This document shows, in pieces, positions 1 through 64,000 of a DNA stretch of 64,000 nt. Position numbers and translations under genes: made by a program. The first letter of the stretch is position 1, and every line of letters starts with the position of its first letter. Source of the stretch: Pseudohongiella spirulinae (GTDB lineage Bacteria; Pseudomonadota; Gammaproteobacteria; Pseudomonadales; Pseudohongiellaceae); NCBI RefSeq assembly GCF_001444425.1, contig NZ_CP013189.1:62001-126000 (forward strand), written 5' to 3'. The notes under the pieces were generated by a model. It made no database searches, was not told the DNA's origin, and worked only from the letters and a program-made list of their open reading frames with translations.

Positions 1-585
1 CCGCGCACGGCTTACGGCGCATCCAAGTTTCAGGCAGAACAGGTATTGAAAAAGGCGCACGGACAAGGCCAGATTGCAGTGACCATTGTCCGCCCGTGCA
101 GCGTTTACGGTGTCGGCATGAGAGGCAATCTGGCCACCTTGCTGCGCCTTATAGCCAGGGGCTTTATGCCGCCACTACCCGATTTCAATCAGTCGTTCTC
201 CCTGATCAGTGTTCAGGACCTGTGTGCGTGTCTGCGAATTGCCAACCAAAAACTGCAGTTATCAGAGGCTGCCTCGCCACACGTACTTGCGCTCAGTGAT
301 GGTGAGCAGTACAGCCTCAAGGCTATTGAGTCGGCTACCCGCATTGCAGCTGGAAAAGCACCCTATCGCATGGCGCTGCCTCGAGCCTGCTTTTACTCGG
401 GAGCACTACTGATGGAACTGGCCGGCAAACTGATGCGTTTGAATAATGCTCCCGGTCTTCGAACCTATCGGGCGCTGGCGCGGCCGTACTGCGTGGATGA
501 CACAGAAAGTCAGCGTCAACTGGGATATAATCCCCGAATTACTCTTTATCAGGTCTTGCCTGAATTGATCACTGGACAATCCTGA
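1..585 (+). CDS. NAD-dependent epimerase/dehydratase, 5' truncated by window edge
   Basis: The reading frame is open from base 1, so the gene starts before the window; 194 residues are visible. The first visible residues contain YGASK, the YxxxK active-site motif of extended short-chain dehydrogenases, followed by a VRPCSVYG segment typical of nucleotide-sugar epimerases (UDP-glucose/GalNAc 4-epimerase or WbpV-like). The Rossmann GxxGxxG motif must lie upstream. It sits 20 bp before rmlA and probably belongs to the same sugar-nucleotide operon for LPS or exopolysaccharide. The exact substrate cannot be told from this C-terminal part. A start at the TTG at 46 would cut off the active site and is not credible. 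Confidence 0.85.
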
Positions 586-605
586 CCATAGAAAGGACTG
601 ACGAT

Positions 606-1505
606 ATGACACAGCCTGCCAAGGATGCTCTGCATACGACCAAAGGGATTATTCTGGCCGGTGGCACCGGCACTCGCCTGCATCCCATGACGATCTCTGT
701 CAGTAAGCAGCTGATGCCAGTGTATGACAAACCCATGATTTACTATCCGCTCTGTACCTTGATGCAGGCGGGGATTAGCGACATATTGATTATCACCACC
801 CCCGCCGATCTGCACCTGTATCAACACCTGCTGGGCGATGGCAGCCGCTGGGGTATTAATCTGCAGTATGCCGAACAGCCCAGCCCGGATGGTCTGGCAC
901 AGGCTTTTCTGATTGGTGAGCAATTTATTGGCGATGACAGTGTCTGTCTGATTCTGGGCGACAATATTTTTTATGGCAATTCACTGGAAGAAAAACTGCA
1001 GCGCGCTGTGCAGCAGAAAACCGGCGCCACCGTGTTTGCCTATTATGTGCAGGACCCGGAACGTTACGGTGTCGTAGCGCTTGATGACAACAACACGGCG
1101 ATTGATCTTGAGGAGAAGCCGGCCAAACCCAAGTCTAATTATGCAGTCACCGGTCTGTACCTGTATGACAATGATGTGGTGAATATCGCCAAAACCATCA
1201 AGCCTTCTGCGCGAGGCGAGCTGGAAATTACCGACGTCAACAAAACCTATCTGCAGCGTGGACAGTTGCAGGTGGAGCTATTCAATCGCGGTACTGCCTG
1301 GTTGGATACCGGCACAGTGCAGTCCCTGCTGGATGCGGCCAATTTTATCCGGGTGCTGGAAGAGCGGCAGGGCTTGAAAATTGCCTGCCCGGAAGAGATT
1401 GCCTACAGCAATGGCTACATCAGCGCTGATCAATTGCGCGCGCTTGCGGCACCGCTTGAGAAAAGTGGTTATGGACAATATCTGTTAAACCTTATTCGTG
1501 ACTGA
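606..1505 (+). CDS. rmlA: glucose-1-phosphate thymidylyltransferase RmlA
   Basis: Makes dTDP-glucose from dTTP and glucose-1-phosphate, the first step of dTDP-L-rhamnose synthesis in the cytoplasm. The nucleotide-binding signature GGTGTRL is at residues 19-25, followed by the [17 protein letters not shown] segment characteristic of RmlA. The later EEKP and GTAWLDTGT motifs are intact. At 299 residues it has full family length. The start is supported by GAAAGGA about 8 bases upstream. It is followed 9 bp later by rmlC and then rmlD; rmlB (the 4,6-dehydratase) is not in the window. Confidence 0.96.
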
Positions 1506-1514
1506 GCGTTAAAA

Positions 1515-2069
1515 ATGAAAGTAACTCCCACAGCAATTCCTGACGTTTTATTGTTGGAACCAGAGGTGCATGGCGACCATCGCGGTTTTTTTATGGAGAC
1601 ATTTCGCCAGTCATTTTTTGATGAATTACTGCCGGGTGTAAAGTTTGTGCAAGACAATCACAGTAAGTCAGGACAGGGTATATTGCGCGGACTGCATTAT
1701 CAGTTGAATCAGCCACAGGGCAAACTGGTGCGGGTGACAACCGGTGAGATTTATGATGTTGCAGTGGATATGCGAGAGAACTCGCCGACTTTCGGACACG
1801 CTGTTGGTGCCCTGCTTTCAGCAGAGAACAAACATCAGTTATGGGTGCCCCCGGGATTTGCACATGGCTTTTACGTGACCAGCGAGAACGCGGAAATGGT
1901 TTATAAGTGTTCCGACTATTATGCGCCTGACGATGAGCACAGTCTGTTGTGGAACGACCCTGTGCTGCGTATTGACTGGCCTCTGGTAAAAGGTGCAAGC
2001 CCGATACTATCTGCAAAGGATAAAGCGGCACTGAGTTTCGCAAACGCGCCCCGGTATAAGACATCATGA
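1515..2069 (+). CDS. rmlC: dTDP-4-dehydrorhamnose 3,5-epimerase RmlC
   Basis: Converts dTDP-4-keto-6-deoxyglucose to the L-lyxo epimer, the third step of dTDP-L-rhamnose synthesis. This is a cupin-fold enzyme of normal length (184 residues). The RGLHYQ motif with the catalytic histidine (about residue 61) and the PPGFAHGF segment near residue 115 are present. The gene overlaps rmlD by four bases (ATGA), which implies translational coupling. Confidence 0.96.
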   Translation: MKVTPTAIPDVLLLEPEVHGDHRGFFMETFRQSFFDELLPGVKFVQDNHSKSGQGILRGLHYQLNQPQGKLVRVTTGEIYDVAVDMRENSPTFGHAVGALLSAENKHQLWVPPGFAHGFYVTSENAEMVYKCSDYYAPDDEHSLLWNDPVLRIDWPLVKGASPILSAKDKAALSFANAPRYKTS

Positions 2070-2956
2070 CCGGGCACCGAACGCGTGTTGTTATCACCGG
2101 TGCCAGTGGACAGTTGGGTCAGACACTGCTGCAGGTCCTGCCCACTGAACAATATGAGCTGATTGCATTGACGCGTGCAGAGCTGGATATCAGTGATGAA
2201 TCTGTGCTTCGCGCCAGATTGAGCGAAATGCGGCCGCAGGCAATCGTAAATGCGGCAGCTTATACGTCCGTTGATGCAGCTGAGACTGATGACCTGGCGG
2301 CGCGGGCAGCGAATGCCACAGGTCCTAAAAATCTGGCACGCTGGGTTGCAGAAAATGATGCCTGGCTGCTGCACGTGTCTACCGATTTTGTATTCAGTGG
2401 CCGCAACTGGCGACCGTACACGCCTGACGACCAGACTGATCCCTTAAGCATTTACGGGCGAACCAAACTTGAGGGGGAGTTGCATGTGCGTTATCTCGCG
2501 CCGCAACACAGCCTGGTCTTGCGCACCTCATGGGTATACTCGGAGTTTGGCAAGAATTTTGTCAGGACCATGCTGAAATTGATGATCGAGAAAGACGGTC
2601 TGACAGTAGTGGCAGACCAGCTCGGTGCGCCCAGCTCTACCCATGGTCTGGCACGTTGTATCGGTGCGGCTCTGGAAAAGCGCCCACTGGGCATTATGCA
2701 TTGGCAGGACAGTGGTGTAGCCAGCTGGTATGATTTTGCCATGGCCATTCAGGATGAGGCGTTGGCAGTCGGACTGCTTGACAAAGCTATACCGATTGTA
2801 CCGATACCAACCAGCGGTTATCCGACACCGGCGAAGCGACCACCCTATAGCGTTATGGATACTACAGACACCGTCAAGACGCTGAATGTGCAGCCGGCTT
2901 ATTGGCGGCATGAGTTGCGTGAGGTGATAAACCGTCTGGCTGCGGTGAGCAGATAA
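2066..2956 (+). CDS. rmlD: dTDP-4-dehydrorhamnose reductase RmlD
   Basis: NADPH-dependent reductase giving dTDP-L-rhamnose, the last step of the pathway. The Rossmann motif GASGQLG is at residues 12-18, and a YGRTK active-site motif (YxxxK) lies near residue 130, preceded by STDFVFSG. Full length at 296 residues. It overlaps the end of rmlC. Rhamnose made here would feed LPS O-antigen or another surface glycan, which is notable beside a predicted S-layer locus, since S-layers of this type are commonly anchored to LPS. Confidence 0.96.
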   Translation: MTGHRTRVVITGASGQLGQTLLQVLPTEQYELIALTRAELDISDESVLRARLSEMRPQAIVNAAAYTSVDAAETDDLAARAANATGPKNLARWVAENDAWLLHVSTDFVFSGRNWRPYTPDDQTDPLSIYGRTKLEGELHVRYLAPQHSLVLRTSWVYSEFGKNFVRTMLKLMIEKDGLTVVADQLGAPSSTHGLARCIGAALEKRPLGIMHWQDSGVASWYDFAMAIQDEALAVGLLDKAIPIVPIPTSGYPTPAKRPPYSVMDTTDTVKTLNVQPAYWRHELREVINRLAAVSR

Positions 2957-2988
2957 TCTATCGTGACGGTTAATCGGAGAAACGAAGC

Positions 2989-3627
2989 ATGAATCTGACA
3001 GTGGAGAAACTCCGGTTGCGACTGATAATGTGTCTGATTATTACAATGACGGCACTTCCAGTGTCTGCGACCACTGTGATGCAGATGAATTTCGATGACG
3101 TGGTCCAGAAAGCGCAACTTGTCTTTGAGGGTCGTGTCATGTCGGTTGAGTCGCGTCAAACCGGGCCACGTGCTATTCATACCATTATAACCTTCCAGAT
3201 TCTCGACGTCGTGAAAGGCGATTATGAGCAAAGCACAATCGAGCTGAGCTATCTGGGTGGTAAGGTCGGTAACCGGGAAATGTGGGTGGCAGAAATGCAG
3301 ATGCCTGCAGTGGGTGAGAACGGTATATATTTTGTTGGGAATCCTGGCGAGTCCATGATTCATCCATTGGTCGGCTGGTCGCAGGGGCACTACCGCATTG
3401 AGCGGAACTCGTCAGGAGTAGCTGGTGTCACAACGGCTCAAGGTCGGGCAGTGACTGGTATCGGCGCAACCTCAATGCAACCGATGACTGTATTGCCTGA
3501 GGGCGCAGCAGCCAGGGGGGTTCAGGCCCAGGCGTTGAGAGTTCCGGAAGCCGTTATGACACCAGCAGCGTTCAAATCACGCGTCCGCCAGATCCATCAA
3601 CAGCAGATTGAGGAGCCGCTGCCGTGA
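2989..3627 (+). CDS. exported protein of unknown function, partner of matrixin
   Basis: 212 residues with a clear Sec signal peptide (charged start, hydrophobic stretch LIMCLIITMTALPV, cleavage near ALPVSA). The mature part is a small beta-rich domain (FEGRVMSVES, HTIITFQILDVVKGDY) that resembles domains seen next to exported metalloproteases, but I do not recognise a named family. The stop codon overlaps the GTG start of the downstream matrixin (GTGA), so the two are very likely co-translated. A role as partner or inhibitor of the protease is only inference from this coupling. Confidence 0.75.
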   Translation: MNLTVEKLRLRLIMCLIITMTALPVSATTVMQMNFDDVVQKAQLVFEGRVMSVESRQTGPRAIHTIITFQILDVVKGDYEQSTIELSYLGGKVGNREMWVAEMQMPAVGENGIYFVGNPGESMIHPLVGWSQGHYRIERNSSGVAGVTTAQGRAVTGIGATSMQPMTVLPEGAAARGVQAQALRVPEAVMTPAAFKSRVRQIHQQQIEEPLP

Positions 3628-5087
3628 CGTGCGATTTAAAACGTCTATTGGCGGCAACGCTGGCGCTATTGGTTTTGCCAGCAGCAATAGCCTACGATTT
3701 TGACGCAAGAGGAATAAAGTGGCCCGGCGCTCGCACAACATTGCACACAGCCATTCCCGGCACCTCGCCGGCTGGCGTTCCCTGGGCTGAAGCATTTGCA
3801 GGCGCCGCCAATGAATGGTCCGACCATACTGCTTTCACATTCGATCTGGTGCCGCAATATCGGGATCCCTGTGTCGGTCACGGCAGTGTTGGTGGCAGCC
3901 CCGACTTTGTTAATGGTGCCGATTTCAGAAGCAATATCTGTGGCAGCGAGTTTAATGACCAGACTATCGCCGTAACAGTTTACTTCACTGAGAACAATAT
4001 CCTGGGATCGGCTGATCTGGTTGAAGCTGACATCATATTTAACGCCAATCTGGTGTTTGACGTTTACGACGGCCCGCAACGGTCGGGGGTTTTCGATTTT
4101 CGGCGAGTTGCCTTGCACGAAATTGGTCATGTCCTCGGACTGGGTCACGAAGATGATGTTCCCGCAATTATGAATTCAAGAATCGGAAACCTTTTTCGTC
4201 TCCAGGATGACGATATCGAAGGCGTTGATGTATTGTATGGCGGACTGAAAAACTGTGACAACCAGCCTGTTCAATTTGGCTGGACCTTTGGCGCATTGAC
4301 CGAAGGCGATTGCAGAATCCAGCAATTGGTGTCGGGAGGCAGTGATGACAGCTTCGTTGATGTTTACACTCTACAGCTGGATCAACCAATGACAGTAACG
4401 CTGGATACGATCACTGATGGCGGGCTGGATAGTGTGCTGCTTCTGGCTGATTCAGCCCTGGGACTTTTGAGTATTGATGAAAATACGGCCGGCGATTGTC
4501 GACCCCGCATTAACCGAACCCTGGCCGCCGGAAACTATGTGGTGCTGGTTAATACCTACAGCAATCTGACCAGTTTGCCATGTGGTGAAAGCAACAGCGG
4601 GAATTATCGGCTGTCGATGGCATTTCAGAGTGATCAGATGATCGAGTTGCGTGGCCTGGAAAGTTTCCAGGGTGGCCATGCTGACGCAGCCTTCCGGGGT
4701 GGTGTGACGCGGGATGGCGGTCTAACATATATTAACCGCGTATCCGCAACCGAAGCCTTTGATGTGTCAGGTCAGATCAGCATAGACCCGAAACACCAGG
4801 GGCAGACCGGATATATCGTCGTCGCGGCAATCACCGATACGGGTGAAATACTGGTCAAACATCCCGGCGGCGATTTTGTTGCATATCAGCCAGATGTGCA
4901 AATGGTGCCGATCTACCAACGTCGCACATTATCAGCGACAGAGGATATCGAGATTCTGAAGCAGATGGTGGCGCAGAATATTGGTATCAACACTATAGAG
5001 GTGAATTTTCTGATTGGCTATGGTGTCGACAGTCAACCGGACGAGCTGTATTTCCACAGCCAGCCGATTAATTTGCTCGTCGAATAA
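3624..5087 (+). CDS. secreted matrixin-family zinc metalloprotease with C-terminal PPC-like domain
   Basis: Begins with GTG overlapping the previous stop. A signal peptide (LLAATLALLVLPAAIA) precedes a catalytic domain with the zinc site HEIGHVLGLGH: H165, E166, H169, H175. The Met-turn follows (AIMNSR). Pairs of cysteines in the mature part are consistent with export. A prepeptidase C-terminal-like beta domain follows at about residues 210-350 (cysteine-bounded, FVDVYTLQLDQPMTVTLD). The C-terminal ~130 residues are unassigned. Such proteases act on extracellular or surface protein. It lies back to back with the type I secretion operon, but because it has a Sec signal it should not use that exporter. 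Confidence 0.88.
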   Translation: MTCDLKRLLAATLALLVLPAAIAYDFDARGIKWPGARTTLHTAIPGTSPAGVPWAEAFAGAANEWSDHTAFTFDLVPQYRDPCVGHGSVGGSPDFVNGADFRSNICGSEFNDQTIAVTVYFTENNILGSADLVEADIIFNANLVFDVYDGPQRSGVFDFRRVALHEIGHVLGLGHEDDVPAIMNSRIGNLFRLQDDDIEGVDVLYGGLKNCDNQPVQFGWTFGALTEGDCRIQQLVSGGSDDSFVDVYTLQLDQPMTVTLDTITDGGLDSVLLLADSALGLLSIDENTAGDCRPRINRTLAAGNYVVLVNTYSNLTSLPCGESNSGNYRLSMAFQSDQMIELRGLESFQGGHADAAFRGGVTRDGGLTYINRVSATEAFDVSGQISIDPKHQGQTGYIVVAAITDTGEILVKHPGGDFVAYQPDVQMVPIYQRRTLSATEDIEILKQMVAQNIGINTIEVNFLIGYGVDSQPDELYFHSQPINLLVE

Positions 5088-5131
5088 ACGTGATGATTGA
5101 GACAAGATCCGGCAGGTGTGGTGCTCAATAG

Positions 5132-6538
5132 TCAGAGGTCCGGCGCCTGCAAGCGACTGCTGATATCCAGCAAATCATCGGCCGTCAGCGTACCTGCGTC
5201 TCGACGCAGAAACAGAGAAAGTCTGATGTAATCGTAGCGGATCTGCTGCAGATCCCGTTCCGCCATGAACTGATCACGCACCGCATCCAGAACTTCCACT
5301 GTCGTCACAGTTCCTAATTCAAACCCACGCTGGCGGGCGCGTGCTGACACCTGGCGTGACTCCAGCAGTGATTCAGCGGCGCGAATCTGACGCTCGGCGG
5401 CCTGCAGGCGCAGAAAAGCAAATCGGGTCTGTTCGCTGATATCCAGCTGAGTCTGGCGTAATTCATTACGGGCAATACTCTGCTGACTGACGGCTTCGCG
5501 CACGGAGGCCCGGTTGCTGCCGCCGGCAAACAATGGGATTGACACGTCCAGACCCAGATATCCGGTATCCGTGCGATCAATGGGTACATTGTCAAAACCA
5601 AGATCGGAGCGTTGCTGCTGTGCAATCAGATTGACGCGCGGCATGTAATTGCCACGCCGCTCAGATACGCGACTGTCGGCGGCTTCCACCGCATACTGAC
5701 GTGCCTGAATTATATGGCTGTTGGCACGCGCGCGCAGCACCCAGTCTTCCACGGTCCCGTCGATTCTGGGTAAATCTGCGGTATCGCCCAGAGTGTAGAG
5801 ATCACCTACTGCCAGGCCGGTAGCGGCCCGCAGCGCCTCTTTGGCCAACATCAGCTCACTGCTCAGATAGACCTGTTCGGCTTCAATAGCTGAGACCCGG
5901 GCTTCTGCCTCATAAAGATCAGTCACCTGTACCATCTGCAGCTCATGCATACGGCGAACCTGCTGCAGCTGGTTGCGAACCGCTTCAAGTTCAGCATTGC
6001 TGGATTCCAGTGCATCCTGAGCCTGTAGTACGTCAAAGTAGCGCTCCGAGACATCAGCGAGCAAAGCCGACAGTTCGGCGTAGTACTCCGCCTCAAACTG
6101 ATTTTCTTCCAGGTAGGCCTGACTGCGCTGGGAGAATACCCGCCAGTCGAACAGTACCTGGCGCAACTGCAGTGCGTAACGTTCACCGCGGTAGCTGCGA
6201 TCAATCAAACTTGTTTCCTGGCGGTTCTCGGAAATGCTGGCAGTTGCGCTGACTTGAGGCAGCAGCTGCCCGTTGGCAGCCTGACGCCGTGAGCTACCGA
6301 TATTCACACGCTCTTCCGCAATCTGTAGTCGTGGACTGTATTCCAGCGAGGCTGTGAAAAAGTCTTCCAGAGTCGTACCCATACCCTCATGGCGCTCGGT
6401 CAGTGGTGCCGCAGTATTGGAATCTTCAGGTGCCTGGGCGGTCGTCTGAAGGCTGACAGTTGCAGTTAACAGGGCTACCATCAAGGGTAGTACCATGTTT
6501 TGCCGACGACAGAATCTGGAATCTACAATCATGATCAT
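5132..6538 (-). CDS. TolC-family outer membrane channel of type I secretion system
   Basis: 468 residues with an N-terminal signal sequence (MVLPLMVALLTATVSL) and the two related halves of outer membrane efflux proteins, rich in coiled-coil (SNAELEAVRNQLQQVRRMHEL; QIRAAESLLESRQ). It supplies the outer membrane exit for the ABC/adaptor pair encoded just upstream. The start codon shares one base with the stop codon of the adaptor gene (TGATG). Last gene of the operon, convergent with the matrixin gene. Confidence 0.93.
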   Translation of the reverse strand: MIMIVDSRFCRRQNMVLPLMVALLTATVSLQTTAQAPEDSNTAAPLTERHEGMGTTLEDFFTASLEYSPRLQIAEERVNIGSSRRQAANGQLLPQVSATASISENRQETSLIDRSYRGERYALQLRQVLFDWRVFSQRSQAYLEENQFEAEYYAELSALLADVSERYFDVLQAQDALESSNAELEAVRNQLQQVRRMHELQMVQVTDLYEAEARVSAIEAEQVYLSSELMLAKEALRAATGLAVGDLYTLGDTADLPRIDGTVEDWVLRARANSHIIQARQYAVEAADSRVSERRGNYMPRVNLIAQQQRSDLGFDNVPIDRTDTGYLGLDVSIPLFAGGSNRASVREAVSQQSIARNELRQTQLDISEQTRFAFLRLQAAERQIRAAESLLESRQVSARARQRGFELGTVTTVEVLDAVRDQFMAERDLQQIRYDYIRLSLFLRRDAGTLTADDLLDISSRLQAPDL

Positions 6539-7842
6539 CAGTCTTCAATAAAGCTGCGAGCCAGTGCATTGGTAATCGGTTTCATCAGGTACTGCAGGAA
6601 AGTGCGCGAGCCGGTAGCAATAAAGACTTCAGCCGGCATTCCGGGCAACAGAGTCAGGTCGCCCAGATTTTCCAGGCCTTCCGGAGTAACCTCGACCCGT
6701 GCTGTGTAATACTGTGCGCCAGTTGCCTGGTCAGTAAAGCTGTCGGCAGATACGTTGATGACCTGACCGAAGATGTTGGGAACGGCACTGCTGAAGCTGG
6801 AGAAACGGATAGTTGCCTGCTGCCCGGCCGAGACCCGGTCAATATCAATTGGAGATACACGCGCCTCCACGATTAACTCATCTGACTGAGGCACGACTTC
6901 AGCGATCGGGTTGCCGGGTGCAATGACGCCACCAATGGTATGAACCTGCAGGCCATTGACTATGCCGCTGGCGGGTGACCGGATGGTGGTACGACTGACT
7001 ACATCACGAAGTGCGCGCATCCGTTCGGAATGGTCTTTCAGGTTAGTCTGTATCTCGGCTAATTGATTGGCAACTTCATTCTGGAACTCGCGACGTAGCT
7101 GAAGAATCTGCAGTCGGGTCTCGCCGATTTCAATTTCTGTAGACGAGATGCTGGATGTCAGTTCGGCGGCTTCACCGCGTAACTGGGCAGCCTGGCGCTC
7201 CAGTTCACGCAAGCGATTCTTGTCTGCAAAGCCTTCTGTCAACAACGAGCGAACGTCATCAAGTTCTTCCTGAAATGACGTAGCGAGTTCCTGTTTGCTT
7301 TCCTGCAGAGCGCGTAATCCCTGGAGCCGTGATTGTAGCTGTTCGATGCGTTGCTCCAGAACTTCGATGCTGCCTTCCAGAGACTCTTTTCGAGTGTGGA
7401 AAATCTGTGTCTGAGACAGCATTTCGCTCTGTGCATTGCTGTCGAGTGCAGTGATCTCCATCGGGAACTGAATTCGATCCAGTCCGTCGCGTTCAGCTAT
7501 CAAGCGTGCCTCTACGGCTTTAAGAGCGGTAAATTGGCCATTGACTATTTCCAGCTGCGCCAGCGGTTGCGTGTCATCCAGCACAAGCAGAGCCTGGCCG
7601 GCATCTACCGCATCACCATTGCGGGCCAGAATATCCCGCACGATGCCACCCTCCAGATGTTGCACCAACTGTTTATTGGAGCGCACTGTAACCTGGCCGG
7701 GCGCATGTGCAGCACCATCCAGCGGGGCCAGTGCTGCCCAGAGACCGAAACCCCCGAACACCAGCAAAAAGATCAGCATGCCAATACGGCGGGGAGCCTC
7801 CATGCTGGTGCTGACATCAACGTTTGTTACTTCGCTATTCAT
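6538..7842 (-). CDS. HlyD/PrtE-type periplasmic adaptor of type I secretion system
   Basis: 434 residues: one N-terminal membrane helix (IGMLIFLLVFGGFGLWAALAP), a biotinyl-lipoyl-like beta segment (QHLEGGIVRDILARNGDAV), a long coiled coil through the middle, and the second half-motif (IRSPASGIVNGLQVHTIGG) with a C-terminal beta-barrel. This is the membrane-fusion architecture that bridges the inner-membrane ABC protein and TolC. Placed between both partners in one minus-strand operon. The LEGGIV signature is typical of the PrtE/HlyD branch. Confidence 0.94.
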   Translation of the reverse strand: MNSEVTNVDVSTSMEAPRRIGMLIFLLVFGGFGLWAALAPLDGAAHAPGQVTVRSNKQLVQHLEGGIVRDILARNGDAVDAGQALLVLDDTQPLAQLEIVNGQFTALKAVEARLIAERDGLDRIQFPMEITALDSNAQSEMLSQTQIFHTRKESLEGSIEVLEQRIEQLQSRLQGLRALQESKQELATSFQEELDDVRSLLTEGFADKNRLRELERQAAQLRGEAAELTSSISSTEIEIGETRLQILQLRREFQNEVANQLAEIQTNLKDHSERMRALRDVVSRTTIRSPASGIVNGLQVHTIGGVIAPGNPIAEVVPQSDELIVEARVSPIDIDRVSAGQQATIRFSSFSSAVPNIFGQVINVSADSFTDQATGAQYYTARVEVTPEGLENLGDLTLLPGMPAEVFIATGSRTFLQYLMKPITNALARSFIED

Positions 7843-7860
7843 CTTAGCCTCTCAGGAAGT

Positions 7861-9579
7861 TCAAGCATTGCCGGCGCGACGGTTTTCAGACTGACCCAGC
7901 AGACTGGCCAGCACCTGATCCTTGGGACCGAAACTGACCGGGGCTCCTTCCTTCATGACCAGAATTTTATCCATGCTGTGTAGCACCATGGTCCGGTGAG
8001 AAATAACCACGATTGTGCAGCCTTGCGATTTGATGCGCTGAATGGCTGCCACCAGCTCCTTTTCGCCCTGATCATCCAGGTTGGAATTGGGTTCATCAAG
8101 AACCAGCAGCCGCGGATTTCCGTACACGGCGCGTGCCAGACCAATTCGCTGACGTTGACCGCCAGATAATGCGCCACCCGTGGCACCTATCTTTGTGTCA
8201 TATCCATCAGGAAGTCTGAGGATGAGGTCATGCACGCCAGCCAGTTTTGCTGCCACCACGATTTTTTCGGGGTCTTCTTCACCAAAGCGACAAATGTTCT
8301 CGGAGATGGTACCGTCGAACAGTTCGATGTCCTGAGGTAGATAACCAAGATAAGGTCCGAGTTGGCCGCGGTCCCAGTTGCCGATATCAGCGCCATCAAG
8401 CCTCACATGGCCGCCGGCAGTCGGCCAGATACCCAGGATGGCGCGCGCCAGTGATGATTTTCCAGAAGCACTGGGCCCCACAATGCCGAGAGCCTCACCG
8501 GGTGACATTGCAAGCGTGACGCCTCGCACCACTGGAGTTCGCGAGCCGGGAGGCACAACGGCTACCTGTTCCAGTGTCAGTTCTCCGACAGGTGCGGGCA
8601 GGCTCATGTGCTCCTGTTCCGGCGGGATGTTCTGCAACAACTGGCCAAGCCGCTCATACTGAGCCCGGGCGACAGAAAAACCTTTCCATGTGCCGACCAG
8701 CATGTCGATGGGCGCCAGCGCCCGTCCCAGCAACAGTGATCCGGCAATCATCATGCCGGGCGAAATTTCCTGGCGCAGTGCCAGCAATGCGCCAAGCCCC
8801 AGGATTAATGACTGCACCAGCATCCGAAACGTTTTCGAAATACTGGTCAGGGCGCCCGCTGAGCGGCTGGCATCTGTCTGCAGCATCAGAACCTCATTGG
8901 CCTGCGTCTGCTGGCGCTGCCTGATATCTTCGGTCATACCCATCGCAGCGATAACTTCTGCGTTGCGCAGGCTGCCGTTCACCTGGCTGCTGACCATATT
9001 GGCTTTAGAGTTAGCGTCTTTAAGGCGTTTGGTGGTGACGGCCTCATTGGCCCAGGCCAGGATGACCATCACAATACCAGCCAGAATCGCAACCCAGCCG
9101 AATAGCGGATGGAATATAAACATGATGGCCACATAGATCGGAAACCATGGCGCATCAAAAAAGGCGAACAGGCCATTGCCGGTCAGAAACTGGCGCAGAC
9201 TGGAGAGGTCGTTCAGGGGCTGACTGGTATTGCCACTGCCGCCGGTAACGAGGGCATTTTTGAAAGTTGCATCAAATACACGTCTTCGCAGCTGATGTTC
9301 AATCCGGTTACTGGCGGCGATCAGAATCATGGACCGCACCCATTCAAACCCGCCCATCGCCAGCATCAGGAAAGTCAACAGCAGTGTCAGCATACTCAGA
9401 GTCGAGAGGCTCCCGCTGGATATGACCCGATCATAAACCTGCAACATGTAAATGATGGGCGTCAGCATCAGCACGTTCACAGCAGCACTGAATACACCGG
9501 CATAGATAAAGTAGTGCCTGATGGATTTCAGCGCATCAAACAACTCAGTGTAGCGTGGTGATTGATTTGAATTATTCAT
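7861..9579 (-). CDS. PrtD-type ABC transporter of type I secretion system (peptidase-less)
   Basis: Fused membrane and ATPase domains. About six N-terminal membrane helices, then Walker A GPSASGKSSL, signature LSGGQRQRIGLARAV, Walker B LLVLDEPNSNLD and an H-loop (VVISHR). No N-terminal C39 peptidase domain, as in PrtD/RsaD exporters for RTX proteins and S-layer proteins. The frame could open at 9624, but that ATG lies 3 bases from a 12-bp inverted repeat and has no Shine-Dalgarno sequence; the ATG at 9579 gives the usual short N-terminus before the first helix, so I prefer it (9612 is another option). First gene of the operon; the likely cargo is the S-layer-like protein at 15.7-19.1 kb. Confidence 0.93.
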   Translation of the reverse strand: MNNSNQSPRYTELFDALKSIRHYFIYAGVFSAAVNVLMLTPIIYMLQVYDRVISSGSLSTLSMLTLLLTFLMLAMGGFEWVRSMILIAASNRIEHQLRRRVFDATFKNALVTGGSGNTSQPLNDLSSLRQFLTGNGLFAFFDAPWFPIYVAIMFIFHPLFGWVAILAGIVMVILAWANEAVTTKRLKDANSKANMVSSQVNGSLRNAEVIAAMGMTEDIRQRQQTQANEVLMLQTDASRSAGALTSISKTFRMLVQSLILGLGALLALRQEISPGMMIAGSLLLGRALAPIDMLVGTWKGFSVARAQYERLGQLLQNIPPEQEHMSLPAPVGELTLEQVAVVPPGSRTPVVRGVTLAMSPGEALGIVGPSASGKSSLARAILGIWPTAGGHVRLDGADIGNWDRGQLGPYLGYLPQDIELFDGTISENICRFGEEDPEKIVVAAKLAGVHDLILRLPDGYDTKIGATGGALSGGQRQRIGLARAVYGNPRLLVLDEPNSNLDDQGEKELVAAIQRIKSQGCTIVVISHRTMVLHSMDKILVMKEGAPVSFGPKDQVLASLLGQSENRRAGNA

Positions 9580-9627
9580 GATTTCATTGTTAGTTTGATG
9601 AGCGAACTCCATTATGTTGGGCATCAG

Positions 9628-9668
9628 CGCGCCAGTTTCAAGTCCTGGCAGAAACTGGCGCGATTATA
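9628..9668 (-). promoter_or_regulatory. candidate promoter with overlapping 12-bp inverted repeat ahead of the type I secretion operon
   Basis: A perfect -10 box TATAAT lies on the minus strand at 9668-9663. Directly downstream is a perfect inverted repeat, CGCGCCAGTTTC (9628-9639) and GAAACTGGCGCG (9651-9662), separated by 11 bases. The predicted start point (about 9656) falls inside the repeat. I see no good -35 box and no U-run after the repeat, so an operator is more likely than a terminator. Not one of the CRP-type sites. Confidence 0.4.
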
Positions 9669-9705
9669 TACCCCCAACAAGTGGCATGACTAATCTGGGC
9701 GTGTC

Positions 9706-10410
9706 TCACAATTCTCCGCTTCCTTCAGCCAGACTTTTCAGCGTGGGTGTGTCAATGACGACAAGTGCACCCGGGCCGTCGCGCCGCACGATCTGGCGGG
9801 TCTGCAGTGTCTGAAAGACCCGGCTTACACTTTCCCGACTCAGGCTGAGCATGATGGCAATCTCCATATGCGTTGGCGGATTCATGATGACAGCCTCCTG
9901 GAGCGAAAGCCTTTCAGTCTCAGGTACCAGCATCCAGAGTTGGCAACAAACCCGTTGGCTCACGTTGGGCAAACCCAGCAGCGAGCGTTGACGTGTCAGC
10001 TGCCGCACCCGTGCCGCCAGGCGTTCACCCAGCCGCTGCAGCAGGTGCGGGTTCTCCAGCGCGGCCTGTTTCAGGCTGTCGATCGGGACAAACACAGTCA
10101 CTGCTGCGGTCAGGGCAATGACGAACTCGGGCTGAACGCCGTTGTCGAACATGGCCAGCTCGCCACAGAAATCACCGGGTTCAACAAAGTAAAGTCCCAC
10201 CTCGCGGCCATCTATTGTAAAATCAACGCCCTGTAAACGTCCCTCGAACAGGAAGCAGACGCACCCTTCTGATTCTCCGGCCTTGAGCACGACACCACGG
10301 CGGGCGAACTTGCGCACACTGGACTGCCGGGCAATCTGATCCAGCGTCGTTTGCGGTAGTGGCCTCAGGCCGGGAAAGGTGCTGAGTAGCTCAGGGGTGA
10401 CCAGCATCAA
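9706..10410 (-). CDS. Crp/Fnr-family transcriptional regulator
   Basis: 234 residues: cyclic-nucleotide-binding fold (about 15-120), a long dimer helix, and a winged helix-turn-helix (HMEIAIMLSLSRESVSRVF, about 181-199). The recognition helix has R192, E193, S196 and R197. The Arg at the position of CRP R180 predicts GTGA half-sites, which occur upstream. The GELAMF segment (83-88) matches the nucleotide pocket, but the CRP Arg82-Ser83 pair that grips the cAMP phosphate aligns with Pro94-Glu95, so canonical cAMP binding is doubtful. No FNR-type N-terminal cysteine cluster. Divergent from the FecR-cyclase operon and next to the secretion operon. Met1 and Met2 are both possible starts. Confidence 0.88.
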   Translation of the reverse strand: MMLVTPELLSTFPGLRPLPQTTLDQIARQSSVRKFARRGVVLKAGESEGCVCFLFEGRLQGVDFTIDGREVGLYFVEPGDFCGELAMFDNGVQPEFVIALTAAVTVFVPIDSLKQAALENPHLLQRLGERLAARVRQLTRQRSLLGLPNVSQRVCCQLWMLVPETERLSLQEAVIMNPPTHMEIAIMLSLSRESVSRVFQTLQTRQIVRRDGPGALVVIDTPTLKSLAEGSGEL

Positions 10411-10489
10411 GATTCCAGCGCGTTTTCACATTCCGGCAAGAACTTCTGCCGGTGAGCGGTCTATTGAAGGTATGATCGAATCTCTGGCC

Positions 10490-10517
10490 ATTATAGTACC
10501 CTGTTCATGAATAGCAA
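10490..10517 (-). promoter_or_regulatory. sigma-70 promoter of the Crp/Fnr-family gene
   Basis: On the minus strand TTGCTA (10517-10512) is followed after 16 bases by a perfect TATAAT (10495-10490). Predicted start about 10483, giving a leader of about 70 bases that contains a CCGGCA/TGCCGG inverted repeat (10433-10452). The CRP-type palindrome at 10538-10553 would be centred near -62 of this promoter, a class I position, so autoregulation is possible. Confidence 0.5.
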
Positions 10518-10537
10518 TCAGTGCAATTTAACAGACG

Positions 10538-10553
10538 TGTGACTCGGGTCACT
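10538..10553. promoter_or_regulatory. CRP-type operator between the regulator gene and the FecR-cyclase operon
   Basis: TGTGACTCGGGTCACT matches TGTGA-N6-TCACA with one mismatch in the last base. Its centre (10545.5) is 41.5 bases before the start point expected from the -10 box at 10575-10580, the classical class II activator position. Confidence 0.6.
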
Positions 10554-10574
10554 TATTCCTCCAGAGCACTGGGC

Positions 10575-10580
10575 TATAGT
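10575..10580 (+). promoter_or_regulatory. -10 box of the FecR-cyclase operon promoter
   Basis: TATAGT, 21 bases after the CRP-type palindrome. There is no convincing -35 box, as expected for an activator-dependent class II promoter. Predicted start about 10587, giving a leader of about 20 bases to the ATG at 10609. Confidence 0.5.
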
Positions 10581-10608
10581 GCAAACAAGAGAGAAAGGGC
10601 TGCAAATC

Positions 10609-11991
10609 ATGAATCCACACTTAGTCAGAATTTTAGCTGCCACACTGACAGTATGCATGGCATCTGTTGGTCATGCTGAAATGGCATCAGACGGTCAGAG
10701 CGCCGTTGGTGAGGTCAGTCTGGTGCTGGGCAGAGCCTATCTGGAGCCGGAAAGCGGGCGTCGCCAGTTGCTGACGCCGGGAACCCCGGTGCATGCCAGT
10801 GATCGCATAGTTACAGAGTCCAATGGGCATGTGCATATCCGTTTTGTGGACCAGGCCCTGGTCAGTGTGCGGCCAGACAGCCGTCTGTATATTGTCGAAT
10901 ACCGCTTTGACCCGGCTGACCCCGGGCAGTCCAGTATCAAGCTCAACCTGCAGGAAGGTGTCACGAGATCAATTTCCGGACAGGGTGCCAGCGCAGCCCG
11001 GGATCGCTTTCGCCTGAATACACCGATTGCGGCAATTGGCGTTCGTGGTACGGATTTTGTGGTCAGCGCCACGCGCGATTCCGTCCGCGCTCTGGTTAAT
11101 GAGGGCGCTATTGTGCTGGCTCCGTTTTCTTCTGACTGTACGGCCGATTCCTTTGGGCCGTGTGTCGTCAATGCTGTGGAGCTGGCGGGCAACTCCATGC
11201 AGATCGCGGAAATGGATGGTAATGCAGGGATGCCGCAGCTGCTGGCCGGGACGTTGGACCGCGAGCCGGATATGATGCAATCCGAAGTGCAGGCCGCCAT
11301 TGCCGACTCTCAGGGTGATGTCGAGGAAAAAACAGCCGGGACTGATGTTGTTCTGGAGAACGTGACTTCGCGTCGGGTTCAGGCTGATGTGGCAGGCATG
11401 ACAGCACCCCGGGACACACCACCGGCTCCGCCGGTTGTGACCCCGGTAGATTTTACGCCGGCGCAGCCGGTCACCGTTGCGACTGTCACTGAGCGACAAC
11501 TGATCTGGGGGCGCTGGGCTGGCGGGCTGGGAGATCTGGAGCGCATTACACTGGCTTACGCCGATTCGCGCCCCGACCGTGATATCACGGTGGGTAACAG
11601 TCAGTACGTGCTCTTCAGGGATGGCAATGGTGTTACCAAAGTTCAGGAAGGTCTTGGCCCTATCAGTTTTTCACTGACCAGTGCCCAGGCATTCCACAGT
11701 TCTGAAAGTGGCAGCATTACTGCCATGGCCGTTAATGGCGGCACACTGGATATCAACTTCGTGAATAACCAGTTTTCAACGCAACTGAACCTGAATCACA
11801 GCGCGACCGGGGACATGGTATTCAGTGCTGCAGGCAATCTGTTTGAGGGGGGATATTTTCATTCCCGTTCAGCCACCGAGCGAATCGCCGGAGCCGTTAG
11901 CCTTGATGGCAAAGAAGCCGGCTACTTTTTCGAAAAACAGCTGGAAAGCGGTGGTATTCAGGGGCTGACCCTGTGGGACAGGAATAATTGA
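10609..11991 (+). CDS. exported FecR-domain protein
   Basis: 460 residues. I chose the ATG at 10609 because it opens a normal signal peptide (LVRILAATLTVCMASVGHAE); the frame also reaches a GTG at 10579, which lies before the expected transcription start. A FecR domain runs about residues 30-190, with the hallmark TPIAAIGVRGTDFVV. Here it is not part of a FecI/FecR iron circuit: there is no sigma factor, and the stop overlaps the start of the CHASE2-cyclase gene (ATGA). The C-terminal 150 residues look beta-rich and may sit in the periplasm or outer membrane. A role as periplasmic sensor or scaffold for the cyclase is inference. Confidence 0.85.
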   Translation: MNPHLVRILAATLTVCMASVGHAEMASDGQSAVGEVSLVLGRAYLEPESGRRQLLTPGTPVHASDRIVTESNGHVHIRFVDQALVSVRPDSRLYIVEYRFDPADPGQSSIKLNLQEGVTRSISGQGASAARDRFRLNTPIAAIGVRGTDFVVSATRDSVRALVNEGAIVLAPFSSDCTADSFGPCVVNAVELAGNSMQIAEMDGNAGMPQLLAGTLDREPDMMQSEVQAAIADSQGDVEEKTAGTDVVLENVTSRRVQADVAGMTAPRDTPPAPPVVTPVDFTPAQPVTVATVTERQLIWGRWAGGLGDLERITLAYADSRPDRDITVGNSQYVLFRDGNGVTKVQEGLGPISFSLTSAQAFHSSESGSITAMAVNGGTLDINFVNNQFSTQLNLNHSATGDMVFSAAGNLFEGGYFHSRSATERIAGAVSLDGKEAGYFFEKQLESGGIQGLTLWDRNN

Positions 11992-14000
11992 CAATGTCCC
12001 TGTTGCGACGCATGAATTCTCTATTGAATCCGCTGACACTTGCGCTGCGCATGGTGCCCGCTGGCGGCAGGCTGATGATGCTGGCGTTATCGGCGCTGCT
12101 GGTTGCGGTTCTTCTGATGCTGTTTTCCCCTGGCCTCAATACTCTGGAGGAGCGCCTTGGGGCGCAGGGCTGGTTGATGCTGTCAGATCAGCAGCCGGAG
12201 GAGCGTATTACCGTTGTTGCCATAGATGAGGCAAGTCTGGCTGAGATCGGGCCCTGGCCCTGGTCCAGAGAAGTGATGGCGGATTTGACCCGACAGCTTG
12301 AGCTGGCGGGTGTTCAACTTCAGCTTCACGACATTGTCTATCCGGAAGCCCGCGACGGTGACGATGCGTTCTTGGCGGCTTTACAATCTGCCCGTGGCGC
12401 CGTTTTGGCTCAGGTGCCGGTGTTGCAGTCTGTCCAGACCGTGCGCACTGGACTGATGACTCATCCTGTGACGGGTATCAGCTGCCAGGGCGACACCGCA
12501 TTCAGCAGCAGTCAGAGTTTTGTGGCACCGCATTCCGGTTTCGCCGGCATCGCGAAAGGACACATTGCGCCTCTGGTGGCCAGCGATGGCACGGTCCGTG
12601 AGGTGCCGGCATTTGTCTGTGTTGATGGACAGGCATTTCCCGCCCTGGCGTTGAGTGCGCTGTTCCAGGCCACCAATGCACGCGACTGGTCTGCTGCCCT
12701 GAGTGCTGACAATGGTTGGTTCGGACCGGAACTGCTGCTGCGGTTGCCCGCATATCCGGGCCTGAGCATTCCGCTTGATGGCCAGGGCAACCTGAGAGTG
12801 TCATACCGGCAGGCGCCGGAAAACTTTCGTGCGGTATCTGCTGCTGATGTTATCAACGGCCGACTCCCGGAAGGCATTCTCGATAACACCTGGGTCCTGC
12901 TTGGTGCCACGGCCTTTGGCATGGGCGATATTGTGCCTACTCCTTACAATGGCACAACGGCCGGCGTCGAGATCCAGGCCAGGCTGCTGACCAGCCTGCT
13001 TGATGCCCGTATGCCATACACACCGCAGATTGCGCCTGTGTTATTGACCGTGCTGGCCGGCTTTTTCGCAGCCATTCTATTGCTGCTGGCGCGCGGCCGG
13101 GAACGTATTTCAACCTTCGGTCTGCCGGTCGCGGCTTTGGCCATGCCGTTAGTGGCCCTGAGTCTGCACTGGTATCTGCTGGCCACTTATGAAATCTGGC
13201 TGGGCTGGTTAGCACCTGCGATGTTTGCAATGCTGGCGGCCGGGTTGTTGCTGGTCCTTGAGCAGGGCCGGCTGCGTGCCGAGCGCGCCAGGGTCTATGG
13301 CAATCTCAGCAGCTATCTCCCCAGTGAAGTTGCCAGAGAGATTGCGTTCAGCCTGCCCACCTCCAGCATCAACGCGAAACGTTGTGATGTCACGCTGCTG
13401 AGCGCGGATCTGCGTAACTTTTCGGCATTTGGGGAGTCACGGCCGCCTGAGGAGTCTGCCGCCCTGTTGCACATGTTTTTCGTTAAAAGCACACAGATCA
13501 TTGAAAAGCACGGTGGCCGTATCCATGAGTTCAAGGGCGATGGCTTGTTGGCAGTCTGGGACGGTCAGACTGAATCGAGTGCCCGTCAGGCTTTGCATGC
13601 TGCACAAAGCATGCAGCAGCAGATTCTGCCTGATCTGCCGCAAAACCCGCCTGCTGGCCTCGAGCCGCTGGCGTTGGGCATTGGCATAGAACAGGGGCCG
13701 GCTCTTCTGGGATCCATTGGCCCGGCGCAGCGACGCACCCACACGCTGCTGGGGGACACGGTGACCATTACTCTCCGCATCCAGGAGATGACGGCCGAGC
13801 TTGCCCATCCCATATTGCTGGGGGAGTGTGTGGCCAGACAATTGATTGATTTGCAGCCCGAGTCACAGGGTAGTTATCTGCTTGATGGTCTGCGTACACC
13901 ACATACCCTTTTTGCGCCTGCAAATCTGCCGACAACGTCTTCGCGGAACCGCGCAGAACAGCTTAACCTGAAGATCGTAGCGGGTGGACGATCTGCTTAG
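11988..14000 (+). CDS. CHASE2-domain class III nucleotide cyclase with altered active site
   Basis: 670 residues: one N-terminal helix (about 30-46), an extracytoplasmic CHASE2 domain (about 48-330), three further helices (about 348-425), then a class III cyclase domain (about 465-620). The metal aspartates are D474 (SADLRNFS) and D518 (FKGDG), and R597 of the GDTV...R motif is kept. However, the purine-selecting Lys of adenylate cyclases is E514 and the transition-state Asn after GDTV is T593. This weakens a plain adenylate cyclase call: the product could be another nucleotide, activity may be low, or the enzyme may be inactive. Translationally coupled to the FecR gene; next to a Crp/Fnr-type regulator, so a cyclic-nucleotide circuit is the natural inference. 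Confidence 0.9.
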   Translation: MTMSLLRRMNSLLNPLTLALRMVPAGGRLMMLALSALLVAVLLMLFSPGLNTLEERLGAQGWLMLSDQQPEERITVVAIDEASLAEIGPWPWSREVMADLTRQLELAGVQLQLHDIVYPEARDGDDAFLAALQSARGAVLAQVPVLQSVQTVRTGLMTHPVTGISCQGDTAFSSSQSFVAPHSGFAGIAKGHIAPLVASDGTVREVPAFVCVDGQAFPALALSALFQATNARDWSAALSADNGWFGPELLLRLPAYPGLSIPLDGQGNLRVSYRQAPENFRAVSAADVINGRLPEGILDNTWVLLGATAFGMGDIVPTPYNGTTAGVEIQARLLTSLLDARMPYTPQIAPVLLTVLAGFFAAILLLLARGRERISTFGLPVAALAMPLVALSLHWYLLATYEIWLGWLAPAMFAMLAAGLLLVLEQGRLRAERARVYGNLSSYLPSEVAREIAFSLPTSSINAKRCDVTLLSADLRNFSAFGESRPPEESAALLHMFFVKSTQIIEKHGGRIHEFKGDGLLAVWDGQTESSARQALHAAQSMQQQILPDLPQNPPAGLEPLALGIGIEQGPALLGSIGPAQRRTHTLLGDTVTITLRIQEMTAELAHPILLGECVARQLIDLQPESQGSYLLDGLRTPHTLFAPANLPTTSSRNRAEQLNLKIVAGGRSA

Positions 14001-14048
14001 GTCTGTTTTGTATTGCATGCCTGTATTCGATTCACGATAATTGCGCGC

Positions 14049-15398
14049 ATGCCAGCCTTTCCATGCTTCTCTTATAATCTTTCCCGGCGCACCCTGCTCC
14101 TGCTGGCACTGATCATTGCCGCACCCGGTAAACTTGCCGCGCAGTCGTGTCCGGACATGACGCCATGGCTGAGCCTGGCCGCGGATGACGACTCATGGGT
14201 GACGATAGAGTCTCAGCTGACTCCCCTCATGTCTCGCTGCCTTCAGGACAGCAATTACTTTGCGTTGCTCGGAGCTGCGCAACTGAATAATGGCAGGCTC
14301 GGCTCAGCGCTTGAGTCACTGGAAAGAGCATTGCTGCTGAATCCGGATAACGGCGGCGCCCAGATCGACTATGCTCAGGCTCTTTTTCTGCAGGGGCAGT
14401 TGTTTTCAGCGCTGGCCATGAACGAAAAACTACTGGCACGCAATGATGTACCTCAGGATGTGCGGAATCTCCTGCAGCAACGACAACAAAGCTGGCAGTC
14501 AATGACTCGCCAGACAGGTTTTCTGGCGGAGATTCTGGCCGGCCATGACAATAATCTGAACAGCGCCCCATCACCGAGCCAGATAACCTTGACGCTATCT
14601 GGTGACTCCGTGGTATTGCCTCTGAATCCTGAATACCAGCCAGTCAGCGGTCCTTACCTGAACATGCGCCTGGCTGCTCGCTATCGCCAGCTCACGCCAC
14701 AAAACCAGCATAATGCCATATTGGAAGTCCGTGGCAGAGTCAGTGAAGACCGTAGCTCGGATATGGCTCAGATTGACCTGCGCTACGCATTCATTCATCC
14801 TGGCTCGCCCCTGAGTTGGCAGGCCAGTACGGCTGTCAATAATCTTTTTTATGGCGGCAGCCCACTGTATACCGCTACCGAAGCCGGCGGACAGATTCGT
14901 ATGGGCGGTTTGTCTGGTTGTACGCCCTTTTTGGTCGCGGCAGCTCAGCATCAGTTGTTTCATGAGCAAAGTCGCCTCAACGCTGTAGAGGGCAAGCTTG
15001 GTATTGGTGGGCATTGCGCTTTGAATGGCGCATCGTCACAACAGGTTTCTGCCGAGCTCAGTCTGCTTGGCAACCACCCCATGCATGGTAATCGGCCCGG
15101 TGGTGATCGGCGGGGCTGGCAGATGACGGTAGACTGGCAGCAGCCGGTTGGTCAGGGCCAGCTGCTGGTGCAGCTCAGCCATACGCGATTGCAGGACAGT
15201 CGTGGCTATAATCCCCTGCTTGCTGATGGAGCGCAACGCTGGTTACGTCGAACATACGGCTTGTTTCAGTACAGTCGGCCGCTTAACGAGCGCCTGACGC
15301 TACAGCTAAATCTCTATCGGCAATACCAGGGCAGTAATCTGGAGCTTTTCCGCAGCACCGACGCAACAGCAGAACTCGGTGTCAGATACACGTTCTGA
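14049..15398 (+). CDS. TPR protein with C-terminal outer-membrane beta-barrel (Slam-like)
   Basis: 449 residues from the ATG at 14049, which places a signal peptide (RTLLLLALIIAAPGKLAAQ) near the start; a TTG at 14013 would add 12 residues. Residues about 60-150 form tetratricopeptide repeats (ALLGAAQLNNGRLGSALESL). After the linker GHDNNLNSAPS the remainder alternates like a barrel and ends in aromatic Phe (GVRYTF), the usual outer-membrane signature. This layout resembles surface lipoprotein assembly modifiers. It follows the cyclase by 48 bp and precedes the S-layer-like gene. A role in assembly or anchoring of the surface protein is inference. Confidence 0.75.
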   Translation: MPAFPCFSYNLSRRTLLLLALIIAAPGKLAAQSCPDMTPWLSLAADDDSWVTIESQLTPLMSRCLQDSNYFALLGAAQLNNGRLGSALESLERALLLNPDNGGAQIDYAQALFLQGQLFSALAMNEKLLARNDVPQDVRNLLQQRQQSWQSMTRQTGFLAEILAGHDNNLNSAPSPSQITLTLSGDSVVLPLNPEYQPVSGPYLNMRLAARYRQLTPQNQHNAILEVRGRVSEDRSSDMAQIDLRYAFIHPGSPLSWQASTAVNNLFYGGSPLYTATEAGGQIRMGGLSGCTPFLVAAAQHQLFHEQSRLNAVEGKLGIGGHCALNGASSQQVSAELSLLGNHPMHGNRPGGDRRGWQMTVDWQQPVGQGQLLVQLSHTRLQDSRGYNPLLADGAQRWLRRTYGLFQYSRPLNERLTLQLNLYRQYQGSNLELFRSTDATAELGVRYTF

Positions 15399-15527
15399 GT
15401 GTGCTTATTTAATAAAAAATAATTGCTTACGAAACAATCTTAATAAAAGGCTTGTCACTGCGCAGGACAATCGGTAATATCGCACGGCAAATCCGCAAAA
15501 GGGTTGCCTGTGGGCAGCAATTGAGTG

Positions 15528-15553
15528 TGATTGGCCAGGATGATTGGCCAGGC
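15528..15553. repeat. 13-base tandem direct repeat upstream of the S-layer promoter
   Basis: Two head-to-tail copies of TGATTGGCCAGG followed by A or C. Relative to the predicted start at about 15623 they span -95 to -70, a usual place for an activator or bending protein. Confidence 0.55.
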
Positions 15554-15573
15554 TGCAGGCGAATTTTGTGTTG

Positions 15574-15589
15574 TGTGATCCCAATCACA
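15574..15589. promoter_or_regulatory. perfect CRP-type operator of the S-layer-like gene
   Basis: TGTGATCCCAATCACA is an exact TGTGA-N6-TCACA palindrome. Its centre is 41.5 bases before the start predicted from TATCCT at 15611-15616. The gap of 21 bases to the -10 box equals the gap at the FecR-operon promoter. Confidence 0.65.
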
Positions 15590-15610
15590 GGCAAAGACGC
15601 TGAACCTGAG

Positions 15611-15616
15611 TATCCT
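15611..15616 (+). promoter_or_regulatory. -10 box of the S-layer-like gene
   Basis: TATCCT, four of six consensus bases, with no -35 box, again consistent with activator dependence. Predicted start about 15623, leader about 80 bases. Confidence 0.4.
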
Positions 15617-15703
15617 TGGCACAGCCGATATGAGGTCATCTGCCGTCTGAGTATGTCGCATTCGGGTAAAACAATTGGAAATAAAGTACTTTAGGAGTAA
15701 CAA

Positions 15704-18700
15704 ATGGCTAACAACATCACGAATGAAGTGCAGGATCAACTGATCAGTATGGTCGTTGGTATGCACGGCGCTGCACCTGGCAAGAAAATCCTGTCAGATC
15801 TGGCTGCGCTGTACAACGCAGATAACAGCCTGGCTGCGATTGCTGCGACGCTTGGTGAAGGTGATCTGTTCACCGGAATCTATCCTACGTTTCTGACTAA
15901 CCAGCAGTTCGCCACAAACTTCGTCAACAACGTTGTTGGCTCTCTGGTTTCCCAGGAAGAGAAAGACTGGGCTGTTGGTGTCCTGACAGCTGACCTGAAT
16001 GCCGGCGCCAGCCGCGGCGAAGTGGCTTACTCAGCTATTCTGGCCCTGCGCGAAGTGGCTTCAACTGAGCCGAACTGGGGTGATGCCTCAGCGGCATTCG
16101 CCAACAAAATGGAAGTAGCAACTTACTACACCGTGACCAAGCAGCTGGATGCTGGCACACTGGCTGAGCTGCAGGAAGTTATCGCTGACGTTGACAACAC
16201 TGAGCAGAGCGTGACTGATGCCAAGGCTGAAGCTGATGGTACTTCGTCCAAAGGTCAGACTTACAGCCTGACAACCGGTGTTGATACGCTGGTGGGTACG
16301 TCTGCCAACGATACGTTCAATGCGGCCAACACAACATTCACAGCGCTGGATTCAATCGATGGTGGCGCGGGTGCGGACGTGCTGAACGTCAATGACGTGG
16401 CTGGTGCTACTGCGATTCCTGGCGGCATCAAGCTGTCTAATGTTGAAACTCTGAACTGGGCATCTGCCGGCACTGTAGCGATCAACACCTCAGGTTCTAC
16501 CATTACTGGTCTGGAAAAGGTCAACATCACCAACTCAACCGGTACTGTCAGCGTGACCGCGGCATCTGGCCAGGCAGTAGATGTTGTTGGCTCCGGTGGT
16601 CTGGTTACTCTCTCTGGCGGCGCGTCACAGACAGTTGCTTCTTCTGGTGGTGTGACGCTGTCCGGCTCCAAAGGTGCCATTACAGTAACTGACACGGCTC
16701 AGGGCGCTCAGGCATCCACCATTAACGGTGGTACCGATGTTACCTTGACGACAACGTCTAACGACACCACTAACACTGCACACATCACTATCGGCAACAC
16801 CGCTGTTCCGACAGGTGAAGTAACGGTTGTGCAGAATGCCAAAATGACTGCTACCGGTACGGCTGGTGATATTTCTATTAAAGGCGGTAGTGAGGTTGAT
16901 CTGACGATCAACTCAAGCAACTCTAACGGTAACACCACCACTGCCGGCGCAATCTCTATTGATGCCAATGGTACAGCCAAGTCAGTGTCTGTGACTCAGA
17001 GTACTGTTGCAACTGCTGCTGCCACTGCCGCTGCTGTTGCTGCAGTGACTGAAACAGCCAGCGCCAAGTTTGTGGCACTGGCTGCCGGTGATACACTGGT
17101 TGTTGACGGCCTGACCTTCACGGCCGGTGCTTCTGGTACCACTGCAGCACAGACTGCTGCAGCCTTTGCCAATCTGTCTGCTACTGCAACCCAGGGTAAC
17201 TCCACACTTGGTACCTATCAGGGTACTTTCGGCGGCAACTGGACTACAGGCGCAGCGTCTACTGATACCGTTGTGTTCACCAGCACGGCTGCCGGCAACG
17301 TGGGCGACTTGACGTTTGCTGGTACCGGTACTGCACCGACCCTCACAATCACGCAAGGTGTGGCTGCATCTGCTGCTGCCGGCCGTGCCGGTGTGGTTAA
17401 CGGCGCTGTCACCATTACTGATGGCGCTGCAACAGACGTACTTGAGTCTGTGTCTGTCAATGAGTACGGCGCCAACGCGTCTGTCACTTCAGATGCACTG
17501 AAGACACTGTCACTGGCCAACTCTGGCGCGGGTACTTTCTCGGTAACCAACACCAAACAGACCACACTGGATCTGACAGTGAATGACGTTGATGCCGGTG
17601 TAAACATTGGTGGTACTTACACCACGGTTAACGCAACGGCGACCGGTACCAACTCTGTGTTCAGCCTGACTGCCGGTGGTGTTACTACCCTGAATGTGGC
17701 GGGTGACAAATTGATGAACCTGAGCGGTGCTGCTCTGGGTGCCCTGAAGACTGTAGCGGTTAGCGAGTCTGCCAGTCTGACATTGAATGCTGGCGAAGCA
17801 GGCACGCTGACCAGCGTTAACAGCTCTGCCACTACCGGTACCGTGACAGCCACTATCGACAGCACAAAAGCCACTTATACTGGTGGTGCTGGTGTGGATA
17901 ACGTCACCTTCTCCAACACTACAGCAGCAAGCAAGGCTGTTAGCCTGGGCGGTGGTAACGACAAGCTGACCCTGGCAACAGGTACGGCCATCCCGACTGC
18001 TACGCTGAACGGTGGTGAAGGTACTGATACACTGTCAATGACAGCTTCTGATGCAGTGACTCAGAGTGGTTCTACAGCGTTCTCAACCAAAGTCATCGGC
18101 TTTGAAGTGCTGGAAGTGACTGGCGCGGCTGGTGCACAGGCCATTGATCTGGAAGCCCTGGGTAACTACAACAGTGTTTCTTCTGCCGGTACAGCAGGCA
18201 CCCTGACGCTGAACAAAATGGCTTCAGGCGGCACGCTGACGATTACTGGTGCAACCACTGGTGGCCACACTGTCGCCATCAAGGATGCCGCAACCGGTAC
18301 AGCTGACGTACTGAACGTAGTAGTGAGTTCCGCAGCCAGCCTGGCTGGTGGCACAGTAACAGCGGCCAATGTTGAGACCATCAACATTACGTCCACTGAT
18401 ACAACCACGCCTTTCAACGCGGCACACACACTGACCCTGGTTGCCACAAAGGCGACAACAGTGGATCTGGCCGGTAACGCAGCACTGACACTGACCAATA
18501 CGGGCAACACAGCTCAGACAGCGATTGATGCGTCTGACATGACAGGTGCCCTGACAGTGACTGCAGCAGGTACTACTGCAACGACCATTACGGGTGGTTC
18601 AGGCAATGACAACCTGACGGCGTCAACAGGTACAGTAGCTGACACACTGATTGGTGGTGCTGGTAATGACACTCTGACTTCTAACCAGGGTCTGACGACT

Positions 18701-19096
18701 CTGACTGGTGGTGCAGGTGCTGATACCTTTGTTATCGTCGCTCCGGCCAACCTGAACTCTTACTCCACCATCACGGATGCGTCCGCTGGTGACAAGATTC
18801 AGTTGCCGAACCAGGGTACTGAGACCTTCCAGAAGTCTGCTGTGACTCTGGCGGCGACAGCGGTATTCCAGGACTACGCAAACGCAGCGGTTAATGCGGG
18901 TGGTGACGCCAGCACTAATGGCTACATTGCCTGGTTCCAGTTCGGCGGCGATACCTACATCGTCCAGAGCAACACCGACAAGACAACTACGCCGGACTTC
19001 CAGAACGGCACTGACGTTATCGTCAAACTGTCCGGTCTGGTTGATCTGAGTTCAGCATCGCTGAACACAGGTACGCCGACACTGTTGCTGGGATAA
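15704..19096 (+). CDS. S-layer-like surface protein with RTX repeats, type I secretion substrate
   Basis: 1130 residues without a Sec signal peptide. Residues 1-190 form a helical domain (DQLISMVVGMHGAAPGKKIL; YYTVTKQLDAGTLAEL). A very long Thr/Ser/Ala/Gly/Val-rich beta-strand repeat region follows to about 960, then a calcium-binding RTX block at about 963-1015 (GGSGNDNL, GGAGNDTL, GGAGADTF) and a C-terminal segment expected to carry the secretion signal. I see no cysteine in the whole protein, as is usual for type I-secreted S-layer proteins such as Caulobacter RsaA, whose overall plan it shares: N-terminal LPS-binding part, lattice region, RTX. Strong ribosome binding site and own terminator point to high expression. 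An adhesin is the alternative. Confidence 0.85.
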   Translation: MANNITNEVQDQLISMVVGMHGAAPGKKILSDLAALYNADNSLAAIAATLGEGDLFTGIYPTFLTNQQFATNFVNNVVGSLVSQEEKDWAVGVLTADLNAGASRGEVAYSAILALREVASTEPNWGDASAAFANKMEVATYYTVTKQLDAGTLAELQEVIADVDNTEQSVTDAKAEADGTSSKGQTYSLTTGVDTLVGTSANDTFNAANTTFTALDSIDGGAGADVLNVNDVAGATAIPGGIKLSNVETLNWASAGTVAINTSGSTITGLEKVNITNSTGTVSVTAASGQAVDVVGSGGLVTLSGGASQTVASSGGVTLSGSKGAITVTDTAQGAQASTINGGTDVTLTTTSNDTTNTAHITIGNTAVPTGEVTVVQNAKMTATGTAGDISIKGGSEVDLTINSSNSNGNTTTAGAISIDANGTAKSVSVTQSTVATAAATAAAVAAVTETASAKFVALAAGDTLVVDGLTFTAGASGTTAAQTAAAFANLSATATQGNSTLGTYQGTFGGNWTTGAASTDTVVFTSTAAGNVGDLTFAGTGTAPTLTITQGVAASAAAGRAGVVNGAVTITDGAATDVLESVSVNEYGANASVTSDALKTLSLANSGAGTFSVTNTKQTTLDLTVNDVDAGVNIGGTYTTVNATATGTNSVFSLTAGGVTTLNVAGDKLMNLSGAALGALKTVAVSESASLTLNAGEAGTLTSVNSSATTGTVTATIDSTKATYTGGAGVDNVTFSNTTAASKAVSLGGGNDKLTLATGTAIPTATLNGGEGTDTLSMTASDAVTQSGSTAFSTKVIGFEVLEVTGAAGAQAIDLEALGNYNSVSSAGTAGTLTLNKMASGGTLTITGATTGGHTVAIKDAATGTADVLNVVVSSAASLAGGTVTAANVETINITSTDTTTPFNAAHTLTLVATKATTVDLAGNAALTLTNTGNTAQTAIDASDMTGALTVTAAGTTATTITGGSGNDNLTASTGTVADTLIGGAGNDTLTSNQGLTTLTGGAGADTFVIVAPANLNSYSTITDASAGDKIQLPNQGTETFQKSAVTLAATAVFQDYANAAVNAGGDASTNGYIAWFQFGGDTYIVQSNTDKTTTPDFQNGTDVIVKLSGLVDLSSASLNTGTPTLLLG

Positions 19097-19142
19097 TTAC
19101 AGTTTCGCTGCGGCAATTTGCCGGAGCTAATTGTAAGTGAAT

Positions 19143-19178
19143 AAAAACCCGCGTTCTGTTATCAGGGCGCGGGTTTTT
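19143..19178 (+). terminator. intrinsic terminator of the S-layer-like gene
   Basis: Arms AAAAACCCGCG (19143-19153) and CGCGGGTTTTT (19168-19178) are perfectly complementary around a 14-base loop, with the T-run extending to 19179. It isolates the highly expressed gene from the sapC gene that follows. Confidence 0.85.
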
Positions 19179-19260
19179 TATTGCACTCTTCACATAATAT
19201 TGTCAGCATTCAGCGTCAAACAGGCACATTAAAGCGCCTGTAAGGAGTCAGATCACACAA

Positions 19261-20052
19261 ATGAATACAGCAGATTTTCAAATTGTAACCCGGGACAAAC
19301 ACGGGGATATGCGCTGGCGGCCAGTCGCCAGTTTTCAGTTTGCAGCCCAGGATGCAGTGGCTGCGTTAGTGGTGCAGGAAGTACCAAGCGCCATCATGTC
19401 TTTTCCGGTGGCTTTTCTTATTAGCGACGACAGATATATCCCGGTGGCACTCATGGGGGTCACCTCAGGGCAGAATCTGTTTGTAGCGCCGGATGGGGAG
19501 TGGCTGGCCGACTACATTCCAGCAGTGTATCGCAGTTATCCCTTCAGGCTGATGGAAAAAAATCCGGACGAGTATGTGCTTTGTGTTGACGGGGCAAGTG
19601 GTCTCCTGCACCGAGGCATTGAGGGGGAGCGTTTTTTTCAGGACTCCGGTGAGCCTTCTGCACGTGTTAGTGAAATCCTGGAGCTGTTGACACGTATCGA
19701 GCGCGATCGAAAGACGACAGCCACTGCCTGCGCGGCGTTGGAAAAACACGGATTGATCGAACCATGGCCGTTAACTGTCCAGGACGGTGATGAAGAGCTG
19801 CAGGTGGGCGGCCTGCATCGCATCAATGAGGCCAGTCTGTATCAACTCTCACCAGAGTGCCTGTGTGAGCTGCGCGACAGTGCCGCGCTGATGCTGGCCT
19901 ATGCGCAGTTGTTTTCTGTCCAGCATATTCATAAACTGGGACCGCTGGTGGTAAAACATGCCAATACCTTGCGGGCAGAGCAGGCACGCATGGCGGACAT
20001 TTCACTGTCAGGTGACGACGGCGGCTCGCTGTCCTTTGATGACCTGAATTAA
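19261..20052 (+). CDS. sapC: SapC-family protein
   Basis: 263 residues, soluble, no signal peptide. It matches the SapC family by its opening segment (MRWRPVASFQFAAQDAVAAL), the VPSAIMSFPVAFL and YIPVALMG core and an RSYPF element. SapC genes are named from the Campylobacter fetus S-layer locus; the biochemical role is not established. Position directly downstream of the S-layer-like gene fits a role in its production or export. It starts a probable three-gene unit with the methyltransferase and the 209-residue protein. Confidence 0.85.
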   Translation: MNTADFQIVTRDKHGDMRWRPVASFQFAAQDAVAALVVQEVPSAIMSFPVAFLISDDRYIPVALMGVTSGQNLFVAPDGEWLADYIPAVYRSYPFRLMEKNPDEYVLCVDGASGLLHRGIEGERFFQDSGEPSARVSEILELLTRIERDRKTTATACAALEKHGLIEPWPLTVQDGDEELQVGGLHRINEASLYQLSPECLCELRDSAALMLAYAQLFSVQHIHKLGPLVVKHANTLRAEQARMADISLSGDDGGSLSFDDLN

Positions 20053-20095
20053 CATTTATTCTGAATGACTTGAAGCAAGAGTAGGATTGGGAACT

Positions 20096-21631
20096 ATGAG
20101 CGACTGGACCGCTGGTTATGTAGCCGACATTGGCTATACGTTTGGTTATTATCACGAGTTGAACCCACTACGAGTCAAATTGGCATTTGCCAATCAGGGG
20201 CTGATTGCACCGCCCTGTGTGACGGCATGTGAGCTGGGTTTTGGCCAGGGTCTTAGCGTGGCCGAGCATGCATCGGCATCACTGGTAAGCTGGCATGGAA
20301 CAGATTTCAATCCGGCCCAGGCTGCCAATGCGCAAGAGCTGACCAGTGTCGCTGGTGTGCGTGCGCGACTCTATGACGAGTCGTTTAGTGAATTTGCTGA
20401 TCGGGCGGATCTACCTGAGTTTGACTATATCGGCCTGCATGGCATCTGGAGCTGGGTATCCGACGACAATCGCCAGTGTATCGTCGACTTTATCCGCCGC
20501 AAGCTTAAAGCAGGTGGTGTCCTCTATATAAGTTACAACACTCTGCCTGGCTGGGCCGCTTTTGCACCGATGAGACATCTGATGACTGAACATGCCGAGG
20601 TGGTTGGCTCCGAAGGCAGCGGCATCGTCGGACGAATCGAGGGCGCGTTGGAATTCGCTGAAAAATTATTGGAAGTGAATCCATCGTATGTCAGGGTCAA
20701 CCAGCAGGTCCCGGAACGCGTTAAAAAACTGAAGGATCAGAACCGGCACTATCTTGCCCATGAATACTTTAATCGTGATTGGCATCCGATGCACTTCGCG
20801 ACGCTCGCTGACTGGCTATCTGAGACCAAACTGAATTTCGCCTGCTCTGCGAACTATCTGGACCATATTGATCCGATCAATCTGACATCAGAACAGCAGA
20901 AATTCCTTAGCGACATTCCGGACATCATGTTCCGGGAATCAGTGCGTGATTTCATGACTAATCAGCAGTTCCGCAAGGATTACTGGGTCAAGGGCCCGAG
21001 GCGTCTTTCAGAACTTGAGCGACTGGAGTTACTGAGGGCGCAGCGCGTCATTCTGGCAACGCCCCGCAGCGACGTGCCGCTTAAAGTGACCGGCTCATTA
21101 GGCGCTGCAGATATGACCGAGAGCATCTACAAGCCGATTCTGGATGCACTGGCTAATTATAAAATACGCTCCGTGGGCGAGATTGAGCAGGCCGTAGCAG
21201 GGCAGAAGGTTAACTTCCCTCAGCTCGTGCAAGCGATCATGATTCTGATTGGTGCTCAGCATGTGTTTCCGGTCAATGATGATGAGGTCATTGGCAAAGT
21301 GAAAAAACAGACAGAGGCGCTAAACCGGCACCTGATTCAAAAGGCCAGGTCCAGCAGTGATGTCTCCTATCTGGCAAGCCCGGTAACGGGTGGCGGCCAT
21401 GTTGTGAGCCGTTTTCAGCAATTGTTCATGATCGATATGATCCGTGGTCGCAAAGAGCCGGATGAGTGGGCCAACTTTGCATGGGAAGTTCTGTCGTTAC
21501 AGGGTCAGAAGATACTGAAGGAAGGCAAGGTTATCGAGTCGCCTGAAGACAATCTTATTGAACTGAAACAACAGGCGCGCGATTTCTCGGAAAAACATCT
21601 CGCCGTCCTCAAGGCGTTAAAAATACTGTGA
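20096..21631 (+). CDS. class I SAM methyltransferase with methyltransferase regulatory domain
   Basis: 511 residues from the ATG at 20096, which has AGGA nine bases upstream. SAM motif I is CELGFGQGLS (E46, G48, G50, G52), and the acidic and post-I motifs (WHGTDFNPAQA; FDYIGLHGIWSWV) follow. The central part (about 215-300) and the C-terminus match the predicted methyltransferase regulatory domain type. As I recall, this architecture is shared with rickettsial lysine methyltransferases that modify outer membrane proteins, so the S-layer-like protein or another surface protein is a plausible substrate; this is inference from family and neighbourhood. The stop overlaps the start of the next gene. 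Confidence 0.8.
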   Translation: MSDWTAGYVADIGYTFGYYHELNPLRVKLAFANQGLIAPPCVTACELGFGQGLSVAEHASASLVSWHGTDFNPAQAANAQELTSVAGVRARLYDESFSEFADRADLPEFDYIGLHGIWSWVSDDNRQCIVDFIRRKLKAGGVLYISYNTLPGWAAFAPMRHLMTEHAEVVGSEGSGIVGRIEGALEFAEKLLEVNPSYVRVNQQVPERVKKLKDQNRHYLAHEYFNRDWHPMHFATLADWLSETKLNFACSANYLDHIDPINLTSEQQKFLSDIPDIMFRESVRDFMTNQQFRKDYWVKGPRRLSELERLELLRAQRVILATPRSDVPLKVTGSLGAADMTESIYKPILDALANYKIRSVGEIEQAVAGQKVNFPQLVQAIMILIGAQHVFPVNDDEVIGKVKKQTEALNRHLIQKARSSSDVSYLASPVTGGGHVVSRFQQLFMIDMIRGRKEPDEWANFAWEVLSLQGQKILKEGKVIESPEDNLIELKQQARDFSEKHLAVLKALKIL

Positions 21632-22257
21632 GTGGAACTGCCCCATCAGATATGACAAGCGAAGCAAAAAAAGTGTCAGACACATACCCTGTGAGTCAAA
21701 CCATGACTGTGAACTTCAGTCCGCTGGAGGATCGTTTGATCATCCGGGCTCCCCGGCTGAATACATCGGCTCTGACCTTGTTATTGACCCGACGCATGAC
21801 AATGCTTGTACTTAAACAGTTGTTGGACCGACTGGCTGGGTTGTCAGATCTTGGCAAGACGCCGGGTGAGTACTGGCAGGATGTGCTGCAGATGACTCAT
21901 CAGCAGGCCATGCTGAACAAGCAACGCAGCGACAAAGAGCGGCTCAAGAATACTGCATCGAGTGCCGCCGACACCGGTGAGGCAGGTGAAGCTGAACTTT
22001 ATCTGGCAACCGAACTCACAGTGCAGGTTAAAGACAAACAACTGGTCATTGCATTTAAAGGGCTGCCAATGCCTGACGCGATGCTGCAGGGGCGACAACA
22101 TACCCCGGTAATGGCGATGCCCCTGCAGGTTGATAACGTGCATCAGCTCATTGAGCTGTTAATCAATCGGGCCGTTGAGGCTGAATGGCATTTGCCGGTA
22201 GAGTTGCCATGGATGAAGCCTGATACAGAACCACCGGCGGAAATACGATCTAATTAG
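21628..22257 (+). CDS. protein of unknown function coupled to the methyltransferase
   Basis: 209 residues, GTG start overlapping the methyltransferase stop (GTGA). No signal peptide or membrane helix. I recognise no family. Visible: a short beta segment (MTVNFSPLEDRLIIRAPR), a helical stretch (ALTLLLTRRMTMLVLKQLLD), a charged, Gln/Lys-rich linker, and a C-terminal beta-alpha part (LTVQVKDKQLVIAFKGL). The repetition of strand-helix elements suggests two halves around the linker. The coupling suggests it is a partner or regulator of the methyltransferase. Confidence 0.65.
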   Translation: MSGTAPSDMTSEAKKVSDTYPVSQTMTVNFSPLEDRLIIRAPRLNTSALTLLLTRRMTMLVLKQLLDRLAGLSDLGKTPGEYWQDVLQMTHQQAMLNKQRSDKERLKNTASSAADTGEAGEAELYLATELTVQVKDKQLVIAFKGLPMPDAMLQGRQHTPVMAMPLQVDNVHQLIELLINRAVEAEWHLPVELPWMKPDTEPPAEIRSN

Positions 22258-22381
22258 AATGTGCCCATGGTGTCGCCACGCGTATCTGGGCTATAATGCG
22301 TCGCTGTGTTAAGCCTGCAGCCCCGATTTGATGGACCTTTCCCGGCTGAGGCGTCTGAGATTTTCTGTCTAGGAGTTAAAC

Positions 22382-22834
22382 ATGTTGAATCTGGGTCTGA
22401 AATCCCGTGTGGTGAAACTCGCCCTGCTGGTTATGGGTATCGGCATTGCGGGTAGCGTGGTGGCTCAATCGGCTCGAGATCAGATGATTGCTGATCGTCT
22501 GGCGCCGGTGGGCCAGGTCTGTCTGGCTGGCGAAGATTGCGCCAGCGGTGCGGCACCTGCTGTCGCTCAGGCGGCCGGTGGCGGTGCGTTTGACGTAGAA
22601 GCCTCGTATAACCAGTATTGTGCAATGTGTCACAACACCGGTATGGCCGGTGCGCCGACGCGTGAAGCGGCTGATCACTGGACGACCCGCATGAGCGAGG
22701 ATGGTTTCGATACGGTGCTGGCTAATGCCATCAATGGCATCAATGCCATGCCGGCCCGTGGTATGTGCGCCACCTGTTCAGATGATGAAATGTCTGAGCT
22801 GGTCGAGTACCTGAGTGGTCATTCGCCCGAGTAA
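22382..22834 (+). CDS. cytochrome c5-family protein (first of tandem pair)
   Basis: 150 residues with an N-terminal export signal (VVKLALLVMGIGIAGSVVAQ). Single heme c site CAMCH with an ALN-type NAMPARGM segment supplying the axial Met, and the extra Cys pair of c5 cytochromes (CATC). The extra region before the heme site contains two more cysteines (QVCLAGEDC). Periplasmic electron carrier. TAGGAG precedes the ATG. A possible -10 box TATAAT is at 22292-22297 without a clear -35. Confidence 0.9.
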   Translation: MLNLGLKSRVVKLALLVMGIGIAGSVVAQSARDQMIADRLAPVGQVCLAGEDCASGAAPAVAQAAGGGAFDVEASYNQYCAMCHNTGMAGAPTREAADHWTTRMSEDGFDTVLANAINGINAMPARGMCATCSDDEMSELVEYLSGHSPE

Positions 22835-22921
22835 GTTGTTCATCTGCGGTTCAGCTTGAGGCGTAGATAATCTGTAGTACCAAGATGTTATGTCCAATGC
22901 GTTAGCAAGAGGGGTATAAAC

Positions 22922-23290
22922 GTGAAGTTGATGAAAGTAGCAAAAACCGCTGTAGCACTGTCAGGCCTGGCTCTGGCGACTGTATTCACTGCTGGCTCAG
23001 CAACTGCAGAGCAGACCCTGACGCTGGCGCAGATTTCTGAGGGTTTTGACCCCCAGCGCACCTACACCCAGAGCTGTGGCGCCTGCCACAATAGCGGTGC
23101 CGCCGGTGCGCCGCGCCTGGGTAATGCTGACGACTGGACTTCGCGTCTGGAAAAAGGCCGCGATGTGCTGTTGGAAAACACCATCAATGGCTATAACAAC
23201 ATCATGCCGCCCAAGGGCATGTGCTTCACCTGCTCTGACGATGAGCTGGCTGCTGTTCTGGATTACATCCTGGAAAACAGTGCCGAGTGA
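22922..23290 (+). CDS. cytochrome c5-family protein (second of tandem pair)
   Basis: 122 residues, GTG start behind GAGGGG. Signal peptide (AVALSGLALATVFTAGSATA), heme site CGACH, axial Met region NIMPPKGM and the c5 Cys pair CFTC. Clearly a paralogue of the upstream gene; the two share the NTGxAGAPR/NSGAAGAPR segment after the heme. It lies 87 bp downstream and is probably co-transcribed. Both sit beside rep, an arrangement also known from Pseudomonas as I recall. Confidence 0.9.
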   Translation: MKLMKVAKTAVALSGLALATVFTAGSATAEQTLTLAQISEGFDPQRTYTQSCGACHNSGAAGAPRLGNADDWTSRLEKGRDVLLENTINGYNNIMPPKGMCFTCSDDELAAVLDYILENSAE

Positions 23291-23298
23291 TTTGCCCT

Positions 23299-23323
23299 GG
23301 GGACGGAGGCAGCCTCCGTCCCC
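23299..23323 (+). repeat. 25-base palindrome, copy A, probable terminator of the cytochrome c5 genes
   Basis: GGGGACGGAGG and CCTCCGTCCCC are perfect arms around a 3-base loop, 8 bases after the cytochrome stop. No long T-run follows. Copy B at 23628-23652 differs at only three of 25 bases. Confidence 0.65.
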
Positions 23324-23328
23324 GGTTG

Positions 23329-23463
23329 TTATAAAACCCCCGCCTCAAAAACCGTACAACTCAACATTACCACCGCAATAAACCAGGCGAACCAACGTCG
23401 TGCGCTGGCTATCTGAGCTGCTTCTGCCAGGTTTCTGCTCATCTTTGTGTCAGTCTGGTACAT
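23329..23463 (-). CDS. possible small single-pass membrane protein, 44 residues
   Basis: A 44-codon frame with ATG preceded by AAAAAGGTG at a good distance (7 bases). The product has a polar, basic N-terminus (about 24 residues ending in ARRW) and one hydrophobic helix (FAWFIAVVMLSCTVF, about 25-39). The positive charges just before the helix suggest an inside N-terminus. It lies downstream of rep on the same strand but 190 bp away. No family recognised; codon evidence at this length is weak. Confidence 0.4.
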   Translation of the reverse strand: MYQTDTKMSRNLAEAAQIASARRWFAWFIAVVMLSCTVFEAGVL

Positions 23464-23627
23464 AGCGTTCACCTTTTTTATTATTGTGCCTGTCATCGGA
23501 TGGCCAGATATGTGATTAACGGCAGCTAAAACGCTGGCTTTAGACCAGCGCCTTTGATCATTGCCAATTTTGAGAGCTGCGTCACATTAAGCAAAAAAGG
23601 GTTTATCGATCAGGCTCCGACTGCCCC

Positions 23628-23652
23628 GGGGACGTAGACCGCCTCCGTCCCC
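23628..23652. repeat. 25-base palindrome, copy B, beside the rep stop codon
   Basis: Starts GGGGACGTAGAC and ends GCCTCCGTCCCC. Same element as copy A with three changes, all in the left half, so the arms pair less well. Four bases beyond the end of rep, it can act as 3' hairpin for rep. Confidence 0.55.
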
Positions 23653-23656
23653 CGCG

Positions 23657-25684
23657 TCAGCCGCCCAGCAGAGCCCGCAATCCCGCCAGCGCATCTTCGC
23701 CCTTCTGCTTCCTCTGCTCCGGGGTGCTGTCTCCGCGCCCTTCCCATAGCAGATTCTCCTGCGGCAGCTCCTCCAGAAAGCGACTCGGTGTGCTGGGCAC
23801 GATCTCGCCAAACTGTTTGCGCTTTTTGGTCAGGGTGAAGATCAGGCCACGCCGTGCGCGCGTGATGCCTACATAGGCCAGGCGCCTTTCCTCTTCGATG
23901 TCATCGTTTTCTATGCTGTTGCGGTGCGGCAGCAGCTCTTCTTCCATGCCCATGATAAAGACCCATGGGAACTCCAGGCCTTTGGCGGCGTGCAGGGTCA
24001 TCAGTTGCACCTGGTTATCGACAGATTCCTCTTCCTGACGTTCCAGCAGGTCGCGCAGAATCAGCTTGTTGATGGCCGCTTCGATGCTGGCTTCTTCATC
24101 AAGCAATGGGTCATCGTTGTTTTCCAGGCTGCGGGCCAGGGAGTCAATCAATAACTGTACGTTGGTATTGGCGCGTTCGGCGGCGTTGGGCGTGGCGGCA
24201 TTGCCCTGCAGCCAGCCTTCGTAGTCCATGTCGGTGACCATCTGCCGGATGGCTTTAATGGGATCACCGCGATGACAATTACGTGAAACCTGCTGCAGCC
24301 ATTCGCGGAATTGCCGCAGCTTTTCCACTTTAGCAGCACCCAGATATTCCTGCAGGCCCAGCTCATCAATGGCAGCCATCATGCTGATGTGGCGGTCATT
24401 GGCATAGGTGCCCAGCCCTTCCAGTATGGAGGGGCCGATCTTGCGACGCGGTGTGTTGATGATGCGCAGGAAGGCGTTGTCGTCGTCTGGGTTAATCAGT
24501 AGCCGCAGATAGGCCATGATGTCCTTGATCTCGGTGCGACTGAAAAAGGAGGTGCCGCCGCTGAGCTGATAGGGAATCTGGTGTGCCTGCAGTTTTATTT
24601 CCAGCAGGCGGGCTTGATGATTGCCCCGGTACAGCACGGCAAAATCACCGAACTTGAGCTGTTTTTGCACGCATAAACTCAGTATTTCGGTGCAGATGCG
24701 TTCGGCCTCCGCGTCCTGGTCGGAGACCGCGATCACACGCATGGGTTCGCCCAGTCCCAGCTCGCTCCACAGGGTTTTGTCATAGATGTGCGGATTATTG
24801 CCGATCAAGGTGTTGGCGGCCTGCAAAATGGTATTGCTCGAGCGGTAGTTCTGTTCCAGTTTGATGACCTGCAGGGAGGGGTAATCCTCCTGTAAAAGCA
24901 GCATGTTTTCTGGTCGGGCACCGCGCCAGGCATAGATGGACTGGTCGTCATCGCCTACGACGGTCAGGCCATTGCGTCCGCCCACCAGCAGTTTGACCAG
25001 CAGATACTGACTGGTATTGGTGTCCTGGTACTCGTCCACCAACATGTAGTGCACGCGGTTCTGCCAGCGCTCTCGCACCCTGGCGTTGTCCTGCAACAGG
25101 GTGACCGGCAGCAGGATCAGATCATCAAAGTCCACTGCATTAAAGGCGCGCAAGTGGCGCTGATATTGTTCGTAGACGCGTGCCGCCAAAACGCCCTCGG
25201 CATCTTCGACACGATCCATGGCCTGCGCCGGCAGCAGCAGATCATTTTTCCATTCGGAAATCTGCCACTGTATCACCCGTAGTTGCTCGTCGTTAATATC
25301 GGTTTCTTTCATCATCAGGCTTTTTAGCAGCGACATCGCATCCTGCGCATCAAAGATGGAAAAGCCGCTTTTTAAGCCCAGATGCTTTAATTCATGCCGG
25401 ATAATGGTCAATCCCAGGCGGTGGAAGGTGGCAATTGTTAAGCCACGGGTGTTATGTTGAGAACTCTTGAGCAGACGGGCGACACGCTCATTCATCTCAC
25501 GGGCCGCCTTGTTGGTAAAGGTCACGGCCACCACTTTGTGAGCCGGAATGCTGCAGTCGCTTATCAGGTAGCTTATCTTTTGCGTGATGACGCTGGTTTT
25601 GCCACTGCCGGCACCAGCCAGCACCAGAAGTGGTGAGCTGATGTAACGAACGGCTTGTTTCTGGCGTGGGTTGAGCTGATTCAC
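23657..25684 (-). CDS. rep: ATP-dependent DNA helicase Rep
   Basis: 675 residues, UvrD/Rep superfamily 1 3'-5' helicase that helps replication forks pass protein blocks. The N-terminus MNQLNPRQKQAV is the Rep signature. Q-motif and Walker A (AGAGSGKTS, about 22-30), Walker B DEYQDTN, motif III (GDDDQSIYAWRGA), motif IV (LEQNYRSS) and motif VI (LAYVGITRARR) are all present. Length matches E. coli Rep, shorter than UvrD or PcrA. Divergent from the GGDEF-EAL gene. Confidence 0.96.
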   Translation of the reverse strand: MNQLNPRQKQAVRYISSPLLVLAGAGSGKTSVITQKISYLISDCSIPAHKVVAVTFTNKAAREMNERVARLLKSSQHNTRGLTIATFHRLGLTIIRHELKHLGLKSGFSIFDAQDAMSLLKSLMMKETDINDEQLRVIQWQISEWKNDLLLPAQAMDRVEDAEGVLAARVYEQYQRHLRAFNAVDFDDLILLPVTLLQDNARVRERWQNRVHYMLVDEYQDTNTSQYLLVKLLVGGRNGLTVVGDDDQSIYAWRGARPENMLLLQEDYPSLQVIKLEQNYRSSNTILQAANTLIGNNPHIYDKTLWSELGLGEPMRVIAVSDQDAEAERICTEILSLCVQKQLKFGDFAVLYRGNHQARLLEIKLQAHQIPYQLSGGTSFFSRTEIKDIMAYLRLLINPDDDNAFLRIINTPRRKIGPSILEGLGTYANDRHISMMAAIDELGLQEYLGAAKVEKLRQFREWLQQVSRNCHRGDPIKAIRQMVTDMDYEGWLQGNAATPNAAERANTNVQLLIDSLARSLENNDDPLLDEEASIEAAINKLILRDLLERQEEESVDNQVQLMTLHAAKGLEFPWVFIMGMEEELLPHRNSIENDDIEEERRLAYVGITRARRGLIFTLTKKRKQFGEIVPSTPSRFLEELPQENLLWEGRGDSTPEQRKQKGEDALAGLRALLGG

Positions 25685-25787
25685 AGAGCGGGAGCAGGCC
25701 TGATGTCGAGTGAGTGGGGCGAGGGATTATACCTTATGAGCCTGTATAGTTTGTGTGATATGGCGATGCAGCAGGAAATTCCATTTT

Positions 25788-25803
25788 TGTGAACTGCATC
25801 ACC
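25788..25803. promoter_or_regulatory. weak CRP-type site upstream of the GGDEF-EAL gene
   Basis: TGTGAACTGCATCACC fits TGTGA-N6-TCACA except in the last base. The nearest -10-like hexamer (GATAAC, 25826-25831) is 22 bases downstream, one base off the spacing at the two surface-island promoters. It could also affect rep, which is divergent. Confidence 0.35.
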
Positions 25804-25885
25804 TGAAGTTTTGAAAACGGGTGCCGATAACAGATTTTGACGTCGTGTCTTTGTAGACATGGAACACCCGATAGGGAGCAGCGCA

Positions 25886-27592
25886 GTGCGCATACTTTTA
25901 ATTTCCGAGCAGGAGTCGGACTTTGGCCTGATTGATCAGTTGATTCAGAAGATCACTGACATTCCCTGCCAATTACTCAGTTGCCCGGCCGACCCCGCCG
26001 CCCTGGCGGCACGTGATCTGTCTCGCTGCGAGCTGATGGTGTGGGGACGCATTTCCGATGTACAGATTGCTGCGGGCCTGCTGATGACGCTGAGCCGCCA
26101 ACAGATCACGCTGCCACTGGCCGTATTAAGTGACAAAGAAGTACCTGAGTCGACCGCCCACCATCGTGATTTTGAGGTCCTGCCGCGAACCACCCTGAAT
26201 GTGCCCTTCCTGCGCAGTGTGCTGCTGCACTATGGCGCAAAACGACGCAGCGCGGTAAGTAAACCGGTGCGCACGACCGATCCGCTGACCGGACTGGGTA
26301 ACCGACATCAATTGCGTGACCATCTGGCGACCGTACTGGATGGCCAGCATGAAGAAGGCTCTGTTGCCTTGCTGCTGGTGGATGTGGATCAATTCAAGAA
26401 AGTGAATGTGTCCTACGGTCAGGGCGCGGGCGATACCCTGATTCAACAGGTGGCTGAGCGCATCCAGTCATGCCTGGCCTCTAATCAGCGCCTGGCACGT
26501 ATCGGCGGCAATGAGTTTGCGGTGTTGTTCCAGAACAACAGCGGCAGCGTGCAGAATGAGGCATTGCGCCGCAGCGAAGCCATTGTACAGGCCATGAACA
26601 AGCCGTTTCCGCTGGCCCGACACGCGGTCAAAATGCATGTCAGCCTGGGATTGGCGATAAAAGAAGTCGGCCCGGTGACTGTTGATGCCCTTTTCGCTCA
26701 GGCGGATATGGCCATGCGCGTAGCCAAGCAGGAAAAAGGCAATACCTTGCGACGTTATACCCGTGATATGACTGATGCTGCGCAACAGGAGCTGAAGCTG
26801 GAGTCGGAAATTCGCCGCAGCCTTCGCAAGGAAGATTTTGCGCTGCACTTTCAGCCGCGGGTGGATATCTGTAATCATCGCATTATCGGGGTCGAGGCTC
26901 TGGTGCGCTGGCAGCATCCGGTGCGCGGCCTGCTGGCGCCGGGTGCCTTTATCCGGGTAGCCGAAGAAAGCGGGCTGATTGTGCCGCTGGGTTACTGGAT
27001 TATTCATTCGGCCTGCAAGTTTCTCAATGAGCTTTCATCCAAAGGTCTGGATCACGTGCAGATTGCCGTGAACGTGGCGTTCAAGCAGTTCCAGGATAAA
27101 AACTTTGTGCAGACGGTGGCCAATATCATTCGTAAACACGATATTGCGCCCGGCCGGCTGGAGTTTGAACTGACTGAAACGACCATGATGATCGAAGGCA
27201 GCGCGGTTGATCAGAGCCTCAGGGAGCTTAGCAAACTGGGTATCGCGATCTCTCTGGATGATTTTGGTACCGGCTACTCATCATTTGCGCATATTCAGCG
27301 CCTGCCCATTTCGGCCTTGAAGGTGGACCGGTCTTTTGTCAGTGGTGTTTGCCAAAGCGATGACGACGCCACTATCGTTAAAGCCATCATTAACCTGGCG
27401 CACAGTCTGAAAATGCGCGTGATTGCCGAAGGTGCGGAAACCGAGGATCAGGTGGATTTTCTGCGTGATCACGAATGTGACCAGGTGCAGGGTTACTTCT
27501 TCAGTCGGCCCATTCCCTATGACGACCTGCTGCAGATGCTGGAGCGGGAGCGCAAACATGGCTTTAAAGCCGTACTGGAATTTGGCAAATAG
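25886..27592 (+). CDS. GGDEF-EAL protein, probable c-di-GMP phosphodiesterase with receiver-like N-terminus
   Basis: 568 residues from the GTG at 25886, preferred because GGGAG lies 8 bases before it; an in-frame ATG at 25859 has no ribosome binding site. Residues 1-125 look like a degenerate receiver domain (RILLISEQESDFGLIDQLI). The GGDEF domain reads GGNEF (ARIGGNEFAVLF), so cyclase activity is uncertain, and no RxxD inhibitory site is seen. The EAL domain keeps EALVRW, the ETTMMIE segment, DDFGTGYSS and the K/E catalytic residues, so phosphodiesterase activity is likely. Membrane helices are absent; cytoplasmic. Confidence 0.9.
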   Translation: MRILLISEQESDFGLIDQLIQKITDIPCQLLSCPADPAALAARDLSRCELMVWGRISDVQIAAGLLMTLSRQQITLPLAVLSDKEVPESTAHHRDFEVLPRTTLNVPFLRSVLLHYGAKRRSAVSKPVRTTDPLTGLGNRHQLRDHLATVLDGQHEEGSVALLLVDVDQFKKVNVSYGQGAGDTLIQQVAERIQSCLASNQRLARIGGNEFAVLFQNNSGSVQNEALRRSEAIVQAMNKPFPLARHAVKMHVSLGLAIKEVGPVTVDALFAQADMAMRVAKQEKGNTLRRYTRDMTDAAQQELKLESEIRRSLRKEDFALHFQPRVDICNHRIIGVEALVRWQHPVRGLLAPGAFIRVAEESGLIVPLGYWIIHSACKFLNELSSKGLDHVQIAVNVAFKQFQDKNFVQTVANIIRKHDIAPGRLEFELTETTMMIEGSAVDQSLRELSKLGIAISLDDFGTGYSSFAHIQRLPISALKVDRSFVSGVCQSDDDATIVKAIINLAHSLKMRVIAEGAETEDQVDFLRDHECDQVQGYFFSRPIPYDDLLQMLERERKHGFKAVLEFGK

Positions 27593-27657
27593 CCGACATC
27601 TCAACTATAAACCCTGTAGATCCGATTAACTGACCGTATCCGTCAAGGAGGACGCGC

Positions 27658-29190
27658 GTGTCTTTGTCTGTGGTGTACACACGGGCCAATCAGGGTGTGG
27701 ACGCCCCCTTGGTCACCGTGGAAACGCATTTGTCCAATGGGCTGCCTTCTTTGTCCATGGTGGGCCTTCCGGAAACTGCCGTTAAAGAGAGCCGGGAGCG
27801 GGTACGAAGCGCCATACTGAATGCCGGGCTGGAATTTCCCGCCATGCGCATCACAATCAATCTGGCGCCGGCGGATGTGCCCAAAGCGGGTGGGCGGTAT
27901 GACCTGGCCATCGCGCTGAGCATTCTGGCGGCATCCGGACAGATCTGTCAGAAGCGTTTGCCATTTACAGAAATATTGGGAGAGCTGGCGCTGTCAGGCC
28001 AGGTTAGAGGTATACAGGGTGTGGTGCCGGCTGTGATTGCTGCGCGAAATCAGTTGCGCTCGGCCCTGATTCCGCAGATCAACGCGGGTGAGGCGGCAGT
28101 GGTGCGTGATGCGCAATGCCATGTGGTGGCTGACCTGCGCAGTGCCTGTCAACATTTTGTGAAGGGCCAGCCCGGACTGCCGGTGTTGCCGATGGCAGAG
28201 CTCGATGCTGCTCTCGAGCAGCATTCACCAGATCCGCTGGCATCAATTCGAGGCCAGCAACATGCTAAACGAGCGTTGACGATTGCCGCCGCGGGTGGAC
28301 ACAACATGTTGATGGTGGGACCGCCGGGAACTGGTAAGACGCTGCTGGCTAATGCGCTGCCGGGGCTGCTGCCGCGGCTGGCTGAAAACCAGTCTCTGCA
28401 GGTGGCAGCCATTCGCTCAGTAGCGGGTACCCCGGTCGACAGCTCGCAATGGGGCATTCCTCCTTTCCGCGCGCCGCATCATGGTGCCAGCAGCGTGGCG
28501 ATTGTCGGCGGTGGACGCAGTCTGCAGCCGGGCGAAGTGACCCTGGCTCATTCCGGCGTGTTGTTTCTGGATGAGCTGACCGAGTTCAAGAGGCATGTGC
28601 TGGAAAGTCTGCGCGAACCACTGGAGGCCGGGCAGGTCACTATCAGCCGCGCCGACTATCGGGTCACTTTCCCTTCGGCCTTCCAGCTGGTCTGTGCAAT
28701 GAATCCTTGCCCCTGTGGTTATTTCGGCGATTCGCAGCGCCAGTGTACCTGCACGCCGGAGCGTATTGCCCGCTATCTGGAAAAAATCTCTGGTCCGCTG
28801 CTTGATCGTATCGACCTGCAGGTGGAGGTCGCCAGACTGGATTACCAGCAATTGATGCATGAGCCCAGTGGGACGGCTGATGAGCCGGTGTGGTCGCCGC
28901 ATCGTATCGAGCGATGTCGTGCCCGGCAGTTACAACGTAGTGACTGTCTGAACGCACGGCTGACAGCGCGTATGCTGCATGATGTCTGTCCGCTGTCTAC
29001 CGAGTGTGACGCCTTGCTTAAATCGGTGGTGGAGTCAATGAAGTTGTCAGCGCGCGCCTGCCACCGGGTAATCAAACTGGCGCGCACTATTGCTGATATG
29101 GAAGAGGCTGCTGATATAGCTGCAGAACATCTGGCTGAAGCTGCCTCCTACAGGGGCCTTAGTCTGCCTGGCGGTTCTCCAGCGCTGTAA
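27658..29190 (+). CDS. comM: YifB/ComM-family Mg-chelatase-like AAA+ ATPase
   Basis: 510 residues, GTG start behind AAGGAGGA. An N-terminal Lon-protease-like domain (SLSVVYTRANQGVDAPLV) is followed by an AAA+ domain with Walker A GPPGTGKTLL, Walker B VLFLDELTEF, sensor and arginine finger regions, a cysteine cluster (CPCGYFGDSQRQCTC) and a C-terminal helical domain. ComM is a hexameric helicase that aids branch migration during natural transformation in gammaproteobacteria. The end overlaps the convergent ubiK gene by 32 bases. Confidence 0.93.
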   Translation: MSLSVVYTRANQGVDAPLVTVETHLSNGLPSLSMVGLPETAVKESRERVRSAILNAGLEFPAMRITINLAPADVPKAGGRYDLAIALSILAASGQICQKRLPFTEILGELALSGQVRGIQGVVPAVIAARNQLRSALIPQINAGEAAVVRDAQCHVVADLRSACQHFVKGQPGLPVLPMAELDAALEQHSPDPLASIRGQQHAKRALTIAAAGGHNMLMVGPPGTGKTLLANALPGLLPRLAENQSLQVAAIRSVAGTPVDSSQWGIPPFRAPHHGASSVAIVGGGRSLQPGEVTLAHSGVLFLDELTEFKRHVLESLREPLEAGQVTISRADYRVTFPSAFQLVCAMNPCPCGYFGDSQRQCTCTPERIARYLEKISGPLLDRIDLQVEVARLDYQQLMHEPSGTADEPVWSPHRIERCRARQLQRSDCLNARLTARMLHDVCPLSTECDALLKSVVESMKLSARACHRVIKLARTIADMEEAADIAAEHLAEAASYRGLSLPGGSPAL

Positions 29191-29407
29191 TCAACTCTTC
29201 CAGTTCTGTAATTTTTTGCTCAGCGCGCTGCAGGGCGCGTTGCTGTGCAGCAAATTCTTCACGGGTGACCAGGTCCATTTTTGACAAGGTCTGGCGCAGG
29301 GCCGCTCGGGCGGCTTCGCGTGCTTCCTCGCTCATGGCCTGGGCCTGAGGCAGCAATCGGCTTAACTGCTCGCTTAATTCATCTAACAGATTCCGGTTCA
29401 AGATCAT
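29159..29407 (-). CDS. ubiK: ubiquinone biosynthesis accessory factor UbiK (BMFP domain)
   Basis: 82 residues of the BMFP family: amphipathic N-terminal helix (NLLDELSEQLSRLLPQAQ), the VTREEFAAQQ motif in the middle, and a C-terminal coiled coil (LQRAEQKITELEELITALE). UbiK assists the soluble Ubi complex in aerobic ubiquinone synthesis by binding UbiJ and lipid. Its 3' end overlaps comM on the other strand. Confidence 0.88.
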   Translation of the reverse strand: MILNRNLLDELSEQLSRLLPQAQAMSEEAREAARAALRQTLSKMDLVTREEFAAQQRALQRAEQKITELEELITALENRQAD

Positions 29408-29505
29408 TCCTCATTGTGTCCCGATACCTGCTAATCCTAAACGATAAGTCTCCTCTGACCCAAACTGTGCTGCCCTCCCCGATTGAGTGCGTTGCTCCGG
29501 ATGAG

Positions 29506-29522
29506 TGCGCCAACTTGGTGCA
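29506..29522. promoter_or_regulatory. NtrC binding site upstream of glnK-amtB
   Basis: TGCGCCAACTTGGTGCA matches the NtrC consensus TGCACC-N5-GGTGCA with one mismatch. It lies about 120 bases before the predicted start. A weaker second match (CTCACCAAAATGACGCA) is at 29549-29565. Confidence 0.75.
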
Positions 29523-29606
29523 AAAGGCGTGATTGTGTGCAGTGCTGCCTCACCAAAATGACGCACAGCCATACTAAGTAGCTGTATAAAAAGGTTTTTC
29601 CTAATA

Positions 29607-29622
29607 TGGCACGCCCCGTGCA
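29607..29622 (+). promoter_or_regulatory. sigma-54 promoter of glnK-amtB
   Basis: TGGCACGCCCCGTGCA fits TGGCACG-N4-TTGCA with one mismatch and the required spacing between the GG and GC elements. Predicted start about 29633, 55 bases before glnK. Confidence 0.8.
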
Positions 29623-29654
29623 TAGTGTCGGACAGGTGTATCTGCACTGAATAG

Positions 29655-30026
<372 letters not shown>

Positions 30027-30058
30027 GGCACGTCATCTGACATTCGGAGGAAATCAAG

Positions 30059-31321
30059 GTGGAAAACCAAATTTTTGAATTGCAGTACGCAATGGACACC
30101 TTCTACTTTCTGGTGTGTGGCGCACTGGTTATGTGGATGGCAGCAGGCTTCTCCATGCTGGAGGCCGGTCTGGTCCGTTCCAAGAATACAACCGAAATTC
30201 TGACTAAAAACGTCGCGCTGTTTGCGGTGTCCTGCACCATGTATCTGGTGTGCGGCTATGCCATCATGTACGGCGGCACCTTCTTCCTGAGCGGTATTGA
30301 AGGTGGCGATTCGCTGGTCGCGGATGCACTGGCTTCCAAGGCCGAAGAAGGCTTTGACGGTGGCTCTGTTTACTCAGGCGCTTCTGACTTCTTCTTCCAG
30401 GTGGTGTTTGTGGCAACAGCCATGTCTATCGTCTCCGGCGCCGTGGCTGAGCGTATGAAGCTGTGGGCCTTCCTGGCTTTTGCTGTTGTCATGACTGGTT
30501 TCATCTATCCGATGGAAGGTAGCTGGACATGGGGCGGTAACGCTGTATTTGGCATGTTCACACTGGGTGATCTGGGCTTCTCTGATTTCGCAGGCTCTGG
30601 CATTGTTCACATGGCGGGTGCCGCAGCTGCGCTGGCGGGTGTACTGATCCTGGGTGCCCGTAAAGGCAAATATGGACCGGACGGCTCAGTTCGAGCAATT
30701 CCCGGTGCTAACCTGCCGCTGGCTACACTCGGTATGTTCATCCTGTGGATGGGCTGGTTCGGTTTCAACGGTGGTTCAGTTCTGAAGCTGGCTGACGTGG
30801 CTAACTCCAATGCAGTGGCCATGGTGTTCCTGAACACTAACGCAGCAGCAGCGGGTGGTTTGATTGCCGCCCTGATCACAGCTCGCCTGATGTTCGGCAA
30901 AGCGGATCTGACCATGGCCCTTAACGGTGCCCTGGCTGGCCTGGTGGCGATTACTGCTGAGCCTTCTACTCCGAGTGCGCTGCAGGCAACACTGTTCGGA
31001 GCAATTGGCGGCGTGATCGTTGTGTTCAGCATCATCGGTCTGGACAAGCTGAAGATCGACGATCCGGTCGGTGCGATCTCTGTGCACGGTACCTGTGGTC
31101 TGCTGGGTCTGTTGCTGGTGCCGCTCACTAACGATGGCTCCTCATTCTCCGGCCAGATCATTGGCGCCCTGACCATCTTCGTCTGGGTATTTGTGACCAG
31201 TCTGATTGTGTGGATCGCCTTGAAAGCTGTCATCGGCATCCGCGTCAGCGAAGAGGAAGAAGATTCAGGTGTAGACCTGTCCGAGTGCGGACTGGAAGCC
31301 TACCCCGAATTTACCAAGTAA
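30059..31321 (+). CDS. amtB: ammonium transporter AmtB
   Basis: 420 residues, GTG start behind GGAGGAAA. About 11 membrane helices. The twin-histidine pore is represented by the His of SGIVHMAGAA and the His of VHGTCGLLGLL; the periplasmic gate aromatic residues and FSMLEAGLVRSKN near the start are present. No cleavable signal peptide is obvious, unlike E. coli AmtB. The Cys/Glu-rich tail (EEEEDSGVDLSECG) is cytoplasmic. Regulated by the adjoining GlnK. Confidence 0.95.
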   Translation: MENQIFELQYAMDTFYFLVCGALVMWMAAGFSMLEAGLVRSKNTTEILTKNVALFAVSCTMYLVCGYAIMYGGTFFLSGIEGGDSLVADALASKAEEGFDGGSVYSGASDFFFQVVFVATAMSIVSGAVAERMKLWAFLAFAVVMTGFIYPMEGSWTWGGNAVFGMFTLGDLGFSDFAGSGIVHMAGAAAALAGVLILGARKGKYGPDGSVRAIPGANLPLATLGMFILWMGWFGFNGGSVLKLADVANSNAVAMVFLNTNAAAAGGLIAALITARLMFGKADLTMALNGALAGLVAITAEPSTPSALQATLFGAIGGVIVVFSIIGLDKLKIDDPVGAISVHGTCGLLGLLLVPLTNDGSSFSGQIIGALTIFVWVFVTSLIVWIALKAVIGIRVSEEEEDSGVDLSECGLEAYPEFTK

Positions 31322-31332
31322 TGCTTTGACCC

Positions 31333-31358
31333 GGTCGCTGCCCGATGTGGCAGCGACC
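31333..31358 (+). terminator. hairpin after amtB
   Basis: Perfect 10-bp arms GGTCGCTGCC and GGCAGCGACC around a 6-base loop. It lacks a U-run, so it is probably an mRNA 3' stabiliser or a weak terminator ahead of the stronger one at 31414. Confidence 0.5.
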
Positions 31359-31413
31359 TTCTCCCCAAGGATGGCAGTGATCAAGACCCCAATGATTATT
31401 GCCGCTTTTTCCG

Positions 31414-31438
31414 GCCCCTCTCTGAGGGGCTTTTTTTT
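31414..31438 (+). terminator. intrinsic terminator of glnK-amtB
   Basis: GCCCCTC and GAGGGGC arms with a 3-base loop, followed by eight T residues. Confidence 0.88.
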
Positions 31439-31506
31439 GGATTCATGCCTGGAATGTTTTAGCATGTATTGAGAATGAGATTATCCTGAACCGCTAGAGT
31501 AAGAGT

Positions 31507-31833
31507 TTGCATAAAATAACTCATGTACAGACCAAGCCAGGCTCGATACTGAAAGTCACCTTCAGTGATGGAGTGTGTGGAGAGCTTTGTATTGCGGACC
31601 GTTTGTATGGTCCCATATTTGAGCCGCTGAAGAATCCCGAGCTATTTGCTCAGGCAAAGGTGGATAGTTTTGGTATTGTGTGCTGGCCAAACGGAGCTGA
31701 TCTGGACTCAGATGTCCTGTATCGGGAAATTTCAACTGGGACGGATGACGCACAATCAGATAACAGTTGGGATGAATTCTTTAACCAGACGCCGGCTTTT
31801 GATGATGATTTTATGAGCGATAGAACAAAGTAG
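31507..31833 (+). CDS. DUF2442-family protein
   Basis: 108 residues, probable TTG start. The first 80 residues match DUF2442: HVQTKPGSILKVTFSDG, then the GPIFEPLKNPELFAQAKVD segment and IVCWPNGADLDSDVLY. Members often accompany toxin-antitoxin-like DUF4160 partners, but none is next to this gene. The acidic C-terminus (SDNSWDEFFNQTPAFDDDF) is unusual. Convergent with rsmE, 13 bp apart. Confidence 0.75.
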   Translation: MHKITHVQTKPGSILKVTFSDGVCGELCIADRLYGPIFEPLKNPELFAQAKVDSFGIVCWPNGADLDSDVLYREISTGTDDAQSDNSWDEFFNQTPAFDDDFMSDRTK

Positions 31834-31846
31834 AAATAGTCCGCTC

Positions 31847-32569
31847 TTAAAAATCTCCCCACTGTAATTGCAGCGCGGTCAGCGCAACAACCGGCGCTGT
31901 TTCTGTGCGCAGAACGCGTGGGCCCAGCCGGACTGTTTTGAATCCTGTCTCGGATGTCAGGCCTTTCTCGGCATCACTGATGCCGCCTTCCGGCCCTATC
32001 AGCAGGAAAATATGGTCAGGCCGCTCACCGCTGAATCCGGCCATGCCGGTGTGATCCAGCATAAACCCCTGCCCTTGTGGCACGGATTTAACCCAGTCAG
32101 AAAGGTTCATCGGTGAGTGAATCGACGGCACGGTGCAGCGTCCGCTTTGCTCGCTGGCGCTGATCGCCACCTTCTGCCAATGTGTAGTGCGCTTGTCGGC
32201 ACGATCTTCCTTGAGTTTGACTTCGCTGTGTTCGGTAAATAGCGGTGTGATTTCTGTTACGCCCAGCTCGGTGGCTTTTTGCACGGCATAATCCATGCGT
32301 TCACCGCGAGACAGTCCCAGGCCAATATGTACCGGCAACAAGGTCTCTGGCGTGCGGCTTGAACTTTGGGCTAACTTAAGATCGATGCCACGCTTGTCTA
32401 TGCTGTGAATGTCTGCCAGGTATTCCCCATCTGATTCATTGAACAAAAGTACCTGATATCCCACTTTCACACGCAGCACCTTGCCCAGATAATGCGCTGC
32501 ATCGTCCTGCAGGCGAACTTCAGCGCCAGCCCGCAGGGCTTCGGGTGTGTATAGACGTGACAGTCGCAT
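31847..32569 (-). CDS. rsmE: 16S rRNA m3U1498 methyltransferase RsmE
   Basis: 240 residues, SPOUT-class methyltransferase with PUA-like N-terminus (MRLSRLYTPEALRAGAEVRL). The C-terminal SAM knot motifs are LLIGPEGGISDAE and LGPRVLRTETAPV. It methylates uridine 1498 of 16S rRNA. It is last in the SAM-cycle operon, 20 bp after metF, which makes sense as a SAM consumer. Confidence 0.94.
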   Translation of the reverse strand: MRLSRLYTPEALRAGAEVRLQDDAAHYLGKVLRVKVGYQVLLFNESDGEYLADIHSIDKRGIDLKLAQSSSRTPETLLPVHIGLGLSRGERMDYAVQKATELGVTEITPLFTEHSEVKLKEDRADKRTTHWQKVAISASEQSGRCTVPSIHSPMNLSDWVKSVPQGQGFMLDHTGMAGFSGERPDHIFLLIGPEGGISDAEKGLTSETGFKTVRLGPRVLRTETAPVVALTALQLQWGDF

Positions 32570-32589
32570 AGCCTACCTGCCTCAGAATC

Positions 32590-33435
32590 TCAGCGCAGAT
32601 CCAGCTGCTGCCAGATCTGGCGCACAGGCTCGGTCTGATTCATGCTGTAAAAATGCAGCCCAGGTGCGCCGCCTGCCAGCAGATCCTCACACAGGTTTAA
32701 CACCACATCTGCGCCAAAGGCACGGATGCTGGCAGTATCATCGCCGTAGGATTGCAGGCGCTGGCGAATCCAGCGGGGAATCTCTGCGCCGCAATTGTTG
32801 CTGAAGCGCTGCAGATTATTAAAGTTGGTGATGGGCATGATGCCCGGCACAATCGGAATCTCGATGCCGGCTTTTTCACAGTTATCGACAAAATAAAAAT
32901 AGGCATCCGGATTATAAAAATATTGAGTAATCGCGCTATTGGCGCCGGCATCTACTTTCTTTTTAAAGTAATAGATGTCTTTGTCATAGCTATCGGACTG
33001 CGGGTGAATCTCTGGATAGCACGCGACTTCTATGTGGAAGTGATCGCCGGTTTCTGCCCGTATAAACTCTATTAATTCATTAGCGTAATAGTACTGCGAG
33101 GCAACGCCGGTGCCTGACGGAATATCACCACGCAGAGCAACCAGTCGGTTAACGCCCATGGCGCGATAGGATTCCAGCAAAGTCAGTATTTCTTCCTTGC
33201 TGGAGCCGCCGAAGGACAGATGCGGTGCAACCGCCGAACCTGCCTGGCTGATGTTGGTGACCGCCTGCCGGGTCCCGTCCTTGGTGGAGCCGCCAGCGCC
33301 ATAGGTGACTGAAAAGAAGTCAGGCTGAAGAGCGGCGAGTTCCTGATGCACGATCATCAGCTTTTCCATGCCTGCTTCAGTGCGGGGCGGGAAAAATTCA
33401 AAGCTGAAACGTGCGTCGGGGTTTTTGATGTCCAT
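32590..33435 (-). CDS. metF: 5,10-methylenetetrahydrofolate reductase MetF
   Basis: 281 residues, FAD-dependent TIM barrel. The start region FSFEFFPPRTEAG is diagnostic, with SVTYGAGGSTKDGT, LVALRGDIPSG and ITQYFYNP following. It makes 5-methyl-THF for methionine synthesis. Placed after ahcY; the 72-bp gap contains an 8-bp inverted repeat (CCTGAAAG 33466-33473, CTTTCAGG 33488-33495). Confidence 0.96.
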   Translation of the reverse strand: MDIKNPDARFSFEFFPPRTEAGMEKLMIVHQELAALQPDFFSVTYGAGGSTKDGTRQAVTNISQAGSAVAPHLSFGGSSKEEILTLLESYRAMGVNRLVALRGDIPSGTGVASQYYYANELIEFIRAETGDHFHIEVACYPEIHPQSDSYDKDIYYFKKKVDAGANSAITQYFYNPDAYFYFVDNCEKAGIEIPIVPGIMPITNFNNLQRFSNNCGAEIPRWIRQRLQSYGDDTASIRAFGADVVLNLCEDLLAGGAPGLHFYSMNQTEPVRQIWQQLDLR

Positions 33436-33507
33436 GATTGTTATCCGTTGCGATCGGACTGGCTACCTGAAAGTAGTGACGATGACGCTTTCAGGGAGCC
33501 GTCGTAA

Positions 33508-34887
33508 TTAATATTTATAAGCGTCCGGCTTGAATGGCCCTTCCACTTTTACGCCAATGTATTTAGCCTGAGTTGGGGTCATTTTGGTGATCACGCCACC
33601 AAAGCCCTGCACCATCAGCGCGGCAACTTCTTCGTCCAGTTTCTTGGGCAGAACTTCTACACGCAGCAGTTCAGCTTTTTCGGCGGCTGACTTGCTGGCG
33701 AAGGCCTGCTTGTAGAGGTGGATCTGCGCAATCACCTGATTGGCAAACGATCCATCCATAATACGTGACGGATGGCCTGTGGCATTGCCGAGATTAACCA
33801 GTCGCCCTTCAGACAACAGCAGCAGATAGTTGTCAGCATTCTTCTCAGGATCTGCGCGGTAGATCTTGTGCACTTGTGGTTTAACTTCTTCCCAGTGCCA
33901 GTTGTCACGCATATATTTTGTGTCGATTTCGTTGTCGAAGTGACCGATGTTACAAACGACGGATCCAGCCTTCAGTGCTTGCAACATGTTCTTGTCGCAG
34001 ACATCGATGTTACCGGTTGTGGTGACAATCAGATCAATTTTGCCCAACAGAGCTGCGTCAACATCTTCCAGTTTGCCGGTGTTGTTGCCATCCTTATAGG
34101 GCGACACAACTTCAAAGCCATCCATGCAGGCCTGCATGGCGCAGATCGGGTCGATCTCAGTGACTTTAACAATCATGCCTTCCTGACGCAGGCTCTGTGC
34201 TGAACCTTTGCCCACGTCACCATATCCAACCACCAGCGCATGACGACCTGACAGCAGCATGTCGGTGCCGCGCTTGACGGCATCGTTCAGGCTGTGACGA
34301 CAGCCGTATTTGTTGTCGTTCTTGGACTTGGTCACGGAGTCGTTAACGTTGATGGCCGGCACCTTCAGTGAACCTTCCGCCAGCATTTCTACCAGTCGAT
34401 GAACGCCGGTGGTGGTTTCTTCGGTGATACCGTGAATCTTGTCCAGCATCTGCGGATATTTGTCATGCACCATGGCCGTCAGGTCGCCGCCATCGTCCAG
34501 CAGCATGTTGGCGTCCCAGGGCTGACCGTCTTTGAGGATAGTCTGCTCAATACACCAGTCGCCTTCTTCCACAGTCTGGCCTTTCCACGCATAAACGGCG
34601 ATGCCTTTAGAAGCGATATAGGCGGCCGCGTGATCCTGGGTGGAGAAAATATTGCATGATGACCAGCGCACTTCAGCACCCAACTCGACCAGCGTTTCAA
34701 TCAGTACGGCGGTCTGGATGGTCATGTGAATGCAGCCGATAATTTTGGCATTGGCCAGCGGTTGTTCGGCGCGGTATTTTTCACGCAGGGCCATCAGAGC
34801 CGGCATTTCTGCCTGGGCCAGAATAACTTCTTTGCGACCATACTCGGCCAGTGAAATATCGGCAACTTTGTAATCTGTCGTGCTCAT
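33508..34887 (-). CDS. ahcY: S-adenosylhomocysteine hydrolase AhcY
   Basis: 459 residues. Hydrolyses S-adenosylhomocysteine to homocysteine and adenosine. NAD-binding motif [13 protein letters not shown], the [11 protein letters not shown] segment, [13 protein letters not shown] and the C-terminal tail ending KPDAYKY that reaches into the partner subunit are all present. 39 bp behind metK, too close for an SAH riboswitch between the two. Confidence 0.97.
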
Positions 34888-34926
34888 AAAAAACCTATGT
34901 AAAATCTGTTAAGTGAAAATATGTGT

Positions 34927-36084
34927 TTACAGGCCGGCTGCTGCGCGCAGAGCATCAGCCTTGTCGGTCTTCTCCCAGGTGATTGCAGCGTCTTCACGGC
35001 CAAAGTGTCCGTATGCAGCCGTCGGGAAATAGATTGGTCGGATCAGGTCCAGCATCTTGATCAAGCCCTTTGGACGCAGCTCGAAGTGTTCGCGAATCAG
35101 TTCAACGATGCGCTGATTACTGATCTGGCCAGTGCCGAAGGTTTCAACAGAAATCGAGGTGGGCTCCGCTACACCGATGGCATAGGAAACCTGAACTTCG
35201 CAGCGCTCGGCGATACCGGCGGCCACAATGTTCTTCGCTACATAACGGGCCGCATAAGCCGCGGAACGGTCCACCTTGGACGGATCCTTGCCGGAGAATG
35301 CGCCGCCACCATGACGGGCCATGCCGCCGTAGGTGTCGACGATGATTTTACGGCCGGTCAGGCCACAGTCGCCAAAGGGTCCGCCAATGACAAAGCGGCC
35401 GGTTGGGTTGATAAAGTATTTGGTATCCTTGTCCAGCCACTCGGCGGGCAGTACCGGTTTGATAATCTCTTCCATCACGGCTTCCTGCAGGGCTTTCTGC
35501 TCGATTTCCGGCGCGTGCTGGGTAGACAGCACAACGGCATCGATACCTACTGGCTTACCGTCCTGATAACGGAAAGTGATCTGGCTTTTGGCATCGGGAC
35601 GCAACCAGGGCAGCGTGCCGTTTTTGCGCACTTCTGCCTGTCTCTTCACCAGGCGGTGTGAGTAAGTGATGGGAGCAGGCATCAGCACGTCGGTTTCGTT
35701 GCTGGCATAACCAAACATCAGGCCCTGGTCGCCGGCGCCTTGCTCATGCTCGGCGGTTTCGTCTACGCCCATGGCAATATCGGGCGATTGTTTGCCAATG
35801 GCATTCAGCACGGCGCAGGAGTGTCCGTCAAATCCCTTGTCAGAATGATCGTAGCCGATATCCACCACCACTTTGCGGGCGATGTCTTCCAGATCTACAT
35901 AAGCTTCCGTGGTCACTTCGCCGGCTACGATAACCATACCGGTTTTGACCAGGGTTTCGCAGGCGACACGCGCCTTGGGATCCTGCTTCAGCAGCGCATC
36001 CAGCACAGCGTCGGAGATCTGATCGGCTATCTTGTCCGGATGCCCTTCAGAGACAGATTCAGAGGTAAACAGGTGTGTTGTCAT
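34927..36084 (-). CDS. metK: S-adenosylmethionine synthase MetK
   Basis: 385 residues. [17 protein letters not shown] start, ATP motif [12 protein letters not shown], and the phosphate loop [16 protein letters not shown] are intact. Makes SAM from methionine and ATP. 16 bp downstream of the ArsR/methyltransferase gene and therefore in the same transcript. Confidence 0.97.
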
Positions 36085-36100
36085 AGTCGTTTCCTAACGT

Positions 36101-37087
36101 TCAGGGTTTGGTAAAAATTCGCATCTGTACCTGAAAGCCATTACGCAGCCCCAGGTAGACACGCTGTCCATCGTCAAGCCCGGCGCGCATCGCCCAGGCG
36201 TCTAGGTCCTGCTCGGTAAAGCCCAGCCAGAGATCGCCGCACGATTCTCTGACCCAGTCCTGATCATGGTGACTCAGGTCGATGAGCAGCAAAGTGCCGC
36301 CCGAATTTAAAAGCTCGGCGCAGTCAGCAAAGGTCTCCTGCGGCGAGGGGATGTGGTGCAGCACCATGTTGTAGATCATCAGATCAAAGTGCAGACCTTG
36401 TTCGCGCGCCACGCGGGTATCGCCGTGCATGAACTGCACATCGTCGCGTACTGAACGCTGTGCCAGTGCATGGCGGGCACGATTAAGCATTTCCTGTGAA
36501 TTATCCAGCGCAGTCAGCGAGTTGAAGCGTACCGCCAGTTCGCTCAACAGCGGGCTTTCGCCTGGTCCGACTTCAAGCACTGCCGACTCTGCAGGCAGTT
36601 TGAGTCCGTCCAGCAGGTCATGCAGCGTGTCCCGGTAGTGAGCGTACTCGGCCACCAGTTCCTGCTTTTCCAGAAAGCGTTCGGCGTGACGTTCAAAAAA
36701 CAGCAGTGATTGCTCTGAACGTTCGTCGTGGATTTGCTGAACCCCCGCGGCCAGTTCCGGGCGCAGCTCAATGTCATCAAGCTTGTCGAACGCTGCCTGC
36801 CTGATGCTGAAAAACGGCTGGTCGGCCAGCAGCAGAGCGCGTCGATAAAAAATACTGTTGCCTTCCCGACGGGTAGAAACCAGCTCTGCCTGCGCCAGAA
36901 TTTTAAGATGATGACTAAGCGCAGACTGGCGCACATCAACAATGCGGCACAGCTCCAACACCCCGAACGACTCATTGCGCAGCAGGCGCAGGATGTCCAG
37001 GCGCAGCGGATCGGCCAGCGCTTTAAACAGACGCGACAGCTCCTCAGTGGCTGATGTGCTGAACAGGGATTCAGGATTGGCACTCAT
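36101..37087 (-). CDS. ArsR-type regulator fused to SAM methyltransferase domain (SahR-like)
   Basis: 328 residues. An ArsR winged helix (about 10-95: [19 protein letters not shown], then [19 protein letters not shown]) is fused to a class I methyltransferase domain (about 140-300: [41 protein letters not shown]). No metal-binding cysteine motif of arsenic sensors is seen. Heads the metK-ahcY-metF-rsmE operon. This fits regulators of the SAM cycle (SahR type) that sense S-adenosylhomocysteine; the methyltransferase-like domain would be the ligand pocket. A perfect palindrome 33 bp upstream is the likely operator. Confidence 0.88.
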
Positions 37088-37119
37088 AGGGCGCGAACTA
37101 TAACAGCTTTCCAGTCTAT

Positions 37120-37135
37120 ATCAAAATATTTTGAT
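37120..37135. promoter_or_regulatory. 16-bp palindromic operator of the SAM-cycle operon
   Basis: ATCAAAATATTTTGAT is a perfect palindrome in the divergent space between the ArsR/methyltransferase gene and tkt. ArsR-family proteins bind such A/T-rich inverted repeats, so autoregulation is likely; tkt could be affected too. Confidence 0.65.
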
Positions 37136-37252
37136 GCAGGATTTTTGCGCGTGAGCACCTACGTATCCTTAATTGTCTGGAAAATAAGCCTCAACTGCGG
37201 GAAAATACGCTTTTTTATGCCAGCCCCCCCCGCTAACAGGAGCTCCATCCGT

Positions 37253-39265
37253 ATGTCCGACCGACAGACCTTTCTCACAGACCGCAAAGACCGCGCTAAT
37301 GCCATTCGAGCTTTGAGCATGGATGCCGTGCAGAAAGCCAATTCCGGCCATCCCGGAGCACCCATGGGCATGGCTGATATTGCGGAAGTGCTGTGGATTG
37401 ACTATATGTCGCACAATCCGGTCAATCCCAAGTGGATCAATCGTGACCGATTTGTACTGTCCAACGGCCACGGTTCCATGCTGATCTATTCTCTGCTGCA
37501 CCTGACTGGTTATGATCTGCCCATGTCGGAGCTGCAGAATTTCCGCCAGCTGCATTCCAAAACGCCGGGCCACCCCGAATTTGGCTACACGCCGGGTGTT
37601 GAAACCACCACCGGCCCGCTGGGCCAGGGTCTTGCCAATGCCGTGGGCATGGCGATTGCGGAAAAAACACTGGCAGGTCAGTTTAACCGCCCTGAACACG
37701 ACATTATCGACCATTACACCTGGGTGTTTGCGGGTGACGGCTGTCTGATGGAAGGTATTTCCCACGAAGTATGTTCACTGGCGGGCACGCTGGGGCTGGG
37801 AAAACTGATAGTCTTCTACGATGACAATGGCATCTCAATCGATGGAGAAATTGAGGGCTGGTTTACCGACGATACCAGCAAGCGATTTGAAGCTTACGGA
37901 TGGCAGGTACTGGCCGCGGATGGTCATAATCCCGAGCAGATAGCAGCGGCGATTGAGTCTGCTAAAGCCGATACGGCGCGCCCTACCCTGATTCGCTGCA
38001 AGACAGTCATTGGATTCGGTTCACCGGCCAAGTCCGGCACCGCTGGTGTGCACGGCTCACCATTAGGCCCCGATGAAGTAGCAGCTACCCGCAAGGCGCT
38101 GGGCTGGGAATATCCACCTTTTGATATCCCCGAAACAATCAAAAAAGACTGGGACTGCCGTGAGCGTGGTTTCCAGGCTGAATCGCGCTGGAAAGAAAAG
38201 ATGGTGCGTTATGAAGAGGCTTACCCGGATCTGGCCATGGAGCTCGTGCGACGCCTGAAAGGCGAGCTGCCTGGCTTCTTCGATGATCGCGCCACCGAGC
38301 TGGTGGCCGAGTGTCAGGCCAAAGCGGAAAGCATCGCGTCGCGCAAGGCTTCCCAGAACATGATCGCGGCCTTCAGTGAAGTGCTGCCGGAGCTGCTGGG
38401 TGGCTCTGCTGATCTGGCCGGTTCCAACCTGACCATGTGGAAGGGAAGTGAGCCGATCACTGAAAAGGCTGACGGTAATTATATCTATTATGGTGTGCGT
38501 GAATTCGGCATGAGCGCCATCATGAACGGCATTGCCCTGCACGGCGGTTTCATTCCCTTTGGCGGCACCTTCCTGATTTTCATGGAGTACGCCCGCAACG
38601 CTGTGCGTATGGGTGCCCTGATGAAGCAGCAGGTCATCAATGTGTATACGCATGACTCGATTGGTCAGGGCGAAGACGGTCCAACGCACCAGCCCATCGA
38701 ACAACTGACAAATCTGCGTACCACACCGAATATGTCTGTCTGGCGCCCCTGTGATGGTGTTGAAACGGCAGTGGCCTGGACTCACGCCTTAAAACGACGT
38801 GAAGGGCCAACTTCACTGGTATTCTCGCGCCAGAATCTGCCGCATCAGGATCGTGAACAGTCTCAGCTTGCTGATATCGCACGCGGCGCTTACGTGCTGG
38901 AAGATTGTGATGGCGCTCCGGAGTTGATCGTAATCGCCACCGGTTCTGAAGTCGCTATCGCCCGCGATGCGGTTAAAGTACTGCAGTCAGATGGCATTCC
39001 TGCCCGCCTGGTTTCCATGCCGTCGGCTGATGTCTTTGATGCCCAGGATGTAGCTTATCGCGAGCAGGTGCTGCCCTCGGCCGTCCGTGCACGGCTTGCA
39101 GTTGAGGCTGCCGCAGTGGACTACTGGTTCAAATATGTTGGCCTGGATGGTGATGTAGTTGGCATGACCCGTTTTGGTGAGTCGGCGCCTGGTGGTGTGT
39201 TGATGAAGGAGTTTGGATTTACAGCGGATAACGTAGTGCAACGCGCTAAAGCACTTTTGAAGTAA
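37253..39265 (+). CDS. tkt: transketolase
   Basis: 670 residues. The start at 37253 has AGGAG ten bases upstream; an in-frame TTG at 37145 would add an unlikely 36-residue leader across the promoter region. Thiamine diphosphate motif GDGCLMEG...N, the SGHPGAPMG start segment, and the pyrimidine-domain YAREFG-like VREFGM and TYHDSI-like [16 protein letters not shown] are all there. Non-oxidative pentose phosphate pathway. First gene of tkt-epd-pgk-fba. Confidence 0.96.
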
Positions 39266-39284
39266 CACAGACAGCGGATACAAC

Positions 39285-40319
39285 ATGAGCACGCCTTATC
39301 GGCTGGCAATTAACGGATATGGGCGCATCGGGCGATGTGTGCTACGAGCCCTGTATGAGCGAAATGATCTGCCAAATCTGCAGATTGCGGCGATAAACGA
39401 CCTGACAGATGCCCGGACCTTGTCTCACCTGACCCGATACGACAGCACACATGGTCGCTTCGCCGGTGATGTCGAGTTGTTGTCCCCGGACATGCTGCGT
39501 ATCAATAACGACAAAATCAACTTGTTGTCTCAGGCGGATATCAAGCAGCTCCCCTGGCAGCAACTCGATATCGATCTGGTTCTGGAATGTACGGGCTGCT
39601 TCAGTGATCGACACATGGCGGAGCAGCATCTGCAGCAAGGCGCGGGAAAGTTGCTGTTCTCGCAGCCGGCAAAAAGTGATGTGGACGCAACTGTTGTGTT
39701 TGGTATTAACCACGCGGACATTAATCCGCAGCACCGTATAATTTCAGCAGCTTCCTGCACGACCAACTGTGTCGTGCCGGTCATCAAATGTCTGGATGAT
39801 GCGTTTGGTCTTGATTATGGCGTAATTACGACCATTCATTCTGCAATGAACGATCAGCCGGTGATTGATGCCTATCACAATCAGGACCTGCGAAAAACCC
39901 GCAGTGCCGTGCAATCGATTATCCCGGTGGATACCGAAATAGCAAAAGGCATTGGACGTATACTGCCGCATTTGGACGGGCGATTTTCAGCCCAGGCCAT
40001 GCGAGTTCCCACAGTTAATGTGTCGGCTATTGATCTGACCGTGACCCTTCGCCGCGGTGTGACCATGGAACAGGTCAATGAGGCCATCCGTCAGGCATCT
40101 GCGCAATCGACCCCCGGGATATTGGCCTGCACAGATGAACCATTGGCGTCCTGCGATTTCAACCATGATTCGCGCTCGGCCATTGTAGATCTGAGCCAGA
40201 CGCGTGTGAGTGGCCAACATTTAGTAAAAGTTCTGGCCTGGTTCGATAACGAATGGGCCTACGCAAACCGGATGCTTGATGTGGCCGAAGTTATCCGCAA
40301 GATAGACAGGAGTCATTAA
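39285..40319 (+). CDS. epd: D-erythrose-4-phosphate dehydrogenase (GapB-like)
   Basis: 344 residues. NAD motif INGYGRIGR, catalytic ASCTTNC (Cys near 155) and the catalytic His segment [14 protein letters not shown], which is the Epd form rather than the HSYTNDQ of GapA. This and the position between tkt and pgk support a role making 4-phosphoerythronate for pyridoxal phosphate synthesis; glyceraldehyde-3-phosphate activity is the alternative. Confidence 0.9.
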
Positions 40320-40322
40320 TCA

Positions 40323-41507
40323 ATGAGTAGCACAGGTAAAACAATTACCCGCATGCAGGATCTGGCACTGAAGGGTAAAAAAGTACTGATCAGAGAAGAT
40401 CTGAATGTCGCCATCAAGAATTCCGCTGTCGTAAATGACACCCGGATTGTGGCGGCTTTGCCGACGATAAAACTGGCCCTGGATGCCGGGGCCAAAGTCA
40501 TGGTGATGTCGCATCTGGGGCGCCCGGAAGAGGGTAAACCCATTGCTGAGCAGGCAGATGCATCGCTGGCGCCGGTGGCAGCGCACCTGCAGAAATTGCT
40601 GGGTGTGCCTGTGCGACTCGTTGATGATTACCTGCGGAATCCGGGCTCGGCTGAGCCCGCTGAAGGTGAGCTGGTCCTGCTGGAAAATGTGCGTGTCAAT
40701 GTGGGTGAAGGCAAAGATGCCGACGAACTTGCACGCGCTTATGCAGCACTGTGTGATGTATTTGTGATGGATGCCTTTGGAACTGCACACCGGGCGCAGG
40801 CGAGTACCCATGGTGTGGCCAAATTTGCCGGCGTTGCCTGTGCCGGCCCATTGTTGGCAGCGGAGCTGGACGCATTGGAGAAAGCTCTGGACAAACCAGA
40901 GAGGCCCATGCTGGCGATAGTGGGTGGTGCCAAGGTCTCCAGTAAACTGCAGGTGCTGGAAAGCCTGGCGGAAAAAACTGATCAACTGATTGTCGGTGGT
41001 GGTATCGCCAATACTTTTCTGCTGGCCGCCGGCTACCCGGTTGGCAAATCACTGGTGGAGGCTGAACTGGTTGATACAGCAAAAGCGCTTATGCAAAAAA
41101 CCAACATTCCTCTGCCTGTTGACGTGGTGGTAGCCAAAGAGTTTTCTGCTGACGCAACGGCCACGGTTAAAGACGTCGAGAACGTTGCGGATGACGATAT
41201 GATCCTGGATATTGGCCCAAGAACTGCAGCTATGCTGGCAGATATTATCGCGACAATGCGAACGATTATCTGGAATGGCCCAATAGGTGTATTCGAGTTC
41301 GAAGCCTTTTCAAAAGGTACGCAGGCCATTGCCGATGCGGTGGCAAAAAATAGCGGATTCTCAATAGCCGGTGGTGGTGAAACCATTCAAGCCATCGATA
41401 AATTCGGCATTACGGATCAGGTGTCTTATATATCAACAGGTGGTGGTGCGTTCCTTGAGTTCGTGCAGGGCGACGTTTTACCGGCCGTCGCCATTCTGGA
41501 ACATTAA
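40323..41507 (+). CDS. pgk: phosphoglycerate kinase
   Basis: 394 residues. [11 protein letters not shown] start (RVDFNV-type), MSHLGRP motif, [21 protein letters not shown] and the C-terminal [10 protein letters not shown] are intact. Glycolysis/gluconeogenesis. Three bases after epd, so translationally close-coupled. Confidence 0.97.
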
Positions 41508-41537
41508 TTGTAATTAAACATAAGAAGGGGATATTCT

Positions 41538-42581
41538 ATGGCACTTATCAGTTTGAGGCAGCTTCTGGATCACGCTGCAGAACATGGTTATGGCGTTCCG
41601 GCATTCAACGTCAACAATCTGGAACAGGTCCGCGCCATCATGGAAGCGGCCAACGAGGTGAACAGCCCGGTCATACTGCAAGCATCAGCAGGAGCCCGTA
41701 AATATGCCGGCTCGACCTTCCTGCGCCATCTGATCCTGGCCGCCATTGAAGAGTTTCCGCATATTCCGATTGTGATGCACCAGGATCATGGTGTGACGCC
41801 TGCTGTGTGTCAGCGCTCCATCCAGCTGGGCTTCTCGTCAGTGATGATGGACGGATCTCTGGGACCGGACGGTAAAACCCCCACTGACTATGATTACAAC
41901 GTTAAAGTAACCCGCACCGTGGTTGAAATGGCGCACGCCTGTGGCGTGTCAGTAGAAGGCGAAATCGGCTGTCTGGGTTCACTGGAAACCGGTATGGCTG
42001 GTGAAGAGGATGGTATCGGGGCAGAGGGTAAACTCAGCCACGATCAGATGCTGACGGATCCGGAAGAAGCGGCCCAGTTTGTCGACGACACAGGTGTGGA
42101 TGCTCTGGCAATCGCCGTTGGTACCAGCCACGGCGCCTACAAGTTTTCCCGTCCGCCAACCGGCGACATTCTGGCCATTGAGCGCATCAAGCAGATACAC
42201 AAGCGTATCCCCAACACGCACCTGGTTATGCATGGCTCCTCTTCTGTACCGCAGGAGTGGTTGGCAGTGATTAATGAGTTTGGTGGTGAAATTCCGGAGA
42301 CCTATGGTGTGCCGGTGGAAGAAATCCAGGAAGGTATCAAGCACGGCGTGCGCAAAGTGAATATCGATACCGACCTGCGCTTGGCCTCAACGGGTGCGGT
42401 GCGCAAGTTCCTGGCTGAGAACAAGTCGGAGTTTGATCCACGCAAATTCCTGACACCGACCGTCAAGGCGATGAAGGGAATTGTACGCGATCGACTTGAA
42501 GCATTCGGAACGGCGGGTCAGATTGACCGGATCGGCAAGATCTACAGCCTTGAAGAGATGGCTGGCAAGTACGGGCTATAA
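41538..42581 (+). CDS. fba: class II fructose-bisphosphate aldolase
   Basis: 347 residues. Zinc ligands lie in VMHQDHGV and the later HGSSSVP and [14 protein letters not shown] segments; FNVNNLEQ near the start is typical of the Calvin-cycle-type class IIA branch. Ribosome binding site AGAAGGGG. Last gene of the central-metabolism operon; a very large inverted repeat follows. Confidence 0.96.
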
Positions 42582-42603
42582 GTACTCCGTTTGGAGGCCG
42601 GTC

Positions 42604-42777
42604 AGGGTGGAGGTTTCACGGTGCTGACCGGCCACTACCTGGCGTCTCACAGCCGGCGGGGCGGAACTCGACCTCGCGGCTGCGCCGCTCGGGACTCAAA
42701 CAGTCCTACCGCTTCTCGGCTGTGAGACGCCAGGAAAAGCGTGGCCTGAATGGTCAGCACCGTGAAACCTCCACCCT
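42604..42777. repeat. 174-base long-range inverted repeat after fba
   Basis: Outer arms of 26 perfectly complementary bases (42604-42629 with 42752-42777), a 6-bp step (42630-42635 GGCCAC with 42741-42746 GTGGCC), then inner arms of 18 perfect bases (42638-42655 with 42717-42734), closing a 61-base G/C-rich loop with its own GCGGC/GCCGC hairpin. The left outer arm can instead pair locally: GGCCGGTCAG (42596-42605) with CTGACCGGCC (42624-42633). No coding potential seen. May be a mobile palindromic element or an elaborate 3' structure. Confidence 0.8.
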
Positions 42778-42854
42778 TCCCTTTGTGCCATCCTTGGGCT
42801 GAGTCTTGATGCCCCCAGGCTTTCTTTAGAACAACAGCATGTTGGGCCGCGTTT

Positions 42855-43742
42855 ATGGATGTTGAGGTTCATATTGTTAATGCGTTTATTGACGGGGGTG
42901 TCGGAGGCAATCCGGCGGGTGTTGTGCTCAATGCTGGCGGGTTGACTTACAGCGATAAGTTGAACATTGCGCAGCAGCTTGGTTTGTCCGAAACCGCGTT
43001 TCTATCGCCGTCTGATGTGGCAAGTATCAAGCTTGAGTTTTTCACGCCAACGCGACAGATTGCTCATTGCGGGCACGCGACAGTTGCAACTTTTTACCTC
43101 TTGCGGCAGCTGGGCATTCTGCTTGACGGAAGACACACAAAAGAAACTATCGATGGCATCAGAGATGTATTGGTCGATGGTGAAATCGTGTCTATGGTGC
43201 AGCAAGCCCCGCGATACAAAGCGATTGCAATTGGCTCGAGGACAGGACAGCACATAACAGCGTCACTTGGCCTGGATCCGACTGAATCACCAATCCTGGC
43301 TGATCCTTATGTGGTCGATACAGCAAACGCATTTTTGCTGGTGCAAGTAAATAACAAGCAAACCCTGGCAACACTGTGTCCATCCCTGCCTCTGGTCGAG
43401 GGAATCAGCGATAAGCTGGATGTGATCGGCTTCTACGCGTTTGCGCTGGAAGACAAAAAATCCGACAGACACGCCAGCGCCAGAATGTTCGCACCGCGTT
43501 TCGGAATCGCCGAAGAATCCGCCACCGGCACCGCCGCCGGCCCGCTCGGCTGCTATCTGCATGACTATCTGAAAGTCAGCGACCTGCAACTCCGCATCCA
43601 GCAGGGCCACCTGATGAAGCCTCCATCACCAAGCCTCATCCAGGTGAATCTCAATCTACTCAATAACCAAATCACTACCTTGACAGTAGGCGGCACCGCC
43701 CGAATAAACAACACAACGCAGCTCAAAATCGTCGATCAATGA
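42855..43742 (+). CDS. PhzF-family epimerase/isomerase
   Basis: 295 residues. PhzF fold: IVNAFIDGGVGGNPAGVV start, catalytic Glu in LSETAFL (about residue 47), REIAHCGHAT-like RQIAHCGHATVAT, and the second-half RMFAPRFGIAEESATGTAAGP. The members have diverse or unknown substrates and this is not evidence of phenazine synthesis. It stands alone between the 174-base hairpin and a strong bidirectional terminator, and its base use seems more A/T-rich than its neighbours, so transfer is possible. Confidence 0.88.
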   Translation: MDVEVHIVNAFIDGGVGGNPAGVVLNAGGLTYSDKLNIAQQLGLSETAFLSPSDVASIKLEFFTPTRQIAHCGHATVATFYLLRQLGILLDGRHTKETIDGIRDVLVDGEIVSMVQQAPRYKAIAIGSRTGQHITASLGLDPTESPILADPYVVDTANAFLLVQVNNKQTLATLCPSLPLVEGISDKLDVIGFYAFALEDKKSDRHASARMFAPRFGIAEESATGTAAGPLGCYLHDYLKVSDLQLRIQQGHLMKPPSPSLIQVNLNLLNNQITTLTVGGTARINNTTQLKIVDQ

Positions 43743-43768
43743 ATCAAAGTCGTGAAGTTTACCACGTA

Positions 43769-43816
43769 GTCAGGAGGGCGGGTGGCCGGTCCACACCTGC
43801 CACCCGCCTTCCTGAC
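43769..43816. terminator. bidirectional terminator-like hairpin between phzF and serA
   Basis: 18-base arms (43769-43786 and 43799-43816) pair with a single G.U, around a 12-base loop, between convergent genes. There is no long T-run on either side. Confidence 0.65.
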
Positions 43817-43839
43817 GCTCCAGAACGAAGCCACTGAGC

Positions 43840-45069
43840 CTACCAGAGCACCCGACACCGGATTGTCCCCGGCACCCCGGTCAGCTTGTCCATCGCAATT
43901 TCACTGTGCTCTTTGTCAATATCCATCACCACATAACCGATCTTGTCATTGGTCTGCAGATACTGCGAACGGATATTGATGCCGGCAGCAGAGAACACCT
44001 GGTTGATCTGTGAAAGTACACCTGGCACGTTCTCATGAATGTGCAGCAGTCGATGCATATCAGGGTGCGAAGGCAATGCCACTTCCGGGAAGTTGACAGA
44101 TGTCTGGGTAGATCCATTGTCGCTGTAGCGAGTCAATTTTTCCGCCACCTCCAGACCGATGTTCTCCTGTGCTTCCATGGTGCTACCGCCAATATGCGGT
44201 GTCAGGATGCAGTTGTCATACTGGCGCAACGGTGAGATAAATTCTTCGTCATTCGAGCGCGGTTCAACCGGGAAGACGTCAATCGCGGCGCCTGCCAATT
44301 GACCTGATTCAAGTGCCGCCGCCAATGCATCGATATCAATCACGGTGCCGCGTGAAGCATTGATCAGAATGCTGCCGTTTTTCATCCAGCTGATCTGCTC
44401 TGCACCAATCATATTGGCCGTCTGTGCAGTTTCTGGTACATGCAGGCTGATGATGTCGCAGGTTTGCATCAGTTCTTTCAGGCTTCCCACCTGAACAGCA
44501 TTGCCGAGCGGAAGCTTGGTAATGATGTCGTACAGGTATACTTTCATGCCCATAGACTCGGCCAGTACACTGAGCTGCGAGCCGATATTGCCGTAACCGA
44601 CGACCCCCAGTTTTTTGCCACGCGTTTCAAAAGAGCCGGTTGCCACTTTTTGCCAGACGCCCCGGTGAGCCTGCGCGTTTTTCTCCGGAATACCGCGCAG
44701 CAACAAGATGATCTGGCCGATGACCAGTTCAGCCACGCTGCGGGTATTGGAATAGGGTGCGTTAAACACTGGCACGCCCTTGATCAGCGCTGCCGTCAAG
44801 TCAACCTGGTTGGTGCCTATACAGAAGCAGCCGACAGCTTGCAGCCTGGAGGCGGCATCGAAGACGCGGGCGGTCAACTGGGTGCGCGAACGAATCCCGA
44901 TGAAGTGTACATCGCGGATTTTTTCTACCAGTTCGTCTTCCGGCAGCGAGGTCTTAAGGTACTCGATGTTGGTATAACCCGCCTGGTGAAGTGCATTGAC
45001 GGCACTCTGGTGAACACCTTCAAGTAGCAGAAAACGGATTTTACTTTTGTCCAGTGAGGTCGGTTTCAT
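43840..45069 (-). CDS. serA: D-3-phosphoglycerate dehydrogenase SerA
   Basis: 409 residues. D-isomer 2-hydroxyacid dehydrogenase with NAD motif VVGYGNIGSQLSVLAESMG, catalytic Arg (INASRGTVID), Glu (FPVEP) and His (TPHIGGST), plus a C-terminal ACT domain (about 335-409) that binds serine for feedback inhibition. First step of serine synthesis. The same enzyme class also reduces 2-oxoglutarate to D-2-hydroxyglutarate, which fits the divergent neighbour. Confidence 0.96.
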   Translation of the reverse strand: MKPTSLDKSKIRFLLLEGVHQSAVNALHQAGYTNIEYLKTSLPEDELVEKIRDVHFIGIRSRTQLTARVFDAASRLQAVGCFCIGTNQVDLTAALIKGVPVFNAPYSNTRSVAELVIGQIILLLRGIPEKNAQAHRGVWQKVATGSFETRGKKLGVVGYGNIGSQLSVLAESMGMKVYLYDIITKLPLGNAVQVGSLKELMQTCDIISLHVPETAQTANMIGAEQISWMKNGSILINASRGTVIDIDALAAALESGQLAGAAIDVFPVEPRSNDEEFISPLRQYDNCILTPHIGGSTMEAQENIGLEVAEKLTRYSDNGSTQTSVNFPEVALPSHPDMHRLLHIHENVPGVLSQINQVFSAAGINIRSQYLQTNDKIGYVVMDIDKEHSEIAMDKLTGVPGTIRCRVLW

Positions 45070-45115
45070 GACAGTGCAGATTCTCTTCTGTGGGAGGCGC
45101 CAGTTTCAGGCGCGC

Positions 45116-45145
45116 TATGTTACCATAAACCAAGTCAGTAACATA
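45116..45145. promoter_or_regulatory. inverted repeat in the serA divergent promoter region
   Basis: TATGTTAC (45116-45123) and GTAACATA (45138-45145) are perfect inverted copies 22 bases centre to centre, about two helical turns, between serA and the FAD oxidoreductase gene. A dimeric repressor or activator site is plausible. Confidence 0.4.
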
Positions 45146-45161
45146 AAAGGTAGTTCCTGTA

Positions 45162-46559
45162 ATGAGCCTCATGCAGCAATCGCTGGTCGCATCACTGGCC
45201 GAAATTGTCGGACCGGATCGAGTTAAAACAGATAGTGAATCCCTTCAGGTTTTTGGCAAGGACTGGACAAAAGCGCATGAGCCGCGTCCGGTGGCCGTTG
45301 TTTTGCCCGGCTCGACTGAAGAAGTTCAGGCGCTGGTGCGTTTTGCCAACGAACAGAAAATTGCGCTGGTACCCTCCGGCGGTCGTACCGGTTTAAGTGG
45401 TGCTGCCGTGGCGGCCAATGGCGAAGTGGTTGTGGCTTTTGATCGGATGAACAAAATCCTGGATTTTAATCCGGTCGATCGCCAGGTGGTTTGTCAGCCA
45501 GGTGTCATTACCGAGCAGCTTCAGCAATATGCGGAAGACAAAGGTCTTTACTACCCGGTGGATTTTGCCTCTTCCGGTTCGAGCCAGCTGGGTGGCAATG
45601 TGGGCACCAATGCGGGCGGTATCAAGGTGATCCGTTACGGCCTGACCCGCGACTGGGTGATGGGAATGAAGGTTGTGACCGGCACTGGTGAGTTGCTGGA
45701 TCTGAACCAGGGCCTGGTAAAAAACGCCACCGGTTATGACTTGCGCCATCTGTTCATTGGCTCGGAGGGCACCCTGGGATTCATTGTTGAGTTAACCATG
45801 GGGCTGGCCACCCAGCCTCAGGATCCCACTGTGCTAGTGCTGGCTCTGGAGGAGATGGAAGCCAGCATGCACGTCCTGCAAGCCTTCCAGGCGAAGATTG
45901 AAGTCAGCGCCTTTGAGTTTTTTTCCGAGAAAGCTCTCAGACATGTCATTGCCGAGAAAGGTCTGGCTCGTCCCTTTGAAACTGAGGGAAATTTCTACAC
46001 CTTGATTGAATTTGAAAATACCAGCGAAGCGACCATGGATGCAGCCATGTCGGTCTTCGAGCACTGCATGGAGCAGGGCTGGGTGCTGGACGGCACCATG
46101 AGCCAGAATGTGACGCAGGCCAAGGCATTGTGGCGTTTACGTGAAGATATCTCAGAGACGATTTCGCGCTTTACGCCCTATAAAAACGATATATCGGTCC
46201 AGGTCTCCAAGGTGCCTGCCTTCCTTAAAGAGGTTGATGCCATTGTTACCTCGCAATATCCCGACTTCGAGATCATCTGGTTTGGTCATATTGGTGATGG
46301 CAATGTCCACCTGAACATACTGAAGCCGGACTCTTTGGCCAAAGAGGAGTTTTTTCGCCAGTGTGGCGAGGTCAGTTATGACATCTTTGATGCGGTGAAA
46401 TCCTATGGCGGCAGCGTTTCGGCCGAGCACGGCGTGGGGCTGCTTAAAAAGCCCTATCTGCATTACAGCCGCAGTGAGGCTGAAATTGCACTGATGCGGG
46501 GCATAAAAAGCCTGTTTGATCCCAATAACATCATGAATCCGGGCAAGATATTCGACTGA
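45162..46559 (+). CDS. FAD-linked oxidoreductase, probable D-2-hydroxyglutarate dehydrogenase
   Basis: 465 residues. FAD-binding PCMH domain (VPSGGRTGLSGAA; GGNVGTNAGGIKVIRYG) and a C-terminal glycolate-oxidase/VAO-type half with metal and substrate residues in WFGHIGDGNVHLN and SAEHGVGLLK. Divergent from serA with 92 bp between. In Pseudomonas the serA-linked member oxidises D-2-hydroxyglutarate formed by SerA and so drives serine synthesis; neighbourhood supports the same role. D-lactate or glycolate oxidase activity is the alternative. Confidence 0.85.
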   Translation: MSLMQQSLVASLAEIVGPDRVKTDSESLQVFGKDWTKAHEPRPVAVVLPGSTEEVQALVRFANEQKIALVPSGGRTGLSGAAVAANGEVVVAFDRMNKILDFNPVDRQVVCQPGVITEQLQQYAEDKGLYYPVDFASSGSSQLGGNVGTNAGGIKVIRYGLTRDWVMGMKVVTGTGELLDLNQGLVKNATGYDLRHLFIGSEGTLGFIVELTMGLATQPQDPTVLVLALEEMEASMHVLQAFQAKIEVSAFEFFSEKALRHVIAEKGLARPFETEGNFYTLIEFENTSEATMDAAMSVFEHCMEQGWVLDGTMSQNVTQAKALWRLREDISETISRFTPYKNDISVQVSKVPAFLKEVDAIVTSQYPDFEIIWFGHIGDGNVHLNILKPDSLAKEEFFRQCGEVSYDIFDAVKSYGGSVSAEHGVGLLKKPYLHYSRSEAEIALMRGIKSLFDPNNIMNPGKIFD

Positions 46560-46741
46560 ATTCACAGTTTTGGACGATTTCGGTCCAAACTGTATTCCCA
46601 GCGGCAAAATTAGGCGGTACACTGCTTTGAGGAGTCGGTGTTGACTCCAGCAGTTGGCACATTTGTCAACTGTGTTAATAAATAATGGGAACTGTCTGAA
46701 CTCGCGTCAGTCGAATCCCTTGGAAAGAGCAAGAGAGCAAT
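46560..46741 (+). promoter_or_regulatory. structured leader region of the cold-shock gene
   Basis: Contains a hairpin near the upstream gene's end (about 46564-46593, ACAGTTT-GGAC with GTCC-AAACTGT), then two tandem hairpins, GGAGTC/GACTCC (46631-46648) and CAGTTG/CAACTG (46651-46672). Long structured leaders are common for csp genes and control translation by temperature. No promoter box is clear enough to mark. Confidence 0.4.
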
Positions 46742-46951
46742 ATGTCACAGCAAGTAGAAGGTACCGTTAAGTGGTTCAATGACGAAAAAGGCTTCGGCTT
46801 CATTGAACAGGAAGGTGGGAAGGACGTATTCGTCCATTTTAGTGCCATTAACGGTACTGGAAGAAGAACGCTGCATGAAGGCCAGAAAGTTACTATGGAA
46901 GTGACTCAAGGCCAAAAAGGCCCCCAGGCGGAAAACGTTAATCCCCTGTAA
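46742..46951 (+). CDS. cold-shock protein, CspA family
   Basis: 69 residues, single OB-fold cold-shock domain. [15 protein letters not shown] carries RNP1 and VFVHFSAI carries RNP2. Binds single-stranded nucleic acid and melts mRNA structure. Monocistronic with a strong terminator 8 bp after the stop. Confidence 0.95.
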
Positions 46952-46958
46952 TACAAAG

Positions 46959-46989
46959 AACGCAGGGCGTGAAACCCCTGCGTTTTTTT
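46959..46989 (+). terminator. intrinsic terminator of the cold-shock gene
   Basis: AACGCAGGG (46959-46967) and CCCTGCGTT (46976-46984) with an 8-base loop, followed by a T-run to 46989. Also faces the convergent rpiA. Confidence 0.88.
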
Positions 46990-47008
46990 ATCACTGATTA
47001 TCAGAAGA

Positions 47009-47683
47009 CTAATCTGCTGTTAGTGTTCTGAGGCCGTCTTTTGTGCCAAGAATCAGTTTGTCTGCAGGGCGGAGCGCAAACAGACCATTGGTTACCACAC
47101 CTGTGATCTGATTGAGTTGTTGCTCCAGAGTGCGTGGGTCTACGATATTCATATTGTGAATATCGATAATTATGTTGCCGTTATCGGTTATGCAGCCGTC
47201 GCGATAAACCGGGTCACCGCCGAGTTTCACTATCTCGCGGCCGACGTAGCTGCGTGCCATGGGGATGACTTCGACCGGAAGCGGAAACGTCCCCAGAACA
47301 TCCACCATCTTGCTGCCATCGGCGATGCACACGAATTCGCGTGCAACTGCAGCGATAATTTTTTCCCGCGTTAATGCCCCGCCGCCGCCTTTGATCAGTT
47401 GCAGATACTTATTGGCCTCATCAGCACCATCCACGTAGATGCTGACCTCGGGTGCGGCGTTCAGATCCATGACTTCTATGCCGAGTGCCTTAAGGCGCCG
47501 GGCAGTTTCCTCCGAGCTCGCTACTGTGGCATAGATGTCATCGCGAAATTCACCAAGATATTCGATAAACAGGTTGGCCGTGGAGCCAGTGCCGACGCCA
47601 ATAATCATGCGGTCATCGAGCCTTTCTTTAACGTATTGCGCCGCCGCCCGCGCGACTGCTTTTTTTAATTCGTTCTGGTCCAT
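47009..47683 (-). CDS. rpiA: ribose-5-phosphate isomerase A
   Basis: 224 residues. [15 protein letters not shown], the catalytic DGADEAN and [12 protein letters not shown] motifs are intact. Interconverts ribose-5-phosphate and ribulose-5-phosphate. Divergent from ilvA, 105 bp apart. Confidence 0.96.
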
Positions 47684-47788
47684 GATGCTATCCTGTGCAG
47701 ATCAGTAAACTTAATTGGGACATGAGCTTTCTTGCGGGCAATAATAGCCTCCGGCAAGCTGATTTCCAAACTTGAAACGGTTAATGAC

Positions 47789-49303
47789 ATGGAAAGATAT
47801 ATAAAAGATATCCTCTCGGCGCGTGTCTACGACGTAGCGATTGAAACGCCGGTGCACGAAGCGCCCGGCTTGTCGCGGCGTCTGGACAATCGGATATTGC
47901 TGAAGCGGGAGGATATGCAGCCGGTGTTCAGTTTCAAGCTGCGAGGCGCTTTTAACCGGATGTCTGGGCTCAGCAGGGAGGCAGCGGCTCGCGGTGTTAT
48001 TGCAGCCAGTGCCGGCAACCATGCACAGGGTATAGCCCTGGCGGGCAATGCACTGGGTATCGACACGACTATTGTCATGCCAGTGACTACACCGGGTATC
48101 AAGGTTGATGCAGTGCGCAATCGAGGGGCGCAGGTGGTTCTGCATGGTGATACCTACAATGATGCGGCTGAGTATGCCATGGGCCTTGTCGAAGAGAAGG
48201 GCCTGACGTTTGTGCATGCCTTTGATGACAAGGCTGTAATTGCCGGACAGGGTACAGTTGGCGTGGAAATTCTGCGGCAGTACAGCGGTGAGTTGGACGC
48301 CATTTTTGTCCCCGTAGGCGGAGGCGGGCTGATGGCCGGTATGGCTGCCTACATCAAATATATCCGCCCGGATATTCGCATGATTGCTGTCGAGGCTGAG
48401 GATTCGGCCTGTCTTAAGGCGGCCCTGGAAGCCGGGCGTCGGGTCAAATTATCGCAGGTGGGTCTGTTTGCTGACGGCGTGGCTGTCAATCAGGTTGGAA
48501 AAAATACCTTCGCTATTTTGCGTCAATGTGTCGATGAGGTGATCACCGTCAACACAGATGAGATATGTGCAGCGATCAAGGATGTATTTGATGATACCCG
48601 CACGGTCGCCGAGCCGGCCGGTGCCCTGGCAGTAGCCGGCATGAAACGCTACATACAGATGCATCAGGCCAGGGAGCAGACGCTGCTGTCGGTGGTGACG
48701 GGTGCCAATGTCAATTTCGACCGTCTGCGTCATATTGCGGAACGTGCCGAGCTTGGCGAGTCACGCGAGGCTGTGCTTGCGGTCACGATTAATGAACAGC
48801 CGGGCAGCTTTCGAGAGTTCTCGCAGATTCTGGGCCGCCGCAATATCACCGAGTTCAACTATCGTTACGGCTCGCCTGACAAGGCGCAGATTTTTGTGGG
48901 TGTCGAAGTTGCTCGTGGTTCAGCCGGACGCGCAGAGCTGCTGGCCGAACTGTCCGAAAAAGGCCTGGTTGCTCACGATATGACAGAAAATGAAGCGGCT
49001 AAGGTGCATATCAGGCACATGGTCGGCGGGCGGAATCAGTCCGTGGCCAATGAGCGGGTGTTCCGGTTCGAGTTTCCGGAACGCCCCGGTGCACTGATGA
49101 CTTTCCTGGATCTGCTAGGCGGTCGGTGGAATATCTCCATGTTCCACTATCGCAACCACGGTGCCGCTTATGGGCGTGTTATGGTCGGTATTCAGGTGCC
49201 GGCTTCGGACCGCAAAGCTTTCGATGCCTTTTTACGGGAGATTAATTACCCGTACCGGGAAGAAACTGACAACATTGCCTACCAGACTTTCCTTGGGCCC
49301 TGA
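47789..49303 (+). CDS. ilvA: threonine dehydratase, biosynthetic IlvA
   Basis: 504 residues from the ATG at 47789; a TTG at 47732 would add 19 residues that do not fit the family. PLP lysine in the VFSFKLRGA segment, phosphate loop GGGGLMAGM, and two C-terminal ACT-like regulatory domains (about 325-400 and 420-500) that respond to isoleucine and valine. First step of isoleucine synthesis. Full length for the long, allosteric form. Confidence 0.95.
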   Translation: MERYIKDILSARVYDVAIETPVHEAPGLSRRLDNRILLKREDMQPVFSFKLRGAFNRMSGLSREAAARGVIAASAGNHAQGIALAGNALGIDTTIVMPVTTPGIKVDAVRNRGAQVVLHGDTYNDAAEYAMGLVEEKGLTFVHAFDDKAVIAGQGTVGVEILRQYSGELDAIFVPVGGGGLMAGMAAYIKYIRPDIRMIAVEAEDSACLKAALEAGRRVKLSQVGLFADGVAVNQVGKNTFAILRQCVDEVITVNTDEICAAIKDVFDDTRTVAEPAGALAVAGMKRYIQMHQAREQTLLSVVTGANVNFDRLRHIAERAELGESREAVLAVTINEQPGSFREFSQILGRRNITEFNYRYGSPDKAQIFVGVEVARGSAGRAELLAELSEKGLVAHDMTENEAAKVHIRHMVGGRNQSVANERVFRFEFPERPGALMTFLDLLGGRWNISMFHYRNHGAAYGRVMVGIQVPASDRKAFDAFLREINYPYREETDNIAYQTFLGP

Positions 49304-49329
49304 GGCAGAGCCCTTGGCCAAGAGAACAC

Positions 49330-49644
49330 TTAGCCAAGATAGGAGCAGCAGTAGTCAGTCACATCCAATACTTTTATATCAAAGGCGGAATTGGCAGGTA
49401 CCTCAAAGCTGTCACCGCCACCTATCTTGTGCCACAGGTCTTCGCCTGGCAGTAACACTTCCACCTGTCCAGCCAGGATTTCCATGATCTCTTTTTTGTC
49501 GGTGCCAAAGCGATATTCGCCAGGCATCATGATGCCCAGCGTTTTTACATCGCCGTTGGCAAATTCGATGGTGCGGCTAGTGACCTTGCCATCAAAGTAC
49601 ATATTGGCTTTTTTAACCACGGTGACGTTTTCAAATTTGCTCAT
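49330..49644 (-). CDS. ppnP: pyrimidine/purine nucleoside phosphorylase PpnP
   Basis: 104 residues from the ATG at 49644; upstream frame to 49677 lies inside psd. Small cupin (former DUF1255): [39 protein letters not shown] and [15 protein letters not shown] match PpnP. Cleaves nucleosides with phosphate. The start overlaps the end of psd by 14 bases, so co-transcription is likely. Confidence 0.9.
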
Positions 49645-50524
49645 TTTTAGATTCCATACAGTTGAGGTTAGAAACAATATTACCTATAGATTCGCCCATA
49701 TAAACGGTCTTGCCGGCCTGGAGAGTGCCCGACAAGCGACTCATGCCGGGCCCGAACAATGCAATGACTGTGGAGCCGAGCCGAAAGCGGCCCATTTCAG
49801 AGCCGGGAGCCAGCTCAATGGCAGGTGTGTGATCGCCATAGGGTGTAGACAACAGGCCGTGAGCCGCCGGTGCGGCCTGCCCGGCCCAAACAGTGTCGAT
49901 GCCGGCGACAATCATCGCGCCGACCAAAACCAGGGCCATGGGGCCATGATCCGTATCAAACAGGCAGACCAGCCGTTCATTGCGGGCAAACAGATTATCC
50001 ACCCGCTCGCTGGTCAGCTGGTTTACAGAAAATAGCTGACCCGGCACATAAATGGTTTCCCGCAAACGTGCTCCCAATGGCATATGAACCCGGTGATAGT
50101 CTTTAGGTGACAGATAAATGGTGGCGAAATTACCGCCCTGAAATTCTTCGGCCAGACAGGCATCGCCGCCCAGCAGTGTCTGTACGCTGTAATACCGGCC
50201 CTTGGCCTGCAGCAACTGGTCATCCTCGATCGGTCCCGCCTGACTGACCATGCCATCAGCCGGGCACAAAATAGTATCTCTGCCTGGTGCCAGCGGTCGG
50301 GCATCGGGCCTGAGTTCACGGGTAAAAAAATCGTTAAAGCAGGAATACGCCCGAAGCTCAGGCTCTGCGGCCTGACTCATATCCACCTGATAGCGTCTGG
50401 CAAACCAGCCTATAAATGCATTCTTGACCCAGCCGATGCGGCATTGCGCCAGCACAGCGACGGTTCTGGACAATAAATGATGCGGAAGCAGAAACTGCAT
50501 CCAGATAAACAGCTTATCTTTCAT
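49631..50524 (-). CDS. psd: phosphatidylserine decarboxylase
   Basis: 297 residues. Pyruvoyl enzyme with the self-cleavage motif LGST ([13 protein letters not shown]), the catalytic His in DYHRVHMPL and an N-terminal membrane-associated part ([23 protein letters not shown] region). Makes phosphatidylethanolamine at the inner membrane. Divergent from motA; psd, motAB, rsgA, orn and queG form a cluster also known in Pseudomonas as I recall. Confidence 0.95.
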
Positions 50525-50606
50525 ATTCGGGCTAATGATTTGGTGAATTCGACCGATGTACTAAGGACGGGCGGCAGTATTCTACACCCTGGAGGATTAT
50601 CGGGTC

Positions 50607-51458
50607 ATGTTGTTTATCATTGGGGCGCTGGTTGTTGTTTTCAGTGTGGCCGGCGGCTATATCATGCACGGCGGTGTGCTGGGTGTGTTATGGCAGCCAT
50701 CGGAATTTATTATCATTCTGGGCGCTGCGCTTGGTGCGTTCCTGATTGCGAACAGTATGCATCTGGTCAAGGAGACTGGCAAGCGCTTGCCGCGCGCCAT
50801 ATTTGGTCAGGCGACCAGCCAGAAGCTGTACCTGGATCTGTTGAGCCTGCTGTTTGATATTTTTAACAAAGCGCGCCGTGAAGGCATGATGTCTATCGAG
50901 GCCGATATTGAAGTGCCGGCGGAAAGCGGCCTGTTTACGCAATATCCGGCCATCCTTAAAGACGACCGTATTGTTGAGTTTCTCACTGATAACCTGCGCA
51001 TCATGACAACCAGTAACCTGGCCCCTCATGAAATAGAGGCCATGATCGATGAAGAGATCGAAACCCAGATGCATGAACTCAGCGAGCCCGCTCATGCCAT
51101 GCACCGTGTCGCCGACGGTCTGCCTGGTTTTGGTATCGTGGCTGCGATTCTGGGCATCGTTATTACCATGCAAAAGTTGGGTGGCCCGCCCGATGAGTTG
51201 GGTAAGAGTGTCGCGGCAGCTCTGGTAGGCACCTTCGTTGGTATTTTCATTGCTTATGGCTTTGTTGGGCCCGTCAGCAATCGCCTGCAGGAAGTGGCTG
51301 ATGCAGAGATCAAAATGTTTGAGTGTATCAAGGCGGCTATCGTAGCGACTGCTAATGGTCTGCCGCCGCAATTGGCAGTAGAATTCGCCCGTAAAACGCT
51401 GTTCTCCGGTGATCGTCCCAGCTTCAGTGAGCTGGATGAACACATCCGCAGTCGCTGA
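50607..51458 (+). CDS. motA: flagellar motor stator protein MotA
   Basis: 283 residues, four membrane helices (first MLFIIGALVVVFSVAGGYIM, last pair around residues 170-225), a large cytoplasmic loop with the charged motor-contact region (LFDIFNKARREGMMSIEADIE), and the proline-containing VADGLPGFGIVAAILGIV. Proton channel with MotB, which starts 13 bp later. GGAGG 11 bases before the ATG. Confidence 0.95.
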   Translation: MLFIIGALVVVFSVAGGYIMHGGVLGVLWQPSEFIIILGAALGAFLIANSMHLVKETGKRLPRAIFGQATSQKLYLDLLSLLFDIFNKARREGMMSIEADIEVPAESGLFTQYPAILKDDRIVEFLTDNLRIMTTSNLAPHEIEAMIDEEIETQMHELSEPAHAMHRVADGLPGFGIVAAILGIVITMQKLGGPPDELGKSVAAALVGTFVGIFIAYGFVGPVSNRLQEVADAEIKMFECIKAAIVATANGLPPQLAVEFARKTLFSGDRPSFSELDEHIRSR

Positions 51459-51471
51459 TTGAGGCCAGGTT

Positions 51472-52419
51472 TTGGAAAAGTCAGAACAGACGATTGTCAT
51501 AAAACGTGTCAAGAAGACCGCCGCTGGTCATCACGGTGGTTCCTGGAAAATCGCGTTTGCTGATTTTGCTCTGGCATTGATGGCCTTTTTCCTGGTTTTG
51601 TGGCTTATCGAAAGCACTACGGATCTGGAGAAGATGGTTATCGCCGGCTACTTTTCTGATCCCCGTGCACTGGCTAATGCGGGTGACGGCGGAACCCCCT
51701 ATGTGCTGGACCTGGGCGGCAGGCCATTGAATGTTGCGAATCAGGGTCTGAACCTGGCGTTGGTACAGGAAGATCAGGAGCAGTTTGTTGAGCCGTCGGA
51801 TGAGCTGGAAAACCCCGAGTTGGCAGAGTTGGCGCGATTGCGTCAGATCGAGTTGCTGGAAAGCGCCCGCGGACAAATTGAAGAAGTTGTGGCAGGCAAT
51901 CAGAGCTTCGAGTGGTTCGGTGACTCCGCGACCATGGAAATTACCGATGAAGGTCTGAGTATCCAAATTGTGGATCGTGAAAATCGGCCCATTTTTGATG
52001 TTGGTTCCAGCCAGATGCGTCCTTACGCCCGACAAATCTTGTGGTCACTGGCGGCTATCCTGGACGATTTGCCTAACAAAATCAGTGTGTATGGCCATAC
52101 TGACAGTTTGCCTTTCGGAGATAATGGTGGCCAGTATACAAACTGGGAGCTGTCTTCAGATCGAGCTAATACCGCCAGGCGCGCTCTGGTTGAAGGTGGG
52201 CTGGAGTATGAGCGATTCGCTCAGATTGTTGGTATGGGGTCATCGATCCCTCTGCTGGAGGACAATCCAGAGGACCCGGGTAATCGACGCATCGTCATCA
52301 TGGTGCTCAATGAGCTGGCCGAGCAGCGCCTGATCGATAATGTCCGGCAATCTGAGTTGGAAGGTGCCGCACCACCTGAAGATGAGCTGACTGATGAGGA
52401 ACTTCCCGAGATATTCTGA
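51472..52419 (+). CDS. motB: flagellar motor stator protein MotB
   Basis: 315 residues, TTG start. One membrane helix carrying the essential proton-binding Asp (D31, FADFALALMAFFLVLW) and a C-terminal OmpA-like peptidoglycan-binding domain (ISVYGHTDSLPF, LSSDRANTARRALV). Acidic C-terminal tail. No other flagellar genes are in the window, so motAB is detached from the main flagellar cluster here as in many gammaproteobacteria. Confidence 0.95.
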   Translation: MEKSEQTIVIKRVKKTAAGHHGGSWKIAFADFALALMAFFLVLWLIESTTDLEKMVIAGYFSDPRALANAGDGGTPYVLDLGGRPLNVANQGLNLALVQEDQEQFVEPSDELENPELAELARLRQIELLESARGQIEEVVAGNQSFEWFGDSATMEITDEGLSIQIVDRENRPIFDVGSSQMRPYARQILWSLAAILDDLPNKISVYGHTDSLPFGDNGGQYTNWELSSDRANTARRALVEGGLEYERFAQIVGMGSSIPLLEDNPEDPGNRRIVIMVLNELAEQRLIDNVRQSELEGAAPPEDELTDEELPEIF

Positions 52420-52440
52420 TTGGTTGGCAAGCCGGTCAGA

Positions 52441-53451
52441 TCAGCGCTCACTGTCCAGACTCAGGAGAATCTGCCGGTAACTTGCCAGCCTTGATTCGTC
52501 AATTTCCCCGTTCGCGGCGGCTGCCCGCAAAGCACAGCCGGGCTCTTCTGTATGACGGCAGTCGCGAAAACGGCATTGTCCAAGGAAGGGGCGGAACTCG
52601 ATAAAACCATGAGCCAGCTCTTCAGGCTCTATATGCCACAAGCCAAATTCACGAATACCAGGCGAATCGATCAGATCGCCGCTGCCGGGCAGATGATAAA
52701 GCCGGGTAGCGGTTGTGGTGTGAGTGCCCTTTTCGTGTCCGACTGACAGATCGCCGACGGCTGCCATGAATTCATCCGTGTCAGAGCCTCTAAGCGAATT
52801 GATAAGTGAAGACTTGCCAACTCCCGATTGCCCGACAAATACGGCAGTGCGTGACAAAAGCCGTTCTTTGAGCTGGCCAATACCCTGGCCGGAGTGGCTG
52901 GACAGCGTTAATGTTTCATAGCCAATTTTCCGGTATCTCTCTAACAATTGGCTCAGTTTGTCGTCGCCATCTGCGGGCACCAGATCGGCTTTATTCAGCA
53001 AGATCAGAGCGCGCAACTGCTGCTCCTCAATGGCGACCAGATAGCGGTCAATCAGATTGCCGAAGGGTTCTGGAACCGGGGCAATGACCACTACTACAAC
53101 GTCGACATTGGCCGCAATCGGGCGCAATTGGCCTCGATTATTGGGGCGACTCATCACGGTATGGCGAGGCTGCTGAGCAACTATGACGCCGGTATGTTCT
53201 CCATCAGGTTGCCAGATGACTTTGTCGCCAGTCACAAGGGGTGGCAGATTGCTGCGTTGGTGGCAGCGCAGCAGCTCACCCTGCTTCGAACCCTCCAGAG
53301 GCTCGACATCCAGTTGCTGGCCATAGTGACAGACGATCAGCCCCAGCGCCTGCTCGCCGGGGGTGATCGGGTCGTCGGCACGTTTGTTATGCCGGCGCTG
53401 TTGATTGCCGATGCGGCGGAGCTGTTGCTGATTTAGTCTTCGTTTGGTCAT
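52441..53451 (-). CDS. rsgA: ribosome small-subunit-dependent GTPase RsgA
   Basis: 336 residues from the ATG at 53451 (MTKRRLNQQQLRRI); the longer frame to 53535 overlaps the orn leader. Circularly permuted GTPase: G4 LLNKADLV before G1 GQSGVGKSSLIN, then G3 DSPG, and a C-terminal zinc motif (CRFRDCRHTEEPGCAL). N-terminal OB-fold. Aids late 30S maturation. Divergent from orn. Confidence 0.95.
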   Translation of the reverse strand: MTKRRLNQQQLRRIGNQQRRHNKRADDPITPGEQALGLIVCHYGQQLDVEPLEGSKQGELLRCHQRSNLPPLVTGDKVIWQPDGEHTGVIVAQQPRHTVMSRPNNRGQLRPIAANVDVVVVVIAPVPEPFGNLIDRYLVAIEEQQLRALILLNKADLVPADGDDKLSQLLERYRKIGYETLTLSSHSGQGIGQLKERLLSRTAVFVGQSGVGKSSLINSLRGSDTDEFMAAVGDLSVGHEKGTHTTTATRLYHLPGSGDLIDSPGIREFGLWHIEPEELAHGFIEFRPFLGQCRFRDCRHTEEPGCALRAAAANGEIDESRLASYRQILLSLDSER

Positions 53452-53522
53452 GAGCAGGCATTCTATTACAATGGCGGCTCGGTGGAAGCAGTTCTTTTTT
53501 CTTAATATTTCAGGACGTGATG

Positions 53523-54080
53523 ATGTCGGCAGCACAAGTGGATAAAAGCAAAACTTTAATCTGGATTGATATGGAAATGACCGGCCTGGAGCCTGATACC
53601 GATCGTATTATAGAGGTCGCGACGCTGGTGACGGATGCTGACCTGAATATTCTCGCGGAAGGTCCGGTGATTGCTGTTCATCAATCCGATGCGACGCTTG
53701 CTGCCATGGATGACTGGAATCAGAAAACGCATGGTGAGTCGGGACTGATTGAGCGCGTGAAGAAAAGTACCATCAGTGATGCTCAGGCGGAACAACAGAC
53801 CCTGGATTTTCTGGGTCAGTGGGCCGATGCCGGCAGCTCCCCCATGTGCGGCAACAGCGTGCATCAGGATCGACGGTTTATGGTGCGCTACATGCCAAAG
53901 CTGGAAGCCTTCTTTCACTATCGCAACCTGGATGTCAGCACAGTGAAAGAGCTGGCGCGCCGCTGGCGGCCGGAGCTGCCCGGCGGATTCACCAAAGTCG
54001 GCAGCCATCAGGCCATGGATGATATCCGGGACTCAGTCAATGAGCTGCGTTACTACCGCGAACACTTCTTCAGGCTGTAA
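53523..54080 (+). CDS. orn: oligoribonuclease
   Basis: About 185 residues. DEDDh exonuclease: WIDMEMTGL, the central DxxQ-like region and [10 protein letters not shown] motif. Degrades 2-5 nt RNAs, including pGpG from c-di-GMP breakdown, which links to the GGDEF-EAL protein. Three start codons stand in a row (GTG 53517, ATG 53520, ATG 53523); AGGA at 53512-53515 favours 53523. Confidence 0.95.
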
Positions 54081-54089
54081 TACGTCCGA

Positions 54090-55193
54090 TCAGTTGTCTT
54101 TGTTTGCAGGTATCGCGGCGTTTGCCTTGCCTTGCTCGCCTCCTTCGCCATGTTGCTGCAACGCCCAGGACACATGCTCGCGCACCAGCTCTGAGGGATG
54201 GTCGACGCGGGCGCGCAGCGCCTGCAGCACCGGGATTGTGGACGGCGCATTGCCCAGGCCGACCGCAAGATTCCGCAGCCAGCCTTCGTAACCGGTGCGG
54301 CGAATGGCTGAACCGGCCGTACGCTCCATAAACTCCTGCTCCGTCCACATGAATAATTCGCTCAACAGACTGTTGTCCAGTCCGTGCCTGGGTGCAAAGT
54401 CTCCTTCTCCGCTGAGCTTGCTGAACTTGTTCCAGGGACAGACCAGTTGGCAGTCGTCACAGCCAAACACCCGGTTGCCGATAAGTGGTCTCAGCTCCTC
54501 GGGTATAGAGCTTTTCAGCTCAATGGTCAGGTAGGAGATGCAGCGCCGCCCGTCGAGCTGATTGGGACCGGTGAAGGCACCGGTGGGGCACAAGTCCAGG
54601 CAAGCGGTGCAGCTTCCGCAGTGAGCGCTGACTGGTTCATCCAGTGGCAAAGGCAGATCGGTAAAAAGCTCGCCCAGAAAAAACCACGAACCGGCCTGAC
54701 GGTTAATCAGCATGGTGTTTTTGCCGATCCAGCCAAGACCAGCCTTCTCCGCGAGGGCACGCTCCAGAACCGGTGCGCTGTCCACAAAGGCCCGGTAGCC
54801 GACCGGGCCTGCTGCCTCGCTTATCTTTTCAGCCAATTGCTGAAGGCGTTTACGAATCAGTTTGTGGTAGTCCCGCCCCCGGGCATAGCGCGAAATGTAG
54901 GCCTGCTCGCGGTTTTTGAGCGGTGCCAGACTCTGATCCTTGTCCAGGCTATAGTCCATGCGCACACTCAACACGCGAATTGTTCCGGGGTGCAGTGATT
55001 GCGGGTCCAGGCGCAAGTCCCGGTGGCGCAGCATGTAGTCCATCTCGCCATGGAAATTGCGCGCCAGCCAGGCATCCAGATGGGGCTGGTAAGCACTCAG
55101 GTCGACATCGGCAACTGCCAGTTGCTGAAAGCCCAGCTCACGGGCCCAGCTGCGAATCTGTTCCAGTAAAGTACTTGCCTGCTCCGGCGTCAT
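54090..55193 (-). CDS. queG: epoxyqueuosine reductase QueG
   Basis: 367 residues. Cobalamin-dependent last step of queuosine synthesis in tRNA. Two 4Fe-4S sites: CGSCTACLDLCPTGAF and CDDCQLVCPWNK with a more distal cysteine; the cobalamin region GWIGKNTML precedes them. C-terminal HEAT-like helices. Convergent with orn, 9 bp apart. Confidence 0.95.
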   Translation of the reverse strand: MTPEQASTLLEQIRSWARELGFQQLAVADVDLSAYQPHLDAWLARNFHGEMDYMLRHRDLRLDPQSLHPGTIRVLSVRMDYSLDKDQSLAPLKNREQAYISRYARGRDYHKLIRKRLQQLAEKISEAAGPVGYRAFVDSAPVLERALAEKAGLGWIGKNTMLINRQAGSWFFLGELFTDLPLPLDEPVSAHCGSCTACLDLCPTGAFTGPNQLDGRRCISYLTIELKSSIPEELRPLIGNRVFGCDDCQLVCPWNKFSKLSGEGDFAPRHGLDNSLLSELFMWTEQEFMERTAGSAIRRTGYEGWLRNLAVGLGNAPSTIPVLQALRARVDHPSELVREHVSWALQQHGEGGEQGKANAAIPANKDN

Positions 55194-55198
55194 GAGGA

Positions 55199-56347
55199 TT
55201 ACAGTTTATTGAGAATAGCCGCCGCCTGCTCCAGCGTGCTGTCATCCTTGCAGAAGCAGAAGCGGATGATGCTGGAGCCTGGGGCATGAGCGTAAAACGG
55301 TGACAGGGGAATGGTAGCAACGCCATGTTCCTGACACAGCCAGGTGACAAACTCCATATCCGTCAGGTCGCTGATGGCGCTGAAGTCCACGCACTGAAAA
55401 TAGGTGCCGGCCGAAGGGGTAAAGGTGAATCGCGACGGTTCGATCAAGCTGCAGAAGGTATCGCGCTTCTGCTGATAAAACGCCGGTAGCTCCAGATGAT
55501 GCTCTGGGCAGTCGCGCATAAAATCAGCAATTGCATATTGAATAAAGCTGGTGGAGGTAAACGTCACAAACTGGTGTACCTTGCGAAATTCTGCCGTCAG
55601 CGCGGCTGGCGCTACGCAGTAGGCTGCCTTCCAGCCCGTGGCATGATAGGTTTTGCCAAATGAAAATACAGCAAAGCTGCGCTCACGCAGCTCAGGATGA
55701 CTGAGCACGCTTTCATGGCGGGCTCCGTCGAACACCATATGCTCATAAACTTCATCAGAGAGCACCAGTATGTCTCGATCCCTGATCAACTCAGCCAGCT
55801 GATCCAGGTCGCTGCGATGAAGTACTGAACCGCTGGGATTGTGCGGGGAGTTGATGATGATCATGCGGGTGCGATCGTTGATTGCATCGCTCAATGCCTG
55901 CCAGTCAATGCCGTAGTCGGGCACCGTGAGCGGAATATGCACCGGCGTGCCACCTGCCAGTTGTACCGCCGGATCGTAAGAGTCATAGGCCGGATCAAAC
56001 ATGATGACTTCATCGCCGCTGCCGATAACTGCCTGAATAGCATCAAAAAGTGCTTCGGTGGCGCCAGAGGTAACAGTGATCTCCTGATCTGCATCGGCCT
56101 GACAGCCGTATAGTTGGGCAACTTTGAGAGCGATCTGCTCACGCAGTTCGGCGACGCCGGTCATGGGAGCATACTGGTTGCGCCGATCGTTAAGATAGAA
56201 ACTGACCCGCTCCCGCAAGGCCGCCGGACAATCAAAATCCGGGAAGCCCTGTGACAGGTTGATGGCATTGTGTTGCTGTGCCATTCTCGTCATGACGGTG
56301 AAAATGGTGGTGCCGACCTGGGGAAGTTTACTGCGCAAGGGTTTCAC
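55199..56347 (-). CDS. methionine-type aminotransferase (YbdL-like)
   Basis: 382 residues from the GTG at 56347; the frame is open to 56386 but homologues begin just before SKLPQVGTTIF. Fold-type I aminotransferase: INLSQGFPDFDCP, NQYAPMTGV, NSPHNPSG, and PLP lysine in SFGKTYHATGWK. This pattern is that of E. coli YbdL, which prefers methionine. Five bases upstream of queG on the same strand, likely co-transcribed. Confidence 0.9.
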   Translation of the reverse strand: MKPLRSKLPQVGTTIFTVMTRMAQQHNAINLSQGFPDFDCPAALRERVSFYLNDRRNQYAPMTGVAELREQIALKVAQLYGCQADADQEITVTSGATEALFDAIQAVIGSGDEVIMFDPAYDSYDPAVQLAGGTPVHIPLTVPDYGIDWQALSDAINDRTRMIIINSPHNPSGSVLHRSDLDQLAELIRDRDILVLSDEVYEHMVFDGARHESVLSHPELRERSFAVFSFGKTYHATGWKAAYCVAPAALTAEFRKVHQFVTFTSTSFIQYAIADFMRDCPEHHLELPAFYQQKRDTFCSLIEPSRFTFTPSAGTYFQCVDFSAISDLTDMEFVTWLCQEHGVATIPLSPFYAHAPGSSIIRFCFCKDDSTLEQAAAILNKL

Positions 56348-56464
56348 CTCTTGGAATAGGAAACAGAAATAGTTAATCAGCGTCATGCAGTCTACACGAT
56401 CTGTGTACTAAGCTAAAAACGGCTTTGCGCTGATATGGTACAGGATTACAAAAGGAAGACTCTG

Positions 56465-58801
56465 ATGACTCAGGCTTATGCCGACACCAAAATGGCCCGC
56501 AAAACTCCCGCGATATCCGAGATGCAACTGGCACCCCAATCTGAACCGGACTGGGCCGGCGTCTGTGCGTTCAGTCTGCCGATGCTGGATATTCGAGGTG
56601 GAAGGCAGGCTCTGCTGGACTATTTTCACAATACCTGGCGCCTGACAGAAACACTGTTTTCAGCGTTGACCTGTGAGGAAGCCTATTTCGAGCGGCCTTA
56701 CCACAAGACTCGCCATCCCCTGATTTTCTATTATGTGCACCCGGTCAGTTTTTATATCAACAAGTTACTGGTTGCCGGTCTGATCAAGGAGCCGGTCAAC
56801 AAGCATTTTGAAGCTCTGTTTGAAACCGGCGTTGATGAGATGAGCTGGGATGATCTGCACGATGGTGAGCAGGATATCTGGCCGACAGTGGCCGAGGCCC
56901 GGGAATACCGGCGAAAGGTGTATGGCATTGTCACCGAGCTGATCGAGACTCACCCAATATTCGATCACCCGATCACCATGGACTCGCCTGGCTGGGCACT
57001 GGTCATGTGTTTTGAGCATGAGCGCATTCATCTGGAAACATCTTCTGTGCTGATGCGCGAGCTGCCACTGAAGTTTCTTCAGGCGCCCGCCCAGTGGCCT
57101 GAGCTGCCAGTGGCCAAAAATGCCCCGGAGCGCTTTGTTCGGCCGGTGGCCGGCCTGCATTACCCGGCTGACAATCCTTTGATCGAGGTGGCGAAGACTT
57201 CCGTTAGTCTGGGTAAGCCTGCTGAGTGGCCGACATTTGGCTGGGATAATGAATATGGTCAGGAAACACGTGATGTCGAAGCTTTCCGTGCCAGCCAGCG
57301 GCTGATCAGCAATGGCGAATTTTACGAGTTTGTCAGCTCCGGTGCTTATCTGGAAGAGAAGTACTGGAGTGAACAAGGTTGGCAGTGGCGCCGTTTTCGC
57401 AACACTCGTTGGCCCACTTTCTGGGTGCAGGATGGCCCGGTCGGTTCGCACCAATACCGCTTGCGCACCATTTTCGCTGAAATTCCCATGCAATGGGACT
57501 GGCCGGCGATAGTTAACTATTATGAAGCCAGGGCCTACTGCGCATGGCGCGCTGAACGCGATGGCAGCAAAACCCCCTATCGCCTGTTGCTGGAAAAAGA
57601 GCATCTGGCCATGCAGGATGATGCGCTACAGTCATTGACGGACTGGCGCCCGGGGCAGGATGAGCGACTGGAGCGGGATCCTGTGATGAGCGTGGACGGA
57701 TTCAGCGATCTGAACCTGAATCTGCGTTGCGGCAGTGAAGGGCCTGTCGAGGCTTACGCGACCAATCAGCGCGGCTTCAACGATGTCATGGGTAATGTCT
57801 GGCAGTGGTCAGAGGATGTGTTCCATCCGCTGCCCGGTTTTGAGATTCACCCCTACTATGTCGACTTCAGCACACCCTGTTACGACAATGAGCACCAGAT
57901 GATTCTGGGTGGCTCATTTATCAGTACAGGTGATGAAGCCAGCGCCTGGGCGCGTTTTCATTTTCGACCACACTTCTTTCAGCATGCTGGTTTCCGTCTG
58001 GTGCAAGGCAGCGAGCCGGCCCCTGTGGGAGGCGAGCGTTATGAGACCGATGCGCTGCTGAATCAATATATGTTGTTCCACTTTGGCAGTCAGGCAGAGC
58101 AGCGTGATGAAGCTATAAACGCTAATGTCGGGCATCCTGAGACGCAGCCCTTCATGCAGGTGATGGCCGACCTGGTGCAACGTTACGCTGCCCGTTATGG
58201 GCGGGTGCTGGATCTGGGCTGTGCGGTGGGTCGGGCGAGCTTTGAACTGGCACGGTATTTTGAGCAGGTGACTGGTCTGGATTACAGTGCTGCCTTTATC
58301 CGGGCGGCGGACAAGCTGCGAGTCAAGGGCGAGATGTCTTATCAGCGCCTGGAGAGCGGACGTCACAGCACTGAGCTGGTGGCAACCATTGATGCCGGGA
58401 TTGACCGCGACCGTGTGAGGTTTGTGCAGGGCGATGCGGCCGGGTTGCAGGCGGCGGGTCTGGCGCAGGCGGGTAGCTACGACGCAGTATTGATGAGCAA
58501 CCTGCTGTGTCGCATGCCTGATCCGGCGGCTTGTCTTAAACAGTTTGTTGGCGAGAAATCACCCTTGGTCAAGGGTGGTATATTGGTGCTGTCGTCGCCG
58601 AATACGTGGATGGAACAGTACACGCCTGCTGACAGTTTTGTCGACGCCCCCGACAGTGATGGTGCATTGCAGAAACTGGCGCAGCTGCTGCCGGGTTACG
58701 AGTTGCTGCACCAGCAGGATCTGCCGTTCATGATTCGAGAGCATCGACGCAAGTACGAATACATCGTCAGCCAGGTGTCGATATGGCGTCGCACGCTCTA
58801 G
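56465..58801 (+). CDS. ovoA: ovothiol synthase OvoA (sulfoxide synthase plus methyltransferase)
   Basis: 778 residues from the ATG at 56465, with AGGAAG six bases upstream. DinB-like N-terminal domain with the iron motif HERIHLE (H185, H189, E191), a formylglycine-enzyme-like central domain (about 280-520: [36 protein letters not shown]), and a C-terminal class I methyltransferase (about 580-770: [19 protein letters not shown]). This three-domain fusion is the OvoA plan: cysteine plus histidine with oxygen to the 5-histidylcysteine sulfoxide, later pi-N-methylation to ovothiol A. The C-S lyase (OvoB) is not obvious; the aminotransferase upstream is not that family. Confidence 0.93.
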
Positions 58802-59765
58802 CGGCGATGCGAATGCATTCCAGGCGCTTTCGATGGTCAAAAATGTGCGCACTGAACATCACTTCGTTGATGCCGGTGCGCTGCACAAATGCCCGGATAC
58901 CCTTCTGCACCTGCTCCGGATCGCCTATGACGGCCTCGCGTAGTGCATGTGAGGCTGCCGATAGTTCTGCTGCCGAAAAGTGTGATTCGATGTTCTCCAG
59001 TGGCGGCCTGAGCGGGCCGGGTGTGCCACGGCGCAGCGCGATAAATTGTTGCTGCACCGAACTCATCAGCAGGCGCGCCTCGCTCTCTGTGGCGGCTGCA
59101 TACAAGGGTATGGCAGCCATACAATAGGGCTCGGCCAGTTGCTCCGATGGCCGGAAGCGGCTGCGATACATGTCCAGTGCCTGCATAAGGTAGTCCGGTG
59201 CAAAGTGCGAGGCGAAAGCAAAGGGCAGGCCCAGCGCTGCCGCCAGCTGTGCACTGAACAGACTGGAGCCGAGCAGCCAAAGAGGCACTTCCAGCCCTTC
59301 GCCCGGTACCGCCCGCACAGCCTGACCTGGCTGTGCAGCTTTGAAATAATGCTGCAGCTCCTGCACGTCGCGAGGGAACTGATCCACGCTGTCGTGGTAG
59401 CGACGCAGTGCCTGCATGGTGGCGGAATCCGTGCCGGGTGCCCGTCCCAATCCCAGGTCAATGCGCTCCGGATACAGGCTGGCCAGCGTGCCAAATTGTT
59501 CGGCAACCATCAACGGAGCATGATTGGGTAACATAATGCCCCCTGAACCGACTCTTATCCGCGCAGTCCCTTCGGCCACATAACCGATTACAACCGCCGT
59601 CGCTGCGCTGGCGATGCCAGTCATGTTGTGATGTTCGGCCAGCCAGAATCGCTGATAGCCACAGCGTTCGGCTTCCTGTGCCAATGAGCGGGAATTGAGC
59701 AAAGCCTGCCGGGCGCCGCTACCCTGGGTAATCGGTGCCAGGTCCAGCAGCGAGTAGGGGATCAT
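58767..59765 (-). CDS. LLM-class flavin-dependent oxidoreductase (luciferase-like)
   Basis: 332 residues of the bacterial luciferase-like group. [18 protein letters not shown] start, [24 protein letters not shown] and [13 protein letters not shown] are typical of the YhbW/MsnO8 subgroup. Substrate unknown; FMN-dependent. Its C-terminus overlaps the end of ovoA by 35 bases on the other strand. Confidence 0.9.
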
Positions 59766-60009
59766 GCATGACTCCTGGGTTAAGACCGGGGGTTAAAATT
59801 GCGAAAACAATTTAGCATAGCGGCGGTCTGATCCAAACAGCGAAACCAAACTGACGCTGAATCTGGTCAGTTTATCGGCTTGCTGACCTGCTGCACTTGA
59901 ATAATGGCAGGCGCTGGATTACTCTGCGTGATCCTTGATTATTGCTCATAGATCCGGATTAGTTTGTACCGAGCATTCGTTGTCATTTTTGTTCTCTGAG
60001 GAGATTAAC

Positions 60010-61017
60010 GTGAAAAAACAGTTTCTATTATCAGCTGCCGTTGCAGTAGCCGTTGCCGGCAGCGCGATTGCGGACGATAACTACAGCGCTCCGCTGAATG
60101 AGTGGGGACAGCCAGATCTGCGTGGCGTATTCAATTTCAGCTCCAATACGCCGATGGAGCGAAATCGCCAATACGGTGATCGCCAGTTTTACACGGCTGA
60201 AGAGGTGATTGAGCGTGACCGTCGTATCGCCGAAGAGGCTGCTGCAAGCGATGGTCAATCCTCACAGGGTGGTGTCGGTGGTTATAACCGTGCCTGGGTA
60301 GAAGATATGCCCCAGGAACTGAACCTGCGCACTTCCATTATTATCTACCCCGAAGATGGCCGGACGCCGGCACGCGTCCCGGGTGCCCCGATCGCATTTG
60401 GCGGCCTGGGTCCGGACTATGACGGTGAACGACCCGTGCGCGTAGCGGTGGGCGGTATTGGTAAAGATGGCCCCGAAGATCGTGGTATTTCTGAGCGCTG
60501 CCTGTTGGGTTTCAACTCCGTGCCGCCTTTTACACCCAGCATGTACAACAACAATGTACAGTTGTTCCAGACCGAAGATCACGCCGTGATCATGAACGAA
60601 ATGATTCATGAAGCGCGTATTGTTCGTCTGCACGACAAGGATCACCTGCCGGAAAGCATCACTCAGTGGACCGGCGACTCAATTGGCTGGTACGAAGGCA
60701 ACTCGCTGGTTGTTGAAACCAAAAACTTCAACTACAAGTCGCAGACTTTCCGCGGTACCGGTATCTCTTCAAACAAAACCCTGATCGAGAAGTTCACCCG
60801 TACATCAGACGACATCGTGGAGTATGAATTCACTGTCATTGATCCGCTGGCGTTTGAAGACAAGATTGTTGGTGTGGTGCCCATGGTGCAGACCGAAGAG
60901 CCGCTGTTTGAATATGCCTGTCACGAAGGTAACTACGGCATGATCAACATTCTGCAGGGCCAGCGTGTTGAAGACGGCACCTGGGATTATGAAAACAATC
61001 GCGCAATTCGACAGTGA
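60010..61017 (+). CDS. secreted protein of unknown function, paralogue 1
   Basis: 335 residues from the GTG at 60010 (AGGAG eight bases before); the longer frame to 59935 would bury the signal peptide (QFLLSAAVAVAVAGSAIA). No membrane helix after it. Motifs shared with the next gene: a PDLRG/PNFSGIW opening, a central cysteine segment, and WYEGNSLVVETKNF near residue 230 (WDGDTLVIDVTG in the partner). Such proteins are common and often duplicated in marine gammaproteobacteria and related taxa, but I know no function. Confidence 0.75.
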   Translation: MKKQFLLSAAVAVAVAGSAIADDNYSAPLNEWGQPDLRGVFNFSSNTPMERNRQYGDRQFYTAEEVIERDRRIAEEAAASDGQSSQGGVGGYNRAWVEDMPQELNLRTSIIIYPEDGRTPARVPGAPIAFGGLGPDYDGERPVRVAVGGIGKDGPEDRGISERCLLGFNSVPPFTPSMYNNNVQLFQTEDHAVIMNEMIHEARIVRLHDKDHLPESITQWTGDSIGWYEGNSLVVETKNFNYKSQTFRGTGISSNKTLIEKFTRTSDDIVEYEFTVIDPLAFEDKIVGVVPMVQTEEPLFEYACHEGNYGMINILQGQRVEDGTWDYENNRAIRQ

Positions 61018-61029
61018 TAAAGGTTACAC

Positions 61030-61902
61030 ATGAAGACTCAATTTAAAACGATGTTTGCGGTGGCGGCGACCGCTGCTGCGGTCAGCGCATTCTGGGTGAG
61101 CCAGGATGCTTCAGTTGTTCAGGCTCAGCAGTCTGTGGCCAGCAACGAAATTCCCCGTACACCGGATGGAAAGCCAAATTTCAGTGGTATATGGCAGAGC
61201 ATGAGTGCCGCTGAGTGGAGCCTTGAGCCCGCTGAAGCCCGTCATGGTCCGCTGGCTGCACTGCAGGCGGGTGCGCACCTGGCCTTCCCGCCCAGCGTGG
61301 GTTATGTGGAAGGCGGCACCATTCCTTATAAAGCGGGTATGCGTGCTCAGCAGGAAGAAAACAAGCGTAACTGGTTGCAGGGTGATCCGGCCACGCAGTG
61401 CAAACTGCCTGGGGTACCTCGCGCAACCTACATGCCTTATCCTTTCCAGATCTTCCAGGGGCCCGATGCCACCCTGATCAGTTACCAGTTTGCTGGTGCT
61501 GACCGTATTGTCCACATGGACAAGGTTGTGGAAGCGCAGGTTGATACCTGGATGGGCATCAATAATGGCTCCTGGGACGGTGACACGCTGGTGATTGATG
61601 TCACCGGCCAGATGCCAGACACCTGGTTTGACCGCTCCGGTCACTACCATAGCGGCTGGGATATGCACGTCCAGGAGCGCTATACGATGGTTGATCGTAA
61701 CACCATCGATTATTCGGCCACGATTACTGACCCGAATGTATTTGAAGAGCCATGGACCATCAGCATGAAGCTGTATCGTCATCAGGACGAAAACATGCAG
61801 ATGCTGGAATTCAAGTGTGTTGAATTCGTAGAGGAGCTGATTTACGGCCATCTGCGTGCGCCTGGCGACCCGATTGGTGATGGTGTAACACCTATTTACT
61901 GA
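61030..61902 (+). CDS. secreted protein of unknown function, paralogue 2
   Basis: 290 residues, ATG start, signal peptide (MFAVAATAAAVSAFWVSQDASVVQAQ). Begins the mature part with TPDGKPNFSGIWQ, then a conserved PFQIFQGPDATLISYQF and SWDGDTLVIDVTG...W segment, as in paralogue 1. 12 bp downstream of it, so one transcript. Ends before a strong terminator. Confidence 0.75.
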   Translation: MKTQFKTMFAVAATAAAVSAFWVSQDASVVQAQQSVASNEIPRTPDGKPNFSGIWQSMSAAEWSLEPAEARHGPLAALQAGAHLAFPPSVGYVEGGTIPYKAGMRAQQEENKRNWLQGDPATQCKLPGVPRATYMPYPFQIFQGPDATLISYQFAGADRIVHMDKVVEAQVDTWMGINNGSWDGDTLVIDVTGQMPDTWFDRSGHYHSGWDMHVQERYTMVDRNTIDYSATITDPNVFEEPWTISMKLYRHQDENMQMLEFKCVEFVEELIYGHLRAPGDPIGDGVTPIY

Positions 61903-61918
61903 TCGCAGCCATACCAAA

Positions 61919-61967
61919 CACCCGCAGAATGCTGTATAAATAAACAGTATTCTGCGGGTGTTTTTTT
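61919..61967 (+). terminator. intrinsic terminator of the secreted paralogue pair
   Basis: 17-base arms (61919-61935 and 61944-61960) with one G.U pair and an 8-base loop, followed by seven T residues (61961-61967). Its T-run touches the ATG of dnaE2 and its apex contains the LexA box. Confidence 0.88.
61932..61947. promoter_or_regulatory. LexA (SOS) box of dnaE2
   Basis: CTGTATAAATAAACAG is CTGT-N8-ACAG, differing from CTGTATATATATACAG at two inner bases. It lies 20 bases before the dnaE2 ATG and contains TATAAA (61935-61940), which may be the -10 box. Confidence 0.85.
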
Positions 61968-64000
61968 ATGTGTGACTTGCCTGTTGATGCGGCGCCGGAT
62001 TATGCGGAGCTGCATTGTCTGAGTAATTTTTCCTTTCTGCGCGGTGCTTCTCATCCCGAGGAGCTGGTTGAACGTGCCATCGAGCTGGGTTATCGCGCTC
62101 TGGCATTGACTGATGAGTGCAGCCTGTCCGGTGTCGTCAGGGCTTACAGCGCAGTCAAAGCCGCGAAGGCCCGCGGTCAGCCCATCAGACTGATTATCGG
62201 TAGTGAGTTTCGCACGCAAGATGGTCTGCATATTGTGCTGCTGGCTCCAGACCGCAAAGCCTATGCACAATTATCGGCACTGATTACCCGGGCCCGGCGC
62301 GACTGTGCCAAAGGTGACTATCTGCTGAGCCGCCAGATGCTGGAAGAACTGGACCTGCAGTGCTGCCTGGCTTTATGGATCGCGCCACCATCGCCTATCA
62401 GTCGCAACTACTGTGAAATTGCTGCCAGGCAGAGTCTGGCGTGGTTGTCAGAATTATTTCCTGGACGATTGTGGATCGGTGCTCAGCGTTTTCTGGATGC
62501 TGATGACCGTGACAAACAATGGGAGCTGGAGCAGCTTGCTCAGCAAACAGGTGTGCCGATTTGTGCTACTGGCGGTATCCAGATGCATCACCCCTGCAGG
62601 CGAGCACTGCGCGACACGCTGACAGCCATACGGCTGGTAAAACCCCTGGCAGAGCTGGGGTACCAGCTACCCGCCAACGCACAACAGTTTTTGCGTAGCC
62701 GTGCCACCCTGGGGCGGCTGTTCCCGGTTTCCTGGCTGGCAGAAACGCTCAATATAGCAGAACAGTGCAGCTTTTCCCTGTCTGAACTGCGCTATGAATA
62801 TCCACGTGAGCTGGTGCCAGCAGGGCATACGCCTGCCAGTTGGTTGCGCCGTTTAACCTTACAGGGCATGGCGGAACGCTGGCCGGAAGGTGCCTCGCAA
62901 TCGATTCGTGAGCTGCTGGAAAAAGAGTTGTTATTGATTGCAGAGATGGCCTATGAGCATTTTTTTCTGACCGTGCATGACATCGTCATGTTTGCACGCA
63001 GTCAGAACATACTGTGCCAGGGGCGAGGCTCGGCAGCGAACTCAGCTGTTTGCTATTGCCTGGGCATAACCGCTGTGGATCCCTCCCGTATGCAGTTGCT
63101 GTTTGAACGCTTTCTTTCCAAAGAACGTGATGAACCGCCGGATATCGATGTTGATTTTGAGCATGAGCGTCGCGAGGAAGTCATACAGTATATCTATCGA
63201 AAATATGGCCGCGACCGCGCAGCTCTGGCTGCCACAGTCATCGCCTACCGTCGGCGCAGTGCCATTCGCGATGTCGGGAAAGCCCTGGGCATGGATGCCG
63301 CGCAGATTGATCAGGCACTGAATTGTCTTCGCATGAACAACGACGGACAGTTGGTGAGCATTGATGATATTCAGTTGCCTGAGCCGTTGTTGTTGCGACT
63401 GAGTTTTCTGGTGCAACAGATCATTGGCTTCCCACGGCACCTGTCTCAACATGTAGGTGGTTTTGTGATCAGCGAAGGACCATTGTCTGAACTGGTGCCG
63501 GTAGAAAATGCGAGCATGGCTGACAGAACCGTCATCCAGTGGGAGAAGGATGATCTGGAAGCGCTGGGTCTGTTGAAGGTTGATGTGTTGGCGCTGGGCA
63601 TGTTGACTGCTATCCGTAAATGTCTGGCGCTGGTTTCAGGACGGCGCGGGGAGGCCATGGGCCTGGCCGATGTGCCGGCGGAGGATGCGGCGGTCTATGA
63701 GATGATCGGACGGGCAGATACTGTGGGGGTTTTCCAGATTGAATCGCGTGCCCAGATGAGCATGCTGCCGCGCCTCAGACCGCAGAATTATTATGACCTG
63801 GTAGTGCAGATTGCCATCGTGCGCCCGGGGCCGATTCAGGGCGATATGGTGCATCCATATTTGATGAGGCGACAAGGTAAGCAAGCAGTCACTTATCCTG
63901 GAGAGGCTGTTAAATCTGTGCTGGGGCGTACACTAGGAGTGCCCATTTTCCAGGAACAGGTCATGCAGATTGCTATGGTGGCGGCCGGTTTCAGCGGTGG
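61968..64000 (+). CDS. dnaE2: error-prone DNA polymerase DnaE2, 3' truncated by window edge
   Basis: The frame is open from the ATG at 61968 to the window end (677 residues of an expected ~1030). PHP domain first (YAELHCLSNFSFLRGASHPEELV; LTDECSLSGVVRAY), then the C-family polymerase with metal aspartates in PDIDVDF (D392, D394), the QGRGSAANSAVCYCLG loop and GVFQIESRAQMSMLPR. Translesion polymerase induced by DNA damage; usually works with ImuA/ImuB, which are not upstream here. The ATG is the only start in frame after a TAA at 61941, and only a weak GGGTG precedes it. A LexA box lies 20 bases upstream. Confidence 0.93.
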   Translation, partial: MCDLPVDAAPDYAELHCLSNFSFLRGASHPEELVERAIELGYRALALTDECSLSGVVRAYSAVKAAKARGQPIRLIIGSEFRTQDGLHIVLLAPDRKAYAQLSALITRARRDCAKGDYLLSRQMLEELDLQCCLALWIAPPSPISRNYCEIAARQSLAWLSELFPGRLWIGAQRFLDADDRDKQWELEQLAQQTGVPICATGGIQMHHPCRRALRDTLTAIRLVKPLAELGYQLPANAQQFLRSRATLGRLFPVSWLAETLNIAEQCSFSLSELRYEYPRELVPAGHTPASWLRRLTLQGMAERWPEGASQSIRELLEKELLLIAEMAYEHFFLTVHDIVMFARSQNILCQGRGSAANSAVCYCLGITAVDPSRMQLLFERFLSKERDEPPDIDVDFEHERREEVIQYIYRKYGRDRAALAATVIAYRRRSAIRDVGKALGMDAAQIDQALNCLRMNNDGQLVSIDDIQLPEPLLLRLSFLVQQIIGFPRHLSQHVGGFVISEGPLSELVPVENASMADRTVIQWEKDDLEALGLLKVDVLALGMLTAIRKCLALVSGRRGEAMGLADVPAEDAAVYEMIGRADTVGVFQIESRAQMSMLPRLRPQNYYDLVVQIAIVRPGPIQGDMVHPYLMRRQGKQAVTYPGEAVKSVLGRTLGVPIFQEQVMQIAMVAAGFSG

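Follow-up and report, generated by a model that had tools for sequence, protein, structure and literature searches.

The window analysed here is a stretch of 64,000 nucleotides from the marine bacterium Pseudohongiella spirulinae, and it ends within dnaE2 (imuC), which codes for an error-prone DNA polymerase. The part of DnaE2 encoded within the window scored 945.6 bits against NF004225 (cut-off 939), and its PHP, alpha NTPase and finger domains fit the architecture of error-prone DnaE2 proteins. No alternative in-frame start was found upstream of the ATG at 61968 within the window, and an in-frame TTG at 61977 may serve as an alternative start. Among 13 congeners, 10 have a single candidate start ahead of the aligned dnaE2 domain; in three (L040, L045 and L046), GTG or TTG codons also occur upstream of the ATG.

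Two tandem genes, at 60010-61017 (335 aa) and 61030-61902 (290 aa), precede dnaE2. Both begin with apparent signal peptides, and neither product matched a Pfam or NCBIfam family at E 0.001. Because imuA lies on the opposite strand, facing dnaE2, and the two starts are 8.7 kb apart, dnaE2 is separate from imuA and has its own operator. PMC3901139 describes such a layout, in which dnaE2/imuC stands apart from imuA and imuB under an SOS box of its own. The features of the junction are:

61030-61902, + strand: codirectional upstream gene, 290 aa; its stop codon lies 13 bases before the stem
61912-61917, + strand: TACCAA, at the -35 position for the candidate -10; a poor match (2/6)
61916-61935, + strand: left arm of the predicted terminator hairpin (fold; covariation within the genus)
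61932-61947, no strand: CTGTATAAATAAACAG, the LexA operator by its sequence, forming the apex of the hairpin; full core, conserved 14/14
61935-61940, + strand: candidate -10 TATAAA within the operator; predicted start at about 61947-61949
61944-61963, + strand: right arm of the hairpin and most of the predicted SOS leader (fold; covariation)
61961-61967, + strand: T7 tract touching the dnaE2 ATG, its first three T paired in the stem
61968-64000, continuing past the window, + strand: dnaE2 (imuC), error-prone DNA polymerase, 1045 aa (NF004225)

The hairpin has a stem of 20 pairs, nine of them G-C and one G-U, closed by an 8-base loop (61936-61943). Folded as RNA, positions 61916-61967 reached -33.8 kcal/mol (z -12.1), and none of 200 shuffled sequences was equally stable. 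In a scan of the 64 kb window it ranked first among five terminator-like hairpins (-33.7, against -15.9 for the next). It shares with intrinsic (Rho-independent) terminators a stable, G-C-containing stem followed by a U-tract, and we regard it as a predicted intrinsic terminator, at whose U-tract transcripts would end. It differs from such terminators in that it abuts a start codon, holds a repressor operator, and is predicted to contain the start of the next gene's transcript. A search of 61700-62100 against Rfam at E up to 1 returned matches far under the gathering scores only; the best, to mir-1993 (25 against 82), was taken as chance.

The composite that the initial annotation had described at this junction is real. 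The LexA box does sit at the apex of the terminator, within the hairpin at 61916-61963, the T-run does extend to the dnaE2 ATG, and the Shine-Dalgarno sequence is indeed almost absent, the best anti-SD pairing of the leader being -3.8 kcal/mol. The grading of the SOS box as near-consensus was too low, as the core of CTGTATAAATAAACAG matches CTGT-N8-ACAG at 8/8 positions and its N8 is all A/T. The interpretation placed on the composite is partly supported, as set out below.

The 3.35 Mb single-contig genome has 64 exact copies of CTGT-N8-ACAG against 38 of the reversed pattern, and with one mismatch the pattern occurs 39 times in the window against 26.1 in shuffles, a mild excess; the LexA core by itself is therefore weak evidence. 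The 16-mer CTGTATAAATAAACAG occurs three times in the genome: at dnaE2, before uvrA (31 bases to the ATG) and before a gene for an Lhr-like helicase (19 bases to its first ATG). The last copy lies at L021:1916-1931 (G000:C1:395915), and its identity with the dnaE2 box makes the helicase gene a likely further member of the SOS regulon. Six further boxes were counted upstream of SOS-type genes in this genome, where the other LexA boxes lie at imuA (two), uvrB, lexA and a PA0069-family radical SAM gene. The two boxes at imuA (G000:C1:131848-132709, L019) stand side by side, and the box at L020:1940-1955 separates the radical SAM gene from a 386-aa frame that is divergent to it and has an ATPase-like beginning. 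LexA itself is encoded in the genome (TIGR00498, 228.7 bits against a cut-off of 110.95). Its sequence and this regulon context identify the dnaE2 box as a LexA operator, which would be bound by LexA and make dnaE2 inducible by DNA damage.

The initial annotation had proposed a comparison of the same junction in relatives, and this bore out the arrangement throughout the genus. dnaE2 is present in 14 of 15 Pseudohongiella genomes, and all 14 genes have the composite, that is, a LexA box at the apex, a stem, and a run of T5 to T9 directly abutting the ATG. A chance origin of the composite is excluded by this conservation. The LexA core is full in 13 of the 14 (7/8 in L047), the distance from box to ATG is 18-22 bases, and the fold energies range from -19.6 to -34.3 kcal/mol. 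In the remaining genome, G002, the dnaE2 match is at the level of the replicative polymerase only; imuA is kept, with a LexA box nearby (L258).

The stem is maintained in the genus by compensatory change. In the genus alignment, 93.1% of stem cells are paired against 85.8% in shuffled alignments, 8 of 20 pairs have changed on both sides (3.6 in shuffles), and the covariation score is 0.253 (0.110 in shuffles); for none of these three measures did any of 500 shuffles score as high. The number of additional pair types discriminates less well (14, compared with 11.7 in shuffles, 41 of 500 being as high). When the partners were slid by 1-3 columns, at most 58.8% of cells were paired.

We scored palindromes at dnaE2 boxes elsewhere by pairing outward from the box (+1 for a pair, -2 for a mismatch), a score of 9 or more being called long; outside the genus, pairing was counted in a fixed register because alignment A2 placed gaps in the arms. 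In the family Pseudohongiellaceae, dnaE2 is found in 85 of 137 genomes. We read 72 of the 73 family places outside the genus (G041:C186 was left out) and found a box at 68; at the other four (L186, L202, L205 and L212) there is none within 220 nt, contig ends cutting L202 and L212. Long palindromes surround 22 of these 68 boxes, the remaining 46 having none. Counting distinct boxes, the figure is 20 of 65, against a mean of 1.6 and a maximum of 6 in 500 partner shuffles. Some palindromes (L147, L156, L167, L170, L207 and L209-L211) consist of 13-20 perfect pairs and end within a few bases of the ATG. Of the 63 family dnaE2 genes with a called start, 51 have a box-to-start distance of 17-21. 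Beyond the family, we read 80 places, mostly the best-scoring, among 163 genomes with a match; 24 have a box, and eight of the 24 score at least 9, up to 21 (L295). A collection of named genomes gave 80 loci and, once L066, L069, L070 and L073 had been dropped before the tally as duplicates of genus or family entries, 15 further boxes, one of them in a long palindrome (L139, uncultured Luminiphilus).

Among the boxes tested, the long palindrome is specific to dnaE2: none of 93 control boxes at uvrA, imuA and lexA lies in one. In the family, 27 uvrA and 30 imuA loci gave 35 boxes (14 and 21, respectively) scoring at most 6, under a box rule (8/8 core, at least 6 A/T) to which the dnaE2 rule (7/8 core, at least 5 A/T) is the looser, and with the uvrA control spanning just two genera, those above its cut-off. 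The 58 box-like sites at 30 lexA loci in the order score at most 4; these were found with the dnaE2 rule and so include some chance sites. For family dnaE2 against uvrA and imuA together, Fisher's p is 3e-5. The absence of long palindromes from the other SOS boxes suggests selection for low leak at dnaE2 in particular.

A T-tract placed beyond the stem and touching the ATG was observed in the genus only. Of 107 sites outside the genus, 10 have runs of T5 or longer no more than 28 nt from the box; these runs begin 2-3 nt past the box, mostly inside the right arm, and three of them are in long palindromes (L175, L176 and L215). The orientation of the neighbouring gene, assessed by the longest open frame alone, is not supported as a driver of the palindromes outside the genus, as 7 of 20 sites with a divergent neighbour, 7 of 22 with a codirectional one and 7 of 24 with an unclear one are long. 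With no T-tract after the stem and no codirectional bias outside the genus, stopping transcription from upstream is not what these structures are generally for.

Where would the SOS transcript begin? The initial annotation had placed the start inside the box, so that the message would contain the right arm only. The geometry of family promoters agrees with this. Of 68 family dnaE2 genes, 43 have a TTGACA-like hexamer (5/6 or 6/6) placed exactly 17 nt upstream of TACTGT, and few have one at another spacing (four at 18 nt, one each at 16 and 14). Since the CTGT of this TACTGT, read as the -10, is also the left half-site of the box, the start is predicted inside the box and the SOS transcript would keep the right arm only. 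In the genus, the sequence CTGTATAAAT is invariant across the 14 members. TATAAA could serve there as the -10, and the hexamer 17 nt before it matches at 4/6 in 11 of them, against 2/6 for the TACCAA of the window; a family-type -35 is found in none of the 14 (at most 3/6, over spacings of 16-18 nt to T[AG]CTGT). A sigma-70 scan found no promoter at the dnaE2 junction of the window. Because the genus is without a family-type -35, the start site of the window is placed by analogy. Outside the genus, a canonical -35 is likewise found at none of 13 palindromes scoring at least 13, against 49 of 79 for the others. The loci read (L146-L217 and L276-L353) present two classes of dnaE2 control, TTGACA-N17-TACTGT with a short dyad, or a very long palindrome without a canonical -35.

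We think it probable, with some reserve, that the dnaE2 palindrome is a fold-back insulator that silences messages not begun at the LexA-controlled start. LexA, at the operator in the centre of the palindrome, would block initiation until DNA is damaged. The SOS promoter would then start transcription inside the operator or at its right edge, and the legitimate dnaE2 mRNA would have the right arm only, in a U-rich leader of about 20 nt; if the start follows the promoter geometry of the relatives, the hairpin could not fold in this mRNA. A transcript arriving from upstream would have both arms and would fold a hairpin of -20 to -34 kcal/mol. Judging from folding, the U-tract that reaches the start codon in the genus would terminate such read-through, and in any read-through that was not terminated the hairpin would cover the initiation region. 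The mutagenic polymerase would then come solely from transcripts initiated at the LexA-controlled start. In undamaged cells, LexA bound at the apex may itself be a roadblock to read-through, and the hairpin would hence matter most after LexA has dissociated. The palindromes of other genera and families, which have no U-tract, would act, if at all, by folding back over the translation start.

In folding predictions, positions -14 to -1 are less open in read-through RNA than in SOS RNA for 14 of 14 genus members and for 20 of 22 other long palindromes, L175 being reversed and L176 showing no difference. For the ATG, predicted openness is lower in read-through RNA in just 7 of 14 genus members. 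Possibly, although we put this forward tentatively and at somewhat less than even chance, dnaE2 genes that have an operator to themselves have, more than once across the order, acquired or retained a dnaE2-specific fold-back insulator nucleated on the LexA box. The dyad of the operator would thereby be lengthened into a hairpin that extends to the start codon, so that only transcripts begun inside the operator yield the polymerase, and Pseudohongiella would have made this insulator into an intrinsic terminator; the long-palindrome class would then use a promoter without a canonical -35.

The composite could instead be no more than the terminator of the upstream gene, overlapping the SOS box only because two palindromes are crowded into little room, with no selected discrimination between transcripts. 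The stem does begin 13 bases past the upstream stop codon, with no other terminator-like hairpin there in the P. spirulinae genome, and the upstream gene is codirectional in all 13 genus members with enough flank. However, 7 of 14 members retain the dnaE2 hairpin despite having a further terminator-like hairpin upstream, in some cases a weak one, which is consistent with protection of dnaE2 beyond merely ending the neighbour. Together with the apical box and the T-run at the ATG, held in 14/14, and with the related palindromes at dnaE2 genes whose neighbours are divergent, this makes the plain terminator unlikely. The palindrome might also work as DNA, its longer dyad aiding the binding of LexA or another protein, or extruding as a cruciform, with the RNA hairpin being incidental. 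Most long palindromes outside the genus are perfect in Watson-Crick terms, and they lack a canonical -35, as though the dyad had replaced a promoter element. Yet the arm sequences vary between species while pairing is kept, and the T-tract has no role in a device of this kind. Moreover, in four genus members (L040-L043) the outer stem is out of register with the LexA dyad, a single base being unpaired on the left side and two on the right; the DNA dyad is thereby broken, whereas the outer stem is still complete, as fits an RNA hairpin, which tolerates such an offset. G-U pairs are also tolerated on the sense rather than the antisense strand by 10 to 4, a count that is weak and whose cases are not independent. 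We consider a DNA-level device improbable.

Perfect arms might also have arisen with no function, as a mutational by-product. Template switching perfects quasi-palindromes, which here would be seeded by the LexA box, and yields both perfect arms and paired double changes. Many arms are indeed perfect, and the near relatives L167 and L170 differ by paired double changes. Little credence can be given to this origin when the same seed at uvrA, imuA and lexA was never extended (0/93), when the T-tract and its zero spacing to the ATG are found in 14/14, and when four species (L207 and L209-L211) have nearly identical arms in common. For the preferred reading, a fold-back insulator, the missing canonical -35 in the very long palindromes is the weakest point, and it is also a lead. 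Further points against this reading are the poor -35 of the window, the 46 of 68 family boxes that have no long palindrome, the indifference of palindromes outside the genus to the orientation of the neighbour, and the ATG openness, lower in only half of the genus members.

Transposase genes of the IS10 type and T4 gene e are protected by fold-back from outside transcription. As in the IS10-type devices, read-through mRNA entering dnaE2 would hide the start region of the gene, and the gene's own transcript is predicted to begin inside the palindrome. Those devices guard a transposase at the end of an element, whereas here the gene is a chromosomal repair polymerase under LexA, and the structure in the genus looks like a terminator and not just like a block to translation; we therefore see a resemblance, not membership.

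The LexA-regulated dnaE2/imuC of the ImuABC cassette likewise codes for an error-prone polymerase of the C family and has an SOS box to itself (PMC3901139). Here, in contrast, the SOS box forms the tip of a terminator hairpin that runs up to the start codon, a feature unmentioned in the available part of that article.

Searches of the open full-text literature, a scope taking in few subscription papers, found in titles and the opening lines of abstracts neither a LexA box within a terminator nor a hairpin at dnaE2, and no papers linking Pseudohongiella with LexA. The SOS box, the intrinsic terminator and fold-back protection are each known; their combination in a single palindrome at a start codon, conserved and specific to dnaE2, did not come up in these searches. 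If our reading is true, the palindrome would be a compact genetic part that ties expression to the origin of the transcript, beyond repression alone. The gene so guarded codes for an error-prone polymerase, whose leak is expected to raise mutation rates, and the question of how cells stop pervasive or read-through transcription from expressing costly genes becomes testable by mutations in a single arm.

Two genomes of the family, G041 and G072, each gave two dnaE2 and two imuA matches, possibly representing second mutagenesis cassettes.
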